Source: Pochonia chlamydosporia 170
Taxonomy: Eukaryota; Ascomycota; Sordariomycetes; Hypocreales; Clavicipitaceae
Assembly (NCBI RefSeq): GCF_001653235.2
Contig: NC_035794.1
Coordinates: forward strand, 1,798,001-1,862,000
DNA length: 64,000 nucleotides
Reading direction: 5' to 3'
Position numbers and translations under genes: made by a program. This document shows, one piece after another, positions 1 to 64,000 of the stretch. The notes under the pieces were generated by a model, which ran no database searches, was not told where the DNA came from, and worked only from the letters and a program-made list of their open reading frames with translations. The stretch's first letter is position 1. Every line of letters starts with the position of its first letter.

Positions 1-78
1 ATCTTCGGCGAGGGCCGCAGCGAGGTCATCAGGCAATTCGTGGACCTTGCCGCCAGGGAGCTCCTCCTTGGTCGTCAT
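1..78 (-). CDS. YdeI/OmpD-associated-like protein, N-terminal fragment
   Basis: The first 26 codons of a reverse-strand gene are present; the rest lies left of the window. The start is the ATG complementary to 76-78, and the peptide begins MTTKEELPGGKVHELPDDL. A GKVHELPDDL stretch close to the N terminus is, from memory, typical of YdeI/OmpD-associated (bacteriocin-protection-like) proteins, which are also found in fungi. Too little is visible to see the core domain, and the function of fungal members is not established. The assignment rests on this short peptide only. Confidence 0.5.
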   Translation of the reverse strand, partial: MTTKEELPGGKVHELPDDLAAALAED

Positions 79-1662
79 GGTGAATCTTGACACAATCACA
101 CTGCCTCGTTGTTGCGGTGTACCTGGTTATGATGGGACAATTGGTCTGAGGACAAACGTAACAAGGCTTCGAGTACTTGAAAATGATGGGCGCAATATTT
201 GAAGTTCATGAGAGATGGGAGTCGTCCCAACTCACCATCGTGAATTGCCTCGTGTCAATGTCGCTACGAAACGCACAGCGTTATGTTGAATCAGCCTTCA
301 GCCGCAAGCATCTCAATCAGGACAACGCCACTTCCCCGCATGGCAAACATGTTCAACAGCTTTTTGATGCTTCAGAAAACATGCTTCATCATCTGTATCA
401 TTCGCGCGGTGTGCTGTGACAGTAATGATAACTTGCTGATTGACAAAAGCTACCCATCGAGTTGCTTTTTACAAGAAAGACCGAGGATAATGAGAGAAAG
501 ACCTAAGAACAACAAGGGACAGTCTCAAGAAGAAAATTAGGTTGGCATGACTTACAAAAATAGTGACTGGGAGGCCAAAAAAAAGGCCCTCGTGTACGAA
601 GAAGCTTTTCAGACACCGCAATCACGACGGTTCCACAACACTCCTCCAGGCACTTGAGGACAAGATGCAGTGAACGTTTGTCTGCGGGGAATCTTAATGC
701 ATTGAGTAAAATGACAACAAGTAAACTTGTACATTGAGCTAACACCAAAGGCGACTGCTTCTTGATGTCATAGACTAATACTTTCATCACCGCTCTCCCA
801 AAATGAAAATCCGATTCTAAGAGTACCGAGTGCGGTTCGTTACCGAAGCCGAGACTTATACGTCCTTTAAAGGCAATTGACCAGCCCCAACTCACACAGA
901 GCTCAAAGACAATGGCATGTGCAAGACATAACCAGGAAGCCATGTCTCCGCTTTCCCTAATGACGCACACAGAATTGCCGAGTTGGACGGTGTGCTGGAC
1001 AGTGGCAATGACTTTCAGGAACTAGATCAATCTTCCAGCTTACTAAGTAAGCGGACACAGCTCCCGTTTGTATCGCCCTAGCTCACAAGCTTGGTGCCAG
1101 GGAAATAGCCATGCCTGGTATGGGAGGAATGTATTGGAGTTGAGTCTCGTCCTTGAAGCTTAATGTGGCCTAACTTCTATATCTACACCGTGAACAGACT
1201 ACAGGAGCTACGCTAGCGTTCATGTGCCAATGCTGCATCATGAAGTGCCGAACAACGATAACATTATGCATTTAAGAGCTCCTATGACAATGCTTTCCTA
1301 GCAATCAAGGGATTTTTTAAAGGAACTCTCAATTTTCTAAACTTTCTTCAACATATCCTCCACAAATGAACAATGACCGTCGGTCTTCTTTGGCGCTCAA
1401 TGTGAGGTTTAGACTTGGTTGTGCCTGACCCCGTTTCTCCGTCTCAAGTTGTTTTCACGCAGTGATCTCACAAATAAGTTTATCCAGCAATTTAAGCGAT
1501 GCTGTGTGGCAACGCCTCACAAATCTTCACAATTCTTGTTCATTTTTGCAGTACTATGAAACCATTCTGTGGGGTATAGGAAAAGACGGTCGATCTGGAA
1601 CTGGGATGTGAATCTCTAATGCAATGCCTCTTCAACGAACGAAGCCTGTCATAGCTTCCTCC
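79..1662. other. Intergenic, no gene recognised
   Basis: About 1.6 kb with only short unrelated open frames. A 155-codon reverse frame over 503-970 has a composition unlike neighbouring genes, no intron signals that extend it and no motif I recognise. The stretch nearest position 79 should hold the promoter of the leftward partial gene. Confidence 0.5.
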
Positions 1663-2436
1663 TCAAATATAGCGCTTGCTGTCCACATTTGGGTCCAACT
1701 TATTCATGAAATCCGATCGATGTGGACCTGCAGTGTTTGGCGCAGGCCCAGGCTGCGTGCCGCCGACGTGAACCGCCCTCGGGGTTCGTCCGTCAGCAGT
1801 TGCAGCACCTCTGATATTCGGATCCAGATCTACCCTCGGATCAAGCGTGTTCGCAGGTCGCGTTTGTTGTGTTCCGTACATTTCTCCTCGCGTATGGCTT
1901 ACAGGAGCACCGCCCTGGACCATGGCTGGCTGTCGGCCATGTGTGTAGGCCGCGCCGGTGCTGTCCAGGTCCGAATCGACGCGGGGATCAAGAGTATTGG
2001 CCATCCGAGAAGAGTGCGGTCCATACGTTCCCTCTGGTACATTTCCTACTGGGGCAGTAGAAGCAACATTTGGTGGAGGAGCGTTGTAGGCTGCATTGTG
2101 TGAAGCAACCCCGTGGGCATTGGAACCAGGAACGGTATTTCCCATTCCCTGCGCATGACCTGGAGCGTATGCCTGTCTCGTAGTCTGGGCGCCGGGCCCA
2201 AGAACCTGTGCACCTCCAGACTGACTGTCGACAGTTGGATCCAACTTATTCAGAACGTCGTGTCGGTGTGGCCCTGCCGTATTCGGCGCCGGGCCAGGCA
2301 AGTCATTTCGAATTGCTGGTTGACCAGGAGCTCCAGCTGTCTGAGCGGGAATAGATGTTCCTGGGGCAGCCGCAGTGTTGCCACCGGCAACGTATTCGGG
2401 CTTCCCGTGATGTGTTTTGCGACCGATTGGACACAT
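1663..2436 (-). CDS. Repeat-rich hydrophilic protein (NKLDPxVDS repeats)
   Basis: An uninterrupted 257-residue frame starting at an ATG preceded by CATCATC. There is no signal peptide or membrane segment; the protein is rich in Gly, Pro, Ala, Asn and Thr and looks disordered. Four degenerate units share the pattern (A)GPHxxxxxNKLDPxVDS: around residues 52-71, 142-157, 193-203 and 235-253. Proteins with such PHSSN..NKxDPRVDSD units are common in filamentous ascomycetes, usually annotated as cell surface or LEA-like stress proteins; that link is from memory. A role in desiccation or stress protection is inference. The repeat order and clean stop at 1663 support a real gene; an additional 5' exon cannot be excluded. 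Confidence 0.75.
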   Translation of the reverse strand: MCPIGRKTHHGKPEYVAGGNTAAAPGTSIPAQTAGAPGQPAIRNDLPGPAPNTAGPHRHDVLNKLDPTVDSQSGGAQVLGPGAQTTRQAYAPGHAQGMGNTVPGSNAHGVASHNAAYNAPPPNVASTAPVGNVPEGTYGPHSSRMANTLDPRVDSDLDSTGAAYTHGRQPAMVQGGAPVSHTRGEMYGTQQTRPANTLDPRVDLDPNIRGAATADGRTPRAVHVGGTQPGPAPNTAGPHRSDFMNKLDPNVDSKRYI

Positions 2437-3355
2437 GATGATGTTGATATAGGCTTAGGGGCTTGTCGTGTAAGTTGTTGGATGGTAGATTTGCGAAATA
2501 TTTTGTACCGCGTTGAAGAAGCTCTTATTTGGCCCAAAGTTTTAGGTTTTTATATTTGCGTTGTAACCGACGATCTTATCCTTGATTCTAGTGGAAGTGG
2601 TCGTGCCGTCTCGTTGTCGTGATGTCATGTTGATGCAAGACTCGATATGAACTTCAAGATTCTCAACGTCTAGCCACACAGTGGCGGCGTAATGACGTTG
2701 CGCTGTAATTTCCAAGTCAAAGGAACGTGTTAACTCTAAATTTGTAGCCGATAGGACAATGTATTTTGTTGGTATCTTTTATCTTTTTTCATTTACCGCA
2801 ACATCAACATCAAAAATTGGTGTTGTGCAACTGCTGTAGGGTAGGCCACTCTGACAATTGAGGACTGTGGTCACCGTTGCACCTGTTGTGGTGGCAACCC
2901 CACGTCAGAGGTCTGCAAATGGGGGACATTAGCTTTCCAGCAGCTATGCCCTGATCTCATTATGATTCATCGATGGGAGAGATCTGTCCATAGTAGAATT
3001 CTTCAATTAGTACTGTGTAAACGTTCGCCCATCCATCTGCCGAAACGGCAAGATTGAAACCGCATGACCCCCTGCAGGTCCTGGTCTGTCGGCAGTGACG
3101 TGTCTTGATTCTGTCAAGGCGGCATCACAGTAGAATCGCAAGCGCACACGGTACTCAGAATTGCTTTGACAGCTTCTAGTTGACCTCATGTCCCTGAATA
3201 GTCATGGTTTCGTCACGCCGTCGGGTCATCCACATGGCTGGCTACTATAAAACGAGGGTTTGCCATCAAGGTCGCCGCTTCCCAAAGGTTGCCGGATATG
3301 TGAGAATCCAAGAACACAGAACTGATCATAAACTATCGATTTTCAAACCGACGGA
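2437..3355. promoter_or_regulatory. Divergent intergenic region upstream of the metallothionein
   Basis: About 0.9 kb between two divergent genes, so it should hold both promoters. A TATAAAA box lies at 3246-3252, about 105 bp before the metallothionein ATG. I could not identify copper-responsive elements with certainty. Confidence 0.5.
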
Positions 3356-3513
3356 ATGGCCTGCGATGGTGGATCAACATGCAACTGTAGCGGCCCAAGC
3401 TCTTGTAATTGCGGCCAAAACTGCACCTGCAAAAACTGCGGCGTAAGTCTGGCGCCCTCCTCTTTAGACAACATTGAAACCATGGACACATGGCTGACAT
3501 TGCCTAGAAATAA
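3356..3513 (+). CDS. Copper-type metallothionein, 30 residues, two exons
   Basis: Exon 1 is 3356-3442 and ends at a consensus GTAAGT; the intron runs 3443-3507 with a CTGAC branch site at 3494-3498 and ends CCTAG; exon 2 is just AAA TAA (3508-3513). The 30-residue product has eight cysteines. The last seven are spaced C-x-C-x5-C-x-C-x3-C-x-C-x2-C, the spacing of the Neurospora crassa copper metallothionein, with one extra Cys at position 3. It has no aromatic residues or His. The role would be cytosolic binding of Cu(I) or other soft metals. Reading through the intron gives a spurious 70-residue frame, so automatic annotation would probably miss or mis-end it. It is a single-copy gene here with its own TATA box. 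Confidence 0.9.
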
Positions 3514-3776
3514 CTCCTGGCGAGACGGGACTGGGGTTGCGTGCAGCCATGACGCCTCAGAAGGATAGTTGAGGCACACAATACGAATGATGGTGCGCGG
3601 AGTTGGTAGAATGCAGCTAGGACTTGAGAAATCGTCAATGCAAGTCAGTTTAAGAGCATGACCCGGTGATCACATTATTGGCATGCAACCCACTGCTCCG
3701 TCAGGATTCGTATCGTTGCCTTTGAACAATGGTAGCCCCCTAAACGCGGCCCAACAGGCTGAAGTTGGGGAGAAAA

Positions 3777-3806
3777 GCTGGAGCTGGAGCTGGAGCTGGA
3801 GCTGGA
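3777..3806. repeat. AGCTGG hexamer repeat
   Basis: Five tandem copies of AGCTGG. It makes simple-repeat frames on both strands (SWSWSW forward, QLQLQL reverse) that should not be read as genes. Confidence 0.9.
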
Positions 3807-4231
3807 TCTGCTTGGGACTCCTGCTTGGGACTCCTTCGGCTAATCTAGAAACGGCCAAGAGAGATTTGATCCTGTTGTATCGCCGGGGAAATTCTCCGCC
3901 AACTTTAAGTCGAGCATGGACCAATGGATGACGAAGAGTGAGACTGATTATCTGTTCTGATACGGCTTCAGCTCGACACCTGCAGACGGAAGTTATGATT
4001 GTGTCACTTGATAGTGTAGAATCCTCAGCTCTGCCCCGGTCGAAAAACAAAGAGTTGGCCCATCCCTCCATGTCCCGTTGATATGGCGCCACAAGCTGAG
4101 TCCCCGGTTAGTGCACCTGGTTAGTGACCGCACTGAAATCAACCTGTTTCGAGCTTTCGAGCCTGCCGCTCCTCTACATGCTTATTGTGGTCATGAATTG
4201 CAGATCTTACCGGATCCAAAGCCTCCAGAGT

Positions 4232-4259
4232 CCCCTTAGGCCCCTTAGGCCCCTTAGAC
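4232..4259. repeat. CCCCTTAGG nonamer repeat
   Basis: Three tandem copies of a 9-bp unit, the last degenerating into CCCCTTAGA. Confidence 0.85.
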
Positions 4260-5257
4260 CCCTATTGTCGCCTACTTTTCATTCCTCCTGGACCCTTTTA
4301 CTGAGACATCAGCTTGGCAGTCAGGCTCGGAAATACTCTACTTCTGGTATGGGGATGCCCGTGAGGGAGTCCCCGGGCGATGGCGATCTCTGATGCAACT
4401 TCATGACGAGGAAACAAGCATGCCTGGGGTGTAAACACGGGAAACACGGGACAAGCTGAGTTCCTGGTTCGCTCGTTGCCCGCCACATCGTGACCGCCCT
4501 GCACGTAACATAATGTATCCAGGATGCTGGGATAACGGAGATGGGAAACAAGATGCCCATCTTCCCCCCTTGTGCCAAGGTATCCATCAAACTACGTCAA
4601 CCCGGGTTAGTATGGCGTTTGGTCTGCACTCCAGTGCTCTGGGAGTGGCGTGCATCCTGGTGTCTGTTCTGAATGTATTTCCCCGTGAGAGACAAGCTGC
4701 CAGAACCACTTTGGCATGTCCATGTCGGCATTGCCGTTGGGAACCACGCGGAAGTATCCCTTTTGTTTAGGTATGCTTCTTGCTTGGCTGTTAAGGGATG
4801 TATGGTCAATACCTGGCCTGGAGGGACGGAGTGACAAAATAGCAGGGTCAATCTGCGTGGTATGGGCAGCCCGTGATGGACAGTTGGCCAGTCGCCGAAC
4901 CACGATTTTCAAATCGACCAGACCTTTTGCCTCGCTTGTTGGTGTACATATGGACCGTGGCAACGTGGAGGCGTGAACCAGGGACGCCAATAAACGTCAG
5001 CGGCATGTTGTTTCTTTTTATCCCAGGCCGTGATACCCAAGGAACTGACTCGCCCCTTCGGATCGAGCTTTGCTGGGCATTGGGCGGGGATAGTGGTGGT
5101 GGCAGGGGAAACCGGTCTGGTCTGGTTGTCCTTGTCTGGTTTGGATGAAGCCGGGCTGATATGATCACCCCATTCAACCAGCCAACCAGACATTGGAGAC
5201 CAAACGCAGCATTGAACATTGAACGCAACACGCTCCATCAATGTCCCCATTTCTTTC

Positions 5258-5313
5258 TGCAAGCCTGTGTGCAAGCCTGTGTGCAAGCCTGTGTACAAGC
5301 CCGTGTGCAAGCT
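5258..5313. repeat. TGCAAGCCTGTG dodecamer repeat
   Basis: Three perfect copies of a 12-bp unit (5258-5293), then a two-mismatch copy (5294-5305) and a decayed partial copy. The unit length is a multiple of three, so it yields long repetitive frames in several phases without any sign of a gene. Confidence 0.9.
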
Positions 5314-5702
5314 GCTGGTTCGTTGGTTCGCCTCCTCCCGGCCGGCTCCCATTCCCACTCATTCTATTGGCTAGAGACCGCGGATGGGGTTCCGGCCGCT
5401 TTGGCCAATCATTTTCAAGTATTCTTGCCTCCCCGGCCAGTCGCTAGGTTGCATCTTACGACGATGGTCCTGGTGAAATGTGATAGCTTACCATGTTTCG
5501 AGCGTACCAGACTGTATTGATCATGTCAAGTTCCTATCCCAGATTGGCGAATTTTTAGGTCAGCATTGAGAACTGCACTCTCAGCCTAACCCTGATTGCC
5601 CCCTCCCAGTCTACTTCTCCACCACCCCCAGACTGAAGATAGTCGACTGACGCAATAAGCATCACAGAAGTTCAAACGGCGATTGCACGCCTTTATTTCT
5701 GC

Positions 5703-6778
5703 ATGGCAATGCGGTCTAGATATCAACGATTACTCCCTGGAACCGCAAAGTCCAATGGCTCCGGCGGACAGCAGTCAAATGACGGCAACGAGGCTTCCGC
5801 CTCATTACCAACCTGCTCTGTGAACCCGATAGCCTGCGAAAGGTGTCGACGGAAGAAGGCAAAGGCAAGCAAGCAATGGACTACGACGCCGAAAACGGAA
5901 TGAAATCATATACATGTTGGCTGACTGACAATTGATAGTGTGATGGTCAAAGGCCGACCTGTGACCGTTGCATGCGCAACGGTACAAGTTGTCACTATGA
6001 TGCAGACATTGGCGAATCTCGTTCCGCGGCCCTCAAAAAGAAGTATAGCGCGTTGGATGCAGAAGTCAGGCTATTACGAACCGAAGCTCACCAGATGAAA
6101 CGGCTTTACGGATATATATGTGCATCGACCGAAGACGACGCATACCGAGTGTTCAAACACATTCGCGAGAGCAACAATAGTAATCCAATCGACGCTCTAC
6201 GATCTTTCGACCCCGAAGACTTCTTAAGCAAAGAATACACCGAGTCTCCCGGTTCAACAGAACTATCAGATGATGCTGGGGCTGACCTTGCAACCAGTTT
6301 TTCAGTCGCAGTTCCAGCCTTACCATGGTCTGTAGTGGCCGGTGACGATGTAGTATCAGAGCTTATATCACAATACTTTACCTACGATTATTTATATGTC
6401 TTTCCTCCAATACCGAAACACACATTTCTCAACGAAATGAGAACAAGAGATGTTGTTACCGCGACGTGCTGCTCACCCCTGCTCGTCAATGCAGTGTGTG
6501 CCCAGCAATGTGTAAGTTGACCAGCATCAGCTTTATGGGTTCGGGGGTGCGCTCAGAACTGACCTGTTGCATAGTTTCTCTCTCCAAAGGAGTTCCTAGG
6601 TTCGGCGTTGCGTGAAGAACTGGCGGAAGCCTTCCTACGAGAAGCGAACCGACTACTTCAGAACGAAGGGGCCCGAACGTCCCTAGCAACTGCTCAAGCA
6701 ACCTGCTTGATGTATGCGACAGTTGCGGCAAGGGATCAACTCAACTCCATGTCCATGACTCCAAATGGGCTGGTTTAA
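5703..6778 (+). CDS. Zn2Cys6 transcription factor, C-terminally truncated
   Basis: Three exons: 5703-5864, 5939-6511 and 6575-6778. Intron 1 (5865-5938) begins GCAAGC, not GT, and ends GATAG after a CTGACTGAC branch region; only this splice completes the zinc cluster. The cluster is C-x2-C-x6-C-x6-C-x2-C-x6-C across the junction (ACERCRRKKAK then CDGQRPTCDRC). A short linker helix follows, then the first part of a fungal-specific regulatory domain ending LATAQATCLMYATVAARD. A stop comes about 313 residues in, where relatives usually have 550-700. No convincing continuation was found in any frame downstream. It may be a recent truncation or a DNA-binding-only form. The product would act in the nucleus; its targets are unknown. 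Confidence 0.75.
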
Positions 6779-8069
6779 GGGATCACTGAGTTTGGAACGT
6801 CTTGGTGTGGGTTGGCGCACGGTGTTTTGTGTTCTTTGTGCCGTTCGTTCTGGCTTGGCTTAGGTCTCATCTTGCCAACAAACGTCCCGTGTTTTGCAAT
6901 TTAGATAGTTCAAATTGTGCACCCCGTCATCACAGGCGTTATGAGAGAAACAAGCCGAACAGCTCTCGACTCGATGTCATGCAGTCACCAGAAATACCTG
7001 ACCTGACGTTTACATATCCTAGCCGTGGAATGCGCCTCGGAGTTCTTTCGGGTCAACATGTGCGTCAGACTCGCCCATTGGTTACACCTTTTATCATCTG
7101 AAGGCGATTCTCGCGGGTCTAATTCGTTGTTACCAATAGTGGCCGATGTCGATGCATTATCCTGTTTTAGCTCTCCTCACTTAACATAGATGAGGTGGAG
7201 GTAGTGTTGCGGATGGGTATTCGACAGTGGGTTAGGGTGCTTCAACAGTTCGCAGTTGTTGAGATTTCGCAGCATCATGTGCGTGATACAGGTGGGTTTC
7301 ATTGCCTGGAATAATGGGGGAAACTCATTCAAGTATTCAGGGCATATTTGGGCTGACGTCAGGGTGACGAAGGCAGGAGATCAACTTCAACATGCCTCTG
7401 TCGCAGGAACGTGGTTAGATGCAGGAGGATTGTCATTTATCATGCACAACTGAGGAAAGCTGAACGGAGAAACTCCCGGCATCCAATCATAGCCAATCAT
7501 TGTTTTCTGAATTTCATCACCAAACAAAAATCTCTGCAAGGGTCTAGAGTTAGGGCTTGGGGCAGATGGGATGGCGTGTTCATACTCATTTGACACATCG
7601 CACAACAGCATGCACAGTATTGTGTACAGTGTCGCCTACAGTATCACCATCTTCGATTGTACGCCTTATATAGCTTCATTGTTGAGCAGCGTGGGCTTGA
7701 ACGCTTAACAAGTGTGTTACCAAATTGCGTGAGGGGTTCAATGTGACATGTAATGGGTGTAGTGTACTGACGCCATTCCAGGAGGATATATGTGGTATTG
7801 CCCGACGCTATGTATTAAATGCTTCATGCCACAACGGGCTGGACCAGCATATGGACATGAACTCTATGTTCCAACTCTCCGTGTTGTGAAACTGGCAATC
7901 TAGACATAAAAGTAACGAGACTACATGAATTGGACATGAATCCATTTCTCTTTCAGCCGATTCATAATGTACAAACCCCTACGACAGCGACACTTCTACC
8001 TGTTGCGTTATAGCGATACCTATTATTAACCGCGGACCAGACACCGGTCCATCAGACGAAGCACCATTG
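6779..8069. other. Intergenic, possible decayed 3' part of the upstream factor
   Basis: About 1.3 kb between two convergent genes. If the upstream Zn2Cys6 gene was once full length its remnant should lie here, but no frame can be aligned by eye to the missing domain. Nothing else recognised. Confidence 0.4.
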
Positions 8070-8891
8070 TTAACTCGTGTTAGGGCTCAAGAGGACATTT
8101 TGTATATTGTCATCGTTCGGAGAATATGCCCCCTCCCGAATAGACTCTCGATCTGCGCCGCTCAGCCTTCGAGCGAAGTTCTTGGCCTCGCTGCCGATCC
8201 AGGCATCAACTTTGTCGTCATGACATCTCGCATGGCTGATCAGATCGTTCTTCAACTCCAGTGTTTCTCTCAACAAATTCCCATACTCAGCCCTGAGAGT
8301 TCGGTGCTTGGCCTCCAAAACTTCCTTCTTGGTTTCAAGCTTGTGTTCCCACTCCTTGCTCCTCTTTCGAGACTTTGACGCTGATATGCGGTTGCGCTCA
8401 AGACTTGTGTTCTTCTTCACAGGTCTTTTCGGTCTCTTATTCATTTCGGTGGTGTGGCTGCCGTTACGCGTTCTGGTTCCCTTCTGTGTGCCTTGTCCAG
8501 GGCGTCTCGGTGTTGCTATGCGTGCATGTGCCTGCTCATTGTGTGTGCTACCGGCCGAAATAGACTGTGAGCATGGGGACTGGAGGTCCTCGGCAGGAGT
8601 TACCGTGCTTTCACCGTATGTTGGAAGCTCAATGTGCGCAGCTTCAGGTATATGGCCTCCGTTGTTGTCGATTCCAGCTCCTTGATTGCCGTCCGAGTTT
8701 GTGTGGTAGTCCAAATTGCCACCGGCGAGATATTGAGATGACCAGGCCAGCTCGGGCCCTAGTGACATAAAGTAGGGGAGGCAGGCTTCGAATTCTGGTT
8801 GCCCATTGTTGTTTGGCATGAACAGCTCGGGCCCTGAGAGCGTTGGGCCTAATCCATGCATTTCATCGAAGCACGGTCTGGTGGCCGTCAT
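8070..8891 (-). CDS. bZIP transcription factor (ATF/CREB-like)
   Basis: A single-exon frame of 273 residues. The first 150 residues are acidic, Gly/Asn-rich and probably disordered. The basic region is at about residues 163-180 (LERNRISASKSRKRSKEWEH) and keeps the N-x7-R spacing, with Ser where NRxAAxKxR factors usually have Ala. A leucine zipper follows (LETKKEVLEAKHRTLRAEY). The tail CHDDKVDAWI resembles the CxDxxIDxWI block after the zipper in fungal Atf1/Atf21-type proteins. It should bind CRE-like sites as a dimer in the nucleus, typically in stress or development control. The start ATG at 8889-8891 is the first one in frame. Confidence 0.88.
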   Translation of the reverse strand: MTATRPCFDEMHGLGPTLSGPELFMPNNNGQPEFEACLPYFMSLGPELAWSSQYLAGGNLDYHTNSDGNQGAGIDNNGGHIPEAAHIELPTYGESTVTPAEDLQSPCSQSISAGSTHNEQAHARIATPRRPGQGTQKGTRTRNGSHTTEMNKRPKRPVKKNTSLERNRISASKSRKRSKEWEHKLETKKEVLEAKHRTLRAEYGNLLRETLELKNDLISHARCHDDKVDAWIGSEAKNFARRLSGADRESIREGAYSPNDDNIQNVLLSPNTS

Positions 8892-10897
8892 GTTGTTTCC
8901 GTGCGAAGATTCGTATTCGTCAATGGTATTTTCGTTTATTATACGTACAAGTAGTTGAATAGTTTTGTATAAAATACATGGTCACCCTAAGCAAGAACGA
9001 ACGGACTTGTGATTCAGTCTAGAGTTCCTTAAATACATATGTCCTGTCCATATGTCCCTGGATACGCGGGCCGTTTCGGCGGACCCTGGAGCAAGTAGAA
9101 CTAGTAGATAAGTTCGCCACCTTCCAATGTGAGGATAGCGAAATCGTTAAATTCGTAATTGATGAACTACGATGTCGAGTTGCTGGTGGCGAACACCCTC
9201 ACCAGCCCCAGCACTCATGGCATGGCTGTGAGGCCAACCACTGTAAACACAAAAAGGTGGCACAGCCATGGGGAAAGCCTCCAGGCGAATTACAATACCT
9301 GGACCGCACCGGCTAGTGTTCCGGCTAACTTAGCGAGTTATGGGGGAGATGGGAAAAGCACCAACAGATGCCCTCGGAAGCTCCTCCGAGCGAACCAGGA
9401 CAAATGCTCATCCATGCGCATGGCGCATGCTAGGCAACTATTGGCTGGGGCAAATGTCCGAATCTTGATTTCACAGGAGGGTATAACTTGAAAGGCGTCT
9501 ACCAGTATTTTGGATGGATGTGGTACTGGTCTTGGACGACGACCAGTTTTAAAGTTGGTGTGCGCCACTGGGCGTCATGGTTGACATTGTTTGGATGCCC
9601 TCACGAAGTACAAATTGACTGCTGGCATTGGAAGCTACTTAGTTCTTCAACAGTCAGTTATGTACCAAATATGGATTGGAGATACATTACCTCATGTGTG
9701 GCTTGCTAATACTTGAACAACATCAAAAGCAATACATCTTACAATACCGTGAAATGAGTCCCCTGTAAGCGAATTGTTATTATCACTTTCTTTTGCGTTT
9801 GCTGCTCGGGTCTGCCTGCTTTTGGTCCTGCTCTCCGCCAGTTCGTGGTAAGAAGCTGTTGCCCATACTTAATGGTTCACCAACCCTTGGCACACAACGC
9901 GATATGCGATACATACGTACGTTCCCGCTGTCCATATGCTTGTGATCCCCACTGTAAGTATTAGCTGGCCAGAGACCTGTAAATGACGGCGCCGTGTGTG
10001 CTGTAAACGGAGACGATGTTCCGGGCCATTGGCACATGAGGTATGTGCATGCATCGACCGCCGACCCAACAATCCGATTCGTAGTCAAATTGCATGTTTG
10101 ACAATCGGCAGTGCATCCGCGTGTCTGTTTCTATTGGTCCACCAGCTTCAGTTGGTGTAATCCCATCGAACACAGGGAGCAAGGTCGATGTCGCCACTCC
10201 CATCCCCCATCAGGCTGCCGAATGCATTCATCTGTGAACCACACAATAGCCGTTGATAAACCGACGGACCTTATGAGTATGACATCAAGTCGAGTGACCG
10301 TCGTTAGAGCTTCAAGTTACAATTCCGACCGTTCCGCTAATCTAGCGTTTTTTGGCCAAAGCCAACGTAGGTTCAATGACGCCGAATTTAACCCCCCGTC
10401 CAAAAACGGTACCGTATCCATTGATCTTTTGCTGCAGAGCTTTTCCAGCGCTTTTCTGGCAGGCTAGCACCAGAAGCGATATCTTACATCCGAAGTGAAG
10501 GTCCTTTTTCTAGAACGATGATTAATAACCTAATCTACTAACCACCTAGCCCCCGGGTAGTCGTCCTTCCGAAGAGCAAGTGACGTCTGAGATGTGTGCG
10601 ATGAACGTGTTGAACGTTGGAAAAGAATTGTTTGTTTGTGGCATGGTTTATGTGATCCATTGAAGAACAATATAAAAGACTGCATAAGAATCCCCTACTG
10701 GATCAAGTGTTGAATGTAAAGTCGTACGGCGTGGTTTCGAAAATTGTCCGCGTTCGCTATATCTCGTAATCGAGAACCAAACCCATTCAGTGGTACATTC
10801 GCGATAAACATCTCGCTTTCGTGGCGAAACACAAAAAAAAAACCGAGATACTCTTTACCAAATTATAGACCACACACACCAGTTCAAAACCAACAGC
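8892..10897. other. Divergent intergenic region, about 2 kb
   Basis: It lies between the divergent bZIP and ferritin-like genes. A TATAAAAG box at 10671-10678 is about 220 bp before the ferritin-like ATG, and the sequence just before that ATG is A-rich and C-rich as in fungal 5' leaders. No gene was recognised in the rest. Confidence 0.5.
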
Positions 10898-12043
10898 ATG
10901 GCCTCCAGCATGGGCAGATGTCTCAGCTCTTTGCTGTTCCTCGGCACTGCCTTTGGAGCTACAATCCCCAGCAATGACGGATTCCCTAACCCGAGTGACC
11001 AACAGAAACTGGTTATAGGGCAGGAAGCTAATGGTCTTCTGCCAAACTCACCTCTTCCAACATCTCTTGGGGCGGGAAGCACGACAGCCTTTCAACTCAT
11101 CGCGTTCAATGAGTTGTTTGAGACTGCCTATTTTAACCCACTGCTGCAAAATATTACCGACGAAGTGGATGGCTACCAAGTAGAGAATAAAGACGAGCTA
11201 GTAAAGATATTCACAACTATTCGGGCTGTAAGTATACATTGTGAGCCTGAAAGGCTATAATTTTTTCCCTCCCGCTAATGTTTCACCCAGCAAGAAGAAG
11301 AGCATGCCCTCGGGGCTGTATCTATCCTTCAGTCGGCAAAAGCCTTTGCTCCGTCTGCCTGCCAGTACCAATTTCCGGTCACGAACCTCACCGAGGCTGT
11401 CAGCCTTGCTGAAACCTTCACAGCCATCGTCTTGGGAGCGCTTCAATGAGCCAACGTACTTTTCGCCAAAGATGGAGAAACTGCACCAATTCAGCTCATC
11501 TCATCTGTCATCGGTCAAGAGGGCGAACAAAACGGCGATTATCGCATCTTCATGAAGGAAGTGCCATCTGAGTCTGCCTTCTTAACAGCTACGCCTGCGG
11601 CATTTGCGTTGTCAGCCCTGCAAATGTTCATCGTTCCAGACTCATGTCCCTTCCCTCTGTCCAACATTGCATTGCCCATATTCCCTCCGCTCATGTCGAA
11701 TGGCGGACCTACCGCAGCTGTGGCGGCGAATGACCAGACTATCTCTTTCTCGGCGGATCTCTCCAAATCGGATGCTGCGAAGCAATACCTTGGCACCAAT
11801 GGTGCTGGTCTTTACCTTACATACATTACTGGACAGCAACTACCCATCTCAGTGGAGCTTAGCAATGTCAAATGGTGCGACAGCGAGATTCAATTTGAAG
11901 CAAACTTTCCGTTTGCAGAGAATCTCATGTATGGACTCAGTCTGGCAGCACTAACTACTGCCAACAAGTTCGACACCGCGGAAGCCGTGGCAAATAGCAC
12001 TCTTGCCGCGCCGGCTATCATTCAAGTTAGTAACATGATTTAG
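10898..12043 (+). pseudogene. Secreted ferritin-like protein (LsdA/Rds1 type) with one in-frame stop
   Basis: Exon 1 (10898-11227) encodes a signal peptide (about residues 1-20) and the start of a ferritin-like four-helix domain. The intron is 11228-11290 (GTAAGT...CCCAG). Exon 2 (11291-12043) keeps one frame to the TAG at 12041-12043 except for a TGA at 11447-11449. Ferritin-type motifs lie on both sides of that stop: QEEEHALG before, IGQEGEQNGDYR after. The family (Pfam Ferritin_2; late sexual development protein LsdA, S. pombe Rds1) normally runs straight through. So a single nonsense change, for example CGA or GGA to TGA, breaks an otherwise intact gene of about 360 residues. A read error or conditional stop readthrough would also fit. 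No intron that removes the stop keeps the frame. Confidence 0.8.
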
Positions 12044-12075
12044 CTCAATCATGTAAATGGTGCCGTCACTCTTTT

Positions 12076-12725
12076 GAGTTTGTATTTAGTGTAAGTCTGG
12101 ATGTTAGTTCATTGAAGCAGGGTTCTTGAATTAGTAGTTTCTCGATGAACATGACCAACACAAAAATGTCAAAATGGGACGAAACTTATCATCCTGATTC
12201 CGTTTACAAATAAGGATGCGTGATTAACTTAAAATTCCATTTCTGACCTGTTGACAATGTGTTTGACAGTAGCTTGCTGTGAAATTTCTCAAGTGGAAAT
12301 CGGTCGCTCCATTTCTGGGCTACGGCATAAGTGAGGTTGCGAGGAGTAGCAATTGCGTGAGAGTCTCATGATAGCTTGCTCTATTGACAAGCTCTGGGAG
12401 TTTGTATTTAGTATAAGTCTGGATATCAGTTCACTGAAGCAGGATTCTTGAACTAGTAGTTTCTTGATCTACATGACCAACATACAAATGTCAAAATAAG
12501 GGACAGAATTTCTCTTCATGCTTCCATTTACGAATAAGGATGAGTGACTTAACTTAAAATCTCATTTCTGACTTGTTGACAATGTGTTTGACAGTAGCTT
12601 GCTGTGAGATTTCTCACGTAGAAACCGGTCTCTTTTTTTTCTTTGGGCTACGGAATACGTACGGTTGATAGGCGTAGCAATTGTTTGAGAGTTTCATGAT
12701 AGCTTGCTCTATTGACAAGGTCTGG
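12076..12725. repeat. Tandem direct duplication, two diverged copies of about 325 bp
   Basis: Copy 1 is 12076-12397 and copy 2 is 12398-12725, head to tail; a short third start (GAGTTTGTGG) follows at 12726. Both begin GAGTTTGTATTTAGT and end with TTGACAAG(C/G)TCTGGG. Differences are mostly C/T and G/A transitions plus a few small indels, as expected after repeat-induced point mutation or long neutral drift. No coding capacity was recognised. The duplication sits immediately 3' of the broken ferritin-like gene. Confidence 0.9.
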
Positions 12726-13007
12726 GAGTTTGTGGAAGTGAAATGTATCGTCGCAGGTTCATATAAGCCTTGTCGCGCATGCTCGCTATCTCGAACTTTG
12801 ACGTACGACGCCTCTAACTGAGCACGACTATGCCTGAGCGAGAGAATCACGATCAATCGGAGGCTGCTTCGTGATTTCCCAAAGAGGTTGGTTTTGGGCT
12901 CGTATTTTATCCTCATGCAGTCTAGGGAGCTTAAACTACTCAGATAAAGACAATATTTTTGTAGCACAGTCGCACGCTCTTCTGTCCCAACTATGTCCAG
13001 CACATGA

Positions 13008-13972
13008 TCAGTCTAGTCCTTCTAATTTATCTTCAGAACCATTGTAATCTGATAAATCCATCCAGTCCTCAGCACCCATACCGTCATTCATTACGCCGTC
13101 GGTCAAGCCGCTTTGCACATACAGATCGTCACATGCGATGGACGAAGTCGGCGGAGAGTATGGTGCAAGGGCCAACCCGGAGGGGTCATTAGCATCATCT
13201 ATCAGAGGGTAAGACCGAGGGCCGTAATCGATCGGACATTCATGTGATTGAAGGTCGATATTTGTGAGAGTTTGAGCAGCTACTGGCCGATTCTCAACCA
13301 CATCCGGTGAGATACCTAGATCAGGTACCAGAGGACAGTTCGATGGTGCGTATTTTTCATTATTGCTTTCGTTCTCACGAGCTGTGATATCGCGGCTCCC
13401 GTTAGATTGCTGCGACAAGCGTCTCCTCCTTGGTGGGCGCGTGGTTGATAATGAAGATTGCTTATGTTTTCCAGGCTCTATGTTTGGCGTTGAGAAGGCT
13501 TTCGTCTGTTTATTAGTATCAGTGAAAGCGAAATAATGATCGAATAACTGGTTTATCATTGCTTATCTCCAGATGTTGTCAATTTGGACGAGAGATAGCG
13601 GCGAAGCCACGTCGCTGCTGTCATTTGAGTCTTCTTGCAGCATGGGCTGTTGAGCTTGCAAGCCAGGATGGAGGTGTTGGAAGGACCGAGAGACGTGGTC
13701 ATCCTCTTCCTCACACATTTCATCCCCTAAAAATATTTCTCTGGATATCCGAAGGCTTTTGACAGTAATTTTCTTATGAATCTCGCTTGCTTTGTGTGCG
13801 GAAGCGATTCGGGCTTCCTCGCTCCTGTCAGCGCGTCGTGATGCGGCAATGTATGTCCGCTTGGTGTTCTCATCATGCACCGTTGAGACTTCATATTCTG
13901 GTTGAGTCAGCATACATTCGCCTCATTACAGCTTAAACTGAGCGGCCCAGGCATACCTTTTGGGCGCGGCAT
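13008..13972 (-). pseudogene. Uncharacterised ascomycete protein with one in-frame TAA
   Basis: Proposed exon 1 is 13972-13957 (encoding MPRPK), then an intron 13956-13898 with a CTGAC branch site, then exon 2 from 13897 to the stop at 13008. The start of exon 2 reads EYEVSTVHDENTKRTYIAAS, followed by a basic helical block and IFLGDEMCEEEDD. This resembles, from memory, an uncharacterised family of fungal proteins with an xEYEVxTVxDxxTKxxYIAA..RRADRS signature; its function is unknown to me. The frame is interrupted by TAA at 13563-13565 and continues in the same phase (WR, stop, AMINQLF) for another 184 codons. CAA to TAA would explain it. A 42-bp intron starting GTCCAA could also remove the stop, but its 5' site is poor. 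Confidence 0.55.
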
Positions 13973-15656
13973 TCAGTTGCATTGGTTACACAGCCCTGAA
14001 CATGCTGTGGCTCGCACACGGTCAAATGCTCCATCATCATACAACTATAATGGCTTATCAATATTACGGTTCCAACAACGGACGTTACAGTATGTGATGA
14101 TTCGTCTCTGACTGGCTGATTGGTGTCTTGCGAAAAGGTTGGCTGGGAGTATTTATGATGCGGCCAATGTATAGTATGCAATTGGACTCCCAGGAGTTCC
14201 TAACAGCTACATAACACCTGGCCTCTGCCTAAGAATGAACGATGTAAACAGTGTGCAATAAGTGGTAGCAGTGATGTCAATGTAACGTAAAGCGAGTTGC
14301 TTCGCTGTTGTGCAGGTGAGTCTCAAATTGTATTTATCCCAAGGTGTGAGAGCCTGATATAGACATGTTCGTATCTCGGAAATTGTCGTCCGCATCATGT
14401 AGCATTGCAAAACCGGAGTGTCCTTTACATCAAGGAATATGGCGTGTATGCATATATTACGTCGTTTATGTACGTCAGAATGTGAAGGCAGTGATTCAAT
14501 ATTGGGTCAGAATGGGGTCACTGGATGTGGCGAAACCATGATGGAAATACACGCAGTGGTAGGCAGATACAGAGGGAAATAGAATTAAGCTGGATGATTG
14601 AGAAACTGCCAATTTTAGGTTCCCCAGTCATACAGGGCCGCCGAGAGTCAGGGTTGCTAGGGGGAGGCGGCTGATGGGAATCGGAACGAAACTACCTGGA
14701 GCAACGGCACTGATACCTAATACGCTCCGAATGACTCAGAATATAGCAGTGCCCCTGTAGCACTCCCATGCAGTTATTGAATGAGTAAAGTATGATTTCT
14801 TCTTCATCCCTGGTGGGATACACGGGGACGGGTTATGTTTGGCGACAGACAAGGGCCGGGAAACCGGAAGTCTCGTTTTGGCGCAGATGTCCTTGCCGCT
14901 CTTTTTCGTCCACAACTTGAATATTACACATATGAGCATGGCACAATCTGAGCCCCTCTGTAATGAATTGGTGAGAAAAAGGTAGGGACTGGTACTAAGC
15001 TTCTTTTCGCCACGTAAAAAGTTGACTACGTGTCAACCACTCACAGATCAAGGAGCCGGTTCCGGGTCGGAGCCCCATGATATCACAATCTGTAAACAAA
15101 ACTCGGGCTGGAGCACCATCTCTTCAAGTTCAACAAATTGAATTGCCAGATTTTCCCGGAGGGGTTCTGGCGTGTCTTTGGGTTGCATGCCGGTGGCGAT
15201 CCTTGTTTCTGTCGATACGGCCACGTATGCGCGTGTTCACCAAAGAGGAGGGCAAATTTTGAGAAATAGATAATGACATAACTCTCCTTTGATAGAATAC
15301 TGGGTAGCAAGCCTTCTGAAGGTAAACAAATACTTCCAATAGACAATGTAGGGAGGTCTTTCTCCGACAGTCGGAGGCTTCATGAACCCTTGCTCGAATA
15401 TTGTTGCGACCTGGACGGCCACTTTCTTCCCCGTACTGCCTACCAAATGTTGAGCTGACAGTTATATGATCATAAGACCAACCACCCAGATTTTGTGGGC
15501 ATCAGCTCAGGGAAGGGGGCGCCTTCAAACGCAGAGCCATTTCGTAACAAGCCCATGCCGTCATCAAAAGACATTACGAGCAACCCCTAAATCAATAACT
15601 TCGCGATCAATCGATACCCAAACGCCGCCCATCGAAAATAAATCAATTTCATAACC
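13973..15656. other. Intergenic, no gene recognised
   Basis: About 1.7 kb between two divergent genes. Short frames only. The last 150 bp before 15657 are A/C-rich and probably form the 5' leader of the amidohydrolase-like gene. Confidence 0.5.
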
Positions 15657-16739
15657 ATGCCAATCATTATGATAGAAAATGCCAGCGTCTTTGACGGAGA
15701 CGGTGTGACTGACTACCCAAGTCTTTATTTCGCCGGCAATCCAGGTAATATCGTTGGTCCCGCGTCTGACCCAGAATCAACAATTGATGGCACAGGCTGC
15801 ACAATCATACCCGGCTTGATTGACTCCAAGGTTGATTCTGGTGTGTCCCCTGAGACTCTTCCGATGTGCGCGGCCTACGGCGTAACCACTCTGATCGATT
15901 CCAGCAGCTCCTGCGCCGAGAGTCAGGCCATGAGGACTGCTGCTGCTGATGAACCAGCCCTTCCAACATTTCTAGCTACAGGCTCTGCAATCGCGTCACG
16001 AAATACTTCCGTTGCGACTCTACTAAACTACGGTAGCCTGGAGACCGTCACGACGGCGGACGAAGCCGAGCGAGTTGTCGAAACCAAAATCGCGTCGAAA
16101 CGAGCAGAATTCATAAAAGTAATAGTTGACCAGCCAGGACTTGACACGAATATACTCGCAGCAACCGTGAGAGCAGCACATCGTCACGGAAAGCTAGCCA
16201 TTGCCCATGCGACGCAGTGCAACTCGTATAGCCTGGCCGTAGACGCTGGTTTTGACATCCTGTCACCCGTCCCAATCGACGGAAATATCGACCCCGAAGT
16301 GGTTACCAAGATTGTAGAACGAGGCATAGGTGTTATTCCAACACTATGTTTTCTAAAACAAGGCATGCCAATCTGGAAGACTCAAAACCCAGAGTATGAC
16401 TTTTCCTTTGCCATTGCAGCCGTGAGAACGCTTCACGATGCAGGAGCAAGGATATGTGCTGGAACCTCGGCAAACACATCAAGACCTATAGCTGTTTCTC
16501 ACGGGCAAGGATTGCATGACGAGCTGCAATTACTTACAACAGCAGGAATGTCAAACTTGGAAGCACTACGCGCAGCGACTTGCCAGCCTACTGCTCTGTT
16601 CGGGCTACGCGACCGTGGTATAGTAGGTGTTGGATACAGGGCAGATTTAGTCATGGTGGAAGGAAATCCTTTGGATGATATCAACTTCGCGTCTAAAATT
16701 CGACGAGTCTGGGTACAGGGAGTGGCAGTGAATAGGTGA
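15657..16739 (+). CDS. Amidohydrolase-fold protein lacking most metal ligands
   Basis: An intronless 360-residue frame with the layout of the amidohydrolase (imidazolonepropionase/dipeptidase-like) family: beta-sandwich start IENASVFDG, IIPGLIDS near residue 55, IKV at 153-155, AIAHAT at 181-186, CAGTSAN at 268-273 and a C-terminal YRADLVMVEGNPLDDI block. Active members bind one or two metals through HxH after PGLID, two further His and an Asp in GTDA. Here HxH is Lys58-Val-Asp60, the second late His position reads SPVP, and the Asp is Ser271; only Lys154 and His184 remain. The frame is otherwise intact at 360 codons, so this is either a pseudoenzyme under selection or a gene at an early stage of decay. 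Cytosolic, no signal peptide. Confidence 0.8.
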   Translation: MPIIMIENASVFDGDGVTDYPSLYFAGNPGNIVGPASDPESTIDGTGCTIIPGLIDSKVDSGVSPETLPMCAAYGVTTLIDSSSSCAESQAMRTAAADEPALPTFLATGSAIASRNTSVATLLNYGSLETVTTADEAERVVETKIASKRAEFIKVIVDQPGLDTNILAATVRAAHRHGKLAIAHATQCNSYSLAVDAGFDILSPVPIDGNIDPEVVTKIVERGIGVIPTLCFLKQGMPIWKTQNPEYDFSFAIAAVRTLHDAGARICAGTSANTSRPIAVSHGQGLHDELQLLTTAGMSNLEALRAATCQPTALFGLRDRGIVGVGYRADLVMVEGNPLDDINFASKIRRVWVQGVAVNR

Positions 16740-16929
16740 AGGGCTTCAAAATTGACATCAGCCCGGAGTATCTTGGACTTTGCCCCAAAACATCTTAAAG
16801 AGTTTAGCCATGCCCCTGGAATTATGTAGTCCATAGCAAGAGTTACATCAGCGACATTAAAGAAAAGAATCATACTTTGCACCAAAATCCGTGTTGTTCT
16901 CTGAGTGGCGTTGATACATGGCGGTTTGT
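16740..16929. other. Short intergenic stretch
   Basis: It holds the presumed 3' end of the amidohydrolase-like gene. Nothing else recognised. Confidence 0.4.
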
Positions 16930-17247
16930 TTAGGTGGTGTTGCTATAATCCTCCTGTGGCTTTTGCGGCCCCGGATCTCGGAAAATTTGCCTCAGCCCGG
17001 GTTCCATCAAATAGTGGCTGGTGTCCTTAATATAAATGCGGCCTGGTTTGTCTAGACTCTTCCATCCATCTTTGTTGGTTATTTGGGCGACACCTTCGAT
17101 CACACCACGATAGACGTAACAGTGACATAATCGAATGCAGGTGAGATACCTTAGCATTGTCGGCACCACGATTGACACCAAGATAATTTTACGACCTAAA
17201 TAAACGTCAGGAGGGACAACCTTCGCATGGTCTCTGATCCGGGACAT
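16930..17247 (-). CDS. Possible small two-exon gene, unknown
   Basis: A reverse frame from the ATG at 17247 encodes MSRIRDHAKVVPPDVYLG. If an intron is taken from the GTAAAA complementary to about 17188 to the GAAG near 17092, it joins in phase to VAQITNKDGWKSLDKPGRIY and a Pro-rich end at 16930, giving about 75 residues. The joined peptide reads more like a protein than the unspliced frame. I do not recognise it. It starts only 51 bp from the divergent Zn2Cys6 gene, so the two would share a promoter. This could equally be chance. Confidence 0.22.
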   Translation of the reverse strand: MSRIRDHAKVVPPDVYLGRKIILVSIVVPTMLRYLTCIRLCHCYVYRGVIEGVAQITNKDGWKSLDKPGRIYIKDTSHYLMEPGLRQIFRDPGPQKPQEDYSNTT

Positions 17248-17298
17248 CTATAACCGGACTCTTCGCCGCCATTCTGGGCGGGCTGGTCAAGAGCGACA

Positions 17299-19562
17299 AT
17301 GCCAGTCAGACAACTTCTTCCAAAGCCACCGTTTGTCCCCGCACTACAGTTGGAGAAAGACGGGGAGAACCAGGCTCCCAAACGCCAAGGGGTATCTTTG
17401 GCATGCGATAGTACGTGAACAGTCTGGAACAGGCTTGAAGAATGCCGCGGCCAGTTTTTCCTAGTTGACCAAATATTGTCTTGCAGGGTGCCGAAAACGT
17501 AAAGTGAAAGTAAGTGGTATGCTATACGCGGTTTCATGTGGCATATTTCTCATGATCGTATAGTGTGACGGTGCTCGGCCAGCATGTGCCGTCTGCTGTT
17601 CCGCCAACATCGAATGTAAATACACCACCCGAGGATCTTCGTTGGCGCAGAGGTATGTAGGTCTGCAGGAATCCTACAATGAACTCCGACAGGCAGTAGA
17701 GGCAATGTGCTCAGGCTCTGAAAGAGATGCAGTCGACATCGTGAAGCACATCAGGCTGGCCCAGGGGTTAGACAACATCATTCCCTCACTATGCAACCAT
17801 CCAAGAGTTGTTCAGTATCGGCTTCTTTCGCCAGAACAGCAGAGCACTTGGGTCAAAGATGCTCACCCTGTGGAAGCTTCAGGATTTATTTCTCCAAAGC
17901 TGGTGGCAAACTGCACTGAACATCAATATCTCCTACCGGTGTCACAATGGACAACAGTGAGCCAGGACGATGTTTGGTTGTCGCATCTGCTCCGACTTTT
18001 CTGGACTTGGGATACTACTTTGACTCGAATTATTCATCGAGATCTGCTTGTTGACATGATCTCAACTCGCCATGGTGTTAATGAAAATAGCGACGGCAAG
18101 CTTGTAGCACAATTTTGTTCCGAATTGCTCATTAATGCTCTGCTGGCTTATAGTTCGGTACGTATCCCATTTTATATGATGGCATTTGTCCTTCTTGCAC
18201 TTACTCAACTTCTTAGGACTGCTTCGGATTCGTGAGCCAACACAAACCCGCTGCTCAGGGTCGTGATTTCGCAAAAGAGGCATATAGGCTACTCGAAACA
18301 CGGTCGGTGAACAACTGTGTTTCACTGATACAAGCTGTGGCAATATTGTCAATTTATGAGAATGCATTTGGAGATCCTAAAAAAGGCGCAAGTCTCTTCT
18401 TTGAAACACTGCTCGATCTGCGGTCAAACTTGGAGCCGGTTAACAAGAGCATGGTTCTAAACGACGACGCCCTGGGACCAAAAGTACAGGATGCATTGTC
18501 ATTCATCTCCAGTGGATTCTACTGCTTAGATGTGTAAGTAACCACCTGCTCTCTAAATCATTGATTGGATAACAGCGACTCATGATCCCAGCAAGATGTG
18601 CCTGATCGCGAGCCCGACTGTGCCAGCCGGTTGGACGAGACAGTTACTGGCAAATGATGGTAACGGCCCGTCACCAAATATGCAAATGCGTTCCGATACA
18701 CTTTGGATTCCGTATCCTCTATCCGTTCAACCCCGTATAAGCTACTCCTTTGAGGCATCCCAGATCGAGCACGAGTTGGTTCGGTTGACGGCGGAGTGTT
18801 TGGAAGCCACCGAGATGAATGGGCAATCTCTGATGCCAAACCACCTTGGCGCATCCAATATATACAACCGCTTAATTCGTTGGAAAAACGTCAATTCAAG
18901 AAGATTTCATGGATCTAGCTCGATCCTCCCATCATGGACGGGCATATTGTGAGTGTATCACCCGGCTGGCTGTATCATCCACCGCCCAAGCCCTCCATAA
19001 ACAAATGTCAAAAATGCCGATTCTGAAACAGTTTCTAATACCTAACAGGGCATTCTACCATACAACTTGCATCAAGTTGCTGAGCCCATTCATACAATTG
19101 CCCTTCCTGGAGTTTCCTCGCGGCAGACCAGCCAGAGCATTATCTGTGGAGCATAGCGAGTCGCTCATTTCGATATTGAAAGAGTACAACGCCGCATTCG
19201 CAGGGCGACAGGACTATTGGCTCTTGCATACATGCGAGATTGCGGTCAAACATTTGCTGCTGGAGAAGAATCTTCTCGATCCGACAGAAGATTATTTGGC
19301 CAAAGGATGTGAGCTGTTGTATAGCATCGGACGATACATGCCACAGGCGAACAGGATTCTGGACGATGTCAACAATCACATCAAGGAGAAAAATATCGAA
19401 GTCTCCGACAGAGTCAAGACGATGTTGCAAGCTGGCAGCACTAGGGTCCGGCCGACTATCATCGCGAACGCTTCATATCTACAGCTTGATCCTAATGACG
19501 CTAAGAGGATGCTTGTTGGATCTATGGCTTTCAACGAGGCAATTGAGAGCATTGCAAGCTAA
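17299..19562 (+). CDS. Zn2Cys6 transcription factor with fungal-specific domain
   Basis: Six exons: 17299-17410, 17487-17509, 17564-18157, 18217-18533, 18592-18948 and 19049-19562, total 638 residues. All introns are GT-AG and all phases agree. Exon 2 is only 23 bp and two introns interrupt the zinc cluster; spliced it reads ACDRCRKRKVK then CDGARPACAVCCSANIEC, a standard six-Cys cluster at about residues 36-63. The rest is a complete fungal_trans-type domain (LINALLAYSS, LIQAVAILSIYENAFGD, HTTCIKLLSPF) and a C-terminal helical region. Length matches full-length members. A nuclear regulator; which genes it controls is unknown, the SDR/DyP/monooxygenase group just downstream being possible targets by position only. 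Confidence 0.88.
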
Positions 19563-20157
19563 GGTACTGCAGACCGTGTTGTCTATGACAGGGTAAATCA
19601 GGCGTTACGGTATATTCATTTTACGTGGCTCCGTCGTGTGTGTATCAGCCAAGCAGTTGCAAATAATCGCTTTAGGTTAAATTTATGAATTAAAAGTTTT
19701 ACTACGATGTAGTCTTGTACTAAGATGTGTGCGTGTGCGAGGAGCCATGACGTACGCTATCATCTAACTCATAGTTTGGGGGAAGTGAACCAACATGTGT
19801 CTGGTTCACCTGAATCGACACCACCAGCCAAGCAATCATCTTGAGACCGCTGTTAAAGTCTCTCACGCATCTCGCTAAGCGGAGTCTACTGTCCGGAGGT
19901 TGACTCCGACAGGAAGTAGCTGATACAGCCTGCAAATCGGATGGTTGTCGTCATGCAGGGATCTGTGACATCACCATGATAGAGCACCTCATCGACTTCC
20001 ACAGCAAAATGAAGAAACGAGCACGTCAAGTATTACTCGCTGCAGCATGAAAGCAATTTCGCCAGCAGGTTTTATGTACTGCCCATCGTTTACGGCTTTG
20101 ACATTATAGACTCAACGACAGCGCAGCTATAAATTCGGCCAGTAAGCCTGGTCAACT
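19563..20157. other. Intergenic, about 0.6 kb
   Basis: Contains the 3' end of the Zn2Cys6 gene and the promoter of the following SDR gene. No gene recognised. Confidence 0.5.
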
Positions 20158-21205
20158 ATGTCGCACATTTTACGTCGCACTACAAACTTACTGCCGCGTT
20201 ATACAAAACCAACCTTTCGTGTGCCAGTTAGTAATTCGGGATCAAACCATTTCAGCAATTCACTCAAAATGGCAAGCACAAATGCTCTAACTGGGAGCTC
20301 GCTCTTCAAGCTGCAGGACAGAGTTGCCCTTGTCACTGGTCCGTAGAATGATTTCTCAATTTCCCGTTTAAACAATATGCTAACGTATCTCATATTTAGG
20401 TGGAGGCTCTGGAATTGGACTCATGGCCGCACAAACTCTGGCTGCGAACGGCGCCAAGGTCTACATCACAGGGCGGACCAAAGAGAAACTTGATACAGCA
20501 AAGTCGCAGCATTTCGGCAGCGACAATGATAAAGTCATTGCTATTACAGCAGACGTCACCTCTAAGGAAGGGATACAAGCTCTCGTCAAGGAAGTCGAGT
20601 CTAAAGAGAAATGCCTCTGCATTCTCGTCAACAACGCAGGCATCTCGGAGGACTCCCACCCAACGGCTGAAGTCAGCTCAGCGTCAGAAATGCGAGACGC
20701 TCTGTTTCAGAAATCCGATTTCGATAACTGGATTAACGTCTACCGAACCAATGTCGCGGCTGTATACTTTACTACAGCTGCATTTCTTCCACTGCTCCAG
20801 GCATCAAGCGAGAAACATCCCGGATGGTCGGGTACGGTTATCAACATCACCTCCATCTCGGGATTGGTTAAAACATCCCAGCATCATTTCAGCTACAACG
20901 CATCAAAGGCAGCGGCGAATCACCTGACCCGTATGCAGGCTGCAGAAATTGACGCTGCAGGATTGAAGATCCGCGTGAATGGCATCGCGCCGGGTGTGTT
21001 CCCTAGCGAGATGACGACCGGAGAGAGCGACGAGAAGCAGAAGAGCCAGATACCAAAAGAGAAGTTCGAGGGCAAGGTGCCAGCTGCTCGGCCTGGAAAA
21101 GATGAGGATATGGCGTCGGCGGTTCTATTCATGGCTGGCAACCAATATGTCAATGGACAGGTAGTTGTTGTTGATGGTGGTTACACCATTTCGGCGGGTA
21201 TGTAG
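20158..21205 (+). CDS. Classical short-chain dehydrogenase/reductase
   Basis: Exons 20158-20338 and 20400-21205 (intron GTCCGT...TTTAG, 61 bp) give 328 residues. The NAD(P) motif TGGGSGIG is completed across the splice at about residue 60. NNAG follows near 134, then the catalytic Ser in ITSISG and the YNASK motif (YxxxK). The end VNGQVVVVDGGY is typical of 3-oxoacyl-ACP-reductase-like SDRs. The first 36 residues are basic and lack acidic residues, suggesting mitochondrial import; a second in-frame ATG just before ASTNALTG would give a cytosolic form. Substrate unknown. It is convergent with the DyP peroxidase. Confidence 0.88.
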
Positions 21206-21499
21206 CTGGTGCTCACTGCTCACAAACGCGATTAAGGGAACTCAAAAGACGGATGTAATATACTTGAAATATAACATGGACACTCTTATTTTCCATTTTG
21301 TCAATGGTGAAGCCCCAGAGATAGCCACGAAACCAGCCTGGGCTGTCGATTTGGCCTCCTTCTTGTGATGACAGCCACACTGTCAACAACGCTCCACGGG
21401 GCTGCAAATAAAATCGATGCACATCCCGCAAAAGCAATTCATTTCTATGCTGTTTCCTATGTTGCGGCCCAACTAACATCTTCAGGTCTTGCTGTTAGA

Positions 21500-22588
21500 T
21501 TACCCCAGGTTGTCGAGAACTGAGCTCGGTGGTGCGTAAAACGTCGTGCCCGTTAGCGGCGTCGAAAAGTCAAGAATGCGATCGTGCTTTCCTGGAGGAT
21601 TGCCAATAAACATGCGCTCCATCATTTTTTCAATAACCCACAGCTTCTTGGAATACCCAATAAAGTAGGTTCCAAACTCTTTGTGGCCTGGTGAGCCGAA
21701 AGGCATGTTATCCCGTAAAATGTCATGTTCATTACCATCTTCGTCTTCAATTGTGGCCAGAGTCTTATGGGCCTGCTGCTGTCCTTGTTCAGCATCGTCA
21801 AGCTCAATGTTATCAAGCTTTGTTCGTCCAATGATGGCTTCTTGTTGTTCGTTCGATAAACTCCGCCAGCCATCCATGTTGTGAATATACTTCTGCACCA
21901 CGATATAGCTTCCACCTACTGCCGTCGCGTCATCGGCTTCAGTGATGCAAACCGTGTCATTCACGTCTGGTCCAACCGGGTTGGCTGTTCCATCAACAAA
22001 GCCTAACAGATCTCGGGCATCAAAATATCGGAAACCGGACGTCTCGTCGATCACTTTAATGGCATCGCCAAGTTTAGCGAGGAGCTGGGTCTCGAATTCG
22101 AAGCTGATGTCTCTCCTTTCTGAGCGTATATGAAACAGGATATCGCCAGGTGTTGATACGGCCGTGTGCTTGGCGCCGCGGACTTCTGGGAACGGGTGCA
22201 GCTCCGTTGGCTTGCGGAGGCCGGTCAGACGGTCCCAAATCGAGCTTCCAATACCGACGACACAGCTCAGGTTTGAGCTAGGATGGCGAATGGATACATT
22301 TTTAGTTATATCGCCAACAGAAGACAGTGCCTCACGAATGGTTTGTATGGCATCCGGCGATTCCGTCGCAGACACTACTAGGAACGTTGCCGATTGTGTA
22401 AGGGGACTGCTGACAGGCTGGGAACTCATGGTTGACTTTTCCCTTGCAATAAGTGTTGGTCCCAGTGAAATATTGCGACTGAGAAGGATTTTGGTTGTAC
22501 GGCGAGCAAATGTTGAAGCTGTCTGTCTGGACTGAACGGCGAACGTGATTCTTGTAGAGGCGACGATCAAAGATGGCATTGGTAGCAT
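21500..22588 (-). CDS. DyP-type heme peroxidase, mitochondrial-like leader
   Basis: An intronless frame of 362 residues from the ATG at 22586-22588; the frame extends further upstream only to a GTG, so this ATG is preferred. The DyP hallmark GFVDGTANP (distal Asp) lies in the middle. A proximal-His candidate is in QQAHKTLATIEDEDG, and an Arg and the conserved NMPFG follow (ILRDNMPFGSPG), then GTYFIGYSKK. This is the pattern of the YfeX-like/class A-B DyP enzymes, which use H2O2 to oxidise dyes, porphyrins or other substrates. The first 50 residues are rich in Arg, Ser and Thr without acids, as in mitochondrial presequences; an internal Met before SSQPVSSP would give a leaderless form. Confidence 0.88.
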   Translation of the reverse strand: MLPMPSLIVASTRITFAVQSRQTASTFARRTTKILLSRNISLGPTLIAREKSTMSSQPVSSPLTQSATFLVVSATESPDAIQTIREALSSVGDITKNVSIRHPSSNLSCVVGIGSSIWDRLTGLRKPTELHPFPEVRGAKHTAVSTPGDILFHIRSERRDISFEFETQLLAKLGDAIKVIDETSGFRYFDARDLLGFVDGTANPVGPDVNDTVCITEADDATAVGGSYIVVQKYIHNMDGWRSLSNEQQEAIIGRTKLDNIELDDAEQGQQQAHKTLATIEDEDGNEHDILRDNMPFGSPGHKEFGTYFIGYSKKLWVIEKMMERMFIGNPPGKHDRILDFSTPLTGTTFYAPPSSVLDNLG

Positions 22589-23744
22589 ACTATTTAGCGT
22601 GCAAAGCTTAAAGTTAGCCCAAGTGTGAACGGCTTGTATGCGTCGATGCACATGTATGTTTCAATAATAACTGTACCTTTATTGCTTTGGAGTCAATTAC
22701 AATGGTAATTACCCTTGGCGCCTCAAGATGGCTGTTGGAAATGACGGACTCAACTTTGCGGCACAAGGATCGTTGGAATGCCGAACGAGAGCCACGGCAA
22801 AGCAAAGACCTGTCATCTGAGCTACGTAAGCAATGTGAGCCACAGCCCCTCTCTTTGATGCGTCAAATGTTTGGCGATGGTTGCTTGGCTAAAAGGTTGA
22901 ATGCAGTGTTGTCTTCAAGTTGCAGCTCGAAGCTTCAATAGCTGCAACCGATTTCCCCACTCAAAAGTGAACACGCAAAGCAGTAGCCCCGCTTGCCAGC
23001 TTTGCCAGACCCGATCCGGGAGAGCGCCACATACGTAGCCAATCAGAGATGAGGAATTGTCATCACGGCATCCTACATTGTCAACGGTAGGAATACCTTG
23101 ACAGATTTAAAATAAAAGGCAGACGGCTCAAGTCTTGGTGTTAGAAGATTACGAAGCTTCTGTCACTGGATTCGGGCCAGCCGAGTCCGATATAGTGTTG
23201 ATAGCGTTCCATGAGTGAAAAACACCAGACCACAACGCAAGATGGCAACCTTTGTTCTGTTTCGATCCAACTGTATGGTCATGTCGAGATTCGAGAAGGT
23301 GAACGGTGAACCGAAGTCCACAAAGTTTAAGGTCAATCAGAAAAGCAGGTTCTCCGAATGTGACGGCTCGGAAACTCATAAAGCAACTGGCCTTGAAGCA
23401 GAACGTCGAGACTAAAGTGTTGGTGCTTACCTCCATCATTAGTGCCTTGAGATTGACGCTAGGATTTTCGTTTCGGAGATCGTCAGCTTACAAGATCACC
23501 TCCACCAACAATCAAGAAGACAAAAACTTGGTTAGTTATGCTGACATGCATGTGTTGTTCCACTTCGTGGGGATGAGCCGATATATATAAACACTACCGA
23601 CAAGCCGACATCCACGGCTGTATGCTAGTTGTCTTGTCTCTGTCTCATGCCATCGATTACAACAACTCCATACTAGAAGCTATCTCACTGCATCTCCTTC
23701 AATCTTCATGCAAAATACTCATGTCTGAGTGTTTAGCCCACACA
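22589..23744. promoter_or_regulatory. Divergent intergenic region between DyP and monooxygenase genes
   Basis: About 1.15 kb serving two divergent redox genes. Small frames here (for example 23149-23439 reverse) have no recognisable content. A shared promoter is possible but no element was identified. Confidence 0.45.
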
Positions 23745-25052
23745 ATGCCTACGAATCAACCCCTACGTATCATCATCGCCGGCGCTGGATTGGGTGGACT
23801 CGCTGCAGCGTGTCGATTTGCCAAAGATGGACACCAAGTTGAGCTTTTCGAAAGATCAAAGTCCCTATCAACAGCGAGTGGGGCAATCTTCATAAGATCC
23901 AACGCAGTTCGTTGCTTTTGCCGCTGGCAGATGCGCAATGCTTTTGAGGCCGTGACTGCCGAGATCAGAAATCACCAAACACGCAATGGGATCGACAATG
24001 AACTCTTACAACGTCTATCTTCCACCGGCTTCTCAGAATATCCCGAGTGGTCGACGGATCGTGAAGCGTTGCAAAATTTGTTGTACGAGCAAGCTCGCGC
24101 GGCTGGTGCCAGAATCACCTTTGGTGCTGAGATTGCAGATATTTCCGAAGCTGGTAATCTTGTATATGCAACATGCCAGGACGGCGCCAAATACACTGGA
24201 GATCTTCTCCTGGCAGCGGATGGCATTTCATCGCGCTTACGGGCCACCATTCTCTCCGGCCAGAAACCTACATCACTAACTCCTATCCCAGCTCCATCTG
24301 TGCATTACCCGACCGAAATCCCTAGGGACAGACTCCTCGCCAATACTCTTACGAAATCGTTGATCGCGGAGCCGGACGCAGATGATTCGATTATGTGGGC
24401 TGGACATGGAGGGTACGCCATCGGGAAATACAATCATGCACGCCAATTGTTCAACCTGATGTTTTCCATTCAAGATAGCTCGGAAGACTACGCAAAGAAT
24501 CCACGGTTATTTGACGAAATTGGTGACACTAGCATTGTAAAGGATTTCTTCAAAAGGTACCATCCAATTCTGGGTGCTCTGTCTGGAATGACCGAGTCTT
24601 GCTCACGGTGGCGGTTGGCGAGACTGGAGCCGCTCGACACTTGGTCCAGCCAAGGTGGACGACTGGTGTTGCTGGGAGATTCGGCACATGCTATGCTGCC
24701 AAATTTGGCTCAGGGATTCAGCTGTATCGTCGAAGATATTGAAGTTCTATCGCTCTTGCTAGAAAACGGCGGAGACGTTTCTAGCATCGTCAAATCGTGG
24801 GAGGATATTCGCATTCCAAGAGTGACGAGGTTGCAGGATGGTTCCCTATGGAACTACAGATTGTATACCTCTGGTAAAGCCCCTGGGGAAGAGTTATCAG
24901 AAGAAGATAAGAAATTGCCTATGGGAGAGGGGAATGGCAATGCGCCTTTTAACTCTTTGCCTTTTCTGAAGTGGGTATTCGATTACGATGCGGCGAAAGA
25001 AGTGAGTTTTGAGCTAAAGCCGAATGACGCAATTGCCGAGGCTTTGAACTAA
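23745..25052 (+). CDS. FAD-dependent monooxygenase (salicylate hydroxylase-like)
   Basis: An intronless frame; the ATG at 23745 (context CACAATGC, product MPTNQPLRIIIAGAGLGG) is preferred to upstream starts because it places the Rossmann motif GAGLGGLAAA near residue 13. It gives 435 residues. The second FAD motif is LLLAADGISSRLR and the third is VLLGDSAHAMLPNLAQGF, both as in group A flavin hydroxylases. Such enzymes hydroxylate aromatic or polyketide substrates using NAD(P)H and O2. The C terminus ends shortly after the third motif in the usual place. Substrate unknown. It is divergent from the DyP peroxidase, possibly a small oxidative pair. Confidence 0.88.
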   Translation: MPTNQPLRIIIAGAGLGGLAAACRFAKDGHQVELFERSKSLSTASGAIFIRSNAVRCFCRWQMRNAFEAVTAEIRNHQTRNGIDNELLQRLSSTGFSEYPEWSTDREALQNLLYEQARAAGARITFGAEIADISEAGNLVYATCQDGAKYTGDLLLAADGISSRLRATILSGQKPTSLTPIPAPSVHYPTEIPRDRLLANTLTKSLIAEPDADDSIMWAGHGGYAIGKYNHARQLFNLMFSIQDSSEDYAKNPRLFDEIGDTSIVKDFFKRYHPILGALSGMTESCSRWRLARLEPLDTWSSQGGRLVLLGDSAHAMLPNLAQGFSCIVEDIEVLSLLLENGGDVSSIVKSWEDIRIPRVTRLQDGSLWNYRLYTSGKAPGEELSEEDKKLPMGEGNGNAPFNSLPFLKWVFDYDAAKEVSFELKPNDAIAEALN

Positions 25053-27150
25053 CCTAAGTCACAGGCGACGACGGCCATAGCACAGGCTCATGGCCAGACA
25101 TAGGCAGGTAGAATCTGGAGGATTGGTGTTATTATATGGATACTTCGACGTGAACGCGCGTTACATGTCGTGGTTAGACCTTGTCGTCGATATATCTCTG
25201 CTTTCACCAGTGTAAATCATGGCTAGGGAAATGCACGATGCTGGGCTTGTTGCTTCGTGCTTCAATAATTAAATTGTTAAATATAGCGAATCCTCACGGC
25301 AAGACATCAATTGGAGCAGAATCTTGCTGCAGTTACGGAACGAAGTTGCTATGGGCCGAACCCAGATACTATGGAGGAGCGGAAGTGCGGAATAGTTTCG
25401 ACAGCATAGTACGGCGCACCTGTCCAGCCGGTAGCACTCCACTGTCTCGATATCTTTACAGTTGCATTCATGAATTGGTGTCAACTTTGCAATAGTTTAC
25501 GTCTGGTTTACCAGATTGAGACGAATGAAGAATTAAAGGATAAGTTTAAGTTATGTATGAGAGGACATCGGCGGGCAATTCTTATTTTCCCTTCCCCACC
25601 GTAGTATGCCAACTCGTCACTGTGAGTGGCCTAGCTTACCTGGGTCTCATCATACATTCGGTTGGTATTATGTTCATACGGTCTTAGTTGCGACCCCGCC
25701 TGTTCTGTTCCCGGCTTAGACACTTGTACATGCATCAAAGGCGTCTCGATTCTCATCACGTCAAGCCAGGGCTGGAAAGTGCAGGATGCGTCCACACTGG
25801 CCGGGAAGTATCCAAGACGCCTGCCGAACCGGACATCTACGCTCCAACAAGAACCGTGGTGTTCGGAGCTACCAGATAGTAAGTTGGCTAAAATGAGCGG
25901 CTTGAAAAATGGTTCCACCACCTCCTGATGTTCAAGTCACGATATCCATTCTCCTGGTCGTCAATTTTGTCGGCTATTATATCCAGTGACCAGGGTTCAG
26001 GATTGGATGGTTACTTGGCCTCACCGTCAGCTACTCCAGGAAGATTTTGACCTGTGACCAATTAATTGAGGAGTTAGGAACTCAAGTAGAGGTCTGTAAC
26101 CAAGGCGTAGGCGAAGAGCGTTGCTGGCATCTTTACAATTACCCGAGAAAGCGTCAACTGGTCCCAAATGATGTGTAACCTTCACGGAGACATCGATGAT
26201 GATGACATCTGCTACCAACCCTTAAGTGCTGGCTTATGCAACGATACGTAACACGCAGCCGGCCGCTTCTAGGCGGGGCAATTACCTGATGAGTAATTAG
26301 AGTTATTACTGGCGTTCAACGCGACAACTTGGTTGGTTTGTTGCTCAAGAACGGTAGTTAGATATATGATAACGCCACTCTACAACCCTCGGCAGTCTCT
26401 ACGCGTCACGAATAATAAAAGCATCAACACCGCAATTCAGTCCGTTCATCATATTAGCAAGCTACTAGAATGATCTGTTCGTGTTCGACTTAGATGGCCC
26501 ATACGCTAGCGCTGACACTACCAAACCTAAGATGGGGACTGTTCCGACTGCCCCCAAGCTCCTCTAATACATCATGAGACACGCAGAGAAATTAAAGTCC
26601 CATGTGGCCCAATTGCCGTGACTGGGCCGGTCCAACGCGGGGTGAGTTCTACACAAGGAACCCATCAAATCGAGAAGTTGGTTCCAATAGAGCGTGACTC
26701 CCCGGACGACTGGGCAATTCAAGCGAGAATTGGGCCGGGGTTGGTTACATGCATGTCCGGGACGATCTGAGATATTCTCGCACCAATGTCCATTCAGTTC
26801 CTGACCCTGCACATGGGAATCAGTCCACTCCGGACCCTATTCAGGGACTCTCAGGGCACAACGCAATTCGGCCCGATCCACTTAGCTAGTATTAACCAGA
26901 CCATGGCGCCGGTCCTCTCCTCAAATGTTAATTCTCGACGTAGTAGTCACGATGATGGCTCGGCTGGCAATATCTTTTTGGGTTGGCGTTGGCCTAGCCA
27001 GCTCCATAGGTGAAGATTTTATATCATAAGTAGGAAGTCCTGGAAAGATCTGCAGACACTTTGAAGATCTGGTGGCATCCCTCCAACTTCACAGGCCGAT
27101 CTGAAGCTCACTTATCTAAGACGCCTCTTCCAATAGCTGTTTCTTTTGCA
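25053..27150. other. Intergenic, about 2.1 kb, no gene recognised
   Basis: Only short frames without motifs on either strand. The 3' part is the promoter region of the secreted glucanase. The length is greater than most gaps here and could hide a decayed gene, but no fragment was recognisable. Confidence 0.45.
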
Positions 27151-29712
27151 ATGTTGCAAAAGCTAGTGAGCTTTCTCGCCGTGGTGGGAGTGGCTTCGGC
27201 TTCTCCCGCTGGCCAAGGCTCGATCAATCCCCGAGCCAGCAGCTTCTGGTATGCCAACATGGACCATACCGGTGCCGCCCGAGGGTATGCTCCGCATGTA
27301 GACAATCCGGGCTCTTATCCAGTCTTCAAGACAGTCAATCCAGGTGATGGGGGAGCTATTCAAAGCGCGATCGATACTGCTGGAAATGGTAATCGTCAGA
27401 ACCAATGGCTTGCATCGCAGCCCCGTGTATGTTCTTGCCCTGATGTTGTTATATTGGAGCTTTGAGCACTTACAATTAGATTACAGGTGGTTTATATTCC
27501 GCCTGGAACATACACGATCAGCAAGACTATCAACATGCGAACCGATACCATTCTCATGGGCGATGCGACCAACCCTCCTATTTTGAAGGCTGCCGCTGGA
27601 TTCAACGGCCAGACACTTCTCAACGGTAAGGTTCTCTATAATTGAAACAGGATCGGCAAAAGGCTAACCAGCATGCATTGCAGGTCAGGATCCTTCTACA
27701 GGAGTGTCTGGTGAGATCTCATTTGCTGTTGGCTTGAAGAATCTGGTTCTTGACACTACTGCCGTCAATGCAGGTAAGGCGGGATGAACTCTTCCACAAT
27801 GTTCGGCGTGTATTGACAAACATTTTAGGCCAGGGTTTTACTGCACTCTACTGGGGAGTCGCTCAGGTCGCCCAGCTTCAAAACATCAAGATTCAAATGC
27901 CCTCTTCAACCAACGGTGAAGGACACACTGGTATCAAGCTTGGCCGAGGCTCAACCCTTGGACTCGCCGACGTCCGAATTGAGAAGGGACTTGTAAGTGC
28001 TTTTGCATCTTTATAATCATCATGTAAACGGACCGCCGTTGACTTTTATTCCTCAGAACGGCATCTGGCACAACGGCCACCAGCAGGCGCTCTACAAGAA
28101 CATCTACTTCTACCAAAACACCGTCGGCATGCTCATCTCAGGAGGTAACACCATCACCCTTCTCGCTCCAACTTTTGACACCGTCGGCACGGGTGTAAAG
28201 AATACCGGCGGCAGCCCCTTTATTGGTATTGTCGATGGCAAGTCCATCAACTCTGGTGTCACATTCGATTCCTCGGTATATCCATCCATCGTCATCGACA
28301 ACCTCACCAAGGACACCAACTCGAACATTGTACAGCTGCCTAGCGGTACAGCCCTCGGCCCCTCCAGTCACGTAAACAATTTCTCTTTCGGAAACACAGT
28401 TGGTCGTAACCCCATCTACGGCGCGACAAACTCTGGCACCACTCGCCCTGGTGGTGTTGCTCCCGGCGGCAAGATTCCTTCCATTGCGGCGCCCACTTTC
28501 GCTAACAACCCTGTTTCGGACTTTATCAACGTGAAGGATTCGAAGCAAAATGGCGGTCAGACCATCAAAGGTGATGGCTCCGTCGATGAAGCTGCGGCAC
28601 TAAACAAAGTTCTCCAGTACGCTGCCGATAATAAGAAGATTGCCTACTTCCCCTTCGGCGACTACCGTGTTGAGTCAACTCTCCTTATCCCAATTGGGTC
28701 TCGCATCGTTGGAGAGGCATGGTCCACCATCTCCGGAGCAGGAAACTTCTTCAAGTCGTCATCTAGTCCGAAGCCTGTCGTGCAAGTTGGTAAGCCAGGC
28801 GATGTAGGTGTAGCTCAGATCCAAGACATGCGCTTCACCGTCGCAGACGTCCTGCCAGGCGCTATCATCATCCAGTTCCAAGCTGCTGGCTCAAATCCAG
28901 GCGATGTTGCTCTCTGGAACTCCGTTATCACTGTCGGCGGAACTCGCGGCGCAACACCATTGACTAATGCTTGCACAAACCCCGGAAAGGAGTGCCAGGC
29001 CGCATTCTTGGGCATGCATTTCGCCAAGGGATCTTCTGCCTATGTTGAGAACGTCTGGAATTGGGTCGCAGACCATATTACCGAAGGCTTCAACGGCGGA
29101 TCTAGCATCGCCGGAAAGGGTGGTGCCTTGGTTGAGTCCACAAAGGGAACTTGGTTGCATGCTCTGGGCAGCGAACATTGGTGGCTCTATCAGCTTAACC
29201 TCCGATCTGCTTCCAACGTTGTCGTTACTCTTTTGCAAAGCGAGACCAACTACGAGCAAGGCGACAACACGCAACAGATCCCTCCGGCGCCATGGACGGC
29301 CGATGTTCAGGGATGGGGTGATCCTGATTTCTCGTGGTGTGGCGGTGGTGATAAGCGTTGCCGCATGGGATTCGCCAACTACATTAACGGAGGATCTGAT
29401 ATTTACTTCTACGGATCAGCATCATGGGCGTTCTTCAGCGGTCCCGGATACCAGGGCTGTGCTGGGGCGTACCAGTGCCAGAGTAAGTGGTCACATCCAT
29501 CTAACCACAGAAGTATTCGACTACTGACGAGAAGTTTTACAGAATATATGCATTACATTGCAAAGACTCCTAAGAACCTTCAGGCTTACGGCTTGTGCGC
29601 CAAGGATACCAGCGTTGCTCTTCGTCTTGGCGATGGCACTGACATCCAGGCACAGAATGGATTCACTGGAGGATGGAATCCGGGTTCAGACATCGGTCGC
29701 TACACGACCTAA
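27151..29712 (+). CDS. Secreted exo-beta-1,3-glucanase, GH55
   Basis: Six exons: 27151-27426, 27487-27625, 27684-27773, 27829-27992, 28057-29482 and 29543-29712, total 754 residues, the usual size for GH55. Signal peptide at about residues 1-18 (LVSFLAVVGVASAS). Two pectate-lyase-3-like beta-helix halves follow: the first begins FWYANMDHTGAARGYAP and has VVYIPPGTYTISKTI; the second begins near NVKDSKQNGGQTIKGDG with IAYFPFGDYRVESTLLIP. Other family blocks are AFLGMHFAKGSSAYVENVW and WTADVQGWGDPDFSWC. It releases glucose or short units from beta-1,3-glucan outside the cell, in wall turnover or attack on other fungi. All splice sites are GT-AG with matching phases. Confidence 0.93.
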
Positions 29713-30297
29713 AGTTTGTAAATACATTATATTGTCTGTACATACGCTCTTTAAAACAATCTGTACATATCCTCTTAACCTCTCCCTTTACAGCATGCTT
29801 GCATTCCGTGCGGTCGTGTGTCTCATAAGACTAGCCCATTGACGAACCAAAGTGTCACGCCTGGAACCTAGAACATGTGTCTAGTTGTGAACTTGGGACA
29901 AAAGAGATACTCGGTTCTGCACGTTACACGTGATATCAACGATGTACAGTTGACATTCCAGCCAATATCTCCTCAGACGTGACGGAACAGGCTTCAACCG
30001 GATGACTTCCGTTCTCAAGGTGTGGATGTGCTGTTGGTTAGTGTCCATGACTCCTGGCGTAACAAGATCCAACTTCCCAAATGAGGAAGGTCCTTCGGTA
30101 CAGTAGGCAGAAACCGTGAAATTTAGAACCAGATTCAACTTGCTGTCAGCACAAGGATGACAGTCTCCGCAATTGATGTTCCTGATACAAAAGTTACAGT
30201 GGACCACCAACGTTCCTGGACACAAAAACCTTGATGCACCATCTACACCAACCTGCTTACACAACTTCGCTCATCTAAAAAAACAAAGGAAGCCACA
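29713..30297. other. Intergenic, about 0.6 kb
   Basis: Holds the glucanase 3' end (A/T-rich, 29712-29770) and the promoter of the next gene. The 127-codon reverse frame at 29881-30264 has no recognisable content. Confidence 0.5.
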
Positions 30298-31865
30298 ATG
30301 GCTCATGAAAACAAAGAAGGCTACGAGCGTCGTATGACCGTCGTGAGAAACCTAATCCGTGGATTTGGCCTCGAGGTATGTAGACACTGGTTGCAGCGCA
30401 AACTCGAGTCGTTTATGCTTGTACCTTCTCACATGCAACGCGCTTCCCTCCATAAAATTGGACCAGAACAGTTGGAGGGCGATGCAGGTCCCCGTGGCAA
30501 TAAGATCACATGATAGCTATATATTGTGACTATTTTGCTGATCAATATTTTGTTTCTGAGCAGTGCGCCGATATCACGCCTCTGCGATGGAATGAAGATC
30601 AAACCTTTCCATACAATAACTTCATCTACAAAGTATCGCTATCTTCATTGGCTACAGCGGAACATTTCGCAGCAGCGTCTCAGTCAAGACAACCATGCAC
30701 AGACTTGCCCCCGTCGGAAGGGATCTCAACCGCGATTGTACGACTAAGTAATCCGAGGGCCTTGGGTATGAACAATGCGAACCGTGTTGAAAACGAAGTT
30801 GCGGCAATAAACCTCGCTCGTGACGCCATAGCACGAGTTGGCCCTGAATATACCAATCTTGTCCCGGCTGTTTTTGCCTGGAAGGCAGCCACAGACCCAA
30901 ATCCCGTCGACGAGACAGGGTTTGGATGGATCGTCATGGAGTACCTAACCGGGTCTTCTCTATACAAGCAGTTCAAGACATTTGACATGGGCAAAAAAAA
31001 TTCGATCATCATTGAGATTGCTGCCATATTCTCTGCCATTCAAGGGATAACATTACCACCTGGAGTTGACCGTTTTGGTGGCTTGACCATCAACGCTGCT
31101 GGTGATATTGTATCTGGCCAAGAGACCATGCAGTCTTCTCCTGGTGGTCCGTGGAAGGAGTATGACGACGTCTGGAGACACCAATTACTCTGCCAGCTGA
31201 AAGGCGCAGACAATAGCGAAGTTATTCAGGGCTGGAAAGCAAACGGACTCCGCGAAAGGATTGATAATTTTAGTCGAGCAAAATTACGCAGGGTTATTGA
31301 GCAGGCAGGTGTTGATATGTCCAAGTTGGCTTTTGTTCACCTCGATTTCAGTCAGTAATGATTCCAGACAATTGATTACCTGCAAATACCTGCTGACAGT
31401 AACTCTACAGCTATGAGCAACATGCTATACGACCCGGATAAGCAGCGAATTTCCGGCGTCGTTGACTTTGACTGGGCGGCCATAACCAACCCAGCCCACG
31501 AGTTCTTCACCTCGCTGCAGGATATGTACGGAACAGCGAATGAACAAGAGTCGGACAAGCTTCAACGAGCAATCCTAACAGGCGACTTTAGTGCCAATTC
31601 CGAAGCAGGGGAAGAGAAACATGCGGAGGCGTGGCAGCTTGCGGAAACTTGGCATAAGTCACTCAAGGAGCGTGGTGGCCTGCCTCTTAGCGATATACCA
31701 GGGATGGAAGTGCTTAACAAGCTGAACGATTTCATTGACTTACTTTGCCCGTGGCAACTGGGAAGTGAGGAGGCACTGAATCAGCGAACGGCTGAGCAGA
31801 ACACCAAGATTAAAGCAGATGCGGAGAAGGCTATTGATGACATGTTGTGCCAATGGAGTGTCTAG
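30298..31865 (+). CDS. APH-like phosphotransferase family protein
   Basis: Exons 30298-30375, 30564-31350 and 31411-31865 give 439 residues; intron 1 is 188 bp, long for this locus. Kinase-like features: an N-lobe YNNFIYKVSLSS strand, the hinge region WIVMEYLTGSSLYKQF, a catalytic loop that reads HLDFTMSNMLYD when intron 2 (31351-31410, CTGAC branch) is removed, matching HxDxxxxN, and the metal-binding strand GVVDFDWAAI. These are the aminoglycoside phosphotransferase/choline kinase fold signatures. Fungal genomes hold many such proteins of unknown substrate, often in accessory regions. It lies 0.9 kb upstream of the repeat precursor on the same strand; a functional link is speculation. Confidence 0.83.
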
Positions 31866-32740
31866 ACATTTTGCGCATTCGGCGGTTCACTAGTTTTGAT
31901 GATTTGTTTTGGGCTGCTAATAAAATCTAGAGCCCGGTAGTATTTCCTTGTATCGGCAGAACAGTTCTCACATAGTTTGCAACATACATTGTAGATGCTC
32001 TGGATTAAGCCGTAGGAGAGCACACGTTCCGATTTACAACCCTGACTACGGTCGGCCGAAACGCTTAGCTTATATTTATTCGACTAGCCTATCGTGTAGT
32101 ATATTATTGAGTCATGAAAAAATGTCTCTTTGTATGACTGAAGCAGCGAATCCAACTTGGCGCAGAGATGCAGTTGTATCAGCCCGGGATGTGCAACATG
32201 GCGACACTCATCGACGACCTACATTGACCATTCCAGATTGCCACGTTTGCCGGTTTTTTTGGGGCAAATATCAACTTTGTTGTGTCGTTTCCTAGATTAC
32301 AGTCTTTTTAGACACTGTTTGCTATTGGATGCCAACTTTGATCTGTTTTGGCCCCCTGAGCTGGCAAAGAACGTAGCATATAAGGTTGCATCATAAACGT
32401 CAATGTTAGAAAGATATAAAAAGACCGGCAAACATGGTTGGTGTTTGCTGCTGTGCAGCATTTATTTGTCTTTGACAGGACAGCGAGTGGCCAACACCAA
32501 GCATCCCTAGCTAACACTGTTACCAGCACAGACAGCAAAATTGCTCCTACCGTACGTTTGTTGGAATCTAGCCAACTTATCTGGAAGCACTGAGCTCATA
32601 CTAGGCAATCATTAGATGCTCAAGGGACTATAAGACTCGCCGATCTCCCGACCACTGGAGTCTGCATCACATCAGCTTCGTCATCAGCATAAGCACCTAT
32701 CCACCTCAATCTACGCTAGACAACCCAACAAACCATCAGC
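31866..32740. promoter_or_regulatory. Upstream region of the repeat precursor gene
   Basis: About 0.9 kb. The 120 bp before 32741 are C/A-rich with few G, as in the 5' leaders of highly expressed fungal genes. No other gene recognised. Confidence 0.45.
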
Positions 32741-33211
32741 ATGCATTGCAAGCTCCTTACACCCGCCTTCCTGGCCATTATGGCCATCGCCTCTCCCATC
32801 CCGGACGGGACTCCAGCACCGGCAAGTGCTCTCGAAGAGCCCGCCGGCTATATTCCAAGCTGGGGACGCCGCGAGCCCGTCAATGCTGCCTCAGAAGGGA
32901 CGGAGAGTGCCCTCGAAGAGGTCATGGGCTATATTCCAAGCTGGGGTCGCCGTGAGCCCGTCAACGCTGCCTCGGATGACAAACCTGCTGATCTTGAGGC
33001 TCGACAGCCTCAGTTCAAAGTCCCATGGAAGAAGGGTGGTGCGGAGGAAGCTGTTACCCTGGAAAGTAGGGCGCCCCAATTCTTCAGAGTGTGGTGGAAG
33101 AACAACAAGGAGGGAACTGGCAAGGTCAGTGGGGATGAAGGTAAATCTGTTGAAGCTCGTGGTCCCCAGTTCAAGGTGCCATGGAAGAAGGGCGGTAATA
33201 CCGACGAATAG
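32741..33211 (+). CDS. Secreted repeat precursor, candidate Kex2-processed peptide (RiPP-like)
   Basis: An intronless 156-residue frame with a signal peptide at about 1-18 (LTPAFLAIMAIAS). Two repeat classes follow. Class A, residues 30-51 and 57-78, is LEE..GYIPSWGRREPVNAAS, each with an RR site. Class B, residues 85-100, 107-124 and 137-152, has LEARQPQFKVPWKKGG, LESRAPQFFRVWWKNNKE and VEARGPQFKVPWKKGG. There are no internal cysteines beyond Cys3. Signal peptide plus short aromatic cores bounded by basic pairs and acidic spacers is the layout of Kex2-processed repeat proteins. From memory, the QFKVPW core resembles the FKIPY core of the Epichloe gigA precursor (epichloecyclins). Cyclisation partners of the UstY/DUF3328 type were not recognised nearby. 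A linear secreted peptide or pheromone-like role is also possible. Confidence 0.75.
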   Translation: MHCKLLTPAFLAIMAIASPIPDGTPAPASALEEPAGYIPSWGRREPVNAASEGTESALEEVMGYIPSWGRREPVNAASDDKPADLEARQPQFKVPWKKGGAEEAVTLESRAPQFFRVWWKNNKEGTGKVSGDEGKSVEARGPQFKVPWKKGGNTDE

Positions 33212-33760
33212 GCAATGACTGAATGGTCCAATTCTTTTACTTTCGCTTCTTAGGTACCACTGGTCTGCCGTGATCTAGATGGCTGCTTGCCAATTTTTGT
33301 TTTTGTTTGAACTACTTGATCAGTTGATAGAAGGAGAAGTCCGTGTCACTCATTTATCTTACGATGTTTACAATTATGCACTTGTTTCCAACCTGATGGC
33401 CGTCTGATGCAGCGAGTTTGATCTCAATGGACGCAGGTGATTTGTATGACCACAGTTCAGTGTTAACAGTCAGCCCTTGATCAAGTGGCTTTGATCATGG
33501 AACCAGGGACTAGGACTGGAGATTGTTCCCAGAGAGACTTATACAACAAATTTCTATACTTGTCCAAAGTACCTCCATAGCTGTTTCAAGCAATCTGCTT
33601 CTGAACTTTCGACGGTGGCTTATGTCGCCGACAAAGGTAAGCAATAGGAAAAAACCTGACATTCTATACCAAATCAAATCGAAGGCAACTGGTCGCCCAT
33701 ACAAGACGCCATGTAGGGTATTGCGCGAAGGTTGTCTCGAGGCGGAGCAAGCTGGATACT
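33212..33760. other. Intergenic, about 0.55 kb
   Basis: Between two convergent genes; no gene recognised. It should contain both 3' ends. Confidence 0.45.
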
Positions 33761-34378
33761 TTACTGCTCATATAAGCACCAGACCTGCTTCTCCTTCTTG
33801 AGATGCTCAACAAATTCAACTGGAACTTTCAGCAGCTGAGACATAATATCCGGTGGTGTCGGGGCTAGCCACTGAGTTAAAGACATGGCGGCACCGCGAT
33901 CGGACTTGAATTTCTCAATCCAAATATGATCTTCGTCCCCAATGTTCTTTATGTAGTGACTATTTGTTATTGTTCTTATTCCAATAAGAAATGAAGTCTG
34001 GTAGAATCATACTTGTGGACTACGCCGCTATCACCTCTCGGAATACAGGCGCCGCGGATGCACAATAACTTGGTGTTGACATGCCAAAGCTGTCTGGGTT
34101 GGCCTGGTTCTGTCCGTTCCAGAGCATAACGTCGAGCACCTGGCGCAACTTGGTGATGCAAAATTCTCAGTATAATACCAAATCGGCCAACCGCAATCAG
34201 TTGTGTAAGCCGCAAAAGAAGACACAATTGGCCCAGCCACTACCAAGCATTGATCCAAATGGGGAACTAACCTTTGGCGGTTGGCGCTCTTGAATGCCTC
34301 TGAATGGTGAAGCAACCAACTATGAGCCGACTTTTCCGTCTTGGCCAGCCACTTTTCAACAATACCAATCGTCAGCAT
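33761..34378 (-). CDS. Small three-exon protein, unknown
   Basis: A model with consistent phases: exon 1 34378-34272, exon 2 34139-34035, exon 3 33959-33761, all GT-AG, giving 136 residues. It begins MLTIGIVEKWLAKTEKSAHS, and exon 3 encodes SHYIKNIGDEDHIWIEKF then a Pro-rich turn and a helical end LLKVPVEFVEHLKKEK. No signal peptide, membrane segment or known motif was recognised. The first intron (132 bp) is the weakest part; another acceptor could be used. It is divergent from the SDR-like gene, 228 bp start to start, so the two may be co-regulated. A small enzyme of the alpha-beta barrel or SnoaL kind is possible but not shown. Confidence 0.45.
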
Positions 34379-34606
34379 TTTTCAGCACAATTGATACTTT
34401 TCTTTCGTCAAAGAGACTAAAGCGATGAGACATACAATTATCAATAATCTACAACAGCAATGTTCAGAAAAGTATATATACGATGGCAAAGTCGAAAGTA
34501 TCACAGGGCATTCAATTTACACAACAACCGAGACTTCATTGCTTGCATTAAGATTTAGCAATTCCATCTCCTACTTCAATTGAAACAAGCTTCTACACCA
34601 TATACA
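34379..34606. promoter_or_regulatory. Short bidirectional promoter region
   Basis: Only 228 bp separate the two divergent start codons. A TATATATA stretch lies at about 34474-34481. This is compact enough to act as a shared promoter. Confidence 0.5.
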
Positions 34607-35346
34607 ATGGTTGGATCACGGCACTCACTCGTGTTAATCGGCTGTGGCCCTGGTATTGGCAGGTCCATTGCTTCGGTATTTGCTTCCAAGAGATATGACA
34701 CGATTGGTCTCGTCGCCAGGCGACAGTCACAGCTCGACGCCGATCGTAAGGCGGTCGAGGCTGTAGCTCCAGGTACCAAGGTCCACACATACGTGGCAGA
34801 TATTGCAGATGGCCCAAGTCTCAAGGAGACTCTTAAACAGATAAGCTATGATATTGGAATTCCTGAGACTGTCTATTTTAATGCGGCTGTCATCCGTCCC
34901 ACCTCTATATCTGACGAGACAGAGGAGGCCATGATATATGATTTCAAGGTGAGAACTCCCTCAGCATCTTGGCAGTACCTTACTAACACTAGTACTAGAT
35001 CACCAATACGGCTCTGCTTCACACAGCACAGTGGGCTTTTCCCCAGCTTGTAAGCCTCGCGCAGTCTGACGCTATGGCCAAGCCCTCCTTTCTCGTGACA
35101 GGAACTTGGATCTCTCGAGATCCTGTCACTCAAATCTTCACTTTGTCATTGGTCAAAGCTGCTCAGCGCAACTTGACCCAATCTCTTGCGCAGGTGTATG
35201 GTCCTCAGGGCGTGCATGTTGGCATGGTGCGCGTTATGGGCGTTGTCGACCCCAAGACCCTCAGCCCTGAGAGCATCGCAGAGAAAGCTTGGGAGCTATT
35301 CGATGAGCCCAAGGATAAGCAGGCCTTTGAGATGGAGGCAAAGTAG
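34607..35346 (+). CDS. SDR-like protein without the catalytic tyrosine
   Basis: Exons 34607-34948 and 34999-35346 (50-bp intron with a perfect CTAAC branch) give 229 residues. A Rossmann start LVLIGCGPGIGRSIASVF (residues 8-25) and the following basic VARRQ indicate an NADP-binding SDR fold. In place of NNAG it has YFNAAVI, and at the active site it reads TLSLVKAAQRNL: the Lys is kept but the Tyr four residues before it is Leu, and no clear catalytic Ser is seen. The protein is slightly short. It belongs, from memory, to a group of fungal short SDR-like proteins of unknown role. Catalysis by the normal mechanism is unlikely. Cytosolic. Confidence 0.78.
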
Positions 35347-35845
35347 AGAATTGTTCATGGAGGTTATCAACGCATCCTGTTGGCATTGCAAGTCTTGGAC
35401 AAGGAATGTTAAGTGTCTGGACCTTGGTATTCTTTAGCTCTAACAAGTTTGGCCGTATAAGAGTGTATCCCGATAGTACGCGGCAATAAAGTAATAATAT
35501 TGAATTTTAGGAAATCTGATCAGTACATGTAGCAACTTGACTCGTATCCTCAAGCTCGTCGCATGTGGCGCCAACATCCGCTCTAGCCGCCAAAGGAAGG
35601 AAGTTGATGGCACCGTGCGACAACGGAGTCAAAACATGGGGTAGTTCGTAATTTGTCATCAAGATACTTGACTTCATGTACTTTTCCTTTCTCCACGTTT
35701 ACACGTCGTGTGATTCCAGTTTCGATGTAACCTTGATAAAATTCCCAAACATCAGTATTATATTTGAGAAACTACATGTGTAAGCACAGCTCAGCAACCA
35801 AGCATTCACAAAACAAAACGACAAAAAAAACGACCAAACGTCACC
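35347..35845. other. Intergenic, about 0.5 kb
   Basis: Contains the promoter of the PLP-enzyme gene; its last 40 bp are an A-rich leader ending CACCATGG at the start codon. No gene recognised. Confidence 0.5.
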
Positions 35846-36975
35846 ATGGTCACGCTCCCAGAACCATTTGCTTCTATCCCGAGACTACCTCTGACTTTCT
35901 CTACGCCGCCTGTGATCGAGCCCCTGGATAGATTATCATCTCACCTCGGTCGGAATGCGAAGTCTCCAGTCCGCCTATATGTCTGTCGCGAGGACATGAA
36001 CAGCGGTCTTGGGGGAGGTGGTGGCAACAAGCTGCGCAAGTTGGAATATGGTATGACTAAACGAGTTTCCTACTCTCATCATACGCAAAATTCCATCTAA
36101 CAAAATGTTCTGTAGTGCTTGCTGATGCGGTTTCTCAATCGCCACGGCCAGAATACCTCGTCACAGAGGGCGGGATCCAGAGCAATCATGTCCGCCAAGT
36201 TGCCGCAGCAGGAGCAAAGTTGGGCTTCAAATCTGTCCTAATCGTTGCCGACAGAGTCCCAGAGAGGACAGCCAGCGCAAACTCCATCATTAGCAATAAT
36301 TACAAGGAGCAGGGGAATGTGCAGCTTACTGATCTCATGTCTGCAACAAGAGAGATCGAACCAGGGACTACTGCGAAGGAACTTTTAAATACCAGTCAAG
36401 CATATTGGATACCGTCCGGGGCCTCGATACATCCGCTTGGTGGATTGGGCTACGCAAGATGGGCTTTTGAGCTTATGCAGAAAGAAGAAGAAATGGGCGT
36501 GTTCTTCGATTCTATCGTTGTCCCCTCCATGTCTGGAAGCACAATCGGTGGTATGGCGGTGGGCTTCGCACTAGCAGAGCAAATTCAAAAGCAAAAGGGG
36601 GAGACACCTCGCCGACGAAGATTGATAGGTGTGGCAGCGGGCCCGAAATCCAAGGAGAGCTTCGTGGAACTCGTTTCGGGCATCATAAAGACAGCCGGCA
36701 CCAAGATTGGGCTTGAAGACCAGAGTCCAGCTGATGAGAGATTCGAGGTTGACCTCAGGTGGCATGGCGGCGGGTATGGAAAGTTAGATGATAGGACCAA
36801 AGAGCGCATCAAGCTTGCGGCGAGTACTGAGGGATTGATTACTGATGCTGTGTACTCTGGGAAGGCTTTGACGGGAGTTTGCGAAATGGTAGAAGCAGGG
36901 GAGCTCGAGGGGAATGTTTTGTTTGTACACACGGGAGGCGTACTTTCTCTGAGTGCGTATCCTGACTTGCGATGA
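35846..36975 (+). CDS. ACC deaminase / D-cysteine desulfhydrase family PLP enzyme
   Basis: Exons 35846-36050 and 36116-36975 (65-bp intron) give 354 residues. The PLP lysine lies in [13 protein letters not shown] at about residues 55-67. [15 protein letters not shown] follows, then [20 protein letters not shown] and [17 protein letters not shown] (phosphate-binding Ser/Thr loop), and near the end [18 protein letters not shown]. This order is that of 1-aminocyclopropane-1-carboxylate deaminase and the closely related D-cysteine desulfhydrase. ACC deaminase breaks the ethylene precursor to 2-oxobutyrate and ammonia and is known from plant-associated fungi such as Trichoderma and Penicillium. 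Sequence by eye does not separate the two activities. Start context ACCATGG is strong. Confidence 0.85.
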
Positions 36976-38141
36976 GATGATGCATGGCAAATTCGTTTCA
37001 GAGATACGGATGGATGACGGGACAAAATAGGTGATTCATCGATTGTCGCTTGAGAATGCGATGCTCATGCAGCAGAGTGTTAACTTCCGAGAAGAAAACT
37101 ATCTTTCATTACTTCGGAATTTCTATTGTGTTTGTGATTGATACTCGTATCATTGACTACTCAGTACGTCGAACCTATGATGCGGCGGCCGCATGACGAT
37201 GCATGATGATGCCGTGGAACCTAAATATTAGTAAAGGAAAACATCATGTCAAACGGCATCAGTATTAAGCATATTCATAGTCAACATAATTAACAAACTG
37301 AAAGACGTTTCAGGCATTTCTACACCCAAAACTTATTACATTTCCGTCCCAGATAGCAATGCCCGGTATGAGGAGGGTTACATTTGGTGCATCAGGTTGC
37401 TGAACCTCGGCGCTTTTAAAGTAATTTTGCCTACGATTTAGGAAAATATAATTTCTTCTTCTAGGCAAGGTAAGAAATAGTCATTTAATTTTCGGGTGCA
37501 AAAATGGTCTCTTGGTGTAAGCCGCAGTCGCACTAATATGCAGAAGCACAAGGCATATTGTGTGTATATACGCATGTTTTAACGTCGCTTTTCTCTCTCT
37601 CTTTTTGTTTTGGATACTGTCAGAGAACAGACTATCACAAAATAAAGGCTAAAAAATACCTAAAAAATATTGCAAAGAAAATGTGATCATGCAACACACA
37701 ACGGGCTACACGATGTTGATCTACCATTGATTATGTAAGCAAGGCCGATGCAACGCCGAGCCTAGGAGAAAAGCCCTTGCTCGCAGCGCTGCATCGTGCA
37801 TTAGAGCATCAGCAATAATGCAGGAACAAAAACAATCCCAAGAGGATGCAGTGAATTTTTGCAGCAAGCATTCGAACAATAGAAAACGCCTTGCAGCCAC
37901 CAACACAGGCAAGGTACCAGAGAATACGGAGCCGGGCTATCTTACTTCCGCGAATATCCGGTTTGCCGGTTCCACACCTACCAGACACTACTGAGAGATT
38001 ATCACCAGTAGTCATGAGAAAAATTACAAATTTTTGCCCCAGCCTGTCAATCACTCCCAACTTCGCCCATTAGACTCATTCCCTAGACTCTGTCACCTCT
38101 TTTGAAGGTACTTCATTTCGACTCGTTAGATATTTGATAAA
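36976..38141. other. Intergenic, about 1.2 kb, A/T-rich
   Basis: No gene recognised. Contains a pyrimidine-rich run at about 37588-37610 and A/T-rich DNA on either side; the right end is the promoter of the amidophosphoribosyltransferase gene. Confidence 0.5.
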
Positions 38142-40543
38142 ATGTGCGGTGTTGCCGCTCTCCTGGTCCGTCCTCCTCCGATATAGGCCTGTGCTACAAA
38201 CTCAGTTCCAAATGCTGACTCTTCTCTCAGTTGGGGGACACAAAAGCCACTACGGCTGCTGTGGAGCTCCATGAATCCTTATACTTTCTCCAACATCGTG
38301 GTCAAGATGCCGCAGGGATAACGAGTTGTTCGAATGGCCGTGTGTATCAATGTAAAGGAAACGGAACTGCTTCCAAGGTTTTCACTGAGGGTCTTCGTCT
38401 TCAGTATCTCCCTGGTTATATGGGTAAGTTAGCAGGAGTCACAACCGTAACTTGACCGGAAATGTACTCGGGATGGAATTTGAAGCCAACGTTTATTAGG
38501 TCTTGGCCATTTGCGCTATCCCACTGCAGGAACATCATCCGCGTAGGTGCTACCCTCGGTATCAAAGTAGTACCCTTTCAGAGCAATACTGACAGAGATT
38601 GGGACTGTAGGTCGGAGGCACAGCCTTTCTACGTTAACTCTCCCTACGGTATCTCGATGAGTGTGAATGGTAATCTCGTGAATACCCAGGACCTTTGCAA
38701 CTTTTTGGATGGGGAAGCTCGCCGACATGTCAACTCTGATTCAGACTCGGAGCTCCTGTAAGCAGCCTCATCTCACATCGCCTTACTCCTTCCCACATAA
38801 TACGATACTGATGACTGGTACCCTTCAGCTTGAATATTTTCGCCCATGGTCTTCAGAAGCTCGGCAAACGTCGTGCCAACTCAGAGGACATCTTCACGGC
38901 GCTTGGTGACGTTTATTCAATGTGTCAGGGAGCATTTGCATGCACTGCGATGATTGCAGGTTTCGGTATCCTGGGTTTTAGGTGAGTGGCATTGAACTGT
39001 ACGAGTGTCAACTTGTAGATTCTAACAGGAGCAGGGATGCCAACGGTATCCGTCCCCTCTGCCTGGGCTCACGGCCTTCAACCACCCTGCCTGGAGCGAC
39101 GGATTACTTCATGGCTTCGGAATCCGTGGCACTGAAGCAGCTGGGTTTCCGTGATATAATAGATGTTCTTCCTGGCCAGGCCGTCTTTATTGAGAAAGGA
39201 CAGGCACCCATAATGCGCCAGATTGTCGAGAGAAGATCCTACACACCAGACTGCTTCGAAATGGTATACTTTGCGCGCCCAGACTCCTGCATAGACGGTA
39301 TTTCTGTATACCGCAGTCGGCAAAATATGGGAGTAAAGTTGGCCAAGAAGATCAGGGAAGTCCTTGGAGAGGATGGAGTCAAGGATATCGATGCTGGTAC
39401 GTCTGATATAAGTGCATTATCTGTGCAAAATTACTGACAAATATTTACAGTCATCCCTGTTCCTGAAGTAAATTATTCTCCAGTCACTATCAGGCATATG
39501 CCTGGACACATTGCATAAGCTAATCATTGCATGTAGACGAGTAATATCGCTGCCGTCTCCCTGGCCAACGAGCTAGGAAAGCCATACGTGACGGCTTTGA
39601 TCAAGAACCGATATGTTCACCGCACATTTCTACTCCCCAACCAAGCATTAAGGCAGAAGAGTGTCCGCCGTAAGCTCTCGCCGATAGAGTCTGAGTTCCG
39701 GGGAAGGAATTTGATTATCGTCGACGACAGTCTCGTCCGTGGCAGTAAGTAAATCCCCCTTTGTTTGTGAATCTCCAACTAATCAATGTCTCAGCTACCT
39801 CGCGGGAAATTGTGAGTCAGCGCGTCTCGTGCCAATTCACCAGCGGCACCACTAACAAGGATATCCTCTAGGTCCAAATGGCAAGAGAAGCCGGAGCAAC
39901 TCGCGTTATATTCGTTTCATGCTCCCCAGAGTGCACACATCCGCATATCGTAAGTCTTCATATTGCACCTCAGTCTAGAAACAATATTAATAATGTGAAT
40001 AGTATGGCATTGACCTTGCGGATCCTGCTGGTAAGAACCAACCTCCCAAAATGATAACCATTGCAGCCCCCACGTCCGTCCTTCTAACACGATCAAAGAT
40101 CTCATTGCGCATGGCAAGACAACGCAAGAAGTTGCCAAGTATATCCACGCCGACGAAGTCATTTTCCAGGGTCTTGAGGATTTGAAGGATGCCTGTAGAG
40201 AGGCTGCGGAAGGAACAAGTCAGGTCGAAGACTTTGAGGTTGGCGTTTTCTGCGGAAAATACGTCACAGATGTGCCAGAAGGCTATTTCGCCCATCTGAG
40301 CGAACTTCGGCATGGGAAGCCGGCTCAGAAGGCCGGTATGAATGATGTTCCGGCCGGTGGTGACGAAGTTGGCGTGGTTAGCAGTTCAGGGCCGTTGAAC
40401 TCACTCCCGGATGCTGGGGAAACTCCAGACCGCCGCGAAGATGTCAGGTACGTTTGACAACTTGTAGTATGTGCTGTCGAGTGACTAACGTATTTGGCAG
40501 TCTGTACAACTTTGGAGGCGAATTTGCTTCACACGAAAAATAG
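38142..40543 (+). CDS. Amidophosphoribosyltransferase (PurF/Ade4 family), 13 exons
   Basis: Exons: 38142-38165, 38231-38423, 38500-38542, 38611-38757, 38829-38981, 39035-39396, 39451-39467, 39537-39744, 39795-39811, 39872-39949, 40003-40030, 40099-40447, 40501-40543; 553 residues, all GT-AG and in phase. It catalyses PRPP + glutamine to phosphoribosylamine, the first purine step. Class II amidotransferase half: nucleophile Cys2 (MCGVAAL), [10 protein letters not shown], Arg78 in [13 protein letters not shown] at 106-109. Phosphoribosyltransferase half: PRPP loop [11 protein letters not shown]. The usual His before NGN is Val105, and several conserved stretches differ from what I recall of the housekeeping enzyme, so this may be a second, diverged copy. 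Exons 7 and 9 are only 17 bp. Confidence 0.9.
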
Positions 40544-40859
40544 CGAGGTATTTCGGTGGCGGTTGTTTTGAGTGTGTCTCGTCATTTTCTTAGACTGCAT
40601 CTAAAGCTCGTCCGCGGCGCGCGGCGAGTTGCCATGGATTTTATCAATTTCCGTTTGTGGCTAAAAGATAGAAAGCATATTCATAATAAAAACAAAAGTG
40701 TGTTCATTCAATTTTCATCTCGTCGAGCAAGATTGCAAGCCATCCCGAATCATACAGACAGAATCCGAGAGACGCTGTTCTGGCCCACCGAATCTGGCGG
40801 GAACTGCCACCGCTTATGGCGGCTTTAACAATGAGAGGTTCGCCCGTTGTTCAACAAGC
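40544..40859. other. Short convergent intergenic stretch
   Basis: 316 bp between two convergent genes; 3' ends only. Confidence 0.5.
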
Positions 40860-41801
40860 TTAGACAGTGGAACTATTGCCGGTGAGAGTTGCAGTCCCGC
40901 TTCCTTTCGGCAAGGCGGTTTCATGATCTTCCGGGGCGTAGCGGTGCTCGCTGAAGGCTAGATGCAAACGATGATAATCCCACTTGCTTGCTAATATTAT
41001 GAACAGCAATGCAAGCGCCGGCACTGCTAGCATATCAAGAATACCAAAGAAGATGAAGCTGCCCGTAATGCCTATGATGTTGCCGCCATCGCTAAGCCCA
41101 AAAGAAATAGGGTACAGGACCCAGGAAAAATTTGCTACCGCGGAAAGTATCATATAGTCCCGAGAAATGCCAATACGTGACGCTGCTTCGCGGCTCTCAT
41201 TAAGCGTGCTCATGGCGAGAATGATCCAGCATAGAGTTCCGAACGCGAAAAGGCCCCATTTATAGCTTGTTGTAGTATAGGCAGCGGCGAGGTAAGTTAT
41301 CACCCAGAGGAGGGACACAAATATGTTTGTAACGATGGTGGTCCAAGAGACGTTGGATAGTAGGCCCAGCGCTAGGCTAGCAGAAGGGAAGGCGACAGCC
41401 CAGTTTATATACTTGGCGTAAAACATCTGGCGAGAAGAACCGTTGCCGAGCTGGTCGACCTGCTTGACTGTGCTCCAGCCTAGATCAGCAGCCTCTGCGT
41501 AGTATGTCACAGTGCCAACGAGGAGGGTGATGGTGAACAGGTAATGAAAAACCCTATCACTCTCGGGGGTGGTGAAGCAGAAAGTTAGGAGAATGAGCTA
41601 CAATGAAACCAGAATATCAACATTAGATCTCCAAGATTAATAGTAATCAAAGGACAAAGTAGTGTTGGCACTTACGAATGCGAGCAAGTGAACTGCCATA
41701 ACTGCCCAAAGCCAATCGGATCCTGCCAGAGATAGGGTCTCATCCGGCCCAAGGGGGGGATTGACTTTTAAAGCGTCATTTGCACGAAGGAATAGAGTCA
41801 T
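40860..41801 (-). CDS. Opsin-related membrane protein (HSP30/YRO2/MRH1-like)
   Basis: Exons 41801-41676 and 41597-40860 give 287 residues; the in-frame ATG at 41867 is an alternative start with a weaker context. Seven membrane segments are likely, and the features of fungal opsin-related proteins are present: GSDWLWAVMAVHLLAF in helix A, YYAEAADLGWS, FYAKYINWAVAFPSASLALG in helix C, and FFGILDMLAVPALALLFI in helix G. Light-sensing opsins carry a retinal-binding Lys in helix G (LDxxxK); here that position is Val, so no Schiff base can form. Such proteins (S. cerevisiae Hsp30, Mrh1, Yro2) sit in the plasma membrane and respond to stress. The C-terminal tail is charged. Confidence 0.85.
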
Positions 41802-42256
41802 GGTGTTTGGGATACCCGTATTTTGTGCTGTCGCTTCAGGGTGGAAGAAGAAAGATGAAGCTATCATGTAAACCGACAGGCGCAGGCGTCACAGAAGCAG
41901 CGTATTTATAATGACATGTCCAAGCCGAAATCAACAATCAGCCTGTGATTGCATGTTTAAAATCACTCAACTATTTCTAGTTTTTAATCATGATGGATTT
42001 TTAATGCAAGGCCAAGCGGAAGCAAATGTACGGAGCAGTGGGAAGCCAATATCAGACGGATTGTTTGTCGGAGGCAAATGTCGAAGCCCGATTGGCCATG
42101 CATCAAAATATGGGGCAAGTTTCGGCAAGCCGTGTCTGACAAATAGCAGAATAAAATAAATATATATCAAATCAAATGCTTCCGCTCTCGAAACAGCACA
42201 GCCTTCTGCACCTTCGGTTTTACTTCCGCTCTAGCGGCATATCAGGTCTTGCGGCC
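41802..42256. promoter_or_regulatory. Divergent region between opsin-like and Zn2Cys6 genes
   Basis: About 455 bp; both promoters should lie here. No element identified. Confidence 0.45.
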
Positions 42257-43561
42257 ATGGTGGCTGAGGTAGACACATTGCAAGGATTGGCAAGCAAGCC
42301 TTTGAAGTCTTTCATTGTAAGGCATCACCATTTTTAATTATATGTCAAGTCCCAGACGGATGTGCGGTCTAACACTCATTCCGAGGCGTGCGGCAACTGC
42401 AAAGCTCGCAAGAAGGGATGTGATGGCAAAACACCAAGTTGCGGTAACTGCATGGCTAGTAACGCAGATTGCAACTATGCAACAGTCCGCAAAACACGGG
42501 GGCCAGGTAAAAAGTGAGTGAAGAACCGAAACGCCTCAGAGTTGACAGGTTCAATGTAACATTAACATTACGTTAACCCATTCATTCATAGGAAGAGGAA
42601 TCCCAACAACTCGAAAGCGCTTGACCATATTGAGCATCGACCTGAGGAGATAAATGGCGTAAAATTAGACGACGACAGCACTTTTTCAGTCCAGCAGTCT
42701 GGTCATGGTGAAGGGTCAAGGCTTACACACCATGTATATGTACCCAGTTGCATTTCGTCTACATCTACAGTTACATCTACGTTTACATCTACGTTTACAG
42801 CCGACCCATCTCGGAAACAAGTCCAAATCAGGGCTCGGATCCCAACGTTGCCAGACTTCCTGGCCGCAGACCAGTTCAATGAGCACCTCGAGAAAATAAG
42901 GAGCAGTATTGCGCAGGCTAATCTAGCGAGTGAGCTCACTCCGCTTCTCCCTCAGCACATTGCGACGCGCCTGATACAAAACTCTTTTGCGGAAATCATG
43001 GAGGGCAGGCAGCTCCTAGATTTAGCAGACTTCACCGCTCTTCTCAACGGCCAGTACATCGCTAGCTCTACCGGCCCAGCAGGAAATTTCGCTAGATGGG
43101 CCATCGCCAATGCTGTTACTGCCCTTGCGTTGCGATTCAAGGCTGCCCCAGGCGCTGCCCCAGGCTCCGAAGATGACTTATCCTCTATTCCGCTTGCCTT
43201 CTATCATAATGCCACGGCAATGATACATCGGCTCATCTTGCAAGAGCCCAGCTTGCTTTCAATTCAAGCACTTCTAGCAATGGCCATGTTTGTTGAAGAT
43301 ACACCAGAATCTGCCGCCTTTGTTATGCTGGGAACAAATGCTTCACGACAGCTGCAACTTTTTGATAGCAAGATGCCCGAGGACTTTAAGAGCATTGGAA
43401 CAAAGTCGAAGCAGCACCAACGCGTACGTGAAATCTCATCCACATTCGACAAGAAGATTGGTCTTCTCTTAAGTTCAGGTGCCAGTCAACAGGCAGGGGG
43501 GTCAAATGTTGCCATATCACCCAATGGGAGGGAGCCTTGTGGCGGCAGCTTCAGAAGATAA
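42257..43561 (+). CDS. Zn2Cys6 transcription factor, short
   Basis: Proposed exons 42257-42316, 42356-42513 and 42592-43561 (395 residues). Intron 1 would be only 39 bp; using an earlier donor at 42269 gives an 87-bp intron and 379 residues, also in phase. The zinc cluster reads EACGNCKARKKGC then DGKTPSCGNCMASNADC. A linker contains a run of Ser/Thr from a repeat of ACATCTACGTTT (about 42762-42800), and the start of a regulatory domain follows. The protein stops soon after FVMLGTNASRQLQLFD, where relatives continue into the RLAHRLGLH and WIxYxLD blocks, so about 250 residues appear to be missing. A truncated or dying regulator is likely; a DNA-binding competitor is possible. Confidence 0.68.
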
Positions 43562-44797
43562 TACAGCGTTGATGTGGAATCTGGGCTAAGGTGGGATTTT
43601 AGATGCTGATTTATTATTTGGCAGGGTGAATAGCCCCTTGTTGAGTCTGTTTGTATGTTGAATATCTTTAGTAAACCTGAAAAAACTAATGGTACTGCCC
43701 TAGGGATTTCAGATCTCTGAACTATTTGATATTGACCCTATTCCAAAGCTTTAGCATTGGGGTGCCGCCAAACTCGGAATGGCAAACAGCGCCTCCCAGA
43801 CTACAATGTATAGGAAATGTTTCCTTCAAACCTCCAAACATAAACAACGAGCGACACTGACACACTCGAAATATAATCAATCTCAAGAAAATTATATTCA
43901 GACGGCCGTTAGACTCCGTATCTGTTACTACCAGGTTTGGATATTGGTCAGTCTTCGAGACCGCCATCTGTATCGGAGCCATTGCAAGATGTTGCTACTA
44001 GCCCCCTTGAGCCATAATATTGGAGTCATGCTTCGTAGCTCTATCTTTTCTGCACAACTTTATGCTCAGAATAACGTTACATACCGCCCCTCTCCCAGGT
44101 CATGAACACCGCCCTCATTCCTACATCTCGCTGGCGGTGTGACAGCAAACCGTAAGCAGGTAATGCTAGATAAACACTGACAAGGTTTCTAACTTGGTCA
44201 ACTGAGAACCACGAATGACCGCTTATGGCTAGACCATTCGTGGCTGCTTTTAATCAAGAATTCAAGGCCAGCAACTTGGCTTTCTGGTTACTCTATAGGG
44301 AAGCCTTCAAACCGCCTTCCATAACTCAATTGCCACATTGGCATTCTTGTTGCACACACACTCATGAGTGATGGAATAGTAAATGATGTGCAAAGTAAAA
44401 CTAGCCGAACATACAGCTGCAAAATATCCACATGCTGCGTTTCAACGCCGGGCATCGCACTGTGTTACAGGCCAATTTGGCCAGGCGTTCGAATTCCCTG
44501 CGAAGATATGAAGCTGGAGGCCCTTCATTATTTCAAATGACTCTGTCTTGTACTAGCCGACTTTTCACTCAGCAATGAGCACCACATTGTACAAATTGAA
44601 ATACAATCCCACCAACGGCTCTCGGTGTGCCAAAAGTCGAGAATTAGCTCTTCGTGAAACAAGAAGAAAATTCAACCTAGGAGTCTCCCCTGTACTAAAC
44701 CAACCATATAATTTTCCACTCTCGTATTTTCTTTTAGTCATGTCGTTCACAAACTATTCCATAGGATCAGATTGCAGACACTCAATATATTTTTCTT
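43562..44797. other. Intergenic, about 1.2 kb
   Basis: Convergent gap. Open frames up to 108 codons exist but none is convincing. If the preceding factor was once longer, remnants should be in the first 800 bp; none was recognisable. Confidence 0.45.
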
Positions 44798-45752
44798 TTA
44801 TAGGGCAAGCAAGGCTGCAATGGCCACAGCGAGACAAGCTACACCAGCCACCGGACTGGTGAAATATCGAAGAGGACTCGATGAGATGACAGAAGTCGGT
44901 GAAGATGTAGGAGGTACCGTGGCACCGGTCTTCGAGGTCACGCCTGTCGGCGCAGAGACAGTTGCATTTGACGTCGCAAAAGGCACGGAGTTCGATTCAG
45001 TGGAAGCAGATACCGGCTTACTGGTGATGTTTTTCGCCCCGGAAGTGTGAGAAGCCGTCTCGGTAGAAGCAGAAGCTGACTCTGTCGAAACAGACCTCGA
45101 TTCAGTTGAACCAGACTTCGATTCCGTTGAAGCTGACTTGGACTCCGTTGAAACAGGCTTTGACTCCGTTGATGTTGGGGTTGAGGAGCTCGTTCCTACA
45201 CTTGTAACAGGACTGGAGGTGACATTACCACCGAATGCACCATTTGGAGTCACAGTGTTATCTGTTTTTATCGCAGCCGTCCTGTATGCATCAAGTGTAT
45301 CAGAGCCCTGATTAATCACACCTACCATGCCACCCTGGCAGTGTGAATCGACGGCACAATAAAAGAAGATGGGGTCCGTGTTCTCAATGGTTATCGAGAA
45401 GAAAGACTATTCGCACAACAATTAGCAAACGAAAAGACCACCATAATACATCGTCGTCTAGTATAAGTTCGCAAATATGGAAGAGTTGACAGCTAACCTC
45501 ATCACCGCTGGGCAAAAAGCCAGAGTAGAATCCTCCACTGGCGACTGGAGTGCAAGGCTTTGCAAAGTCACCGGCGACGACGCTGTGCATGGCATCGAAA
45601 TGGAATTCAACGATGTCTCCTTTGGCAGCTTTGATGTTATCCGGGGCATATCGAAGTCCGGTCCTGCCGACCTCTACTTTGATGATTGCTGCACCAGTTG
45701 GTCCAGCAGCAAAGAAGGCCAACAGGGCCATGTAAAGCTTTGTGAAACGCAT
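44798..45752 (-). CDS. GPI-anchored cupredoxin (extracellular serine-rich protein)
   Basis: Exons 45752-45498 and 45406-44798 (91-bp intron) give 287 residues. Signal peptide at about 1-21 (LYMALLAFFAAGPTGA). A plastocyanin-like domain follows with type 1 copper ligands: His in DAMHSVV, then FYCAVDSHCQGGMVG supplying Cys, His and Met. A Ser/Thr-rich stalk holds about six degenerate STESK/STESR units (nucleotide repeat in 45051-45180) and ends in a hydrophobic tail SPVAGVACLAVAIAALLAL, the pattern for GPI addition. Such proteins lie on the outer cell wall or membrane of filamentous fungi; electron transfer or copper binding at the surface is inferred. Start: the ATG giving MRFTKLY fits a signal peptide better than upstream GTG. 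Confidence 0.9.
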
Positions 45753-47233
45753 GTTTAAAGATTCAAAGATTTCTGAAACCACTTCTCGTTCAATATCTGG
45801 ATCAAATAATATAGTGGTATGCTTTACCTAGGGTCAGAATCAATGTCCCCATATGTTCAGTTATGACACCAGCACGATCTCAGCCTGTAAACGGATAGCA
45901 GCATATATAATCATTCAAGACCTCTAAATGACCTCCTTCCATTTCAATTCCTATACAACTTTCCTCCAGTGGCCAAAGGCTAGTTTATGCAATGCATCCA
46001 TCACTTCCCTCCGGTGTGGCTTCGTGGCGCCCAACACAATGGTTCGCGGCGTAGCAATGGCTCGTGGCGATTAATTTGGGCGAACCAACGATCGTGAGAG
46101 GACATGCTAGTTCGAAATTTACCTGATCAAGCTTTCTTTAAGCTGTGAGGTAAAGCAGGCACAACTGCCGATACGAGATATCGTAAGCCCCATGACGATA
46201 TTTACCGGTTGGGTGTTTTATGCGCTTCTCGCTGATGCATTTGCTTATCGATGCATACTCCACTGGTCGAATTGAATCATTTTGCCCGTGGAGATGTTCA
46301 TGTCGCTTTATGTTAAGACGAGGTAATTTAAGGTCAAATATGAAAGATGGGAATCGGTCTATACCTTACAACAACGCAAACTGGGACATTCCGACAAGAA
46401 AACAGCCACAATTATCATTCCGGGTAAGCCCAAGTCACTCGTAGCTTGGAAATGATGAAAAGTGTCGGATGTCAGCGAATTGGTGGGATACGTCAGATAT
46501 GGCGCTCCGCAAGCCTTTGGTCGACAGGTCCAATTGGGGGCATGGCTATGAAGCACATCATGAAGATTAAAGTTTGCGGTCAAGGGGGCCGGGCTCTATC
46601 AAGAACGGACAAATGGGTCATACCAAACGAATTATTAGTACTCTAGCAGTATGTCCAAAATCAGGATGCATATTCCGACGCGTCCGAACCAAGAGAGAAC
46701 TGCGATCGCACTTAGTGGAGAAGCCTTGCCATTTGTGTGCTTCAAGGTCGAATGAAACTGGAAAAGAGAGATTCACGGCGTAGACTGTATCATCTTGGCT
46801 ATTCAAGGCGGTTATATGCTAGTTCATCAAAAGCTACCAACATACGTCATAGCACTGATATATCTCCAGGGGGTATCTCTGACTGACCGACTGCGTTAAA
46901 ACCACCAGTGAGTGATGTTAAGTACTACCCGACAGTTCGAGGCTGTACAGGTGTTTCCGGATTCGACAACCTCATGAGACCAGCTTCTTCTTCTATTGGC
47001 ATGGTTCTGCCACAGCATGTATCCAACATTTTGGACTTTGTGCCAACATGGAAAGTAGATCAACCCAAGCTCTCGTCCACATTAGCGCCACTCCACCAAC
47101 ATGACTCACTTTCCAACCTGTTGACCTTACAACCATTTAGCAAGATACAATTACATGTCAACGGAAACCTCATCGCGAAAGATACCAACTCCAACACCAG
47201 TCATGGAGTTCACGCGCGGACGGTGAAGCGAAG
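45753..47233. promoter_or_regulatory. Divergent intergenic region, about 1.5 kb, with uORF
   Basis: Holds the promoters of the cupredoxin and of the Zn2Cys6 gene starting at 47234. A short upstream ORF, ATG at 47203 to TGA at 47224-47226 (seven codons plus stop), ends 7 bp before the main ATG. Such a placement could reduce translation of the factor if the transcript starts upstream of it. No other gene recognised. Confidence 0.45.
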
Positions 47234-48628
47234 ATGAGCAGCAATACATCCGCAACAGACTGCAAAGTTTGTGCCCGACGCAGGATTCGCTGTGACCGCA
47301 CAAGGCCGTCCTGCCTTAAATGTACGAAACGAAACATCGAATGCCCCGGCTACGGCCGGAATATCCGATGGGCAAATGCGGTAGCGGTGAGGGGCCGTTT
47401 CAAAGGGATGCAATATCCGAAGGAACAATCTCAGAACGACGGGTCTGACAAGTGGACGAAATCTGCAGCAACGATAGCCAAATTGGTCGCGGGGGCGCCA
47501 AACACTGGGGAAATTGAACGTTTGGTCTCTTACTATTCAAAGGAAATTGCCGGAAATATGATCTGGGTGGACTCGCCGTCCAACCCTTACAGACGGCTGG
47601 TCGTATCCAAGGCACAGTCGTCGCCGGTGATACTTCTCGCCATCATCGCCGTATCTGCTGAGCACAGGGGAGTTGGGAGTTTGGAACCGTCGCTCCTTGC
47701 ATTCGCTCCTAGGGCATGCGATATCGTCGTTTCAAAACTCACTCAAGAATTATCCAAAATCACAGACAGGTCAGAGAGCTTACAACCACGAGACATTTTG
47801 GATCTAGAAACTGTAGAATGGGTTCTCGCCTCAATGCTCATCCTCTCCAACTACGAATGTATTGGAGACACCTCAACGGCGTGGTGCTCACATCGGCTCG
47901 GCGCACGCCTTCTGGTGAATGCCTTTTCCGACTCTAGCGCTGAATCTAGCGAGCTGTTCAGATTTCTACGTGCTCAGTTTGGCATTCACGACGTCTTGGC
48001 TTCCACAACTACATGCCTGTATCTTGGTACAGATGGCGTGGTGCTTCCAAAGCAGGGAGACCCAGAGGCATTGCTGGCGGAATACATGAGACTTATTCAC
48101 CGGCTCACAGTCCTTGTAACAAATAAGACGACGCAGGATATACCGCCTCCAGCAGTTCTACGGATCGAGTTCGAAAATACCCGTGGCCTGACGCTTATGA
48201 ATGCGGCATCCTCAGCTGCTCTTGCAGGCGAGTCCGCTCGAGTGAGTTTCATTCAGCTGGTTGACGTTCATCATCTTGCAGCGCTGCTCTATGCGTATCG
48301 GTGTATATATGACTTCACATCCCAGGACGTTGAGGTTACACTCATAATGCAACAACTATTTGAGAAGCTTCAACACTGTGCATCCAACGATGCGCTGATT
48401 CAGCACTTGACCTGGCCGGTGTTCGTTGCCGGAACTGAGTGCTACGACTACGACGAAAAGCAGGATTTGGTATTAAAGTGGTATGGTGAGATAATCAGCA
48501 AGACCGGGTTTAAGAACTACGAAGTTGTGGTGTCGTTTCTGAGGCAATTGTGGGAAGAAAAGCCGGAGAGCTGGTTGGAAATGGCTAAAACTTGGGAACG
48601 AGACGGCAAGCCTTTGTTAGCGGTATAA
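47234..48628 (+). CDS. Zn2Cys6 transcription factor (Fungal_trans_2 type)
   Basis: An intronless frame of 464 residues. The zinc cluster is at the very N terminus: CKVCARRRIRC (10-20) then DRTRPSCLKCTKRNIEC, with CPGYG directly after, the hallmark of the Fungal_trans_2 class (ACR-2/UPC2-like). The remainder is helical with ERLVSYYSKEIAGNM, then a typical LLAIIAVSAEHR block and an end VVSFLRQLWEEKP. Length is usual for the class. A nuclear regulator. It is convergent with the PhyH-type dioxygenase, with 166 bp between stop codons; a regulator next to an accessory oxygenase suggests, but does not show, that one acts on the other. Confidence 0.9.
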   Translation: MSSNTSATDCKVCARRRIRCDRTRPSCLKCTKRNIECPGYGRNIRWANAVAVRGRFKGMQYPKEQSQNDGSDKWTKSAATIAKLVAGAPNTGEIERLVSYYSKEIAGNMIWVDSPSNPYRRLVVSKAQSSPVILLAIIAVSAEHRGVGSLEPSLLAFAPRACDIVVSKLTQELSKITDRSESLQPRDILDLETVEWVLASMLILSNYECIGDTSTAWCSHRLGARLLVNAFSDSSAESSELFRFLRAQFGIHDVLASTTTCLYLGTDGVVLPKQGDPEALLAEYMRLIHRLTVLVTNKTTQDIPPPAVLRIEFENTRGLTLMNAASSAALAGESARVSFIQLVDVHHLAALLYAYRCIYDFTSQDVEVTLIMQQLFEKLQHCASNDALIQHLTWPVFVAGTECYDYDEKQDLVLKWYGEIISKTGFKNYEVVVSFLRQLWEEKPESWLEMAKTWERDGKPLLAV

Positions 48629-48794
48629 TCCACGCAGCCCTTTCCATGCTTGGATACACAATAAAGATTTTATTGATAGTATCTGCGACGATCCCCATGA
48701 CCGGTGGCGATTCTACTTGGTGAAGGTAATTATTCGTCGCCTATGTGCAGCAACTCTTGTCCGCACCAGAGCAGATGGAGCAGCGCGGTATATC

Positions 48795-49746
48795 TCACCG
48801 CATTCCCTCCCCTTCAAAGTCATCGCCATACAAACCCTTGAGAGGATCATCAAGGTTAACCCAGCCCAAAAACGGCTTGCTCACCGAATACCCAATAAGT
48901 CTCTGCACATCCCGGGGATACTGTTTGATCTGCTCGGGGGAGTTTGCCAAGTACTGGTTTTCCTCCTGCGCAAATATTAGCAACAATAACAACACCGCAG
49001 CAGATATAACAAACCTGTCGAAGAAATCCCTTGGTCATGAAACAGCTGTACACGAGCCTCTCTTGATCCGTAGTGGTATTCGCACTCCCACCGTGGTAAC
49101 ATGAAGCAAGCATTATAAACGCGTCTCCCGGATCCAGCTCAGCATAGTAAGACAATGCCTCGTCCGGGCATCTGTCCATGCCCCAAAGATGCGATCCCGG
49201 AACAAAACGAGTAGCACCATTTGCTCGGGTTGTCTTCCTGCCAGCCACAAAGATACCCACACTGGTGTCCCTCCCAATGCGGTAGTCATGGTGGCTCTGC
49301 AACTCTGGCAGATTATTATGATGAATCGAGTCGTCACGGTGCAGCTCCTGACGCTTGGCGCCGGGGCCGATAGAGAAGACGATGGTGTTGCTCAGCTGAG
49401 GTTCCGAGACTGTACTGTCCAGCTGATAGCCGTACCAAGCTTTATAAGTCGAGGAGAGAAGTTGGGAGCAAATATTGCGGTAGAGTTTATTCGCAGGGAT
49501 GGCATCAGTAAAGGCACGGGACTTACCAACCAAGCCCATGACACGACGAGTTTCCGGGGGAAAGAAGTCGACTCCTTGCCAAGGTCGGTCAGCATCGATA
49601 TGTGGACGAACGTCTTTTTCAATTGTGTCGAGAATTTGACAATCGGTTATGAAGTTGCGGAGGATACAGCCGCCATTGCGGATGAGAGATGCTACAATCT
49701 CGTTTGCCGTGAGGGCTGGTGTGTAGTCAAATTCGTCTACCGGCAT
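48795..49746 (-). CDS. PhyH-type Fe(II)/2-oxoglutarate dioxygenase
   Basis: Exons 49746-49015 and 48965-48795 (48-bp intron, GTTTGT...GCGCAG) give 300 residues. The frame that reads through the intron ends with unrelated residues, while splicing gives EENQYLANSPEQIKQYPRDV and a WVNLDDP end that is common in fungal members. Iron ligands: HRD in ELHRDDSIHH and the distal His in SCYHGGS; an Arg for 2-oxoglutarate lies shortly after (QERLVYS). NGATRFVPGSHLW is the typical turn between them. Family members hydroxylate or desaturate metabolites; many sit in fungal secondary-metabolite clusters (FtmF/Fumonisin-type enzymes). Substrate unknown. The start ATG encodes MPVDEFDYTP. Confidence 0.88.
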
Positions 49747-50702
49747 TTTTAGCTTCAATAGATGGCTGTAAAAACAATGATAGGAAATGCGGGTTTGCTT
49801 CGATGTTCGGTCGCACTTATATACCGTTCAGACCCAGAGCGGTATGCGGAACCTACAGCGTGCTACGTGACTCCTTGCGGCACTTTAGAGTCATCTTTGG
49901 GAGCATTTTTCACTGTGACGGATCTTGACTTTTCCAGATAGAGTACCTCTTTAGCATCATGTCCAGATGCAGCATTTATTTGGAGAAGTGCCATGTCTGG
50001 TGGAAGATGGACAAATTCGGCACTAAAATGGAGAAGACTTCCCAAACGGGCAGTCGTTTGGAGAACGTCATCGGATTGTGACTAAGACATGAGACAGAAC
50101 AAATCCAACGCAGTGCCTTCAAGAAGAGATTTATTTTACCATTTTCTGAGGAAAAGAAGGCCTAATCTTGCTATCATAGACCGATCGTCGGCGTAGAAGG
50201 GAAAATTCCACACCCAGGCTAGGAAATATACCCGAGTTTGACTGCTGCTCTGACTCCCTTGACACACCTCTGGCTCGGTAAGTCTGTACTATCCGCCAGT
50301 TATCAATTGTAATTCCTTCAGAGCTACTCAAATGAAGAACTGAGCCTTCAGTAATGTCTTGAGCTTTTTATTTGTACTCTCTTTGGAGTGAGCTGCGTCT
50401 CCCATTGGAAGATGATGAACCTTGTAATAAATGTCACGCCCTAGACTGCAGGGAATTACAACACGAGACCTTTGAGCACGCCTAATCACAGCTGTAAACG
50501 ACCAGAAATTCTTTCTTGCCGCTTTGTTTGTTTGGGTGTGTCTGTGTGTGTGTTCTCGTTTTTTTGCTTGGCGTACGCATGTCCACGGAATTCATCATGT
50601 TGAAGTATTACTCATTGTCCATTAAGATGTATTTCATTATCTATCGTAAACTCTAATAAACGTGTCTATATTGCTTCTCAAGCATGTCGATCCGCAGCCC
50701 GC
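49747..50702. other. Intergenic, about 1 kb
   Basis: Promoter of the dioxygenase gene on the left and 3' end of the Ca2+-ATPase on the right. A GT-rich run (TGTGTCTGTGTGTGTG) lies at about 50535-50552. No gene recognised. Confidence 0.5.
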
Positions 50703-53700
50703 TCAGGCCGTCGAGCGCCCCTTTTCAACATCCGTCACCTCAAACACAGGCAACGGCTCATTCACCACAATAGCAGGCGCAGCCGACGATTCCCCCTTAC
50801 TTTCGACGCCATTCTCTGCCTCTTGCTCATCCCCCTCAGACTTCTTAGCCCTCTTGAACTTCCCCACGAAACGCGTCCATACCCTTCCCAAGGCGCGATA
50901 AACAACAACGACAGGCTTTCCCACGATTCCAGCAATCGTGCCGAACCACTCATCTGGGAACAAGCGCACCACAACAGCCCAAGGCAGACACATCAGCGCC
51001 ACAACGACCGAAATAGCCCACTGCGTGCTGTCCAGGCCGCCGGGGGTAATGCCGAAAGCCTTGCCACCCACGAATATAATGGCCACTTGGAGGCCAACCA
51101 TGAGAAAGTTGATAAAGATGAAGAATTTGTTGCGGTGCACGCCCTCGAGGATATTGAATTTGTTGTCCAGACGGCGGTTGTTGAATTCGTTGAAGATTTG
51201 CATCCACACAAAGGCGTTGAAGATAACGGTGTCGAGCTCGGTCTTTACAGAGGGGATGCTCACGTCGTAGTTTAGGATTTGGCCGCCCGCAAAGTAGAGT
51301 ATGAATGTGGCGACGAGCTGGAAGATGGACTGGCCGATGATCATTTTCCACATCTAGGGGGTGTTAGGAACGGCTGTGTAAGGAGTGGAAGGGGAGTGTA
51401 CGTACATTTGTGGTAATGAGAGGCGCCTTCTTGCCCTGAGGCAAACGGTCGAGAATCTTCTCGGTGGGGGGATCAGTGGCCAGTGCCAGGGCAGCGAATG
51501 TGTCCATGATGAGGTTGACCCAGAGAAGTTGGACGGCCCTGAGGACGGGTCTCATCTGTGGATCGTAGACGGCTGTGACGAAAGCGAGGATGACGGCGGT
51601 GATGTTGACGGTGATTTGGAACTATGACAAGTTAGTACTGACCGTTTCTGTAGGACTTAAATGAAACATACCTGGAGGAATTTCTGGACAGCATCGTTGA
51701 CAGCACGACCCCATTTTAACGCCGTGACAATGGATGTAAAGTTGTCGTCCATGAGCACAATAGCAGATGCTTCCTTGGCCACTTCTGTACCAGAAATACC
51801 CATGGAGAAACCAACATCTGCTGCCTTTAATGCAGGTGCGTCGTTGGTCCCATCACCAGTCACGGCCACAGTCTCGCCAAGTTCCTTCAGCTTAGTGACC
51901 AAAATCCGCTTATCCTCCGGAGAAGAACGCGCAAGAACCTGCAACTTGGGCAGAATAGCCTTCATATCAGGGTCCTTGAGCTTGCGGAAGACAGGGCCTT
52001 CCAAAATGACACCACCCTCCGTGTAGATGCCGCATTCCGTAGCGATAGCCTTTGCTGTGACAATGTTGTCGCCTGTTACCATGCGGGTCACCACGCCGGC
52101 GTGCTTGGCTTTCTTCACGGCTTCAGGTACACCTGGACGGACGGGGTCCTGGATACCCACAACACCGAGGAATACCAAGTCCTTGAGTAGGGAGGCGAAT
52201 GCGACGTGGCCGTCTTCCATTTCAGCCTGCGCGGGGGGCCATGATTCGTAGTCTTTGTAGATGAGGCCGATGGTTCGAAGGGAGTTGCTTGCGTATTGCT
52301 CGATCGTGGAGAGGAGATGTTGTCTCTTGGTGGGTGAGAGGTCTTCTTGGGTGAGAGACTCGGGATCAGCGATGAGGGAGCAGTAGCCGAGGAGGATTTC
52401 GGAGGCACCCTTGACGAGGAGGCGGTATCCGGTGTTGTTCGGGAGACGGATGACGGAGCCCATGCACTTCTTGCCAGAGTCAAAGGGGAACATGTGTACG
52501 ATGGTTTCGTTGGCGCGTGTCTCGGCGAGGGATTGCAGACCTAGATGGTCTTTGGCGAGTTGAAGCAGCGCAGTTTCCGTCTTGGAACCGATAAAAGTAG
52601 CTCGGCCGTCTTCCTCACCTTCAAAGGCGGTGGAGTTGATGGCGACAGACTGTGTGATGATGGCCTTGGTTTCAGGCGTGAGGGTAGATGCCCATTGGGA
52701 GATGGACTCTGTTTCAGATTTGGAGAAGCTGCCTGTGCCAAAGGTACCAGCTACAACTGTCATTTTGTTGGTCGTCTAGTAATGGTTAGCAAGGGGTCCG
52801 TTTCGACGGGAAGAAATTGGATTGTACATACCAAGGTACCGGTTTTGTCGGAGCAAATGGTCGTTGCATTGCCCATGGTTTCGCAAGCTCGAAGCATGCG
52901 AACCAAGTTATTCTCCTTGAGAAGTCTGGTGGTTGCAAATGCCAATGCGAGTGTAACAGCGAGAGGCAGACCCTCAGGCACGGCAACCACGATGATGGTA
53001 ATGGCAACGATGAGAATGTCCATGAAAGCAGAGGCCTTCAAAGCAGATGTACGGTGATCATTGGACAAACCCGCGACGAAGCGAAAGAGAAGAACGAGGA
53101 AGAGAATGCCGGCGGCGGCACTGCCGAGCTTGGCGATGGCGAGGGCCAGGCCTTCGAGCTTCTTTTGGAGAGGAGTAGCTTCGACTTCGGTGCGGACAGA
53201 CATCATGATCTTGCCAAAGGAGGAGTTTACGCCGACAGATGTGCATACAAAGGTTCCCATGCCTGAAGAACGGTTAGCATTGGGGTTTGCGAGGTGAGTT
53301 ATGTGTGTTACGTACCTTCAAGGACCTTGGCGCCAGAAATGATGAAAGGGTCCAAGTTCTTGGTGTCGTAGCCGGCTTCCAGCGCTTTCATGACTTGGTC
53401 GCCGCCAGTTTTCTTCAGCGCATCGGACTCACCAGTGGCAGACGATTCATCACACTTGACTTCGTGGCCGTCGATGAAGATGCCATCGACGGGCACCAAG
53501 TCACCCGGTTCCAGATGCAGGACATCGCCGACCAGAATCTCGTGAACGTTAATCATGAATGATTTCCCTGAGCGAATGACTTTGATCTCGCGATCTTCCT
53601 TTCTAGCATTCAACTTGACAAACGCCTTTTCCTTTTGCCAGTCGTTGAGAGAAGCCACAGCCGTGACGACAATAATGGCAACACAGATGGCCACACCCTC

Positions 53701-54366
53701 GACCCAATCGACAGGAGGCCCTTCACCAGGCTCTTGGTGCACGCCAAACGTTTCGTAGAGACCCAGGGCGAGGGAAATGACAGCCGCCACAGTCAGCAGG
53801 ATGAGGACTTTGTCGTTGTACGCATTCCACATGAGTTTCCACAGGGGCGTGGGCTTCTTCGCCGGCAGCACATTGCGCTTATACACGCGGACACGGTCGA
53901 CAAAGGATTCCGTTGAAGCAGCTTGATTGCCACCAGCTGCTTTTTCCTCGTGAACGCTGCTTAGGGCTGATTCTAGCACCGCCTGGTCAAAGGAGACTGT
54001 TTTCGGGGCGCTAGTTTCGTCAACGTTGAGGCCGCTGGTTGTATCTGTTTGCAGGCCCTTTGCGATGCCGCGCAGACCACCGAGGGCTTGGAAGGCAGCA
54101 AGGGATTTGGGATTCAGCAATTTGTTAAGCTGGCCGGGCGAGAAGGCGAAGGGGTTGTTTTCCACGCGGAAGTCGTCCTCGGTGCCTGGGTCTGGACGCA
54201 GCGCTTGGGAGAGTTCATCGCTGAAACTGGCGGTGCGGCTGGTTGCTGTTGGTGTGAGGAAGGGATTCGATGTGGCGGATGTGATTGTGTCTGAGGAGCT
54301 GAGAGCGCGAGGTCGTGTGTCGACTGCGAGGAGTGAGGATGACGACGGTTCCTTTTCCGCCGCCAT
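50703..54366 (-). CDS. P-type Ca2+-ATPase, Pmc1/PMCA type
   Basis: Exons 54366-53316, 53262-52832, 52775-51672, 51621-51406 and 51353-50703, total 1150 residues. It pumps Ca2+ out of the cytosol, in fungi usually into the vacuole. Motifs in order: LVPVDG and CDESSATGESD in the actuator domain, VPEGLPLAV in helix M4, the phosphorylation site CSDKTGTLT (Asp about 489), KGASE in the nucleotide domain, TGDGTNDAPALKAADVGFSMG, and M5-M6 with WVNLIMDTFAALALATD. The 80-residue Ser/Thr-rich start and charged C-terminal tail are family-like. Intron 2 falls directly after DKTGTL. All phases agree. Codon use is more C-biased than in the accessory genes to the left. Confidence 0.95.
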
Positions 54367-57300
54367 GATGGAGGGTGATGTCTGTTGTGACTTGACTCTT
54401 GTGAGTGGGAAGAAAGTTGTACCGATTGACGGGGTTGAGCGTCGAGAGATTTGATGGGTGCTGTTATAACGATGCGGCCATTTGCAGGGCGGGTGAGTGT
54501 ATGTATTATGTATCTGGAGTTGGCGATAGAGTTTTGGTAGAGTAAATTGAGTTGAAGTGATGCAGAGTCAAATGGTTCACGATGGATGGATTGGCAGCGA
54601 GGCCACACTCTAAATATCTACCAGCCTAGGAAGGCAGGGTGAAACTCTCTGGGCCGCCGATACGCAGGCAAAGTGAGGCAACCTGACGTTGAAAGGATTT
54701 GATTACATGGACATACGACGTACGTACCAAGCCAGGCGGTGCATCGAGAGGCTGAGTGGATTAATCGTGTCTGGTCAATTTCTTGTCCATGTTTGATCCG
54801 CCTTGCCTTGTTCATCTGCTCCTCTGCTCCTCTTGGTCCTCCTTCGACTCCTCCTTCGACTCCTCCTCATCACGGACACGGAAGTACCAGACGTGACATC
54901 CATTTCTCTGCGCACACCAGCCAGCTTCCATGTCACTCGGACTGCACACCTCCTCTTCATATTCTCTCCATGTCCTGTCCTATCCTGTCCTGTGCAGTAA
55001 ATGTCCACACTTTGTCCACTTTGCATCCGCCGGAACACATGGAATGGAGGCCAAACGAGGCGCAGCACGACTCAAAATTTTCCCTCACAGACTCTCCCAG
55101 CATCGTGCGACCCGAGCCAAGACTTTTGGCTTTCCCTCGTGCATTGCCTTCTCAATTAGCAGTTACCCGATCGGGAAGGTTTGGCAAAAGCGCTACCATC
55201 AACTTGACATTGAACTACTGCATGAACAAGTCGAGAGCTTAAAGTTCCCGTGTCCCAAGGCCCACCGAAAAGGTACATGCATTTTATTCCGCGTGGAGTA
55301 CAGAGTATGCTAAGTTATGGAGCAGAGAATCCAGGAGAATTAAGTTAAGCTTATCTCGGTGGCGTGCATATGAATCGCGCGCGAGCTGCATGATCAGCAG
55401 CCAGTTCAAATGTTGGGTTTCATTACAATGTCCACTTGGGCGAAGATTGACCGGGCCTGGACTTTGAACAACAACAAGACCAGACACCATTTGAACAGGA
55501 GGCGAGTGACATACGTACATGGGGTCTGGTTTATTGGCCCTCATCATCACGCACGGCAGACTTGGGCGGCAAATTTGCGAATTTTGTGTGGCTTTTGCTT
55601 CATGGTTCTTGGCGCCTGAGTGGCTTTGCGAGGCTTTGGATGCCGGCCAGCCACGAGTTTGTTTGAACTCTACGCTTACTGTACCATGTCAACCTACACA
55701 TCTACACGGTCAAGTACATCTTGTAGATGTTACAACTCATAGATGCGTGTACTACCTTGCCCAGCGGGTAGACTGCACTTGTACACTCGAAGCGCCGTGA
55801 TGCAGGCACAGCCTCCCATTCACACCCACCAGTTGACATGCTAAACCTATGACGGGCTGATGTTGTGTCACTATCGTGTTTAGGTTTGCCTTCCCGCCCC
55901 CAGCGTCAATCTATTCTGGAAACGGAATCACGCGGCAAGACTACCCCATCAGAATTGAAGTCTTGCAAAACTCGTGCCGCAGAGCGGATATGCCCGTTGC
56001 CGAGGTTTGCTACGTACATATCGGCCAGGCCTGTTGCATGTAGACCGCATCACTACAGAAACGTACTTACGGTGAACAATGTTGAAGCATTTTACGTCCA
56101 AAAAAGAGTTATCGCGGGTTAGGTGAGATGCTGTGCAACAATGTCGTACGACCTGGCTCAGAAGGTTCTGGAAAACAACTCTACACACTGAAGTTTCCTT
56201 TGCTCTTGCGGTTAATTTCAAACTTGACACTGGGTCCGTGTCATCAAAGCATCCTTGTTCCGGGCGTCTTTGGATCACGGAACAAACGTCTGACAAAGGC
56301 GAAGCAAACACCAAGAATCGAGGCTATCCTGGAACATTTTCGGCGTGGCTAACATCTCTTTTCCTTCGGCAAACCTTTTTCGTACCAGTATTGCGGTTAT
56401 CAGAGAATATTTCGGAACGGCACCTCGCATCTCTGCAGCCATCATGCGATTATCACGAGCGGTGAAGCTGAAAAACTCAATATTCACGACTTCTCGGCGA
56501 TAATGATTGAGGCTATGCTCCAGATTAGCCTGTATTCGCAAAATTTCAAGTAATTTCTCAGAGTTCCGGTGTAGTCGAGACCGTCATGTCGGCGATGAGA
56601 GCAACACACCCGTTAATTACGATGGAACGGCAAACACTTCGGAGCACTTCGGTTATGTGGTTTGCATATCGCCGTGAGGCAGTGCATGCGGGGGCCGACA
56701 TTGAAACGATCGAGGAAAAATTCCCGACATGAAGTTCATGATGCCATTTGCCTGTCATGTTTCGCGAATCTGCCAAAGTTGTCGCTCTGGTGAGGGGAAG
56801 AGGTGATGATGATGGCTTCAACGGTTAGCTGTGAGGCAGTGCAAGTGGGACTCTGGGGAAGCTAACCTTGCGACTATCATGATATAGGAAATTGGAAAAG
56901 AAAATATCGATACATTGCCGAGTTATTGTAACGGTTGATGATGGTTTGGAGGATCAAATCCTGCTGCCAAGCCAACGGAGAAGACGATATTTCCCCCAAC
57001 CCACCGTTTCTCTGGCGAAGGAGGCTGTGCAAACGGAATTTCTCGCGAAAATCCAAGGGTAGATCATCTTGAAAGAGCGGCAAGAGCCTGAATTACTCCT
57101 CCATCATCACGGTTTTTGGAGAGTGTATCGTCGAAGTTGGGGTTTTGGTCTCCACCGTGGTTGTGATGCGATGATCCATCGTAGGAAGGAAAAGGAACGT
57201 CAAATCACCTGGGTAAGTGGCGGCGGCTGTGCAACATGCAACGGAGCCATTTATCAAGGAGATGAGCCAAACATTTTGATGGCCGGTGACCAACGAGGGC

Positions 57301-58811
57301 CACTCCGAAGCGCGGAATTTGACGAGTTGGTGGTGTCTTGCTTGGTGACCGGCTGGGGTGTCTGCAAGATGGTGTGAATTTTGACCGGAGATTCTCCGCT
57401 TGTGGTGACATGTCATGAGTAGTTGGGGGTGTGACAATACAGTATGTTATGCCCGTGAGGGATTGGGGCTAATAATTGATATTGGTCCATGCAGAGGACG
57501 AGGAAACGACGGTGAAGCATGACTCAACATCGATCTAGATTGCCACCATTTGGAGAATGATTGCGACCCCTTGTAGCCCCCTGTGGTTTTCCGTCCCTGG
57601 CAGACCTTTCTCTTGATGATATTTGATGATGTTTACAGATATTTCGAAATACTTTGCTTTACAGGAACACTTTTTCATATCTGGTGAATGTAGTATCAAA
57701 AACATGCCGGAGGCCTCTTTGTTCCTTTTCTTTGTCTCCACTTGACAGATTTTACCTAATCGGAAAAGAGCCTCATTCAGACGTTCAAAAACACCAGAAT
57801 GGACAAGATTGGACTAGAGACAAAACCCCCCAGACACTCCACTTGAGCTTAAATCCCTCTCCAGCCTGAAATGTGGGGAAATCCCGGCATGGCTCAACAC
57901 ACCTCACACCTTATTGGGAAGAGATTGGGTCCTTGGCTGGTCCGGAAGTCGTTGGAGAGCTCAGGGTTAAAGGATGCATGGCAAATCATTTGCGTGCCAA
58001 GAGTGGCGGAGCAGCTCAAGTAACCCATCATGACATTGACATGAGCATGAACATGAACATGGAAACCACACATGGAAACCAGACTCTGCAAAACCCGCCA
58101 CCCAACTCACCGGGACGACTTTGAGACTCGTCTCTGTTTTTTTCCCCGCCGTTTATGTGGGTATCAGGTATATTGAATTTATCCTTTCAACTCACCCCTG
58201 CTTCGTTGCAAGCTGACTGCCCCTGTGTTCCACAAGCTCCAACCTGCACTCTGGACTCTGAATGTGTGTCTGAATGTATGTCTCTTGGATATTGTCAAGT
58301 TTTCTTCGTGCAATTCTGCATGTGGCCCCCACTTCCCCGCGCAAAAGGGTTCAACACGACCTACCCATGGGTTTCGTTCCGCAGTCCGGGGAACCCTCCA
58401 TGATGGGATGGGTTGCGATGTACCAGACAGCTCGCTTACATGGAAACAATGGTCCATGGGTAAAAACCATCTATCCTTTCTCTTTGATTGCTGCCCCACC
58501 GCTAATTGTCAGCGAGAAGAGCAAGGAACCTCGCTAGTTGCCGGCTTGTATTCACAGTCTGGAACCACTACCCGACAATGTTGGGGACTTTGCTCCCCCT
58601 CCTCGCGTGACGGTGCGCTTGGTATCTGTCGTGTCAGTTAGACGGTTGCCGTGTTCCAGATTTTGTATATGTAAAGCTTGCACAGCCCACCGAGTTTGTG
58701 AAGGGGATAGAGATGCGAATTGCTCCACCAAGAGTGTAACTCCCTGCAACGTCTGATGAGTTTGAAAGGCTAGACATACTCGACATTACTAGGGAAGAAT
58801 ACTTTGACAAG
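54367..58811. other. Long gene-poor stretch, about 4.4 kb
   Basis: A divergent gap between the Ca2+-ATPase and the sugar transporter. The first 500 bp hold the ATPase promoter and a small CTCCTTCGA tandem repeat at about 54838-54865. Many frames of 60-160 codons occur on both strands (for example 54739-55242), but I found no domain, signal peptide or consistent splice model. The right end (57800-58811) is C/T-rich and likely the transporter promoter and long 5' leader. Long regulatory regions or unannotated non-coding RNA are possible. Confidence 0.5.
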
Positions 58812-60814
58812 ATGGGCTTTGATCTTCATGCCGAGGGGACGAATGATCCTCGAGATGTGAGAAACTGGAGGATTCATATGATTGCAATTATTGCGTCCAT
58901 GTCGGCTATTGCAAGTACGAAAAAACTCACTCCTCACTCCTGATTACATGAAAGCTAATAACTGCAGTGGGATATGATACCTCCGTCATTGGCGGGACCA
59001 TGGCCCTCGACTCGTTCAGACGAGACTTTGGCCTGGCAAAGGTATCAGGAAGCTATAGAGATACGTTGCAGGGCAATATCGTATCTACCTTCCAGGCAGG
59101 CTGTTTCTTTGGCTCACTGTTGACATTCCCGCTTGCCGAGAGGATTGGGCGCAAAAAGGCAATTTTCATCGCGGCGTTTGTTTTCATCGTCGGTGGCGTG
59201 TTGATGACCGCCAGTCATGGTAGCATTGCCATGTTGATTGTGGGAAGAGCCGTTGCAGGTCTTGGAATCGGCGCGTCGTCGCTGATTGTGCCCGTGTACA
59301 TTGCCGAGACGTCGCCGCCTTCTATCCGCGGTAGACTAATTGGTATATTCGAGGTGAGATTGTAAACAGACAAACATCTAGAAACACTCACTGACTTTTG
59401 TTACTCAGATTGCTTCTCAAGGCGGTGGTATGCTTGGTTTCTGGGTGAGAAGGCCCTAATCCATTCCCTACTCCGGTAGCATACTAACACAAATAGATCA
59501 ACTACGCCTCAGACAGAACCATCTCCTCCTCAAAAGCAGCGCAATGGATCCTCCCTCTTGGCCTGCAACTCGTTCCCGGCGCCCTTCTCTGCGTCGGCAT
59601 GCTCATCTGTCCCGAATCGCCACGCTGGCTCGCCCGCCAAGACAGATGGGACGAGGCCGAGAAAGTCCTCGTCCATCTGCGCACCCTTCCCGCTGACCAC
59701 TCCTACGTGCGGTGCGAGCTCTCCGAGATTCGGCAGCAGGTCGAGCAAAGGTCCGCAAACCGCATGACCTACAAAGAAATGTTTAAGCGTCTCGTTGAAA
59801 AGGGCGTCCGCAACCGCATCACCATTGGTCTCTTGCTCATGGCTTGCCAGAATCTCACGGGCGTGAACATCATTACCTACTGTAAGTCTGGAACCTCCAT
59901 CTATGAAACAAAAAACAGGCTATTGTGCGTCTGGGAGATGTAAACCTAACGGGGTGGTTGCAGATTCTCCTCGCATCTTTGAGACTCTTGGGATCAACGG
60001 CACTAGCACCAAGCTTTTTGCTACGGGCTTCTACGGCATCGCCAAGACGGTTGGTATGATTATTTTCTCCGTCTGGCTGGTTGAAAAGGTTGGCAGACGG
60101 AATGGTTTGATCTGGGGTGCCTTTGTGGGCAGCTTGCCCATGTGGTATATCGGCGCCTATGTCATGCAGGCGGATCCGGCCAAGGCTGCCGCCAAAGGCG
60201 ACTTGAACCGTGATGGATGGGGATATCTGGCCATGGGTGAGTATTCTACTCTCATACAGTGCAATAATTTGCTGACTAGAGATAGTGTGTGTGTACTTGT
60301 ATGGTGCGATCTACTGCGCTACGTGGCAGGGTATCACATGGGTGTACTGCAGTGAAATCTTTCCAATTGGTGAGAAGCACATTTTCTAGCAACGAAATTC
60401 TTAGCTAACAATCTTATAGATATCAGAATGCTCTGCACGGCAATCACCACCGCGGATCAGTGGTTCTGGAGTTTCCTCGTCTCAAGAACCACGCCCTACA
60501 TGATTACCTCTCTGGGCTACGGAACGTACATGTTCTTTGGAGCATTGATGGTAGCCATGGGATTCTGGGCGTTGTTCTTCATCCCAGAAACTAAGGGTAT
60601 GTATCTTCACCTCGTTTTGAGAGACTCTGCTAATCATTTTCAAGGCCTCACGTTGGAAGACATGGATAAATTGTTTATGACGAGCACAGCCAAGACGGTC
60701 TGGGAGTCTCTTGTTAAGAGGCGGAAGTTGCAGGACTTGCTTGACGAGCGTAGGACTGCTGAAGTTCAACTTCGTGAGAAGAAGGAGGCTGTGGAGCAGG
60801 TGGAACGGGTGTAA
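58812..60814 (+). CDS. MFS sugar/quinate-type transporter
   Basis: Eight exons: 58812-58914, 58968-59353, 59409-59444, 59497-59881, 59964-60236, 60286-60369, 60420-60596 and 60645-60814; 537 residues. Twelve membrane segments expected. Sugar porter motifs: GYDTSVIGGTMALDSF in TM1, LAERIGRKKA in loop 2-3, GRAVAGLGIGASS, PVYIAETSPPSIRGRLIG, PESPRWLARQ after TM6, VEKVGRRNG and FIPETKGLTLEDMD at the end. The GYD..IGGT start and long C-terminal coiled tail (about 50 residues) are usual for the quinate permease/hexose group. It imports a sugar or related polyol/acid by proton symport at the plasma membrane; the substrate is not readable from sequence. Exon 3 is only 36 bp. Confidence 0.93.
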
Positions 60815-62295
60815 GCCGCGGACCTTTTGGTGAGCAACTGGGCCGGAAAGATGAGAAAGAGGAGTTACCTTGGGTGGGGTGTGTGATGTTTCGTACGATG
60901 ACGATCTAACGAGAGTGGTGTGCACATTTGGTGCGAGTACTTGGCATGGCAGGGTGTGAAGGCGATGGGCATGATAGGGCGGGAACAAATAGTGCAGTTG
61001 AAGTGGTTAGAAGGATCTGCCGTTATGATTGTTTGCGTAGGAATTTATGATTATTAATGCTTTGTTAGATCCATATCTACGGTGGCAGGGCAAATAATGA
61101 ATGTGAATGGCCCTGTATAGCACCGGCTGTGGAAGGTATCGGAATACCGGGAGCGAATCAAAGACGGTTTCAGGATCTGATATATACTAGGTGTTCACTG
61201 GCCACCTCTCAGCACATTGGAATAGTGCTGTTGCTGGATATGAGCTTTGAGTTGCATAGCTGAGAGCCAAGAGCTGGTGGAGGCAGATCATAGGGCAGGG
61301 TTGATGTACAGATGATCCTTCGTTGGGTAAACTCGCCAACGAGGACTTCACTGGGTAGTTGATGACTTGGTTGGTCATGGCTGGTATTTCGGTATTCATG
61401 CCCGAGATTTTCTGGGCCTTGACTAATCGTCACCACTATTCATGTTGCTATTCTTGTCGATTCGCTTCGAGATGCTAGGCAGACGACGAGATCGAACATT
61501 GGCTTGGCAGTGTGGTACGCACTCTACGCACCAAAAAAATTCTAATTATGTCAAATTGGTAGCCAGAATGTCAAGTCCCTTCATATCCTTACGGAATTCC
61601 AAATAAGGGAAACCATAGTTCCGAAGTTCGCTACCGCACAAGGATCAAAGCGTAGAGTTGCCATGTGCCGATCGTATGACGAAATGATAGTCATCTTGGG
61701 TCTTTAATAATGGAGTTGCGATTATCTAAGACGGTTAAGGCGGAAATACTCTGGAGAAGTCACTCTAGTGTTGTGGGACGCACTCCTATTGTAATAGGAT
61801 AGGCCTTCCTTTTGGTAGTGATAAAAAGTCAGAGTATGAGTTCATTGCGAAACATTGTGTATAGCATTGAGAGTCTAGAGTTATCCTGAATTACCATAGT
61901 AACTCCAGAACAAAGATAGATCAAGGATGTTACAACTTGATGAGAGAAAAGAAAACACTTTGCAAACTTCGACTGCACCATTGCTTGTCTTGAAGTTGTG
62001 GGCCATGCTGAGTTGCATTCCATCACGGAACCCACAACTTGTTAGTGCTGATGGGATGATTTCATTCTGAACACTTCTCAGAAATAGGCAATCCATCAGG
62101 AAGATTGTATTTAGCATCAGCGAAACTATTAAAGAGTCCCAACTTGCTGTCAAGATTCTTCCAATTCCGCATCCATCTCTACAAACTGCACTTTCAACCA
62201 TTCATACTTTACTTTGTCTTGTCAAAGAGTCAAAAACGTAAGGAGATCACTGACTCACAACCGATTTAACAAATCTCACAAATCCTTGCAGCACA
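60815..62295. other. Intergenic, about 1.5 kb
   Basis: 3' end of the transporter and promoter of the small secreted protein. The 100 bp before 62296 are rich in C and A. No gene recognised. Confidence 0.5.
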
Positions 62296-62829
62296 ATGCG
62301 TGCCACCTATATCCTCGGAGCTCTGCTCTCAACCACCCTCGGCTTGGCTGCCCCCATCGAGGACACCAACTTCAACGAGACATTAGAGTCAACCGAGTTC
62401 GACACCCGAAACGACCAGAAAACTATATGCCTCTCGCAAGATCCCAAGGGCGACAATGGAATCGTACCCACCGGCTCAGCCCTCTACTACAACATCTACA
62501 TCAAGGGCCAGGACCTCATGCAGAAGGACGACCACTGCACCAACTCCGCTCTGAAGATGCGCATCAAGCAGCAGTCCGCGTGCAAGGCCCTCACGAACTG
62601 GAAGTGCAAGTACAACCCCAAGACGAAGGAGACGTACGCCACCTTCTTTGAGGACATCTTCTGTGGTGCGAAGCAGATGGTTACTGCGGTGGAGGCTTCC
62701 ACCGACCCCAAGATTAAGACGTCTTGTATTCATGTGAAGGAGAAGAATGCTGGGTTGGGTGAAGGGGTAGATGCTGCTGTTGCGGGTATATTTAATGCGC
62801 TGGGTGGGGCAATCAGTAAGGGAAAGTAG
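62296..62829 (+). CDS. Small secreted six-cysteine protein, effector-like
   Basis: An intronless frame of 177 residues. Signal peptide at about 1-19 (YILGALLSTTLGLAAP). The mature part has six cysteines (ICLSQ, DHCTN, SACKA, WKCKY, IFCGA, TSCIH), enough for three disulfides, is Lys-rich in the middle, and has one or two N-glycosylation sites (NETL, and NYT-like none further). The C terminus is a Gly/Ala-rich amphipathic stretch, GVDAAVAGIFNALGGAISKG. I do not recognise the family. Size, secretion and cysteine content are those of fungal effector or antimicrobial-type proteins, but the role is unknown. The codon use is strongly C-ending in the first half, suggesting good expression. Confidence 0.8.
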   Translation: MRATYILGALLSTTLGLAAPIEDTNFNETLESTEFDTRNDQKTICLSQDPKGDNGIVPTGSALYYNIYIKGQDLMQKDDHCTNSALKMRIKQQSACKALTNWKCKYNPKTKETYATFFEDIFCGAKQMVTAVEASTDPKIKTSCIHVKEKNAGLGEGVDAAVAGIFNALGGAISKGK

Positions 62830-63004
62830 TCAATGGTGCAGAGGGATCAGTGAGATTTGTTTATGATTCGACTAGCTAGATAGGCTTTGAAGTGATGTTT
62901 GTATACATATGTAGAGAGAAAGAGCTGGGAGTCACTGTTGGAACGCAAAAAGAATAGAGGAATAGGTTAAAGGAGCTAGTCCCTCCAGGTTATTCGTGAT
63001 ACAA

Positions 63005-64000
63005 CTAGGAGCCGAGCAAATCGTTGCTGGGAATAACTGGCAAGGCAACGTAGTTGTCATAACCGGGGCCAAAATGCACGGAGTTTATGCCCTTGAACAC
63101 GGCTTCAGCCCTACCAGACAGTTAGTACACTACTCAAATCATCTGCTCGAAGCATATACAAGTTCCTTACCTATCAATTGGATCGTTGTGCTGAAAGAAC
63201 CCGCTACCAGCCAACTCGCAGGCCCCAATATCCAGAACCAACCGCTCGCCAGCTTGGAGGACTACATTCGTCGGCAAAACTTCTACATCAACCGCATAAA
63301 CGTCATTTGGAATCATCGGAGCAGCGTCGGCAGAAAGATACTCGCGATATGGCAGCCAGGAAAAGTGACGACGATTCTGTGGGTTGACTTTGCGTAAACT
63401 GCCCCTAAGAAATCCCTTTGTAATAGGGGCAGGCTCTCCCGTCGTCCCGGTGTAGAATATCTCTTCGCCAGAAGAAGAAATGTGGCGGAGTGACAGGAAC
63501 AGATCCATGTCTGAGGGTGTAGTAGTTTGCCAGCGTTGGCGAGAAATAGAGACGTTTAGATGAACGACAATGTGTCCGGTAATCTCTGTCTCTGATTGAA
63601 ACGGAGAGGATGTGAAAGTGATGAGTTCTCGACTGTGTTCACTCCCAAATGCCTCGTACTCCAACTTGCGAGTGACATCTAAGACTGGCTTATTCCAATC
63701 GAGATGCCCATCGGGGCCAAGAAACAAATTAGCATACTTCGTTCTCGCAATAGGCCATTCGTGCTCTTGTCGTCTCAAGAATGTACGCTCTGCTTTAGGG
63801 TCATTATACCCGACATTGCCTTTCCGCAGGACCAAATCAACAGCTGGAACAGCGCCTTTTCTCGACCAGCCCACCCGATCCTCACCTTTGAGAAACGCAT
63901 CCAGGAAGCTCCTCTGTACTTCCACTTCTTCAGAGTAGTAAAATGGAAGGTCATGCCTGCCGACAATAAAGCGAAGGTACTTGAACTTCGAACCAGCAAA
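63005..64000 (-). CDS. CocE/NonD family hydrolase (X-Pro dipeptidyl-peptidase-like), 3' part
   Basis: The gene enters from the right edge: frame TTT GCT GGT at 64000 down to 63171, a 60-bp intron 63170-63111 (CTAAC branch), and a last exon 63110-63005. Visible: VGRHDLPFYYSEEVEVQRSF with the catalytic His region, DAFLKGEDR, then the C-terminal jelly-roll domain (ELITFTSSPFQSETEITG, VHLNVSIS, SDMDLFLSLRHI, RLVLDIGACELAG, FFQHNDPID). This is the end of the peptidase S15/CocE family; the Ser and Asp of the triad lie outside the window. Members cleave acyl esters or X-Pro dipeptides. Without splicing, the frame stops just after FFQHNDPIDR; splicing adds a typical tail ending in NDLLGS. Confidence 0.88.

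Follow-up and report, generated by a model that had tools for sequence, protein, structure and literature searches.

The window, that is, the whole stretch of DNA analysed (64,000 nucleotides of contig NC_035794.1 of Pochonia chlamydosporia 170, positions 1,798,001 to 1,862,000 of the forward strand), carries near its middle an intron-free ORF for a protein of 156 amino acids, which is probably a real, lineage-restricted KEP-like precursor. This ORF, hereafter the precursor, and genes recognised around it are listed here by their position in the window:

27997-29709, pectate-lyase-fold protein (Pfam)
30510-31865, plus strand, APH-like phosphotransferase in two ORFs, probably exons (PF01636, E 1.9e-5 in the second ORF, no match in the first)
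32741-33211, plus strand, precursor ORF, 156 aa, no intron (ORF list; best codon score in its frame)
32741-32794, plus strand, signal-peptide-like start MHCKLLTPAFLAIMAIAS of the precursor (Kyte-Doolittle hydrophobic run; cleavage site approximate)
33780-34381, minus strand, possible multi-exon gene
34559-35050, short-chain dehydrogenase (Pfam)
36061-36972, PLP enzyme (Pfam)
40863-41597, minus strand, bacteriorhodopsin-like gene (PF01036, E 5.9e-14)
47141-48625, plus strand, transcription factor of the Fungal_trans_2 / Zn2-Cys6 type (protein search)

The surroundings were scanned with Pfam in 30 of the 111 window ORFs of at least 110 amino acids, the precursor aside; ten of those scanned gave no match, and neither a protease nor a known peptide-modifying enzyme was found among the matches. 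The end of the APH-like kinase lies about 0.9 kb 5' of the precursor, and the first-pass annotation of this DNA had put it forward as a possible partner; the kinase is indeed there, but position alone links it to the precursor. Directly downstream of the precursor, one ORF of the minus-strand gene at 33780-34381 was scanned and had no Pfam match, and by eye this gene resembles cupin-type proteins. The transcription factor shows 96% identity to one protein, 69-73% to several Trichoderma proteins, 64% to a protein of Xylogone, 65% over 46% of the query to one of Oidiodendron, and 31-38% to proteins of Phialocephala, Clonostachys, Hirsutella and one other Trichoderma protein (36%), a scattered distribution for which horizontal transfer or paralogy may account.

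The coding status of the precursor was studied by codon usage, trained on ten neighbouring ORFs, and its frame came out on top of the six, with 0.233 bits per codon versus 0.076 for the next; a TATA-like element 326 bases 5' of the ATG adds weak evidence. The N-terminus is hydrophobic in Kyte-Doolittle windows of 11 residues (residues 3-22) and, by hydropathy, fits a signal peptide; the protein is probably secreted. The mature part has no Cys, and taken as a whole it is predicted to be disordered in a charge-hydropathy comparison (0.396 versus a boundary of 0.421).

Within this mature part we found two identical GYIPSWGRREPVNAAS blocks and three units of the form [LV]E[AS]R-xPQF, in the following order (all on the plus strand, by repeat comparison, the slash being the candidate cut):

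32846-32893, unit 1, GYIPSWG-RR/EP-VNAAS, with RR at 32867-32872
32927-32974, unit 2, the same 16 residues as unit 1 with 4 synonymous differences, with RR at 32948-32953
32993-33034, unit 3, LEAR/QP-QFKVPW-KK
33059-33100, unit 4, LESR/AP-QFFRVWWK, without a dibasic end
33149-33190, unit 5, VEAR/GP-QFKVPW-KK

The ORF and its two kinds of repeat are thus as first annotated, and the repeats exceed chance: within the mature part, the longest stretch that recurs exactly measures 16 residues, a length reached by none of 2000 shuffles (shuffle maximum 6), and at the DNA level two repeat pairs are seen, one of 76 nt at 84% identity with a spacing of 81 and another of 47 nt at 81% with a spacing of 156. 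When the five units were aligned as one family, the two classes did not line up in one register and had only E, R and P in common, and no shared ancestry between them is claimed. The annotation had given all three units of the second class basic ends; a dibasic end (KK) is seen in units 3 and 5 only, unit 4 ending in WWKNNK; as a repeat copy, unit 4 keeps LESR and xPQF and has lost VPW.

The way in which the copies diverge was then compared. The two 16-codon GYIPSWGRREPVNAAS blocks differ by 4 synonymous and no non-synonymous nucleotides (binomial p 0.004), whereas units 1 and 2 taken with their flanks (23 codons) differ at a synonymous to non-synonymous ratio of 5:5 (p 0.066), so that the constraint lies on the GYIPSWGRREPVNAAS core block and does not extend to the unit as a whole. 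For units 3 and 5 the ratio is 6:4 over 16 codons (p 0.012), with replacements at P4 (L or V, aliphatic in either case) and at the first residue of X-P (Q or G); unit 4 is strongly diverged, with 6:21 against unit 3 and 3:22 against unit 5. The residue before the P is Q, A and G in units 3, 4 and 5, respectively, and the P is invariant. Judged from these substitutions, units 1, 2, 3 and 5 look preserved as peptides, and unit 4 loosely so.

The mature part holds 8 Arg, 7 of which lie in five candidate sites, namely WGRR twice, LEAR, LESR and VEAR, in other words two RR and three L/V-x-x-R; KR is absent from the protein, and there are four dibasic sites in total. All five Arg sites are followed by X-P (EP, EP, QP, AP and GP) and neither of the two KK sites is, both of them being followed by GG. 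In alpha-pheromone precursors, X-P or X-A behind a Kex2 site is the signature of STE13 (PMC6339444), and this feature of the ascomycete alpha-pheromone is seen here at every candidate Arg site, a point that had gone unremarked in the first-pass annotation, whose interpretation is partly supported. With K and R fixed and the other residues shuffled, P fell at all five sites in 4 of 200,000 shuffles; because the repeats share ancestry and are not independent, a count with one site per unit class was also used, and this gave 2994 of 200,000 (about 0.015), so the independent support for the X-P pattern is modest.

Not all these sites are of the same quality. LxxR with an aliphatic P4 is an extended Kex2 motif according to PMC8528282, and the P2 residues of the three LxxR sites, Ala or Ser, are outside those named in that paper. 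The same source describes P1 as almost exclusively Arg, which makes KK a poor Kex2 site. Regarding charge, each of the two fragments of the QPQFKVPWKK type has +3, with -2 to -3 in most spacers. The fragments that contain GYIPSWG, by contrast, are long and negatively charged (-1 and -3), so a cationic core is a feature of the QFKVPW units only.

As to processing machinery, profile and pattern searches were extended to the whole assembly. Matches to the kexin P-domain were found at three places, as six exon matches (contig C6, position 2570707; C12, 363327; C15, 14482). The C12 and C15 matches score identically, which would fit either an extra kexin or a duplicated stretch; a single kexin is described as usual in PMC8528282. 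DPPIV_N, the domain of DPPIV-type peptidases, gave two matches, and STE2 one place, with two adjacent exon matches. An alpha-pheromone core pattern gave 11 matches versus 6 in the control, five of them within 500 bases on contig C2 and in one ORF:

C2, 5309487-5310416, alpha-pheromone precursor, 309 aa, with WC[WH]RPGQ[PS]CW cores (pattern search)

The canonical gene thus sits elsewhere, and the idea that the precursor of the window is the alpha-pheromone gene of this genome was discarded. Cutting the alpha-precursor at KR or RR yields 11 fragments, and its core borders are KR; two of its four [LIV]xxR sites read LKER/EP and LTAR/EP, and R/X-P is common to another secreted precursor of this fungus. 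Its cores are WCWRPGQ[PS]CW and WCHRPGQSCW, with the odd variant WCWRPGEPCF and a longer FPDICNGPGILCW segment.

No homologue of the precursor came to light in two protein database searches. With the precursor as query, 92 word-sharing candidates were obtained, none at E <= 1, and a lengthened query of 294 aa (residues 1-156 scored), aimed at longer relatives, brought 426 candidates, none at E <= 10. As a control, the neighbouring transcription factor finds 34 relatives in the same database; the database does hold fungal proteins, so the lack of a homologue is informative, within a search that could miss unannotated, very short or word-poor relatives. Against PDB the precursor had one match, at E 0.52, and in Pfam it matched IRF alone, below threshold (E 0.028, 15.2 bits versus a cut-off of 27), which was taken as chance. 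The five core strings, together with four alpha-pheromone strings, brought up no mention in openly licensed PMC papers.

Paralogues were also looked for in the 44.2-Mb genome (49 contigs), where the whole precursor matches only itself at E <= 0.001. A DNA pattern for EAR.PQF with up to one mismatch gave 56 matches, versus 32 for the reversed-pattern control, and four were exact: two in the precursor gene, one on C21 and one on C1. Of the matches outside the gene, the follow-up covered the exact one on C21, which was rejected as a paralogue, being in another frame and overlapping an ORF that by eye looks like a zinc-knuckle gene and is probably part of a transposable element. The pattern YIPSWG[KR] gave 8 matches versus 3 in its control, two of them in the precursor gene; the follow-up covered the one other exact match, on C9, which was rejected because it falls within a long ORF, by eye of the NLR/TPR type, but in a different frame. 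An identical 21-base string was seen at six places (C2, C20 twice, C33, C41 and C42), mostly small contigs; C20 and C21 also carry near-copies. The string probably belongs to a transposable-element family, since the C21 copy overlaps the zinc-knuckle-like ORF.

How the precursor relates to known KEPs was examined with the two published counting rules, and strict KEP status is not supported. The rule of Le Marquer (PMC6339444) cuts at KR/RR, or failing that at KK, and requires 4 or more fragments, 3 or more of them similar; the precursor falls into 3 fragments with either cut. The rule of Umemura (PMC7329392) requires three or more tandem repeats, each 8 aa or longer, between KR, KK, RK or RR; here 5 fragments result, at most 2 of them alike, as judged by inspection. 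It shares with the KEPs of both papers the signal-peptide-like start, the short repeated units and the basic sites, but it has four dibasic sites with no KR, and three of its five candidate Arg cuts are monobasic LxxR. The precursor is consequently outside the formal KEPs; should the LxxR sites be used, it would be KEP-like in its working. More than one kind of repeat in a protein has precedents, 79 of 1193 KEPs having two or three motif types (PMC6339444). Of 7878 KEPs, 2560 are stand-alone (PMC7329392), so orphan status is no argument against a KEP-like nature.

What does stand of the Kex2-processed repeat precursor first proposed is a probably secreted protein with two kinds of core, main repeats that look constrained as protein, and a genome with kexin P-domains and two DPPIV-type genes. 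We favour, with moderate confidence, a secreted, largely disordered multi-peptide precursor that would be matured in the style of alpha-factor into short linear peptides ending in Trp, restricted to this lineage. The signal peptide would be removed first, and kexin would then cut after the two RR sites and the three L/V-E-A/S-R sites, which follow the extended LxxR motif, with weaker cutting after KK. Trimming of the basic ends would fall to a Kex1-type carboxypeptidase, and removal of the X-P cap to a STE13-type dipeptidyl aminopeptidase. The predicted products are short and linear, with Trp or Trp-Gly at the C-terminus: two copies of QFKVPW, pyroGlu-capped (predicted [M+H]+ 787.41), a QFFRVWW-type variant from unit 4, and peptides of some 23-25 residues that finish in GYIPSWG. 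The computed m/z values are 804.44 for uncapped QFKVPW, 1029.55 for QPQFKVPW, 958.51 for GPQFKVPW, 1068.54 or 1051.51 for QFFRVWW and 2397.09 for VNAASEGTESALEEVMGYIPSWG. Outside the cell, these peptides would most likely act unmodified, as a signal or an interaction factor other than the mating pheromone. We infer the cleavage, trimming, expression and role of these peptides. Against the reading stand the outcome of both KEP rules, the lack of a homologue, the Ala or Ser at P2, the KK sites, which are poor and followed by GG, the missing basic-pair end of unit 4, the acidic charge of the GYIPSWG fragments, and the absence of KR, used at the core borders of the alpha-precursor.

The predicted maturation has counterparts in known systems. 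With ascomycete alpha-pheromone precursors the precursor shares the architecture of kexin, carboxypeptidase and X-P/X-A dipeptidase sites, but the cores differ and the alpha-precursor of this genome is a separate gene. Among Coprinopsis KEPs, KEP 490115 expressed in P. pastoris yielded QMRPPSW and (pyro)QYKAPSW after X-A/X-P removal, with single-Arg cuts in such KEPs that the authors consider possibly those of Kex2, and GPPAPSW was found in C. cinerea culture, from a non-repetitive part of KEP 447393 (PMC9769878). The predicted QFKVPW and GYIPSW(G) resemble QYKAPSW, QMRPPSW and GPPAPSW from that study in having P(S)W at or near the end; Coprinopsis is a basidiomycete, and the likeness, which rests on peptides and not on precursors, may be convergent, with no kinship claimed. 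Six Coprinopsis KEP knockouts are described with normal growth and fruiting (PMC9769878), so function is elusive even where such peptides are made.

The main rival to a pheromone-style precursor is an intact small secreted protein, either an effector or wall-associated, whose repeats arose by duplication and whose basic sites are incidental or serve to remove a pro-segment. The outcome of both KEP rules, the mixed and weak sites and the low copy numbers of the repeat classes (2 and 3) speak for it, and a class of proteins with a pro-domain and LxxR sites exists (PMC8528282). As defined there, Kex2-processed pro-domain effectors (K2PP) have KR, RR or LxxR in the first half, and the precursor has RR at residues 43-44 and 70-71 of 156; its candidate sites continue to residue 150, and a K2PP consists of a disordered pro-segment and then a single mature effector. 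A mature part without Cys and predicted disordered, Arg almost confined to X-P-capped sites, and GYIPSWGRREPVNAAS blocks that diverge synonymously only argue against an intact protein, and we regard it as unlikely, although not so unlikely as the readings that follow.

A cyclic RiPP of the dikaritin or epichloecyclin kind, with Kex2-cut cores cyclised by UstYa/DUF3328 enzymes encoded elsewhere, would agree with the signal-peptide-like start, the repeats, the basic sites and the Tyr and Ile of GYIPSW, and the at least 48 UstYa exon matches in the genome (E <= 0.001) make unlinked enzymes possible. A UstYa/DUF3328 neighbour accompanies 22% of KEP genes, with a mean of 3.09 genes in accompanied cases (PMC7329392). 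The earlier statement that no DUF3328 gene lies nearby was confirmed at the sensitivity of the profile search: on C5, the contig of the precursor, there is no UstYa match between 989,628 and 2,196,583, although a strongly diverged copy could escape, and the nearest matches lie about 365 kb downstream and about 841 kb upstream, so that the DUF3328 proteins reported in dikaritin clusters (PMC6514808) were not found near the precursor gene. The kinship to Epichloe gigA suggested for the FKVPW core is not supported: both are secreted repeat precursors, as in dikaritins, but gigA has KR sites (PMC6514808) and a Tyr-based ring (PMC6514808, PMC9233826), a comparison made by description and not by sequence, whereas the QFKVPW and QFFRVWW cores have no Tyr and the protein no KR. 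In addition, X-P caps are described as absent from cyclic-peptide and epichloecyclin precursors (PMC6339444). The X-P after every candidate Arg site points to linear pheromone-style maturation over cyclisation, and the cyclic reading appears improbable.

Two further readings are very improbable. A second or diverged alpha-type mating pheromone would share the architecture, the X-P caps and the LxxR/EP also seen in the alpha-precursor of this genome, but the canonical gene is present on C2, a single STE2 place was found, and the cores share no Cys or GQ motif with alpha-pheromone. Equally remote are Rep1-like structural peptides coating hyphae: here, too, short aromatic peptides would come from a repeat precursor, and Rep1 peptides form amyloid-like fibrils (PMC8528282), but QFKVPW is a short, cationic core present in few copies, and Rep1 is described as lacking the X-P cap (PMC6339444).

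Returning to the pheromone-style precursor, a more specific form of it is an ascomycete non-mating peptide signal, Trp-ended and X-P-capped like those described for basidiomycete KEPs, with two peptides in one precursor behind two grades of kexin site (RR for GYIPSWG, LxxR for QFKVPW), which we put forward as speculative. If true, the ratio of GYIPSWG to QFKVPW peptides could follow kexin activity, and both dibasic-only genome screens (PMC6339444 and PMC7329392, as described there) would miss such a precursor.

The predicted masses make the release of the peptides directly testable. If the cores stay unreleased, the gene would encode an ordinary orphan small secreted protein; if they are released, they would constitute an undescribed family of secreted peptides, and dibasic-only KEP screens would be overlooking precursors cut at LxxR. 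Arg, then X-P, then a short core ending in Trp may serve as a search rule for similar genes in other fungi.
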